Shown: piece after piece, positions 1 through 22,197 of the stretch
Layout of the letters: each line of letters starts with the position of its first letter
Position numbering within the stretch: the stretch's first letter is position 1
Origin: a virus
Length of the DNA stretch: 22,197 nucleotides
Direction: 5' to 3' (one strand)
Virus record (IMG/VR): IMGVR_UViG_3300044984_000203
Coordinates: 1 to 22,197 of that record
Translations under genes and position numbers: made by a program
Notes under the pieces: model-generated
The model's database searches: none
Told to the model about the DNA's origin: nothing
What the model saw: the letters and a program-made list of their open reading frames with translations, nothing else

Positions 1-1
1 A

Positions 2-1171
2 TCTGCCTTTACTCCAAACACATGGAAAAAGGTTGCAGATTTATGGGCTGCGCAGAATATTCCACTTATTGGAAAGCAACGAGGCGGAGAACAATTAAAT
101 AGAGACAAAGATATGATTTCAAAGCAATATCTTTATGATTTTATTGTAGAAAATGATGGTAAGCAGCCTAATGAATCTGAGTTAAATCAGATTACTACAA
201 GAGCAGAAAATGATGCATATGGATTATCAGTTCTGCGTGTTATGGCAGCGTTTACTCTACCATCGCAACCAAAGATGCGTACAGCAATCTCTTATTATCA
301 AGACAGATTTAATGAAGCAATTAAGAATGACGAAGAAAACGGGGCAGAGAATTTCTTTAAGGAAAATCCTGACTACTTCATGTTTGCTGCAAAGTTAAAT
401 AATCCAGTATCTGGTATTAACTCAACTGCAACTGCACTTGAATTGCTAAAGCGTAATAGTTTTGCAACAAAAGAAATAGTTGCAGCAGTTGGCAATCAAG
501 ACCTATCGGCTCTAGGAGCCGTATTTAATGATGATAACTATGTATTTTCTGGAAGCGCAGAGGCATACTTACGCACTCAAAATATTCCTGGTTTACAAAC
601 TAAGTTTAAAGAAAGCGAAGCATCTCTTCTAAACATCAAGTCAGCAGTTGTTAACGAGGGCTGGAGTCAATGGTACAAGTTAATTCAAGTTGTATCAACA
701 GAGATACAGAAGCCACCGTACAACCTAGACCCAGCACGCGGTCTTGGAGAAACATACTTAAAGGCATACAAAGACGCTTTCATTGAACAACAAAAGACAG
801 AAAACCCAATCTGGTACGATGTCAAAACTAGTAGTTCAGGAGGCGGGGCCAATGGCAAGATGGCTAGCGTAATTAAGGCTGTCACCATTGCTGCTAATAC
901 ACCTGAAATGTGGAAAGATTTATCTCAGCAACCAAGATGGTTTGCTATTGCAGAGTACATGACTTTCCGCTTTAAGATTTATGATGAATTAGAGCGCAGA
1001 GGTATTGGATATGGCACTGCTGATGCTATTGACTTACGCAATGAAGTAAACCAAAAGGTTTGGGACTTGCGTAGAAAAGATGTTAAGTTTGGTCAGTTCT
1101 ATGACAGATATTTTGATGGAGATGATTTTAGTTATGTGTTTGATTATGAATCACCAAAAAGGAGTAAATAA
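2..1171 (+). CDS. Large virion-associated protein, C-terminal part (5' end outside the window)
   Basis: The reading frame is open from the first bases of the window, so the ATG at 113 is probably internal and the gene starts upstream. About 389 residues are visible. They are mostly helical-looking, with many aromatic and charged residues, a short Ser/Gly linker (about residues 240-248 counted from the Met at 113) and an acidic, aromatic C-terminus. No catalytic motif or transmembrane segment is seen. It ends in TAATG, sharing one base with the next gene, and leads a block of four structural-looking genes upstream of the scaffold. Its size and place suggest an internal or ejection-type virion protein, or the tail end of a very large polyvalent protein. 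That role is inference; the family is not recognised. Confidence 0.6.
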   Translation, partial: SAFTPNTWKKVADLWAAQNIPLIGKQRGGEQLNRDKDMISKQYLYDFIVENDGKQPNESELNQITTRAENDAYGLSVLRVMAAFTLPSQPKMRTAISYYQDRFNEAIKNDEENGAENFFKENPDYFMFAAKLNNPVSGINSTATALELLKRNSFATKEIVAAVGNQDLSALGAVFNDDNYVFSGSAEAYLRTQNIPGLQTKFKESEASLLNIKSAVVNEGWSQWYKLIQVVSTEIQKPPYNLDPARGLGETYLKAYKDAFIEQQKTENPIWYDVKTSSSGGGANGKMASVIKAVTIAANTPEMWKDLSQQPRWFAIAEYMTFRFKIYDELERRGIGYGTADAIDLRNEVNQKVWDLRRKDVKFGQFYDRYFDGDDFSYVFDYESPKRSK

Positions 1172-1959
1172 TGGCTAAAGACCAAGTTATTGGTCGTGAT
1201 GCTGCGACACCTAAGACTACCCCTCCGTTGGGTACAGGTACAGTTCTTCTTCCTAGTTCTAGCACTACAGTACCCCCTGCTTTACAGGGCAATATTGCTA
1301 CAGCAGCAGGTAATGTAAATGTTGTACTGCCAAAAATTGATGCTCAAAAGAAAATTATTGATTCAACTAATTTTATAGCCGCTCTTACAAAAGCACAGAT
1401 GAAACAACTGTTCCCGTACTTAAAAAAACTAGGTGCTGCTAAAAACGACCTTGCCACATATGCCAATGCAAAAGACTTCTTATTAATTAAACATAAAGTT
1501 CTTGTAGATAACTCTGGCAATAGTTTGCCTAAGTTAATTAATATTATCAAAGATGAACTTACTGGTCTGGGTGGTAGCAGTGATGGTGCTGCTTCTGGCA
1601 CTAAGTCTAATGGCGTAACACAGTATGTTACAAAGCAGGATAAAGCACTTGTTGCTAAAGATGTAGACAAGTTCTTGCTTAGTACAATTGGTAGCAAGAA
1701 CATCAACCAAGCCTCTCGCGATAAGATTATGGCTGAGATTAACAAGATGATTGAGGCTGGTACTACAACCACTAGCAAGATGGATAAGAAGACTGGTAAG
1801 ACTACTGTTGTTCAAACTCCTGGATACAGTGAAGAACGCCTTGGTGAAGTCGTATCACGTGTTGCAAAGCAAGGGGAACCAGAAAAGTATGAACAGCAAA
1901 GACAACTAAACTTCTTTGACTTCATGCAACAAGCAGAGCAGATGCGAGGTGGTAGATAA
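1171..1959 (+). CDS. Putative structural protein, 262 aa, unknown function
   Basis: The start shares one base with the upstream stop (TAATG) and has a good Shine-Dalgarno, AAAAAGGAG at 1156-1164. The first 45 residues are rich in Pro, Thr and Ser and probably disordered. The rest is Lys-rich and helical, with a Gly/Ser linker near residues 134-143 and a short basic beta-like stretch (about 195-215) before an acidic, Gln-rich C-terminal helix. No enzyme motif, signal peptide or membrane segment is seen. Its coupling to two long structural genes suggests a virion or head-assembly role. Function unknown; the gene call is firm from its length, start signal and packing. Confidence 0.6.
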   Translation: MAKDQVIGRDAATPKTTPPLGTGTVLLPSSSTTVPPALQGNIATAAGNVNVVLPKIDAQKKIIDSTNFIAALTKAQMKQLFPYLKKLGAAKNDLATYANAKDFLLIKHKVLVDNSGNSLPKLINIIKDELTGLGGSSDGAASGTKSNGVTQYVTKQDKALVAKDVDKFLLSTIGSKNINQASRDKIMAEINKMIEAGTTTTSKMDKKTGKTTVVQTPGYSEERLGEVVSRVAKQGEPEKYEQQRQLNFFDFMQQAEQMRGGR

Positions 1960-3101
1960 TGGCTGATACACAAGAACAAATTCAGTATGATAAAGACCTT
2001 GCTGCTCTTAACGGTTTTGATGGTGCAGCACGCATACGTGCCAAAGAGGCATTTGATATTAAATATCCTAAGGGTCGTCCAGATTCAACTGATATAGGTT
2101 CAGACAAAGGTACCGCTCCTGGAACTGCATGGATTTATGATGATGCAACCAAGAAGTGGGTTAAGCCAGAACAGCCAATAAAAGGAAATAAAACTTTTAC
2201 TTGGGACGATAATAAAGGCTGGGTAGAATCTGGTGTTAATACAACTGGTTTAACAGTAGGTATTGGATTTGTTCTTACTAAAGCACTTCTTGAGGACCCT
2301 ATATATGGTATAGGAAAAGGTGGCTTGCAAGAGGTTTATGACCTATGGGCTGCTGGCGACGAAACCGCAGCACTTGATGCTTACTTTAAGACTAATTACT
2401 ATTTAAAACTAGGAAGAACTGCTGCTACTCGTTATGCATTAAGCAAGAACCAACCAGAAGTTTACGCTGCTGATGAGGCTGCTTATATATCAGAGCAAAC
2501 AAATCGTCTCTTTAAACTAGGTGTTCGAGTTGACGACGCAGAACTTATTAAATTATTAAAGAAGGCATACTCTGGCAACCTTACTATATCCCAACTAGAT
2601 GCATCTATTGCAGCATCAAACAGTTTTGGTGGTAAGTTCGGTGGAACAATCCTTACGGCAATACAAGAATTTAAAAACATTGCTCGCTCTTATGGACTAT
2701 CATACACAGAAGCAAAGTATAATCAGTGGGGCGCTGACTTATTTGCAAATAAAATTACTGACTCAGAGATTGAAGAAGCAATCAAGACTGAATCAGCAAG
2801 CAAGTATCCAGCATTCGCAGACAAGATTATGAAGGGTGTAACAATGGATGCACTAGCATCTTCTTATAAGTCTTCAATGGCTTCAATTCTTAGTCTTGAT
2901 GCAGACTCCATCGGATACGATGACCCAACCCTTAACAAGGCCTTGCAGTATATCGGTCCAGATGGCAAGCCTGTAAGCAAGCCACTATGGGAGTTTGAAT
3001 CAGATTTACGTGCTGACCCACGTTGGCAGTTCACAGACAACGCTAGAGATACAGTTGATTCTTTACAATATAAAGTTTTGAAAGACTGGGGGCTAATCTA
3101 A
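1959..3101 (+). CDS. Putative virion-associated protein, 380 aa
   Basis: The TAATG start overlaps the previous stop by one base. The N-terminal 95 residues contain two short repeats built around WxxDxxKxW (WIYDDATKKW near 58-67 and WDDNKGW near 82-88). The rest is helical and ends in a segment with SLWEFE-like and LRADPRWQFTDNAR motifs. I associate that ending with long uncharacterised structural proteins of actinobacterial phages, but this is recollection and not a search. A short hydrophobic stretch (about 98-112) is too weak to call a membrane helix. The next gene starts directly after its stop codon. An ejection or head-associated role is plausible but unproven. Confidence 0.6.
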   Translation: MADTQEQIQYDKDLAALNGFDGAARIRAKEAFDIKYPKGRPDSTDIGSDKGTAPGTAWIYDDATKKWVKPEQPIKGNKTFTWDDNKGWVESGVNTTGLTVGIGFVLTKALLEDPIYGIGKGGLQEVYDLWAAGDETAALDAYFKTNYYLKLGRTAATRYALSKNQPEVYAADEAAYISEQTNRLFKLGVRVDDAELIKLLKKAYSGNLTISQLDASIAASNSFGGKFGGTILTAIQEFKNIARSYGLSYTEAKYNQWGADLFANKITDSEIEEAIKTESASKYPAFADKIMKGVTMDALASSYKSSMASILSLDADSIGYDDPTLNKALQYIGPDGKPVSKPLWEFESDLRADPRWQFTDNARDTVDSLQYKVLKDWGLI

Positions 3102-4916
3102 ATGGCTGGATATTACGAGACTAAAACAATGACTCGTGCTGAATTTGAGGAAGCCAATAGAGGCACCCAAGCACAGTTACGAGTTTCCTATGAACAGTAC
3201 CTAAAAAACATTGGCTTGAACAGCGAAGCCGAAGCACTTGCACGGCGTGCAAAAGAAGACGCTGAGGGCAAAGTTTTTGGAACACAAAAAGACCTTCCGC
3301 TTGGGGTAACAACCCTTAGTACGCGAGCAGACATTAAAATGTCTGACGAAGAATATGGAAAACTTCAAACCGCTCAAGCAGAAAATGATGCGTTTGCAGC
3401 AAAACAAATTATTGCTTTATCTGGTGGACGCATAACAGGACAAGAACCAGTATATATATATGGTACTCCTGAATTTAAAGCATATATGAAAGAACAATTT
3501 GACCGACAGCGAGCAACGGGTAAACCTGCACAAGAACCCAATGCCTACTTGGATGCACAGGCTTTTGCTGACCGCTTTATAGAGTATAGCCGATTAGGTG
3601 GAACTGAGTCAACTGTTACAACTTGGGATGATGCAAAGAAACAATATGTTACACAACCAAGTCCTTGGTTTAACGCAAAAGTTTTAGAACCTATTCCTGG
3701 TATGGGTAATGATTGGTCTGCATTAAATAATGCCAAATGGGCAACTGTTCAAGCAGGTGTTGGTAGAACAGCAGCAACAGAACAAGCAGAATATGACATA
3801 CTGAATTTCTTTTCAAAAACAGTGGCTGATGCAAATGGAAATCCAAATCCAGCAGGGCAGCGATTTTTTATGCGTACACCTGGTGATATTACTAGTACTG
3901 GTGTAGGGACACCAACACCTGCTGGGACACCAAAGCCTGCTGGAACAACTCCAAAAACTTTAGTCACAGCAAACATGGATGCTGCAACTAAAGCAATAAT
4001 TCAATCTTTAGAAAAGCAAATTAGTGACTTAGGCGGGACGGCTTCTACGACAGCCAGTGCAGCCGCCGCCGCGGCAGCAACCGCGGCCACATATAATGAA
4101 CGCATGAGCGTTTATTCATCTATGGCAGACCGTTTCAACAAGTATGGTCTAAGCAGTCTTGCTAATAAGATTAAAGAACTTGCAATTAAAGGTGCAACGG
4201 AATCAACAATTACTTTAGAGTTGATGGAAACAGATGAAGCCAAGCAACGGTTTTCAGCAAATGCTGAACGTGTGAAAAAGGGCATAGCAGCACTAAGTCC
4301 TGCAGATTATGTCAATGCTGAGGATGGCTATCGTCAAGTACTGCGTGCTTATGGGTTAAAGCAATTTGACAACGATGCATATGTAAAGCAGTTTCTTGCT
4401 AATGGTACCTCACCAACTGAACTTTCTAGTCGCGTTTCCATAGCAGTCCAGCGTGTACAAAATGCTGACCCTGCTATTATTAAGCAACTTAAAGATTACT
4501 ATGGCATCGGCGCAACAGATATGGTTGCCTATGTACTTGACCCAGAGCAACAGTTGCCAAAGATTGAGCGACAGGTATCAGCAGCAGAAATTGGTGTAGC
4601 AGCAGGTCGTCAGGGAATTACCGCTGGCGTATCAGTTGCAGAACAACTAGCAGCGCAAGGTATTACAGAAGCACAGGCTCAAAAGGGTTATTCAACTATT
4701 GCGGATTACCTGCCAACTGCTGAGAAACTATCTTCAATCTATGGCGATACAATGGATAAATTTGGTCAGTCAGAGGCTGAGCAGATAGAATTCAATAGCC
4801 TAGCATCTGCACAACGCAAGCGTGACGCTCTTAGAGCACGTGAAATAGCAGCCTTTAGTGGCTCTAGCGGTACAAACAAAACAAGTCTTACGACATCAAA
4901 CGTAGGACAATTCTAG
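3102..4916 (+). CDS. Putative virion-associated protein, 604 aa
   Basis: The ATG follows the previous TAA with no gap. The N-terminal half (1-255) is mixed helix and loop. A Pro/Thr linker (about 265-290) and an alanine run (about 318-328) separate it from a long helical C-terminal half. That half contains YGLSSLA, DAYVKQFL and AYVLDPEQQLP motifs and ends in a basic helix followed by a Ser/Gly/Thr tail (SGSSGTNKTS). I recall similar C-terminal halves in large unannotated proteins near capsid genes of actinophages. It precedes the scaffold, so a portal-proximal or internal virion role fits. It ends in an amber codon, and the frame stays open for 33 more codons (see finding). It is too short, and in the wrong place, for a tape measure. 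Confidence 0.6.
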   Translation: MAGYYETKTMTRAEFEEANRGTQAQLRVSYEQYLKNIGLNSEAEALARRAKEDAEGKVFGTQKDLPLGVTTLSTRADIKMSDEEYGKLQTAQAENDAFAAKQIIALSGGRITGQEPVYIYGTPEFKAYMKEQFDRQRATGKPAQEPNAYLDAQAFADRFIEYSRLGGTESTVTTWDDAKKQYVTQPSPWFNAKVLEPIPGMGNDWSALNNAKWATVQAGVGRTAATEQAEYDILNFFSKTVADANGNPNPAGQRFFMRTPGDITSTGVGTPTPAGTPKPAGTTPKTLVTANMDAATKAIIQSLEKQISDLGGTASTTASAAAAAAATAATYNERMSVYSSMADRFNKYGLSSLANKIKELAIKGATESTITLELMETDEAKQRFSANAERVKKGIAALSPADYVNAEDGYRQVLRAYGLKQFDNDAYVKQFLANGTSPTELSSRVSIAVQRVQNADPAIIKQLKDYYGIGATDMVAYVLDPEQQLPKIERQVSAAEIGVAAGRQGITAGVSVAEQLAAQGITEAQAQKGYSTIADYLPTAEKLSSIYGDTMDKFGQSEAEQIEFNSLASAQRKRDALRAREIAAFSGSSGTNKTSLTTSNVGQF

Positions 4917-5032
4917 AATCCTGAACGGACCTATCGGCCCCGTCAGAGTAATAGACCGAGAGTAGGAGCCAGCCAGTTTCCCCGAACTGAACTGAGGCCT
5001 GCGAACTACAACGAATAGAAGGGTGGGTTGCT
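4917..5032 (+). other. Intergenic leader before the scaffold gene, with a small hairpin
   Basis: These 116 bases are visibly more GC-rich than their neighbours. CAGTTT at 4974-4979 can pair with GAACTG at 4984-4989 around a CCCC loop (six pairs, one of them a wobble). No convincing -35/-10 pair is seen. The only possible Shine-Dalgarno for the ATG at 5033 is GAAGGGTGGG, at about 5019-5026. The frame of the upstream gene is open through 4917-5015 and closes with TAG at 5016. The region could be a structured 5' leader for scaffold and capsid translation or a readthrough extension. Confidence 0.4.
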
Positions 5033-5506
5033 ATGAGCAACAACTACTGGGATGAAGATGACGATGACCTCGATACCGAAAATGAGGCGCAAATGGACGG
5101 CAGTGACTTACTTAAAAAGTTACGAAAAGCCAAGCGTGCTGATGAAAAGCGTATTAAGGAACTCACTGAGCAACTTGAGGGATTTTCCAAGGCGCAGCGT
5201 GAGTCAACCGTTAAGGCTATCCTAGAACAAAAGGGTGTAAACCAGAAGGCAGCGCGTCTAGTCCTCAAGGACTTAGACGGTGATTTTTCAGAAGAAGCAG
5301 TTTCAAACTGGCTCGACGAGAACGCTGACTTATTTGGCATTGAAGTCTCACAGAGACCAGATAGTCAAAATCTCGCTACACTACGTCAGCAAGATGTAAT
5401 GACACAGAATGCCGTTACACCAGACCGAGCGCAAGACATCGAGCAACGCATGAACAATGCAAGTTCAATGGAAGAACTCATGGCTTTGATGCAAGGTCAA
5501 CAATAA
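5033..5506 (+). CDS. Capsid scaffolding protein
   Basis: At 157 residues it has the usual scaffold layout. It has a very acidic N-terminus (a run of Asp/Glu at residues 6-17), a charged coiled-coil helix (about 25-60) rich in Lys, Arg, Glu and Gln, and a helical C-terminus ending in a Met/Gln-rich helix (about 143-157). Scaffolding proteins fill the procapsid and guide capsid subunits into shape, then leave or are degraded before DNA packaging. It lies 31 nt upstream of the major capsid gene, the classic position. No protease motif is present here. The sequence family was not identified by name; the call rests on composition, length and synteny. Confidence 0.8.
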   Translation: MSNNYWDEDDDDLDTENEAQMDGSDLLKKLRKAKRADEKRIKELTEQLEGFSKAQRESTVKAILEQKGVNQKAARLVLKDLDGDFSEEAVSNWLDENADLFGIEVSQRPDSQNLATLRQQDVMTQNAVTPDRAQDIEQRMNNASSMEELMALMQGQQ

Positions 5507-5537
5507 TATCCGTTCATAGTCAAGGAGACTAAAAAAA

Positions 5538-6734
5538 ATGGCATACACAGATACCTCGTCCGCCTCATTAGGCGGCACAGTTGGTGGTGCTGGTCTCGTA
5601 CAGAAGGCATACGACCGCCTTCTCGAGTTCGCTCTCCGCTCAGAACCACTAATTCGTTCTGTCGCAGATAAGCGCCCAGCAAAGCAAGCAATTCCAGGTT
5701 CAACTGTAGTTCTACAGAAGTACGTTGACCTAGATGCTAAGACATCAACATTAACAGAGACAGTTGACCCAGATGCAGTAGCATTGTCAACACCAACCTC
5801 TGTAACAGTAACACTTAACGAGTACGGTAACGCTGTACTTGTAACACGTGCGTTGGAACTATTCTCTCTAGCAGATGTAGACCCAGCAATCGCTAACATC
5901 ATTGCTTACAACTTGGCAGATTCTATCGACCAGGTTGCAATGACAACTCTACGCTCAGGTTCAAACAACATCTTCGCAGGCAATGCAACAGCAACTGCTA
6001 ACGTCGATGCTGCAGACACACTAGACTCAGCAGACATTCGTCGCGCTGTAGCGAAGTTGCGTTCGAACAAGGCAAAGGGCCGTCGCGGCAATGCATACTG
6101 GGTTGGTATTCACCCAGAAGTTTCACACGACCTTCGTGCAGAAACAGGCGACCTTGGATGGCGCTACCCACAGTCACAATCTGCATCAGAAGCAAGCAAG
6201 ATTTGGGCTGGAGAAATCGGTGAGTACGAAGGCGCGTTCTTCGTAGAGTCATCACGTCTATACAACGCTAAGTCAGGTGCAAACCAGACAGCATTAACAA
6301 CAACAGCAGTAACAGTTGCAGGAGTTTCAGCCGCATTTACATTCGGTGTTGCTTCATCATCTGTTATCGCTGCTCGCGCAGAAGTTGGCGATGGAATTGC
6401 TGGAACAGGAATCGGCACATCTGCAAAGATTACTGCTCTCTCAACAACAGGTTCAACAACAACAATTACTGTGGATGTTGCTAACTCAGCAGCAGTTACA
6501 GTATCAACAGTTGTCACAGTTACACCTGTAACTCGCGTATTCGATACAATCGTTGCAGGCGCACAAGCAATGGCAGAAGCCGTAGCAGAAGAGCCACACG
6601 TAGTTATCGGTAACGTAACTGATAAGTTGATGCGTTTCCGCCCAATGGGTTGGTACGGCGTACTTGGCTTCTCAGTATACCGTGATGAGGCTCTATACCG
6701 AGTCACATCAGGTTCATCAATCGCTGCTCTCTAG
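5538..6734 (+). CDS. Major capsid protein, N4-gp56-like (HK97 fold), with an inserted module
   Basis: This is the capsid shell subunit, 398 residues. The N-terminal arm (1-30) leads to an HK97-type body, with features I associate with the N4-gp56 family: the GEIGEYEGAFFVESSR segment (225-240), and a C-terminal stretch with EEPHVVIG (351-358) and RPMGWYGVLGFSVYRDEALYR (368-388). Between these, residues about 248-332 are a Thr/Ser/Ala/Val-rich beta insertion that I would not expect in the family (see finding). The start has AAGGAG at 5522-5527, ten bases upstream, followed by a run of eight As. Codon use looks more biased here, as expected for the most abundant virion protein. A strong hairpin follows the stop. 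Confidence 0.92.
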   Translation: MAYTDTSSASLGGTVGGAGLVQKAYDRLLEFALRSEPLIRSVADKRPAKQAIPGSTVVLQKYVDLDAKTSTLTETVDPDAVALSTPTSVTVTLNEYGNAVLVTRALELFSLADVDPAIANIIAYNLADSIDQVAMTTLRSGSNNIFAGNATATANVDAADTLDSADIRRAVAKLRSNKAKGRRGNAYWVGIHPEVSHDLRAETGDLGWRYPQSQSASEASKIWAGEIGEYEGAFFVESSRLYNAKSGANQTALTTTAVTVAGVSAAFTFGVASSSVIAARAEVGDGIAGTGIGTSAKITALSTTGSTTTITVDVANSAAVTVSTVVTVTPVTRVFDTIVAGAQAMAEAVAEEPHVVIGNVTDKLMRFRPMGWYGVLGFSVYRDEALYRVTSGSSIAAL

Positions 6735-6748
6735 TAGTTAATTGACTG

Positions 6749-6772
6749 CAGGGCTAGGGAAACCTAGCCTTG
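6749..6772 (+). terminator. Strong GAAA-capped hairpin after the capsid gene (no U-tract)
   Basis: CAGGGCTAGG (6749-6758) pairs with CCTAGCCTTG (6763-6772) around a GAAA tetraloop: ten continuous pairs, one of them G-U. GACT at 6744-6747 and AGTC at 6778-6781 could extend the base. No run of T follows, so it may be a 3'-end stabiliser or pause that sets capsid expression above downstream genes rather than a full terminator. Confidence 0.65.
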
Positions 6773-6797
6773 TGGTGAGTCCACTAAAGGAGGAGTC

Positions 6798-7067
6798 ATG
6801 ACAGATTACATCTTCGAGACACCAACGGTCGATGAAGGATTTGAAGGAGTTCAGCGACTCTTTACATTCTACAAATTAGCACGTGGAATTAGTATCATCA
6901 GAGTTAATGGAACTTACCGTCAAGTTCGTTATCCATACGATGGTGACTTAGAAACATACCAAGAGTACTATCTTGGTGGTAGCAAGTATACTGTAAATGA
7001 AACAACTCGAGAAAATCTAATCAACGGAAACGTTGGAGTAACAACAGCAAACTTTACAGCAATATAG
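6798..7067 (+). CDS. Small conserved-looking phage protein, 89 aa, unknown function
   Basis: The start has one of the best Shine-Dalgarno sites in the window (AAAGGAGG at 6786-6793, four bases before the ATG), which fits high expression directly after the capsid gene. The protein is compact and rich in Tyr, Thr and Asn, with no membrane segment, cysteine or enzyme motif. The pattern of alternating hydrophobic residues (about 30-50 and 65-88) suggests a small beta-rich fold. By position, downstream of the capsid and before connectors, it could be a decoration, head-completion or tail-attachment protein. That is inference only. Confidence 0.6.
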   Translation: MTDYIFETPTVDEGFEGVQRLFTFYKLARGISIIRVNGTYRQVRYPYDGDLETYQEYYLGGSKYTVNETTRENLINGNVGVTTANFTAI

Positions 7068-7074
7068 GGGACAC

Positions 7075-7395
7075 ATGAATTTACACCGTATACAATCACA
7101 TCCTGAATTTGTTGAAGGATGCTTTGGTTGCAAGGTAGGAACTCTTGAAATGAATACTGGCGATGCCAATAGTCAAAGAAATGCTCCACGTAAGCGCTTT
7201 GAGAACGAACTATCTGCATACGCTAATGCTAAGGCCCAAGGCATACAGCCTGGAGGAACTACAATGGAGAAGATTCGTGAGGCAGAACGTGCCTCCGAAG
7301 TATTGAATAAGCCATACAATGCTAATTCAATGCCAGATGCAAAGCACGTAAATCAATCAACCGCAGCGGTAATGAAAGAGATAGGACAAGTATAA
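7075..7395 (+). CDS. Small protein with an N-terminal CxxC motif, 106 aa
   Basis: The ATG is preceded by ATAGGGGACAC, almost the same start-site context as the glycosyltransferase gene at 13878. The first 25 residues hold HPEFVEGCFGCKVGTLE, with Cys15 and Cys18 forming a CxxC pair and His2-type neighbours nearby (His4, His9), so a small metal site is possible. The rest is helical and Ala/Glu-rich, with a Gly/Thr turn (about 60-64). I have seen similar small proteins after capsid genes in actinophages, without a known function. It overlaps the next gene by one base (TAATG). Confidence 0.55.
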   Translation: MNLHRIQSHPEFVEGCFGCKVGTLEMNTGDANSQRNAPRKRFENELSAYANAKAQGIQPGGTTMEKIREAERASEVLNKPYNANSMPDAKHVNQSTAAVMKEIGQV

Positions 7396-7580
7396 TGCCA
7401 AAAGTAGGAATGAAGAAGTTTCCATACACACCAGCAGGTAAGAAGGCTGCCAAGGCTTATGCCGCTGGCGAAAAGATGGAATCTAAGTCTGAAAAAATGA
7501 TGGAAATGAAAAAGGGTATGAAGAAGACTGCTAAGAAGTCTGCTAAGAAGGCTGTAGCACGAAAGATGGTTAAGAAGTAA
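7395..7580 (+). CDS. Very lysine-rich small protein, 61 aa
   Basis: It starts on a TAATG overlap. After a short N-terminus (MPKVGMKKFPYTPAGKKAA) it turns into Lys/Met/Ala repeats of the type MKKGMKK and AKKSAKK, like the tail of histone H1-type or other nucleic-acid-binding basic proteins. It has no acidic patch apart from a few Glu at 26-38. Short basic proteins with this N-terminal motif occur near capsid genes in several marine and freshwater phages, to my recollection. It may bind packaged DNA or RNA, or be a virion component. Function unproven. Confidence 0.55.
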   Translation: MPKVGMKKFPYTPAGKKAAKAYAAGEKMESKSEKMMEMKKGMKKTAKKSAKKAVARKMVKK

Positions 7581-7742
7581 ATGCCAAAGATGACACCGCA
7601 GGATGCGGCAATGTTAAAGATTTTCCAGAAACAATACGGTACGATGGTATATCCATCACCAGTTCGCGCAACAAGTGCAGATAGCGCACGTAAACAAGCA
7701 GAAACAAAAGCGGCTAAGAATAAGAAGGCGAAGAATAAGTAA
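7581..7742 (+). CDS. Small basic protein, 53 aa
   Basis: The ATG follows the previous stop codon directly, and the stop shares one base with the next ATG (TAATG), so the frame fits exactly into the gene row. The protein begins MPKMTPQDAAMLKIFQKQYG, continues through a Pro/Ser/Val segment, and ends in a Lys/Ala-rich tail (about residues 38-53). Like its neighbours it is strongly basic at one end. No motif was recognised. The exact fit between two coupled genes is the main support. Confidence 0.55.
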   Translation: MPKMTPQDAAMLKIFQKQYGTMVYPSPVRATSADSARKQAETKAAKNKKAKNK

Positions 7743-7996
7743 TGGACCCAAGACTAAAGCGAGCAGGAGTAGCAGGCTTTAACAAGCCTAAGCGTACACC
7801 AAGTCACCCAAAGAAGTCACACGTTGTTGTGGCTAAAGAGGGAGATAAGGTCAAGACTATTCGCTTTGGTCAGCAGGGCGTTACTGGTGATAGAAAGCCA
7901 ACGGCACGACAGGCTTCTTTTAAAGCACGTCATGCAAAGAATATTGCTAAGGGTAAGATGAGTGCCGCATATTGGGCAGACAAGGTGAAATGGTAA
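7742..7996 (+). CDS. Conserved basic phage protein, 84 aa
   Basis: It starts on TAATG. It opens MDPRLKRAGVAGFNKPKRTP, has a central TIRFGQQGVTG motif and ends FKARHAKNIAKGKMSAAYWADKVKW. I recognise this motif set from many podovirus-like and actinobacterial phages, where it is annotated only as a hypothetical or domain-of-unknown-function protein. It is highly basic, with a small beta core (VVVAKEGDKVKTIRFG) and a C-terminal helix, so nucleic-acid contact is plausible. Its place between capsid and connector genes suggests a head or packaging role. Function is not known to me. Confidence 0.65.
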   Translation: MDPRLKRAGVAGFNKPKRTPSHPKKSHVVVAKEGDKVKTIRFGQQGVTGDRKPTARQASFKARHAKNIAKGKMSAAYWADKVKW

Positions 7997-8271
7997 TGGC
8001 AACAGGAGTAGAAGGTAGCACATTTGCTGACGAATTAAATCGTCTTGCAAACGGTGGAACATATCCAACACCAGATGCGTACCAATCTGAGCAAGGTGCA
8101 GCAAATAATTATGCTGACACTAGTGGCTTAGGCATTATAGCAGCATTAAATATTAAAGCCGACACAAACCGTCAGCCTAATAATTACAAGATGATGAACG
8201 CTATCTGTAACGAATTAGCAGGTACTACTGGACTATCAGCCGTTGTTGCACTAAGGAGCATAAACCTATGA
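7996..8271 (+). CDS. Small protein before the connector gene, 91 aa
   Basis: Three in-frame ATGs are possible (7972, 7990, 7996). I choose 7996 because it gives the TAATG overlap used throughout this block, has AAGGTG upstream at 7982-7987, and yields the natural N-terminus MATGVEGSTFADELNRLANG. The protein is rich in Ala, Asn and Gly, likely helical, with no catalytic motif. It overlaps the next gene by four bases (ATGA), so the two are likely made in fixed ratio. A head-completion or neck role is suggested by position only. Confidence 0.6.
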   Translation: MATGVEGSTFADELNRLANGGTYPTPDAYQSEQGAANNYADTSGLGIIAALNIKADTNRQPNNYKMMNAICNELAGTTGLSAVVALRSINL

Positions 8272-9185
8272 CAACTCTAGCACAGATGATTGATGAAGTC
8301 CTTATTAACCTTTCAGGTTATACGTACCAACAGGACCGTTCAACATACTTAAAGACCGCAGTTACTACACTGACATCTCCAAGTACATCACCTACTATCC
8401 TATCTCTTGGAGATACAAGTAACGTAGGTAAAGGTGTTCTTGAGATTGATGAAGAACTAATGTGGGTCGATTCATTCGACCGTGTTGGTAATACAGCAAC
8501 CGTCTCACCATATGGACGTGGCTACTTAGGAACAGGCGCTGCTACACATGCTGCTGATGCGAAGGTTACTATCTCACCTATCTTCCCACGGTATGTAATT
8601 AAGAAGGCAATCAATGACACTATCCGAGCAATGGGTGCAAGCCTATTGTCTGTCAAGCAGACTACTTTCACATTCAATGCAGCAATTAACACTTATGAGT
8701 TTGAAAACCTAAACATTGAAAACATCCTAACTATGTCATGGCAGGATACAGGTCCTTCTAAGGAATGGATTCGTATTCGTCGCTGGGACTTTGACCCATT
8801 TGCAGATGTAACTACTTGGGGTGCTAACTCACAGACTGTATCTATCTATGACTGGATTACTCCAGGACGTACGGTAAAGGTGATGTATGCTACACCACCT
8901 ACTGCTATGGAAAATGGTACAGATGTGTTTACAACAGTAACAGGTTATCCTGAATCAGCGCGAGACATTGCAATCTTAGGTGCATCATATAGATTATTGG
9001 CTTACCTTGACCCAGCACGTGCAGGCCAAATTAGCCCACAGGCGGACGAAACAGATGGCAAGCGCCCATACGGTGCAAGCGCATCAGCAACAAAGCAACT
9101 CTTTGCTCTATATTCACAACGCATGAACGAAGAAGTCAGTACCCAGCAAAACCAATATCCGCCACGAATTCATTATACTCGATAG
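8268..9185 (+). CDS. Putative head-tail connector / neck protein, 305 aa
   Basis: AAGGAG at 8253-8258 lies nine bases before the ATG. The N-terminal 25 residues are helical. Residues about 40-105 form a beta module: ...VLEIDEELMWVDSF..., then YGRGYLGTGAATHAADAKVTISP. This kind of module recurs in phage neck and tail proteins and has a related version at the N-terminus of the fibre encoded next. After IFPRYVIKKAIND comes a second beta-rich region, then a helix with YPESARDIAILGASYRLLAYLDPAR (about 226-250). That last pattern is common in adaptor-like proteins joining portal and tail. The position between capsid and tail fibre fits an adaptor or tail-tube component. The exact class is uncertain. 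Confidence 0.6.
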   Translation: MTTLAQMIDEVLINLSGYTYQQDRSTYLKTAVTTLTSPSTSPTILSLGDTSNVGKGVLEIDEELMWVDSFDRVGNTATVSPYGRGYLGTGAATHAADAKVTISPIFPRYVIKKAINDTIRAMGASLLSVKQTTFTFNAAINTYEFENLNIENILTMSWQDTGPSKEWIRIRRWDFDPFADVTTWGANSQTVSIYDWITPGRTVKVMYATPPTAMENGTDVFTTVTGYPESARDIAILGASYRLLAYLDPARAGQISPQADETDGKRPYGASASATKQLFALYSQRMNEEVSTQQNQYPPRIHYTR

Positions 9186-9193
9186 GAATATAA

Positions 9194-11521
9194 ATGACAA
9201 CACGCAATTACTCCTCTCGCTCACAGCAGACAACACTAACTAGTGCCGTTACTGCTGGTGCATCAACGATAGTTGTCCAGTCTGGTACCGCCCTTATGGG
9301 TGGCCAGTCAATTCCTGCTGGTACAACCTTTACGGTTGTTATCGACCCAGATACAGCACTTGAAGAAATTGTAGATGCCACCGCGATATCGACCAATACT
9401 CTTACAATTACCCGTGCTATTGATGCGTCATCAGCACAGGCTCACTCTGCTGGCGCAGTAGTTCGTCACATGGCTATTGGTCGCGACTACCGCGAAGCCA
9501 ATACTCATATTGAGGCTTCTACAGGTGTTCACGGCATTTCTAACTCATCTTCTATAGTCGGAACAATAGATACACAGACCCTGACTAACAAGACCCTTAC
9601 AAGCCCTACAATCACTAACCCAAGTATCTCAGGTGCTGGAGTAGATGCTAGCATCGTCTTTGAGGGTGCGACTGCTGATGCTTATGAAACCACACTAACT
9701 GTAACTGACCCTACGCAAGATAATACAATCACAATGCCTAATACAACAGGCACGGTGGTTATTGCTACAGCAGTACAGACTCTTACAAACAAGACGCTAG
9801 GTGGGGACCTTAACGCTGGTGGATATACTGTTACCAATCTAGCAACTCCTGTTAATGCATCAGATGCAGTACGTAAAGATTTTGCAGATGCTCAAGTTGC
9901 AGCAGCAGCCACAAGCGCTACATCGGCAGCAACATCAGCCACGTCAGCAGCAGCATCTGCTACAACCGCAGCAAACTCAGTAGCAACAATTGCGGGATAC
10001 GCAACATCTTCTGCCAATAGCGCCACAGCAGCAGCAACCTCCGCTACTAGTGCAGCAACATCTGCTACATCGGCTGCTACTTCTGCTGGAAGTGCAGAAA
10101 CTTCTGCAATTGCATCAGCAGCATCAGCGTCAACATCAGCAAGTTCAGCAACAGCAGCGGCTACTTCTGCAACATCTGCAGCATCTTCTGCCACAGCAGC
10201 AGCAACTAGTGCAACTAGCGCAGCAGCAAGTGCTACCGCTGCAGCAACATCTGCTTCATCTGCTTCTACAAGCGCAGCATCTGCATTAACCTCTGCAAAC
10301 TCAGCATCAACATCTGCAGCCTCCGCTGCGACGTCAGCAACTAATGCTGCAACAAGTGCATCGTCTGCATCAACTAGTGCAAGTTCTGCTCTAACCTCAG
10401 CGACAAGCGCTGCTACATCTTATGATGACTTTGATGACCGTTACCTTGGTAGCAAGTCATCTGCTCCTACATTGGATAATGATGGTGGAACGCTTATTGT
10501 TGGTTCTATATACTGGAACTCAACATTAAACAATATGTATGTATGGTCGGGAAGCGCTTGGGTTCAAATTGCCACAACTAGTGTTTACGCAGCGCCAACT
10601 CTTGGTAGTACACTTATTACATCTGCTACGACAGTAAGCACTATTGTAGGCTTAACTCTTGATGGTGGTTTAACAACTGCTGACCCAACAGTAAACCTTG
10701 GTATTGCTAATAAGCAATATGTTGACAACGCGATTGCAGGACTGCACTGGAAATCAGCAGTCAATCTTCGCGCTAATTCCAATGTTGCCTTAACTGGTAC
10801 TGCTGGAACTTTGGTAATTGATGGACACGATGTTTTGGTAGCGGCTGATTCTGGTTACAGAATTCTTCTTAATGGTCAGACCACGGCATCTGAAAATGGT
10901 ATCTATGCCTACTCAGATAATGGAAGCACATATACATTGGCTCGTTCAACTGATGCCGATACTTATCAAGAACTTGATGGCGCAGCCGTGTATGTGCTTG
11001 AAGGTACATCATATGAAGGTACAGCATGGGTTCAGACAGAATACACGCTAACTAGTTTTTCAGGTCAGTCATGGAATCAGTTTGGTGCGTCAACAACATA
11101 CTCTGCTGGCACTGGGCTAACGTTAACTAGTACAACTTTTGCAATTGATTCAACAGTTGCAACTCTTACTGGAGCCCAAACACTTACCAACAAAACCTTA
11201 ACTGGTCCAGTTGTAAATTTAACTGCAAATGGACAGGCTGCTTCCTACACACTAGTGTTGACTGACAATGGAAAGTTAGTTGAAATATCTAACGGCTCTG
11301 CTAACAATCTAACAGTTCCTCTTGATTCATCAGTAGCCTTTCCAGTTGGAGCACAAATTAATATTCTCCAAACTGGAGCAGGTCAGACAACTGTAGTAGC
11401 AACAGGTGGTGTAACCATCAACGCTAGTCCAGGATTAAAACTAAGAGGACAGTGGTCAGCAGCAACGCTGATTAAGCGTGCAACAGATACTTGGGTTCTT
11501 GTCGGCGATTTGAGCGCATAA
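9194..11521 (+). CDS. Tail fibre protein with Ser/Ala heptad shaft, 775 aa
   Basis: Residues 1-100 are a beta module resembling part of the upstream connector, and probably anchor the fibre to the tail. QTLTNKTL occurs three times (near 130, 195 and in the C-terminal third), a motif I associate with trimeric phage fibres. Residues 241-408 are 24 uninterrupted Ser/Ala/Thr heptads, a likely coiled-coil shaft. Then DDFDDRYLG and a beta domain (about 410-450), a second one with WKSAVNLRA and GHDVLVAADSGYRILLNGQ (about 515-630), and a C-terminal beta domain (about 680-775) complete it. Receptor contact is most likely C-terminal. No chaperone gene is seen next to it; the following gene is an adhesin-like protein. 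Confidence 0.8.
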   Translation: MTTRNYSSRSQQTTLTSAVTAGASTIVVQSGTALMGGQSIPAGTTFTVVIDPDTALEEIVDATAISTNTLTITRAIDASSAQAHSAGAVVRHMAIGRDYREANTHIEASTGVHGISNSSSIVGTIDTQTLTNKTLTSPTITNPSISGAGVDASIVFEGATADAYETTLTVTDPTQDNTITMPNTTGTVVIATAVQTLTNKTLGGDLNAGGYTVTNLATPVNASDAVRKDFADAQVAAAATSATSAATSATSAAASATTAANSVATIAGYATSSANSATAAATSATSAATSATSAATSAGSAETSAIASAASASTSASSATAAATSATSAASSATAAATSATSAAASATAAATSASSASTSAASALTSANSASTSAASAATSATNAATSASSASTSASSALTSATSAATSYDDFDDRYLGSKSSAPTLDNDGGTLIVGSIYWNSTLNNMYVWSGSAWVQIATTSVYAAPTLGSTLITSATTVSTIVGLTLDGGLTTADPTVNLGIANKQYVDNAIAGLHWKSAVNLRANSNVALTGTAGTLVIDGHDVLVAADSGYRILLNGQTTASENGIYAYSDNGSTYTLARSTDADTYQELDGAAVYVLEGTSYEGTAWVQTEYTLTSFSGQSWNQFGASTTYSAGTGLTLTSTTFAIDSTVATLTGAQTLTNKTLTGPVVNLTANGQAASYTLVLTDNGKLVEISNGSANNLTVPLDSSVAFPVGAQINILQTGAGQTTVVATGGVTINASPGLKLRGQWSAATLIKRATDTWVLVGDLSA
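9914..10417 (+). repeat. 24 tandem degenerate 21-bp repeats coding Ser/Ala heptads
   Basis: In frame with the tail fibre, the DNA repeats every 21 bases and codes 24 heptads of the form S-A-x-S/A-A-x-x. Ala falls at positions 2 and 5 in most units (exceptions include SVATIAG and YATSSAN). Codons differ among GCA, GCT, TCA, TCT, AGC and AGT, so DNA identity is only partial while protein phase is perfect. Confidence 0.85.
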
Positions 11522-12966
11522 TGCCGATACTAGGAATTATGGCATCTGCCGAAAAGAATGTACCTAATGCGCCAACCATTGGCACAGCAACAGATGTAGG
11601 TACTTCACGTGCCTATAACAATGGTGCTGCGACCGTAACATTTACTGCGCCATCATTTGATGGTAAGTTACCTATTACTTCTTACACAGTTACATCAAGC
11701 CCTGGTGGATTTACAGCCTCTGGCGCATCTTCACCATTGACAGTAACAGGATTACAGTCGTCTACTTCATATACATTTACTGTAACTGCAACTAATGCTA
11801 TTGGCACAAGTGCTGCATCTAGCGCAACTGCAAGCATTACTGCAACTACAGTTCCTCAGGCTCCTACTATTGGTACTGCTACTGCTGGTAATGCATCTGC
11901 AACTGTTACTTATACAGCGGGTGCAACAGGTGGCAAGGCAGTATCTGCCTATACAGCAACAGCATCTCCTGGTGGAGCAACAGGAACAGGTGCAAGCCCA
12001 ATTACAGTTTCAGGATTGTCTAATGGAACTGCTTATACATTCACAGTTACAGCAACTAATGCTAATGGAACTTCAACAGCATCTGCTGCATCTAACTCTG
12101 TAACTCCTGTCAACCCTGTTCAAAGCGTGTTCTATCAAGTATCTGCTGGCGGTGGAGGCGGTGGTGCTTCTCGTCACAACGATGGATACTATGGTGCAGT
12201 TTACGCAGGTTCAGGTGGCGGTGGTGGCGGTGTTACCACTGGCACTGTAAATTTCTCACAAGGTTCTAGTTATACTATTACCGTCGGTGGAGGCGGGGGT
12301 GTACACGCAAATGGTTCTAACAGTTCTATTTCTGGACCAAGCGTTAGTGTTTCTCGCCTTGGTGGTGGTGGTGGTGGTGGTAGCGGTAGTACAAGCACTT
12401 CTGGACTTGAAGGATTAAATGGTGCGTGTGGTGGTGGAGGTTTTCCTACTGCAGGTACAGGTTCACAAGGACAAAATGGCGCTACTAATGCGTCAGCAAT
12501 ACTCACCAACGGTGGCGGTGGAGTTACTGACCCAGGTCAAACATACGGTTTGAACTTTGGTAGAGGTGGCTACGGCGGTTTTGGTGTTTCTAGTATTGAT
12601 GGTCAAGGTCTCTACTCAGGCGGCGGTGGCGGTGGCGGAGCCTGTAATAGCGATGGACCAGGACAAGGCAATGGTATACCAGCAAACGCTGGTGGCTATG
12701 GTGGAGCCTGGCCCGATGGAGTTGGGCAGGCTGGCAATGCTGGTCAAGGTACAGGTGGTGGCTCTGGTGCTAGATATGTTCCATCTAATTATGCTGCTGC
12801 AACAACAAATGGCGGTAATGGTGGTAGCGGCAATGTCTACATAAGAGTACCTGTTGCCGTAAGCGCAGTAGCAACAACTGGCTCACCTTCTGTATATACA
12901 GGATTTATAGATGGAGTTAATTATAGATTTTATCGTTACTTTGGAAGCGGGAGTATTACATTCTAA
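11521..12966 (+). CDS. Adhesin-like virion protein: two Fn3 domains plus polyglycine region, 481 aa
   Basis: The start chosen is the ATG at 11521, which overlaps the fibre stop as TAATG; an upstream in-frame ATG at 11491 lies inside the fibre gene. Residues 15-109 and 112-198 are two fibronectin type III domains, each with PxAPTIGTAT, a middle ITSYTVT/VSAYTAT strand and a SYTFTVTATN or AYTFTVTATN strand. Residues about 209-445 are glycine-rich, with runs of five to eight Gly and beta-like pieces such as SSYTITVGGGGG, like domains predicted to form packed polyglycine helices in phage adhesins. The C-terminus (about 445-481) is aromatic and ends in GSGSITF. A role as a host-range-determining tip protein is inferred from composition and position. 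Confidence 0.75.
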   Translation: MPILGIMASAEKNVPNAPTIGTATDVGTSRAYNNGAATVTFTAPSFDGKLPITSYTVTSSPGGFTASGASSPLTVTGLQSSTSYTFTVTATNAIGTSAASSATASITATTVPQAPTIGTATAGNASATVTYTAGATGGKAVSAYTATASPGGATGTGASPITVSGLSNGTAYTFTVTATNANGTSTASAASNSVTPVNPVQSVFYQVSAGGGGGGASRHNDGYYGAVYAGSGGGGGGVTTGTVNFSQGSSYTITVGGGGGVHANGSNSSISGPSVSVSRLGGGGGGGSGSTSTSGLEGLNGACGGGGFPTAGTGSQGQNGATNASAILTNGGGGVTDPGQTYGLNFGRGGYGGFGVSSIDGQGLYSGGGGGGGACNSDGPGQGNGIPANAGGYGGAWPDGVGQAGNAGQGTGGGSGARYVPSNYAAATTNGGNGGSGNVYIRVPVAVSAVATTGSPSVYTGFIDGVNYRFYRYFGSGSITF

Positions 12967-13790
12967 TGGCACACTTTGCAGAACTAGATGAGACTAATAT
13001 GGTTAAGCAAGTAATTGTTGTAGATAACAATGAGTTGCTTGATGAAAATGGAAACGAATCTGAACAAAAAGGCATTGACTTTTGCGTCAACCTTTTAGGT
13101 GGTACTTGGGTTCAAACATCCTATAACAAAAACTTTCGGGTTAACTACGCAATAAAAGGAATGATTTATGACCCAACCCTTAATGGATTTATGTATAAAA
13201 AACCATTAAATGGTGAGTGGCAATTAAACCAATCAACTTTAGATTGGGAAGAAATTGACCGTGAGTATCCAAGAAATTGGTTTTATAATATGGGAGCAAA
13301 AGAATTCTTTGATAGAAATATGACTGAATTTATTGACAAGCCAAATCTAAAGTTTCTAGAAATTGGCTCCTGGGTTGGCACAAGCGCCATTGAACAAGTA
13401 AAGAACTTTTTAACTGGCGAAAACTCTACAATAACCTGTGTTGATATTTGGGATATTCCAAAAGTAGAACAATACTTTGATGAGCGAACAGCGCCTTATG
13501 CTGACAAAATCATAAAAGTAAAAAGCGATAGCAAGGTTTGGCTGGAGAACAACCAAGACCAACTGTTTGATTTTATCTACGTTGACTGTTACTACTCTGC
13601 AGAAGCCATTGAATCAGATACAAGATTATCCTGGCCTCTGCTCAAGGTAGGTGGGGTTATGGCATTAGACGATGTCTTGTTCAATGAAGAATCAAACGCA
13701 GCACACAGAGTTTTTCTTGAAAGCATTAAAGATAAGTCAATTATTATTGAAGATGGTTATCAAGTTTGGGTAAGAAAACTAGAACAATAA
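12966..13790 (+). CDS. Fusion: virion-type N-terminal module + class I SAM-dependent methyltransferase, 274 aa
   Basis: It starts on TAATG after the adhesin gene. Residues 1-97 match a small module I know as a stand-alone protein in aquatic phages: MAHFAELDETNMVKQVIVVD at the start, GGTWVQTSYNKNFRVNYA in the middle and a W-x-LN-x-STLDWE end. Residues about 128-240 are a Rossmann-type methyltransferase: FLEIGSWVGTSA (130-141, the SAM glycine loop), acidic CVDIWD (158-163) and FDFIYVDCYYSAEA (201-214), then LKVGGVMALDD (226-236). The fold resembles the Methyltransf_24 / O-methyltransferase group. The target is unknown; glycans or tail proteins are possible given the glycosyltransferase next door. 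The segment between adhesin and promoter suggests it belongs to the tail module. Confidence 0.75.
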   Translation: MAHFAELDETNMVKQVIVVDNNELLDENGNESEQKGIDFCVNLLGGTWVQTSYNKNFRVNYAIKGMIYDPTLNGFMYKKPLNGEWQLNQSTLDWEEIDREYPRNWFYNMGAKEFFDRNMTEFIDKPNLKFLEIGSWVGTSAIEQVKNFLTGENSTITCVDIWDIPKVEQYFDERTAPYADKIIKVKSDSKVWLENNQDQLFDFIYVDCYYSAEAIESDTRLSWPLLKVGGVMALDDVLFNEESNAAHRVFLESIKDKSIIIEDGYQVWVRKLEQ

Positions 13791-13810
13791 TCAATGCAGA
13801 ATAGCAATAC

Positions 13811-13839
13811 TTGACAAATAAGCAAGTATATGCTATATT
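13811..13839 (+). promoter_or_regulatory. Sigma70-type extended -10 promoter inside the late region
   Basis: TTGACA (13811-13816), a 17-bp spacer and TATATT (13834-13839), with TGC directly before the -10 (an extended -10 element). The start site should fall near 13846, giving a leader of about 32 nt before the ATG at 13878. It lies in one of the few true intergenic gaps of the late region (13791-13877). Confidence 0.8.
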
Positions 13840-13877
13840 GCAAGTAGGCTAATACTGCCTTAAACATAGGGGACACA

Positions 13878-14603
13878 ATGGCTAAAATCAATAAAGGAAC
13901 GCTAGCCTTAGGCTGGTGTGACAACGGCAACACTGATGGTAAGTTCACAGAAGGTATTGTTAGCGTAGCATTACAGTGCGCAAACAATGGTATCGAACTA
14001 ACCCACAGCATGCGAGTACAGGGCAACCAGATTGGCAGACAACGCCAGGTTCTGTTTGACTACTGGGCTGACCAAGTTAAGACAGACTGGCTACTATGGA
14101 TTGACTCAGATATTGTAGTCAACATGGAAGTAGTTGCTAAACTATGGGATGCTGCTGATAAGATTGGCAAGCCAGTCGTTAGCGGTACTTACTTCATCTC
14201 TAAGGAGACCGAGGGTACATTGGCTAAGCCATACCCAGCATTGTTCTTTGATGTAGATGAGCACACTATCCAGCATGTACACCCACTACCACCTGATGAA
14301 CTTATCAAGGTAGATAGTGCAGGCTTTGGCTTTGTGCTTATGCACAAGTCAATTATTGCTACTATGCGTGAGAAGTTCCCAGACCAATCAATGTTTGCGG
14401 AGCAAGAAGCAATTGGTGATAAGTATGTAGGTGAAGACATTGTCTTCTTCCGTAAGATGCAAGAAGCAGGCATACCGCTATACGCACACACTGGTGCATT
14501 AGTAAAGCATATCAAGCGATTCTCGCTAGATGTTGGGTACTATGATATGTACTGGACACTAGATATGATTAAAAACAAAGCAAAAGAAAAACAACAAAAC
14601 TAA
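13878..14603 (+). CDS. Glycosyltransferase-like protein (GT-A type), 241 aa
   Basis: TAGGGGACACA precedes the ATG. The protein has the layout of small phage GT-A enzymes: an N-terminal Rossmann half with NQIGRQRQVLFDYW (50-63), the WIDSDIVV strand with a DxD-type metal and nucleotide-sugar site at Asp76 and Asp78, an aromatic acceptor region (118-150) and GEDIVFFRKMQEAGIPLYAH (185-204), followed by a conserved-type His near 211. It has no membrane segment. It is the first gene of the unit driven by the promoter at 13811. It likely adds sugar to a virion protein, host wall glycan or modified base. Donor and target cannot be read from the sequence. Confidence 0.7.
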   Translation: MAKINKGTLALGWCDNGNTDGKFTEGIVSVALQCANNGIELTHSMRVQGNQIGRQRQVLFDYWADQVKTDWLLWIDSDIVVNMEVVAKLWDAADKIGKPVVSGTYFISKETEGTLAKPYPALFFDVDEHTIQHVHPLPPDELIKVDSAGFGFVLMHKSIIATMREKFPDQSMFAEQEAIGDKYVGEDIVFFRKMQEAGIPLYAHTGALVKHIKRFSLDVGYYDMYWTLDMIKNKAKEKQQN

Positions 14604-14612
14604 GGAGTCTAC

Positions 14613-16862
14613 GTGGCTGGTCGTGATATTACCGAAGGTCGTGCAACGCGGTCCATTGCTGTTGACGTAGGTGTAGTTTCTACAACTGCTATCTGGCAGA
14701 ACACTGATGTAGCATATGATGTTGCAGTAGGTGGAATGCCGTTTATTTATGCAATTAGTGATGCACGTCCTTATATCCGACAGACTGCACCTTTCAAGAA
14801 GGAACAGTTTGATAACCAGACAGAACCAGGTGAGCAATCACTTACTGGTTGGTGGATTCGTAGTCAGCAATCTTTTCATGGCGGAGATGGTATAACCTTT
14901 TACGACCCAGCAAATGCTACATCTAATTCACCTGACCACTATCGCTTTGCCGACAGCAAGGGCGTAGATGTATGGACACAGGGTGAAGTAACGCTACTCA
15001 ATGATGTAACTAACACACATCAAACTACTGGTTCAGTGGTGGGTACAGACCATCAACACCCTAACCAACACGCCCGTTCTATTCAATGGTCTGGAGTTAA
15101 TGGTGTACTACTACATGATGAGTTTGATGTAGATAAAATCTATCCAGCAATTACAGTATCGATTAGCAATAAGGCTTTGACATCTAACGTAGCCACTCTT
15201 ACAACATCTGCAGCACACGGGCTTACAGTCGGCATGACTATTACAATTACAGGTGTAGATGCAACATTTAATGGTGATTATCGTATTACAACTGTGCCTA
15301 CAACAACTACTTTTACCTATGCTAAAGTTGCTTCTAATGTAAGTTCAACTGCAGTATCACCAGTTGGTACTGGTATAACAAACCCAGTAATTCACTACAT
15401 TGATTACATTTCAGGTACTGATAAAAAAGTATTTGCTATCTGTGATGACGGGGTTAATGCTTACTGGATAACAAACAAAACGGTAGGTGGAAATCAACGC
15501 CTTACTATGTTTAAGAAGCCATTAAGTGGTGACTCAACTACTGGTTCATCTAATCCCTCTGCATCTGGTGACGTTACTCAAATGTTCCAAAGTGGTAACA
15601 TTGAAATTCAGTACGCAACTATGGAGTTTGTAAAAGACCGTATTATTCTTTGCGTAAACAATGCTGTTTATGAGTTAACTACCGCTGATACATCATTACC
15701 AACAGCAACATTTACTAACACCAATACCAACTATCATTACACATCAGTTGCTGCATCTGGTCCTGCCATTTACACAGCGGGTCACTCAGGCATCTATTCA
15801 ACTATTCAGAAGTATACACTTACAGCCGCTGGTGCTTTGCCAACATTAACATCTGCTGTTGTTGCAGCAGAACTTCCAGCGGGTGAGATAGTAGAAAAGA
15901 TATATTACTACTTAGGTTATATGATGATTGGAACTAACAAGGGTGTACGCGCTGCTGTAGTTTCAGACCAAGATGGCTCAATCAATTATGGTCCACTTAT
16001 TCTAGAAACATCACAGCCAGTCTACGACTTTGCTGGCAGAGATAGATTCGTATGGGCTACAACAGGAGTTGGCACATTAGATGGTGGACTTACTCGTATA
16101 GACCTTGGTCTAGAGATATCACCGCTACGTTTTGCTTATGCAAATGACGTGTATATATCACAAACTACTGAACATTATACAACAGCGTGTGCATTCCTTG
16201 GTGTAACCAATCGCATTGCATTTACAACTGCTTTCGAAGTAACTGATGGAGCAATCTACCTTGAGTCAACAGACTTAATATCGACTGGATACCTACAAAC
16301 TGGCTACATCCGATACAATACATTAGAGCCTAAAAACTTTAAACGTCTTGTTGCACGTGGTGATTTTACTAAGGGGTCTATGACCCTTGAAACAGTTACC
16401 GCTGATGGCACTGAGTACGATGTTGTCTCATATGATTCATCTGTACCTCCAGTAGAAGTAACCACATCTAACCCACAGGAAGCACAGGAGTACTTGGCTT
16501 ACAAGTTTATCCTATACCGTGATGGTGATGATGCTACTAAGGGACCAATCATGAAGGGCTACCAAGCGAAGGCAACTATCGCTACGCCTAGACAACGAGT
16601 AATGAAATTCCCAGTCTATTGTTATGATGTCGAGACAGACAGATACAACGTACAGACAGGGTATGAGGGACGAGCGTTCGATAGAATTGGCCAACTAGAA
16701 TCCGTTGAACAAAACGGTGACGTTGTAACTTGGCAAGACTTAACCACAGGTGAGTCACGTCAAGTGGTCATTGAACAAGTCTCCTTCACCCGCCTCACAC
16801 CTCCAGACCGTGGCTTTACTGGTTATGGTGGTGTCATTGATATCACGATTAGGACTGTGTAA
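14613..16862 (+). CDS. Tail protein, 749 aa (actinophage minor-tail / tail-tube type)
   Basis: It starts with GTG; AAGGAG (14602-14607) overlaps the upstream stop and lies five bases away. The N-terminal 170 residues include ARPYIRQTAPFKKEQFD (51-67), TEPGEQSLTGWWIRSQ (70-85) and SFHGGDGITFYDP, a motif series I associate with minor tail proteins of actinobacterial phages. Residues about 181-252 are an inserted beta module (NVATLTTSAAHGLTVGMTI, then ITGVDATFNGDYRI), a recurrent add-on in virion proteins. The rest is beta-rich with blade-like repeats (VFAICDDGVNAYWI, ILCVNNAVYEL, MMIGTNKGVRA), possibly a propeller, and a C-terminal beta domain from about 560. In a short-tailed phage it could be the nozzle or tail-tubular protein. 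Confidence 0.7.
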   Translation: MAGRDITEGRATRSIAVDVGVVSTTAIWQNTDVAYDVAVGGMPFIYAISDARPYIRQTAPFKKEQFDNQTEPGEQSLTGWWIRSQQSFHGGDGITFYDPANATSNSPDHYRFADSKGVDVWTQGEVTLLNDVTNTHQTTGSVVGTDHQHPNQHARSIQWSGVNGVLLHDEFDVDKIYPAITVSISNKALTSNVATLTTSAAHGLTVGMTITITGVDATFNGDYRITTVPTTTTFTYAKVASNVSSTAVSPVGTGITNPVIHYIDYISGTDKKVFAICDDGVNAYWITNKTVGGNQRLTMFKKPLSGDSTTGSSNPSASGDVTQMFQSGNIEIQYATMEFVKDRIILCVNNAVYELTTADTSLPTATFTNTNTNYHYTSVAASGPAIYTAGHSGIYSTIQKYTLTAAGALPTLTSAVVAAELPAGEIVEKIYYYLGYMMIGTNKGVRAAVVSDQDGSINYGPLILETSQPVYDFAGRDRFVWATTGVGTLDGGLTRIDLGLEISPLRFAYANDVYISQTTEHYTTACAFLGVTNRIAFTTAFEVTDGAIYLESTDLISTGYLQTGYIRYNTLEPKNFKRLVARGDFTKGSMTLETVTADGTEYDVVSYDSSVPPVEVTTSNPQEAQEYLAYKFILYRDGDDATKGPIMKGYQAKATIATPRQRVMKFPVYCYDVETDRYNVQTGYEGRAFDRIGQLESVEQNGDVVTWQDLTTGESRQVVIEQVSFTRLTPPDRGFTGYGGVIDITIRTV
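15153..15368 (+). other. Inserted beta module within the tail protein
   Basis: Residues about 181-252 contain AHGLTVGMTITITGVDATFN and FTYAKVAS, separated from the flanking tail sequence by Ser/Thr-rich linkers. This is a widespread exchangeable unit in phage virion proteins, to my knowledge, and often varies between close relatives. Confidence 0.5.
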
Positions 16863-17071
16863 TGTCTACTGCTCAATGGCTAGGATTAGCCGTATCTGTT
16901 TGTACTTTAATTGCCGCATTTGCCACATCAGTACGTTGGCTAGTTAAGCATTACCTGTACGAACTTAAACCTAACTCTGGCTCGAGCCTAAAAGATTCAG
17001 TCATTCGACTAGAAGAAAAAGTAGAAATACTCTATCAGATGATGCTACAAAAGGGAAGAGATGACAAATAA
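16862..17071 (+). CDS. Small lysis-cassette membrane protein, one TM plus coiled coil, 69 aa
   Basis: It starts and ends on TAATG overlaps. One transmembrane helix (about residues 5-27) is followed by a basic-aromatic hinge (WLVKHYLYELKP) and a charged amphipathic helix (about 42-66) likely to form a coiled coil. Proteins with this design sit in many actinophage lysis cassettes. They may act as a holin partner, an antiholin or a second membrane effector. It lies directly before the endolysin, with the two-TM holin after it. The exact role cannot be told from sequence. Confidence 0.65.
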   Translation: MSTAQWLGLAVSVCTLIAAFATSVRWLVKHYLYELKPNSGSSLKDSVIRLEEKVEILYQMMLQKGRDDK

Positions 17072-17538
17072 TGAAACCTGTTGTCAAGAAAGCCACGCCT
17101 GCCGCTATTGCTGTCCTACGACAGGCCACAGCGATAGCACCATCGCGTATGAAAGCCAGCGATGGACTCCTGCCATCAGCAGCGCATATCCATCAGAATC
17201 CCAATTCTGACCATAATACAGGATTTGGTGTAGACTTAACCCATGACCCTGCACGTGGTATTGATTGCCATGATATCTATGAGCAACTCAAGAACGATAA
17301 GCGTGTTAAGTATCTAATTTTCAAGGGTCAGATATGGATTCCTGGTAGAGGCGATAAGCCATACACTGGTAGCAATCCTCATAATAAACATTTACATATA
17401 TCAATCAAGGATAACTGTGGGGATGACACCTCTCCGTGGTTCCCATGGTTAGACAAGCCTAAGTTCTCTACTACTAACCAAGCCAGGTTAGCGGTATCTA
17501 AACTAAAGCCCCTACCGAAAAAGAAGGAAAATAAATGA
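17071..17538 (+). CDS. Endolysin: M15-family zinc peptidase (peptidoglycan cross-bridge/stem peptide)
   Basis: At 155 residues it is a single-domain enzyme. The zinc site is visible as SDHNTGFGVDLTHD (46-59), giving His48 and Asp55 in the SxHxxGxAxD-type motif of M15 peptidases, and HNKHLHIS (104-111), giving the HxH pair His107/His109. The substrate should be stem or cross-link peptides in the host wall. There is no signal peptide, so export depends on a holin. The C-terminus is a short Lys/Pro-rich tail (about 136-155) that could bind anionic wall polymers. No separate wall-binding domain is present. It is TAATG-coupled to the gene before and overlaps the holin gene by four bases (ATGA). 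Confidence 0.85.
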   Translation: MKPVVKKATPAAIAVLRQATAIAPSRMKASDGLLPSAAHIHQNPNSDHNTGFGVDLTHDPARGIDCHDIYEQLKNDKRVKYLIFKGQIWIPGRGDKPYTGSNPHNKHLHISIKDNCGDDTSPWFPWLDKPKFSTTNQARLAVSKLKPLPKKKENK

Positions 17539-17750
17539 AAGCACTAATCAATAAGTTCCTTGGTCCAAAGGATATAGCAGCAATTAAGTCATACTTACGC
17601 GCCTTGCTAGCATCTGCTGTGACCATGGGTATTGCTCTTCTTACAGACATGAAGCCTGAGTACGCAGTACTAATCGGCGCATTGGCTGCACCATTGGCTA
17701 AATGGGCTGATAAGAATGAAACAGCATACGGACGAGGCTCCGAAGAGTAG
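17535..17750 (+). CDS. Holin, two transmembrane segments
   Basis: At 71 residues it has two hydrophobic helices (about 21-38 and 42-57) separated by a short polar turn with DMKPEY, a basic N-terminus and a charged C-terminus (WADKNETAYGRGSEE). This is the layout of r1t-type holins of Gram-positive phages, which collect in the membrane and open it at a set time so the endolysin reaches the wall. The ATGA overlap with the endolysin gene suggests coupled translation. It is the last gene of the late unit; the terminator begins 30 nt after its stop. Confidence 0.85.
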   Translation: MKALINKFLGPKDIAAIKSYLRALLASAVTMGIALLTDMKPEYAVLIGALAAPLAKWADKNETAYGRGSEE

Positions 17751-17779
17751 TCCAAATAAGCCCTCCAAGGCCCTTTTAA

Positions 17780-17833
17780 GACAAGAAACCCCCTTACCTT
17801 AGTAGAAATACTAGGGCGAGGGGGTCTTTTGTC
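17780..17833. terminator. Long two-part hairpin, probably bidirectional rho-independent terminator
   Basis: Bases 17780-17793 pair with 17820-17833 (13 of 14 positions, one G-U), including CCCCC/GGGGG. Inside, CCTTAGTA (17797-17804, one bulge) pairs with TACTAGG (17809-17815) around a GAAA loop. On the + strand TCTTTTGTCGTTT follows; on the - strand TTTCTTGTCTTAAAA follows. It sits between the converging late unit and leftward gene. Confidence 0.85.
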
Positions 17834-17900
17834 GTTTATGATGCAAACCTTGGCTACTGGAACGTTACTCAGTAGTAGCAGTTAATGCCATTCAACATTG

Positions 17901-18053
17901 TTACTCTTGGTATTCCTCTTCGAGGTCTTCCAAGAATCTCTCGTATTGCTTTCCTCGAATTCGTGCTTTAACATCGTAGTAGGCTGCCTCTAGGGCATAG
18001 AATACAACGATACCAGTAAGTGAAGCCAGTGCTACTTCTAGAAAATTTGACAT
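17901..18053 (-). CDS. Small leftward membrane protein, 50 aa, unknown function
   Basis: This is the only gene read leftwards in the window. AAGGAG (18063-18058 on the - strand) lies four bases before the ATG at 18053, and a near-perfect promoter stands upstream at 18158-18131. The protein starts MSNFLEVALASLTGIVVFYA, one transmembrane helix (about 4-24), then a basic turn (VKARIRGKQ, 28-36) and an acidic, Glu-rich C-terminus (40-50). The positive patch after the helix suggests the C-terminus is inside the cell. It is too short for homology by eye. An early membrane effector (superinfection exclusion, holin control or host take-over) is possible, but this is inference. Confidence 0.7.
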   Translation of the reverse strand: MSNFLEVALASLTGIVVFYALEAAYYDVKARIRGKQYERFLEDLEEEYQE

Positions 18054-18086
18054 AGTACTCCTTAGATATAATTATAGTTAATATAC

Positions 18087-18114
18087 TATATACAAGGCCA
18101 AAGGCCTTTATATA
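18087..18114. terminator. Hairpin in the leader of the leftward gene / insulator before the early genes
   Basis: TATATA (18087-18092) and AAGGCC (18094-18099) pair with GGCCTT (18103-18108) and TATATA (18109-18114), with one bulged C and an AAA loop. On the + strand TTTTCTTT follows, as in a weak terminator. On the - strand it lies about 10 nt inside the predicted transcript. Confidence 0.5.
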
Positions 18115-18130
18115 TTTTCTTTATATATCA

Positions 18131-18158
18131 ATTATACACGTATTTTTTCAGATGTCAA
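18131..18158 (-). promoter_or_regulatory. Consensus sigma70 promoter for the leftward gene
   Basis: On the - strand: TTGACA (18158-18153), a 16-bp spacer and TATAAT (18136-18131), both perfect matches to the consensus hexamers. The start site should be near 18124, giving a leader of about 70 nt to the ATG at 18053. Confidence 0.85.
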
Positions 18159-18176
18159 TTATTTAAATGTTTGACA
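18153..18176. promoter_or_regulatory. Imperfect 24-bp palindrome joining the two -35 boxes (candidate operator)
   Basis: TGTCAA, TT, ATTTAAAT, GT, TTGACA: 20 of 24 positions obey two-fold symmetry. Both outer arms are -35 hexamers, so a dimeric regulator bound here would block or organise both promoters together. Part of the symmetry follows simply from the two -35 boxes facing outwards. Confidence 0.5.
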
Positions 18177-18200
18177 GATACCCAACTGTGGTCTTATACT
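18171..18200 (+). promoter_or_regulatory. Rightward early promoter, predicted leaderless
   Basis: TTGACA (18171-18176), an 18-bp spacer and TATACT (18195-18200). Six bases follow, then the ATG at 18207. No Shine-Dalgarno is present before that ATG, so the transcript probably begins at or next to the start codon. Confidence 0.7.
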
Positions 18201-18206
18201 TGAACC

Positions 18207-18398
18207 ATGTCAATCAAACTAGAAGAATATACTCTACCAGAGCACATATCGTACTCTGCATTCACTACCTACCTTACGTGTGGGTATCAATACTACCTCG
18301 GCAGACTCCTCAATAAGGAGGAAGCCCCATCCGTCTGGTCTGTTGGCGGTTCAGCGTTCCACCTAGCGTGTGAAAACTACGACAAGGAGAACGTATGA
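18207..18398 (+). CDS. Cas4/RecB-like PD-(D/E)XK nuclease, N-terminal half, 63 aa
   Basis: It carries the N-terminal motifs of Cas4/RecB-type exonucleases: ISYSAFTTYLTCGYQYYLGR (14-33), with Cys25 in the place of the first iron-sulfur ligand, and VGGSAFHLACENY (46-58) with His52 and Glu56 (motif I). It stops there. The active-site Asp/Lys residues and the other three Cys are in the next gene, which overlaps by four bases (ATGA). Together the two products make one full-length domain, so I read this as gene fission. No Shine-Dalgarno precedes the start (predicted leaderless mRNA). A sequencing error at the junction is less likely, because the ATGA junction is a normal coupled start. Confidence 0.75.
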   Translation: MSIKLEEYTLPEHISYSAFTTYLTCGYQYYLGRLLNKEEAPSVWSVGGSAFHLACENYDKENV

Positions 18399-19006
18399 GC
18401 GTACAGCAACTATGGGACCAAGCATGGGTTGAGTGCAAAGGTGACACCGACCTAACCAATGCTCGCGTTGGCGGTCGTGCAACCAAGGCTAACCCTAACA
18501 AAGAAGACGTTACCTTCTGGCAAAACCAAGGACCCAAGTGGGTTGAGGCTTACATTGCATGGCGTAAGGCTAACCCTACATGGAATATCTGGACAGCACC
18601 AGATGGAAACCGAGCAATTGAACTTGCCCTGACTCCCGTAGTCAAGGATGTTCAAGTCAAGATGATTATTGACCGCGTATTCGAAGTCAATGGTGAACTT
18701 GTAATTGTCGACTTAAAGACATCTCAGAATACTCCAACTAGCAACCTTCAACTTGCCTTCTATAAACTTGGGCTGGAACAACAGTTCGGTATCAAGGTCA
18801 AGTGGGGTACGTATTACATGTCACGTGGTAATAACATCTCAGAGATGGTAGACCTATCTGAGTACACCTACGACAAAATGGAATACCTAATAGAAACATT
18901 TGACAAAGCCCGTAAGGCTGCGTTATTCTTACCCAACACAAACAGTTGCCAGTACATGTGCGGACTCACGGAATACTGTCAATTCTCTATTAAGAAGGAT
19001 AAATAA
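18395..19006 (+). CDS. Cas4/RecB-like PD-(D/E)XK nuclease, C-terminal half, 203 aa
   Basis: It holds the catalytic core of the split nuclease: KMIIDRVF with Asp93 (motif II), LVIVDLKTS with Asp106 and Lys108 (motif III, D-x-K) and QLAFY with Gln119 and Tyr123. The C-terminus has CQYMCGLTEYC (Cys185, Cys189, Cys195), the three C-terminal ligands of a 4Fe-4S cluster, whose fourth Cys is in the preceding protein. Residues 1-60 align by eye with the region that normally follows motif I. Such enzymes trim or recombine phage DNA ends. It heads the replication block, directly before a zinc-ribbon protein. Confidence 0.8.
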   Translation: MSVQQLWDQAWVECKGDTDLTNARVGGRATKANPNKEDVTFWQNQGPKWVEAYIAWRKANPTWNIWTAPDGNRAIELALTPVVKDVQVKMIIDRVFEVNGELVIVDLKTSQNTPTSNLQLAFYKLGLEQQFGIKVKWGTYYMSRGNNISEMVDLSEYTYDKMEYLIETFDKARKAALFLPNTNSCQYMCGLTEYCQFSIKKDK

Positions 19007-19411
19007 ATGGCCGAAGACTGGAAGTTACAAGTATCGTATAAGACCCCATCAGGGGATATGATTAACGTACGTGCTCAAACCGCAGATGAACTAAGCGTAT
19101 TGCTTGAAGGTGTTGGCGACTTCGCTACACAGATTGCTGCAACGCAACGTCTGCTTTCGGGGGTAAGCACGGCAGCCCCTTTATCGACATCGCCTTCCAC
19201 CGAAGGCACAACGCCACCGCCTTACTCAGCACCACCCCAGGCGCAGGCTCCGTCCGCTATGGGAGCACCAGCGCCCGTACAGGGTGGACCGACGTGCCAG
19301 CACGGACCTCGCAAGTACAAGTCGGGAATCTCCAGCAAGACAGGAAATCCTTACGCGATGTGGGTCTGTCCGATGCCTCAGGGCGCGGACCAGTGCAAGC
19401 CAGTCAACTAA
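19007..19411 (+). CDS. Zinc-ribbon-like protein with a Pro/Ala linker, 134 aa
   Basis: It starts directly after the nuclease stop codon. Residues 1-52 form a small charged domain; 57-95 are a Pro/Ala/Ser/Thr linker, coded by noticeably GC-richer DNA; 97-134 hold Cys97, His99, Cys121 and Cys130 around KSGISSKTGNPYAMWVCP. I associate this C-terminal pattern with small zinc-binding proteins in actinophage replication regions, next to RecB-like or RecA-like genes. Binding of single-stranded DNA or a partner of the nuclease is possible. The function is not established. Confidence 0.6.
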   Translation: MAEDWKLQVSYKTPSGDMINVRAQTADELSVLLEGVGDFATQIAATQRLLSGVSTAAPLSTSPSTEGTTPPPYSAPPQAQAPSAMGAPAPVQGGPTCQHGPRKYKSGISSKTGNPYAMWVCPMPQGADQCKPVN

Positions 19412-19437
19412 TACCAGAAGAATTTCCATTTTAAATT

Positions 19438-19515
19438 AACTAGGGAGGGAACAAATGAGAACACTAGTACGCTCAGTAGGACGTGCCTCAATTGGAGGGG
19501 AACCCCTCCCTAGTT
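19438..19515 (+). promoter_or_regulatory. 12-bp inverted repeat that can mask the Shine-Dalgarno of the ATPase gene
   Basis: AACTAGGGAGGG (19438-19449) contains the Shine-Dalgarno for the ATG at 19455. Its exact complement CCCTCCCTAGTT is at 19504-19515, codons 17-21 of the gene. A rival local hairpin, GGAGGG (19494-19499) with CCCTCC (19504-19509) around GAAC, uses the same right arm and would leave the Shine-Dalgarno free. Confidence 0.6.
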
Positions 19516-20237
19516 CATTTAGAGCATTTGAACAGAACAAGATTATCATACGTCGTTCAGAAGTTTCTATGTTTGCAGGTGCGCCAGGAGCGGGAAAATC
19601 TACTCTAGCCCTAGCACTTGCACTTAAGACCAACGTGCCAACATTGTATATCTCAGCAGATACCAATGCACACACAATGGCTATGCGCCTAGCATCTATG
19701 ATTTCGGGGAAGAGTCAGTCGGATGTAGAGCAGAAACTTAATACTGATGTTGGTTGGACGAAGGCGGTCCTCCAAAAGGGAAGTCATATAATCTGGTCGT
19801 TCGAATCCTCGCCAACCTTAGAAGATATTGATGAGGAAGTCCAAGCATTTGAAGAGTTGTGGGGATGCAGCCCATCTCTCATTGTCTTGGACAACCTCAT
19901 GGATGTTGCCACCGATGGTGGCGAAGAGTTCGCATCTATGCGAGCCATTATGAAGGAGTTGAAGTATCTTGCGAGAGCAACTAATGCAGCGATTGTTGTA
20001 CTACACCACACTTCGGAAGCAGTTCCAGGAAATCCTTGTCAACCGCGAAGCGCTATTCAAGGAAAAGTCTCTCAACTCCCTGCGCTTATATGTACACTTG
20101 GAACTGTTGGCACATCAATGGGCGTTGCATCAGTCAAGAATCGCTATGGACGAGCAGACGCGAATGGAACGCTCATGACATGGCTTGCATTTAATCCAGA
20201 ATATATGTACATCGATGATATACCCGAGAATGTTTAG
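19455..20237 (+). CDS. RecA/DnaB-type AAA ATPase (putative replicative helicase), 260 aa
   Basis: A RecA-fold core is clear: Walker A GAPGAGKST (42-50, Lys48), YISADT (65-70, strand with acidic residue), Walker B SLIVLDNL (141-148, Asp146) and AIVVLHHTSE (179-188), the motif III-like strand. Residues 198-225 (RSAIQGKVSQLPALICTLG) resemble the DNA-contact loop region of RepA/DnaB-like proteins, and NRYGRAD (about 228-234) supplies basic residues of the end motif. It lacks a DnaB N-terminal domain. At this size it could be a hexameric helicase or a RecA-like recombination ATPase; nearby primase favours helicase. Confidence 0.75.
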   Translation: MRTLVRSVGRASIGGEPLPSSFRAFEQNKIIIRRSEVSMFAGAPGAGKSTLALALALKTNVPTLYISADTNAHTMAMRLASMISGKSQSDVEQKLNTDVGWTKAVLQKGSHIIWSFESSPTLEDIDEEVQAFEELWGCSPSLIVLDNLMDVATDGGEEFASMRAIMKELKYLARATNAAIVVLHHTSEAVPGNPCQPRSAIQGKVSQLPALICTLGTVGTSMGVASVKNRYGRADANGTLMTWLAFNPEYMYIDDIPENV

Positions 20238-20245
20238 GAGAGGTT

Positions 20246-20416
20246 ATGTTAATGGAAAAGACACTAAAGATTATGAAGCAGGAAGCATACGTACAGGGAT
20301 GGCAAGATGCAGCAGATGCAATCACATCTAAGTTCGAAGAGTCACTACGCGGTTCAATCGAGAGTCTAGAACTACCCAACTTTGAGGATGAAGATGACAA
20401 CAAGGAAAAGTCATAA
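20246..20416 (+). CDS. Small acidic-tailed protein, 56 aa, unknown function
   Basis: AGGAGAGG (20236-20243) overlaps the upstream stop and lies two to five bases before this ATG, so I prefer it to the in-frame ATG at 20252. The product is one amphipathic helix (about 5-40) with an acidic end (FEDEDDNKEKS). It overlaps the resolvase-like gene in another frame. No family recognised. The strong ribosome site and the snug fit between two replication genes are the support. Confidence 0.6.
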   Translation: MLMEKTLKIMKQEAYVQGWQDAADAITSKFEESLRGSIESLELPNFEDEDDNKEKS

Positions 20417-20762
20417 GGCTAGAGGTGCAACCTATGAAACCGACATCCGAGACTGGTTTAGAGCAAATGGATACGATAGTGAACGACTTGCTCGAACAGG
20501 TGCGAAAGACGAAGGAGACGTTGTTGTCCGTAAAGACTTCCTTGGCTCAATTGGGGTTATTGAATGTAAGGCTCCAGGAGCAGGCAACGCCATTGACCTT
20601 AGTGGATGGACAAAAGAAGCACAAGTGGAAGCCGTACATTACGCAGAAGCCAGAGGGCTTACGCGAGAGCAGGTAATGCCAGCAGTACTAATCAAAGCAA
20701 GAGGCAAGTCAATAGCAGATTCGTATCTAGTATTAAGGTTGGGCGATGTATTTGGTGGATGA
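20394..20762 (+). CDS. Holliday-junction-resolvase-like PD-(D/E)XK nuclease, 122 aa
   Basis: Three in-frame ATGs lie close together (20382, 20388, 20394). I choose 20394 because the product then begins MTTRKSHKARGATYE, as expected for Hjc-like enzymes. The catalytic set is Glu15 (GATYE), Asp42 (DEGDVVV) and Glu57-x-Lys59 (VIECKA), followed by Gln77 and a hydrophobic strand VMPAVLIKARG. This fits small archaeal-type resolvases and phage relatives that cut branched DNA in recombination or before packaging. It overlaps the preceding small gene by 23 bases and the primase zinc-finger gene by up to 17. A general VRR-type nuclease is the alternative. Confidence 0.7.
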   Translation: MTTRKSHKARGATYETDIRDWFRANGYDSERLARTGAKDEGDVVVRKDFLGSIGVIECKAPGAGNAIDLSGWTKEAQVEAVHYAEARGLTREQVMPAVLIKARGKSIADSYLVLRLGDVFGG

Positions 20763-21120
20763 CTTACCAGACATAGTAGCGGTGTTGAAGCACTACGGTG
20801 CCAACATTACTCGAGCGTCTGGTCAAGTCAACGTCAAGTGTCCGTTCCACAATGATAGTCATGCAAGTGCAAGTTTCAATACAAGACAGAATATTTTTAA
20901 TTGCTTCGCGTGTGGTATGCAAGGCAATAGCATTCAAATAATTGCTAAGAGAGAAGGGTGTGATATACGTGAAGCAAAGTCTATCGCAGAAGGAATTACT
21001 GGGGAGAGCAACGAGCAAGTACGCGGGAAACATCTCTCTGGCGGAAGATTACCTAGCAAGTCGGGGAATAACAAAGGAAGTAGCGCGTCTGGCGCGATTA
21101 GGCGTAGTAGAGGAACCTGA
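20746..21120 (+). CDS. DNA primase, CHC2-type zinc-finger part, 124 aa
   Basis: The zinc site is plain: CPFH (Cys32, His35) and CFAC (Cys53, Cys56), with HASASFN between them and GNSIQIIAKREGC after, as in DnaG-type primase zinc domains. The domain proper ends near residue 88. The remaining 36 residues are basic and Gly/Ser-rich and run in a different frame over the start of the next gene. The start is either ATG 20746 or GTG 20755; no strong Shine-Dalgarno decides it. The catalytic TOPRIM part is in the overlapping gene. Confidence 0.75.
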   Translation: MYLVDDLPDIVAVLKHYGANITRASGQVNVKCPFHNDSHASASFNTRQNIFNCFACGMQGNSIQIIAKREGCDIREAKSIAEGITGESNEQVRGKHLSGGRLPSKSGNNKGSSASGAIRRSRGT

Positions 21121-21595
21121 ACCTGGACATGAACAGTACACGGGTCGCCTCAGCATACCGTACATTACAAAGACTGGCGTTGTTGACCTGCGCTTTCGCT
21201 CTCTTAACCCTGCCGTTGAACCGAAGTATATGGGTATGGTCGGTGTTGATACTCGCATGTACAACGTACTTGACATTGAGACTGCTGGAGATTGGATTGG
21301 TGTCTGCGAAGGAGAGTTGGATACGCTTACTATGTCTAAGTTGGTCGGAATTCCCTGCGTTGGCGTTCCTGGGGCGAACTCTTGGAAGAAGCACTATACA
21401 AGATTGTTGGCCGATTTCGAACGCATCTTCGTCTTTGCCGATGGTGATGCCCCAGGGCGTGAGTTCGCGGCAAGTTTATCTAGAGAACTTCCTGTCACTA
21501 CAGTTACATTTGGAGACGGAGAAGATGTTAACAGTGCTTATATCCGATACGGAGCGCAATTTATCAGAGAAAAAATGGGGTTAAACGTTGATTGA
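20942..21595 (+). CDS. DNA primase, TOPRIM catalytic part (start uncertain), 217 aa or less
   Basis: The TOPRIM motifs are VCEGELDTL (121-129, Glu123) and FADGDAPG (165-172, Asp167/Asp169). Before them lies the N-terminal catalytic subdomain with SLAEDYLASRGIT (32-44) and GRLSIPY (68-74). The frame opens with no ATG; TTG 20942, GTG 20960 and GTG 20969 are possible starts, none with a well-placed Shine-Dalgarno. It overlaps the zinc-finger gene by 179 nt in the +1 frame, so it is made by internal initiation or by a +1 frameshift that yields a full primase. No helicase domain follows; the ATPase at 19455 may serve that role. Confidence 0.75.
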   Translation: MLREKGVIYVKQSLSQKELLGRATSKYAGNISLAEDYLASRGITKEVARLARLGVVEEPEPGHEQYTGRLSIPYITKTGVVDLRFRSLNPAVEPKYMGMVGVDTRMYNVLDIETAGDWIGVCEGELDTLTMSKLVGIPCVGVPGANSWKKHYTRLLADFERIFVFADGDAPGREFAASLSRELPVTTVTFGDGEDVNSAYIRYGAQFIREKMGLNVD

Positions 21596-21944
21596 TATTC
21601 CACCGTGCGCAGTATGCGGACAGCAATTCGATAACATCTTCGAAGCAACTGACCATATGATTGACGACAATGAAGAAGAAGAATTCAATCCTGAAATAAT
21701 CCTACCTAATGGATATAAGTTGCTACTTGGTAGTCTGTTACGTCAACTCTTTGACAAGGCTGATGACCCAGAAGAAGTGCGTAACATTACCCAACTGACT
21801 TACGGAACATTGTACGCAGCAGAATCAGACGTAGGTCTAATGAAGAAGTTGGTAGAAGATGCAATCATTCATGAGCACATGTCAGAGATAGATGATGAAT
21901 TAAAAGAACTACTAAACGAAGGAGAACAAGATGGCAAACACTAA
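21588..21944 (+). CDS. Small acidic protein with a CxxC-H zinc-finger-like start, 118 aa
   Basis: The TTG at 21588 overlaps the primase stop by eight bases; no ATG gives the conserved-looking N-terminus IDIPPCAVCGQQF. Cys7, Cys10 and His23 could bind metal. A very acidic run (26-35) and helical segments with LPNGYKLLLGSLLRQLF (40-56) follow, ending in an acidic C-terminus. I recall similar small proteins next to primase genes in actinophages but know of no function. It overlaps the next gene by 14 bases. Confidence 0.6.
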   Translation: MIDIPPCAVCGQQFDNIFEATDHMIDDNEEEEFNPEIILPNGYKLLLGSLLRQLFDKADDPEEVRNITQLTYGTLYAAESDVGLMKKLVEDAIIHEHMSEIDDELKELLNEGEQDGKH

Positions 21945-22197
21945 GTTCGTTAACGACTTGGGAGATACTACCTCTGAACTGTTCGACTTGCTTCTATCGA
22001 AGCATGCAGACTACGGTCCAAAGAACATCAGCGAAAGCCCTGGCGGTCCATTAAATGGGCTACGCGTAAGAATGCACGACAAACTAGCGCGAATCAATAA
22101 CTTGGTCGACACAAACAAAAATCCAGAGCACGAAGCACTCGAGGATTCTTTTAAGGATATGGCAAACTATGCAATCATCGGGTTGCTGGTACTGAGA
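21931..22197 (+). CDS. DUF1599-like (nucleotide-modification-associated) protein, 3' end outside the window
   Basis: AAGGAG (21919-21924) lies six bases before the ATG. The 89 visible residues include KHADYGPKNIS (about 24-34), GLRVRMHDKLARINNL (about 43-58) and LEDSFKDMANYAIIGLLVLR (about 70-89). This is the pattern of DUF1599, a family with a MazG-like helical fold that has been linked by others to phage nucleotide modification. The metal-binding type residues of such folds (E/D in the last helix) are present. Its place after the primase suggests a role in nucleotide metabolism. The rest of the gene is beyond the window. Confidence 0.75.
   Translation, partial: MANTKFVNDLGDTTSELFDLLLSKHADYGPKNISESPGGPLNGLRVRMHDKLARINNLVDTNKNPEHEALEDSFKDMANYAIIGLLVLR

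What the first reader, a model, noticed from the sequence alone, without database searches (positions are those of the whole stretch)
17901..18176. Hidden leftward membrane-protein gene under a perfect consensus promoter
The only leftward gene in 22 kb codes 50 residues with one membrane helix, a strong ribosome site and a promoter whose two hexamers both match consensus exactly. It sits between the lysis cassette and the early genes. A strong promoter spent on one tiny membrane protein suggests an early effector such as superinfection exclusion, holin control or host membrane take-over. Gene and promoter are seen in the sequence; the role is inference.
Basis: partly seen in the sequence, partly recalled or inferred. 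Interest (0 to 1): 0.7.

Follow-up and report, generated by a model that had tools for sequence, protein, structure and literature searches.

The report
Early phage membrane microprotein, hairpin-led mRNA
A tiny membrane-protein gene that faces the opposite way to its neighbours in a freshwater-bacterium virus is real, is kept in many relatives at the same spot, and sits beside the start signal of the virus's replication genes, although what the protein does is still unknown.

Summary
The 50-codon leftward frame (17901-18053, minus strand) is a real gene. Relatives encode similar single-helix proteins, divergent from the exonuclease gene in 84 of 84 testable cases fetched with the leftward protein itself, under purifying selection (median dN/dS 0.28). 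TTGACA-16-TATAAT is the only perfect promoter in the window (0.02 expected). It faces a second promoter (TTGACA-18-TATACT) that would start the replication operon without a leader.

(2) The protein's divergence tracks the exonuclease (rho 0.61-0.72), not holin or endolysin (0.06, 0.02), so holin control is unlikely. (3) The gene is accessory: cultured 'Ca. Planktophila' phages E7 and F5 lack it, and their one hairpin leader faces the early operon instead.

Best reading: an early, accessory, single-pass membrane effector acting on the host envelope, superinfection exclusion first among its possible roles. The role is inference. No Pfam, PHROG or NCBIfam family matches.

The parts
17901..18053 (-). 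Leftward gene, 50 aa, N-terminal membrane helix, basic juxtamembrane stretch, acidic tail
   Evidence: frame; relatives and place; dN/dS; one helix 2-49; no family match
18058..18063 (-). Ribosome site AAGGAG, four bases before the ATG
   Evidence: sequence
18094..18108 (-). G+C hairpin AAGGCC-TTT-GGCCTT in the A+T-rich 5' leader
   Evidence: conserved hairpin, paired changes; searches do not support it by folding energy
18131..18136 (-). Leftward -10, TATAAT
18153..18158 (-). Leftward -35, TTGACA; left arm of a TGTCAA-N12-TTGACA dyad
   Evidence: dyad read
18171..18176 (+). Rightward -35, TTGACA; right arm of the dyad
   Evidence: class-A relatives mostly keep it with 18-nt spacing
18195..18200 (+). 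Rightward -10, TATACT, six bases before the exonuclease ATG at 18207 (leaderless start inferred)
18207..18398 (+). Exonuclease N part (63 aa, PDDEXK_1), first gene of the early operon
18395..19006 (+). Exonuclease C part (203 aa, PDDEXK_1/Cas4-like)
17780..17833 (.). Long hairpin between the lysis cassette and the leftward gene; probable terminator, T-rich tail better on the rightward side
   Evidence: -38.4 kcal/mol rightward, z -6.4; -37.3 leftward, z -4.9
16862..17750 (+). Probable lysis cassette: 69-aa membrane protein, 155-aa probable endolysin, 71-aa holin-like protein
   Evidence: PHROG families of unknown function only; lysis roles are by inspection and position

Best explanation
An early, accessory membrane microprotein gene. 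The host polymerase with its main sigma factor starts leftward at about 18124 from the consensus promoter. The mRNA begins with an A+T-rich leader that holds a G+C hairpin, which probably steadies the message or its start; then follow a strong ribosome site and the 50-codon frame, and the transcript probably ends in the long hairpin before the lysis genes. The same intergenic stretch starts the replication operon in the other direction; with the -35 boxes 12 bp apart the two polymerases would compete, and both units are exposed to the same regulation. The protein is one helix: its N end crosses the membrane, a small-x3-small face packs against another helix (itself or a host membrane protein), and a basic-then-acidic tail lies in the cytoplasm. 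Since it is dispensable in relatives, it most likely helps the phage hold the host envelope, by superinfection exclusion or by blocking a host membrane protein. Shown: gene, conservation, place, promoter sequence, leader hairpin, absence in E7/F5. Inferred: timing, topology, leader function, competition, role. Within this statement I put superinfection exclusion at about 0.35 and other envelope or anti-defence action at about 0.35.
For: Frame conservation and purifying selection: (median dN/dS 0.28 over 261 of 2485 pairs, those with pS 0.05-0.5; largest 1.07). Same place. Promoter rarity. Leader: 107 of 107 scored relatives have a G+C hairpin, 25-39 nt from the -10, 56 of them at exactly 28; stricter count 105 of 109 against 13.3 (largest 23) in shuffles. 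Pairing kept through two-sided changes at 3 of 5 stem pairs. Leader differs at 3.6% and 5.1% where fourfold sites differ at 33% and 47% (within leader types a and b, 171 and 289 pairs). Early module: rho 0.61 and 0.72 with the two exonuclease parts against 0.06 and 0.02 with holin and endolysin, 25 loci. Facing promoter. Protein: helix 2-49, pLDDT 89.9; small-x3-G or G-x3-small in 106 of 106 proteins against 44 in shuffles; negative or neutral first six residues in 105 of 106; acidic last twelve in 106 of 106. Accessory: no member in E7 or F5.
Against: No transcript or protein data. Hydropathy is modest: best 19-residue mean 1.74 in the window protein, and only 61 of 106 relatives reach 1.6, so some may sit on the membrane rather than cross it. 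Whole-leader folding energy is not unusual (z -0.75 for the window, -1.98, -0.13, -0.73 for three others), and RNAalifold predicted no pair on the full alignment. On, further pair types were no more than in shuffles (4 against 5.0) and three stem rows are misaligned. Leader identity could owe something to recombination: the same leader occurs with different promoter cores and coding sequences. The leftward T-tail of the terminator is weak and about the same in phages without the gene. No partner and no functional homologue.
Confidence: 0.6

Rival explanations
1. Lysis timer: an antiholin-like protein that binds the holin-like protein next door.
For: Single small membrane helix beside the lysis cassette; convergent lysis gene in 31 of 32 and 26 of 37 testable loci.
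Against: Divergence does not follow the holin (rho 0.058, 85 of 500 permutations as high) or endolysin (0.019, 208 of 500), while holin and endolysin follow each other (0.588) and the leftward protein follows the exonuclease (25 family-I loci). Early-type promoter on the opposite strand. Close leftward proteins occur with holin-like genes only 37-46% identical to the window's.
Confidence: 0.1
2. Anti-defence or host take-over peptide: it binds one host membrane protein, such as a membrane-bound defence effector or transporter, and is not about later phages.
For: Accessory presence; in L022 and L033 the leftward frame after the lysis genes is instead a methyltransferase-like gene; small-x3-small helix face.
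Against: No match in PHROGs, Pfam or NCBIfam; PADLOC not searched; no host target.
Confidence: 0.3
3. The DNA/RNA element is the main thing: the A+T-rich hairpin module is a transcription-primed replication origin (or a regulatory RNA), and the small gene is a passenger.
For: One such site in the window and in whole E7 and F5; it is the most A+T-rich 120 bases of the window and of 28.4 kb of E7; leader far more alike than fourfold sites; the module stays, facing rightward, in E7, F5, L022, L028, L029 and L030, which lack the gene; it lies at the edge of the replication genes.
Against: The frame itself is under purifying selection. Cumulative GC skew shows no turn at the site in window or E7. 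No Rfam match. Five more distant relatives without the gene (L033, L059, L067, L072, L079) gave no such leader in the scan.
Confidence: 0.12
4. Chance frame under a chance promoter.
For: Only 50 codons; looser promoter-like sites in the region are no commoner than chance.
Against: relatives at one place; dN/dS; 0.02 expected.
Confidence: 0.01

Closest known systems
Planktophila phages LanE43AprE7 and LanE43AprF5 (OX376640, OX376641; PMC10202952, main text read)
   Same: Cultured relatives with the same gene order: probable endolysin (68.5% and 71.9% identity), holin-like gene, terminator hairpin, A+T-rich hairpin leader, two-part exonuclease, helicase (81.9%).
   Different: No leftward microprotein anywhere in either genome; the hairpin leader faces rightward and serves the early operon. 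The paper's main text does not mention a leftward membrane gene.
Small membrane superinfection-exclusion proteins (T4 Imm, lactococcal Sie2009 and the like; recalled, no call)
   Same: Small, membrane, phage-made, accessory, placed for early expression.
   Different: No sequence match sought or found to these by name; function untested; Imm is larger with two helices (recalled).
Aquarius gp41, putative superinfection-resistance protein of a Cutibacterium acnes phage (PMC11480721; abstract and passages)
   Same: N-terminal membrane segment, actinobacterial phage without integrase, expressed during infection.
   Different: About 179 residues with a non-cytoplasmic domain; not the same architecture; no sequence comparison made here.
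5' stem-loop leaders that lengthen mRNA life (ompA, papA, aprE; titles in the reference list of PMC3997798, passages only)
   Same: A hairpin near the 5' end of a well-translated message.
   Different: Here the hairpin starts about 16 nt inside the predicted RNA, in an A+T-only surrounding; no half-life data.

Membership tests
Phage superinfection-exclusion protein | Expression alone blocks infection by the same or related phages | not testable with these tools
   Needs a bench test
Phage superinfection-exclusion protein | Membrane location | tested here: inconclusive
   One helix with a hydrophobic N half (best 19-residue mean 1.74); prediction only
Phage superinfection-exclusion protein | Sequence relation to a known member | tested here: not met
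   No PHROG, Pfam or NCBIfam match for the window protein; two diverged relatives also unmatched in NCBIfam and only E 0.08-0.3 matches in PHROGs
Antiholin / lysis-cassette member | Co-evolves with the holin | tested here: not met
   rho 0.058, 85 of 500 permutations as high
Antiholin / lysis-cassette member | Transcribed with or timed to the lysis genes | tested here: not met
   Opposite strand, own promoter beside the early promoter; by sequence only
Sigma-70 type promoter | Both hexamers with 16-18 bp spacing | tested here: met
   12 of 12, spacer 16, 0.02 expected in the window
Structured 5' leader RNA | Stem kept by compensatory changes | tested here: met
   3 of 5 stem pairs with two-sided changes, 10 cells against 1.2 in shuffles; but no pair from RNAalifold
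Structured 5' leader RNA | Known RNA family | tested here: not met
   No Rfam match up to E 1 in 17700-18420
Replication origin | Turn of cumulative GC skew at the site | tested here: not met
   window and 28.4 kb of E7

The most novel reading that the evidence does not exclude
The intergenic stretch is a reversible early control module of Nanopelagicales phages: one A+T-rich promoter-plus-hairpin leader per genome, pointing left onto the microprotein or right onto the replication operon, which also serves as a transcription-primed replication origin; the leftward microprotein ties the copied DNA or its machinery to the host membrane.
Probability: 0.08. Interest if true: 0.75.

Novelty: new variant of a known kind. 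Interest (0 to 1): 0.45.

Why it matters
Phages of 'Ca. [quoted passage not shown] Here a small, testable early gene family is defined, with natural gene-plus and gene-minus phages and a cultured host for the gene-minus ones. The facing promoter pair, with interchangeable cores and a conserved hairpin leader that can point either way, gives a compact case of how a phage regulates its early switch. It also warns that a consensus promoter and a strong leader need not mean that the adjacent gene is the reason for them.

Tried and rejected
Tried with little result. The genome-contig scan gave one 24-residue match in a Planctomycetaceae MAG contig (L222), not followed up and judged chance. tblastn of the window protein in 50,697 phage records: no match up to E 10. 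Pfam, PHROGs, NCBIfam: none for the protein. Rfam: none. RNAalifold on the leader alignment predicted nothing; I then counted pairs of a structure read off the alignment, which favours that structure. Single-sequence folding was not unusual. GC skew gave no sign of an origin. The idea that gene-bearing phages have a better leftward terminator tail than gene-less ones failed: about 4.7 T in 10 on average against 4 in three of the gene-less loci. Paper searches found nothing on this gene (some lists were capped at 12-15 of up to 79 papers); the 2017 paper on freshwater actinophages is not held.

Limits of the counts. Script -10 calls preferred sites with a TTGACA-like box or a preceding TG, so those counts lean that way. 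In one search, 5 of 112 rows were left unscored (2 short upstream; 3 without a -10: L251, where one is visible but fell outside the script's window, and L241 and L036, where my script chose a wrong start). One search's script stopped with an error after its two main count lines; its 51 diverged rows include the two wrong starts. Diverged families were merged by an iterated profile search in a small set, which can drift for helical proteins; the shared place is the better argument.

Full report
What was claimed and what is there. The finding names a 50-residue leftward membrane-protein gene at 17901-18053 with a strong ribosome site and a promoter whose hexamers both match consensus. All are in the sequence. 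AAGGAG ends four bases before the ATG. TTGACA-16-TATAAT is the only perfect sigma-70 promoter in the 22,197 bases, 0.02 being expected by chance; looser promoter-like sites in the region are no commoner than in shuffles.

Whose genome. The helicase (19455-20237) is closest to two cultured phages of 'Ca. Planktophila', E7 and F5 (81.9%), then at under 60% to phages of Mycobacterium, Streptomyces, Propionibacterium and other actinobacteria (1451 records in all). The probable endolysin is 68.5% and 71.9% identical to theirs. So the window is very likely from a phage of freshwater Nanopelagicales or near kin (inference). PMC10202952 (main text) reports that E7 and F5 carry whiB-like and sigma-70 genes.

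Conservation. Viral-contig scans found the protein in 17 loci, 45 with an alignment, and diverged relatives in 63 and 10 (overlapping). An iterated profile search merged them into 112 distinct protein-plus-leader combinations. To avoid bias from loci fetched by their neighbours, I recounted on loci fetched with the leftward protein itself: the exonuclease lies divergent in 35 of 35 family-I and 49 of 49 diverged proteins with enough upstream sequence, a lysis gene convergent in 31 of 32 and 26 of 37. Among 261 of 2485 pairs with moderate synonymous difference the median dN/dS is 0.28 (quartiles 0.19-0.38, largest 1.07). The window against six relatives: pS 0.39-0.56, pN 0.13-0.20. The frame codes for a protein that selection keeps.

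The protein. AlphaFold2 on 13 relatives gives one helix, residues 2-49, mean pLDDT 89.9, pTM 0.51. The best 19-residue hydropathy window of the window protein scores 1.74; only 61 of 106 relatives reach 1.6, so a full membrane crossing is likely but not sure. In 106 of 106 proteins of 45 residues or more the hydrophobic part has a small-x3-G or G-x3-small pair (44 in shuffles, largest 57); the first six residues are net negative or neutral in 105 of 106; the last twelve are net negative in 106 of 106; positions 24-38 carry a median of four K, R or H. By the positive-inside rule this suggests N-out, C-in (inference). No match in Pfam, PHROGs or NCBIfam.

The promoter pair. The leftward TTGACA (18153-18158) and a rightward TTGACA (18171-18176) form a dyad with 12 bases between. 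The rightward -10, TATACT (18195-18200), lies six bases before the exonuclease ATG, so that transcript would be leaderless; in 87 of 92 scored relatives the ATG lies 6-8 bases after the rightward -10. PMC7148126 (abstract and passages) gives about 14% leaderless genes for mycobacteria. Of 106 relatives classed, 55 have TTGACA-like leftward boxes, 20 a CCAACGATTGG-like core, 15 a GGAA..TTCC dyad, 16 other cores. In the third kind a 9-bp inverted repeat, ATGGAAGTC-N6-GACTTCCAT, is seen in several members, with its right arm ending 17 nt before the leftward -10; reading the same sequence the other way, its left arm lies at about the same distance from the rightward -10. So the core is interchangeable, and the 'perfect consensus' is one version of it. 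That the two polymerases exclude each other is inference from the spacing.

The leader. Between -10 and ribosome site lies an A+T-rich leader with a short G+C hairpin: AAGGCC/GGCCTT in the window; AAAGCC/GGCTTT, AGAGCC/GGCTCT, AGGGCT/AGCCCT, ACCCC/GGGGT, AACGC/GCGTT in others. A hairpin was found in 107 of 107 scored leaders, 25-39 nt from the -10, exactly 28 in 56; on a stricter rule 105 of 109 against 13.3 expected. On 53 distinct aligned leaders 95% of cells pair, with 10 two-sided changes over 3 of 5 stem pairs (1.2 in shuffles); further pair types were not in excess. Against this, RNAalifold gave no structure and single leaders do not fold unusually well. Within the two main leader types the leader differs at 3.6% and 5.1% of sites where fourfold sites of the gene differ at 33% and 47%. 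Selection on the leader is the simple reading; recombination may add. I read the hairpin as an mRNA or start-region stabiliser like known 5' stem-loops (PMC3997798, passages and reference titles only); that is inference.

Which module it belongs to. In 25 family-I loci with all genes complete, distances of the leftward protein follow the exonuclease parts (rho 0.61, 0.72; 0 of 500 permutations) and not the holin (0.058) or endolysin (0.019), which follow each other (0.588). So a recombination border lies between lysis genes and leftward gene, and the gene travels with the early module. Linkage alone could give the exonuclease correlation, but the missing holin correlation speaks against an antiholin.

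Accessory. Of 22 relatives with both flanks but no hit to the window protein at first, 13 have a diverged small leftward gene and 9 do not. Two of the nine, L022 and L033, have a leftward methyltransferase-like gene there, though in L033 the exonuclease lies 3.6 kb away. Profiles of all three families find no member in whole E7 and F5 (best E 0.061, unrelated by eye). In E7, F5, L022, L028, L029 and L030 the hairpin leader faces rightward, onto the exonuclease; the five more distant gene-less relatives showed none. In the window, E7 and F5 there is one such leader site per genome or fragment.

Verdict. Observation confirmed; interpretation partly supported. The gene is an early-module, accessory, single-helix membrane microprotein of a family unnamed in the libraries searched. 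I rank superinfection exclusion first among its roles, at about 0.35, with other envelope or anti-defence actions about as likely. The most novel reading left open is that promoter and hairpin leader are a reversible early module that doubles as an origin; GC skew gives it no support.

Noticed in passing
18207-18398 and 18395-19006; L223 21015-21200 and 21184-21792: The PDDEXK exonuclease is two separate frames (63 + 203 aa) in the window, 61 + 202 aa in E7, and two separate matches in the relatives listed. The relative frame differs between window and E7, so a two-chain enzyme is likelier than a programmed frameshift.
   Followed up: partly
L223 20940-21015; also L029, L030: In phages with the rightward hairpin leader, an inverted repeat (ACATAGT..CTCCCTTA / TAAGGGAGGACTATGT) precedes the exonuclease start, and its loop holds CTCCTGTC, complementary to the ribosome site GACAGGAG: a possible translation switch. 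Read by eye.
   Followed up: no
L260, L256, L273 and others, upstream of the leftward gene: A perfect 9-bp inverted repeat ATGGAAGTC-N6-GACTTCCAT sits where both divergent -35 boxes should be: perhaps an activator site or an alternative sigma box.
   Followed up: partly
20746-21120 and 20942-21595: The primase is also in two overlapping frames: a CHC2 zinc ribbon and a Toprim-like part.
   Followed up: no
12966-13790; L022 and L033: A methyltransferase-like gene (Methyltransf_24) lies among the tail genes of the window, and genes of the same Pfam family lie leftward after the lysis genes in L022 and L033.
   Followed up: partly

Follow-up and report, generated by a model that had tools for sequence, protein, structure and literature searches.

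Two overlapping genes of a freshwater actinobacterial phage carry the divided motifs of a Cas4-like iron-sulphur nuclease

The gene pair and its signals

The window analysed here, i.e. the whole stretch of 22,197 nucleotides of the viral record IMGVR_UViG_3300044984_000203, carries on its plus strand two overlapping genes, both of which match the PF12705 profile. Gene 1 (18207..18398) was read as an ORF for an N-terminal chain of 63 amino acids, and gene 2 (18395..19006) as an ORF for a catalytic and C-terminal chain of 203 amino acids in the -1 frame relative to gene 1. Their junction is an ATGA start/stop overlap (18395..18398, plus strand), which was read in the sequence as the first-pass annotation had described it. 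That annotation mentioned neither the Shine-Dalgarno motif of gene 2 (AAGGAG; 18384..18389, plus strand), located inside the end of gene 1 and 5 nt before the ATG of gene 2, nor the near-consensus sigma-70-like promoter TTGACA-N18-TATACT (18171..18200, plus strand; 11 of 12 consensus positions), 6 nt before the ATG of gene 1, nor the conservation of the split described below. Among the 102 distinct pairs with the same -1 frame, the 4-nt overlap was present in 100, as was a Shine-Dalgarno core within the end of gene 1, and 99 of the 102 with enough upstream sequence have a -10-like hexamer 4-9 nt in front of the ATG of gene 1. Pairs of the +1 type mostly miss the Shine-Dalgarno core (present in 16 of 64). 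Judging from these signals, gene 1 of the -1 type would be transcribed from its own promoter, probably as a leaderless mRNA, and gene 2 would be translated right behind it via the overlapping start and the internal Shine-Dalgarno motif, so that both chains would be made together; in the +1 type such coupling would rest on the overlap.

A second promoter-like sequence with all 12 consensus positions, TTGACA-N16-TATAAT, is located at 18131-18158 on the minus strand and points away from the nuclease genes. It faces a 50-aa ORF with a hydrophobic N-terminus (17901-18053, minus strand), and a small ORF resembling the latter is present in the contig L135. The primase of the window, too, seems to be divided between two ORFs: a CHC2 zinc-ribbon ORF of 124 aa (20746-21120, plus strand) is overlapped in a different frame by a TOPRIM ORF (20942-21595, plus strand, 217 aa as listed).

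The first-pass annotation proposed a Cas4/RecB-like nuclease with its iron-sulphur ligand residues in two proteins, and both the motifs and the profile matches bear this out. The residue numbers that it gave proved exact. Gene 1 encodes Cys25 (codon 18279-18281) and the motif I His52 (codon 18360-18362), while gene 2 encodes D93, D106-x-K108, the QhXXY motif Q119-L-x-x-Y123 and C185-x3-C189-x5-C195. The alignments show no variation, among split and single-chain relatives, at C25 and H52 of gene 1 or at D93, D106, K108, C185, C189 and C195 of gene 2; the QhXXY motif of gene 2 is likewise invariant. All RecB motifs, I (His), II (Asp), III (D/ExK) and QhXXY, are thereby present, divided over two genes, and the iron-staple pattern of one N-terminal and three C-terminal cysteines is found across gene 1 and gene 2 taken together. 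In Cas4 proteins the cluster is coordinated by four cysteines distributed in this way (PMC4176176). Since both [4Fe-4S] and [2Fe-2S] clusters occur with the same four cysteines among these proteins (PMC5704561, PMC4176176), the type of cluster cannot be told from the sequence.

Gene 1 matched PF12705 (PDDEXK_1) with 27 bits over profile positions 1-50 and gene 2 with 39.8 bits over positions 83-247, the Pfam gathering cutoff being 22 bits. Both halves thus exceed the cutoff in complementary ranges, so that little of the domain is missing, in agreement with the earlier impression that no domain region was lost. The PHROG exonuclease families phrog_69 and phrog_1870 were also matched by both halves in complementary ranges. 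An assignment to the CRISPR-associated Cas4 family (TIGR00372) was rejected, gene 2 scoring 34.7 bits against an equivalog threshold of 65. The phage exonucleases of pfam12705 are single chains, whereas two cistrons were found in 293 of 293 distinct pairs; the pair is therefore filed as a split variant and not as an ordinary member of this family. In our judgement it is quite probable that each cistron encodes one half of a Cas4-like nuclease of the iron-staple kind (pfam12705), and that the halves assemble with a shared cluster.

Conservation of the split and nature of the junction

Scans of viral contigs (IMG/VR) yielded 487 split loci, in which the same contigs often recur; with the distinct DNA pair as the counting unit, they represent 293 distinct gene pairs, all of them split. 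All eight key residues are kept in every full-length pair of this set; three further pairs are truncated where their contig ends. Gene 2 occurs without gene 1 only where the contig ends first or where the locus belongs to a single-chain relative. Only two phage records are close, OX376640 and OX376641 (75% for gene 1 and 56% for gene 2), which are the two cultured 'Ca. Planktophila' phages LanE43AprE7 and F5 (PMC10202952). The genes are split in OX376641, where the junction was read as an ATG overlap in a frame other than that of the window, and OX376640, with matches at 31715-31894 and 31887-32486 on the plus strand, has the same layout. The pattern of a leaderless gene 1 was seen in the -1 type and not in these two phages. 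No relative was detected among bacterial genomes in a single scan of genome contigs.

Among phage records, single-gene relatives were found in mycobacteriophages, Propionibacterium/Cutibacterium phages and other actinophages. The comparison with homologues suggested in the first-pass annotation thus gave single genes outside the clade and split genes inside it, with one re-fused exception (L481). In the tree a branch with support 97/94 separates all split pairs from the single-gene forms, which indicates one origin of the split clade. In two single-chain relatives, L239 (about 1629-1796) and L241 (about 2996), the N-terminal Cys/His part is in frame but without an ATG, GTG or TTG start; the start codon may be an ATC that follows a purine-rich stretch in the same frame.

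Gene 1 and gene 2 alike are under strong purifying selection. For the -1 type the median dN/dS is 0.04 in gene 1 and 0.086 in gene 2; for the +1 type the corresponding values are 0.063 and 0.081. Gene 1 is constrained at least as much as gene 2, which argues against gene 1 being a leftover.

The only re-fused form in the split clade is a 253-aa ORF of L481 (1336-2097), which joins both halves and keeps every motif. It differs from the split relative L486, 99% identical to it, by a 16-nt deletion at the junction, between TATGA and AATGA. The fusion was seen in one contig beside 293 split pairs, a pattern scan revealed no second fused contig, and L481 may be an assembly error. With so small a deletion, a single short step suffices for re-fusion, which is compatible at least with an unbroken reading frame.

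The two halves are not always adjacent. Nine arrangements with other ORFs between them were found, with a spacing of 0.14-0.96 kb: the insert is about 0.3 kb in the L308/L314/L411 types, 0.14-0.25 kb in L163, L090, L347, L377 and L507, and comprises two ORFs in 0.96 kb in L280/L281/L283. The ORFs between the halves in L280 are located at 2045-2368 and 2361-3017; its 218-aa ORF is weakly similar to DUF7574 (E 1.8e-5, below the cutoff), and its 107-aa ORF is similar to the insert of L308/L314.

Such spacing would suit another explanation, according to which gene 1 encodes an independent small protein (a regulator, adaptor or inhibitor) and gene 2 a lone, trimmed PD-(D/E)XK nuclease with no intact cluster, the more so as gene 2 carries motifs II, III and QhXXY, residues that are critical for Cas4 cleavage (PMC4176176). 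We regard this as rather unlikely, because no full-length pair has lost the Cys or His of gene 1 or any of the three cysteines of gene 2, both genes are always together where the contig is long enough, gene 1 still aligns to the fused enzymes in the same way, and a natural re-fusion, that in L481, exists.

A further possibility is a single protein made across the junction, either through programmed frameshifting or through ribosome bypass, and the window does have a -1 overlap with an SD-like AAGGAG close by. The frame of the junction is -1 in the type of the window and +1 across the subclade of the Planktophila phages; moreover, L031, L089/L149 and L095 have a +1 junction, although they are isolated close relatives of the window. 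Over the final 60 nt of gene 1, none of the 167 distinct pairs of the first set has a slippery heptamer XXXYYYZ, which extends the same observation in the first-pass annotation for a -1 frameshift, and no single translation event could fuse halves separated by other ORFs, as in the nine arrangements described above. With junctions of both frames and no heptamer, a fusion by programmed frameshifting was rejected as highly improbable. A homing-endonuclease origin of the split was also rejected, as there is no endonuclease gene at the break in the window and no such domain in the inserts of relatives that were scanned. It is also highly improbable that the split stems from an error of assembly or sequencing, or from the decay of a pseudogene: the record is a metagenomic fragment, but the split recurs in 293 distinct DNA pairs, far more than chance would give, and in the two cultured isolates, contradicting the indel that the first-pass annotation had named as a possible refutation, and a dN/dS of 0.04-0.09 in both genes is not that of a pseudogene.

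A predicted two-chain nuclease

The model of a single-chain relative, L225 (mean pLDDT 86), matches ACE1, AdnA, AddB, Dna2 and Cas4 over its full length (Foldseek, lowest E 2.7e-10); VIA-align superimposed it on AdnA and ACE1 with Z 16-17 over 227-230 residues (rmsd 3.3-3.7). The split position maps to the loop 58-63 of L225, directly after the His helix (42-57), and this loop is a natural place for a cut. When gene 2 of the window was modelled alone, the pLDDT was 70, and the matches of its core to the same nucleases were confined to residues 31-185. The three-Cys segment (178-203) had a pLDDT of 32-41, compared with 83-96 for the C-terminal end of L225. This fits a dependence of the three-Cys segment on gene 1, although it does not amount to proof, and the low values may partly come from the prediction of a single chain without its cofactor.

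The best reading of the pair, suggested by the sequences, is an obligate two-chain iron-staple nuclease of the phage replication module. The 63-aa chain would supply the helix with the first cluster Cys and the helix with the motif I His, and the 203-aa chain the PD-(D/E)XK core together with the remaining three cysteines. The two chains are predicted to assemble into one nuclease fold with one active site to which each contributes. The Fe-S cluster of this fold would pin two polypeptides to each other, as it pins the N-terminus to the C-terminus in single-chain relatives. The putative sharing of cluster and active site follows from the established chemistry of Cas4, where one N-terminal and three C-terminal cysteines act together (PMC4176176). 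The enzyme probably serves for DNA-end trimming or resection in phage replication or recombination.

The cysteines of one Cas4 protein, Pcal_0546, are dispensable for cleavage (PMC4176176), so that the activity of the pair would not have to depend on a shared cluster. A stronger version of the two-chain reading, which we put forward tentatively and consider possible but doubtful, is that the cluster is an obligatory staple between the chains, so that the nuclease exists only after Fe-S loading, and assembly is switched by iron or oxidation. Selection would then maintain the split, as the loss of 16 nt, seen once in L481, is enough to re-fuse the genes, yet almost no lineage is fused.

Whether the cluster in this group has a structural or a DNA-binding role, or is dispensable, is debated (PMC4176176). 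Should the two chains assemble, they would form a natural two-chain iron-staple nuclease whose cluster and active site span the interface, and titration of one half with the other would provide a direct test of what the cluster does. The system would offer a natural split-nuclease pair of 63 and 203 residues with a natural fused control. The hosts, 'Ca. Nanopelagicales', are freshwater actinobacteria that are among the most abundant freshwater bacteria.

Comparison with known systems

The nearest described proteins are the 'Cas4 family exonucleases' of cluster-A-like mycobacteriophages and of Propionibacterium, Rhodococcus and Streptomyces phages (pfam12705, phrog_69/1870), which have the same motifs with four cysteines and the same neighbourhood, including a nearby DnaB-like helicase, and are 26-32% identical to the pair over the whole length. 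Wherever their reading frame was read, they are encoded by one gene as one chain, whereas the pair consists of two. The fold of the single-chain relative is that of the AdnA/AddB nuclease domains, Dna2, ACE1 (9iab/9iac) and Cas4 (4ic1, 8d3l, 4r5q), in which one N-terminal and three C-terminal cysteines hold the cluster. The pair has the same cysteine pattern, but in those enzymes all cluster ligands belong to a single chain and not to two cistrons.

Conserved domains cut into two polypeptides that reassemble are known from NrdA-a/b of Aeh1, gp43A/B of Aeromonas phage 25 and the T4 topoisomerase (PMC2988022). These cuts are tied to homing endonucleases or spacer insertions (PMC2988022), while the nuclease pair has overlapping cistrons and a cut through the predicted metal-cluster site. 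In the literature searched no report of a split Cas4/RecB nuclease was found; reassembling split phage enzymes being already known, what appears to be new, within that literature, is a nuclease cut through its metal-cluster site. Fe-S clusters with ligands from two chains also occur in the nitrogenase Fe protein and in DPOR, which are not nucleases. Their cluster is redox-active, in contrast to the predicted cluster of the pair, which is probably structural.
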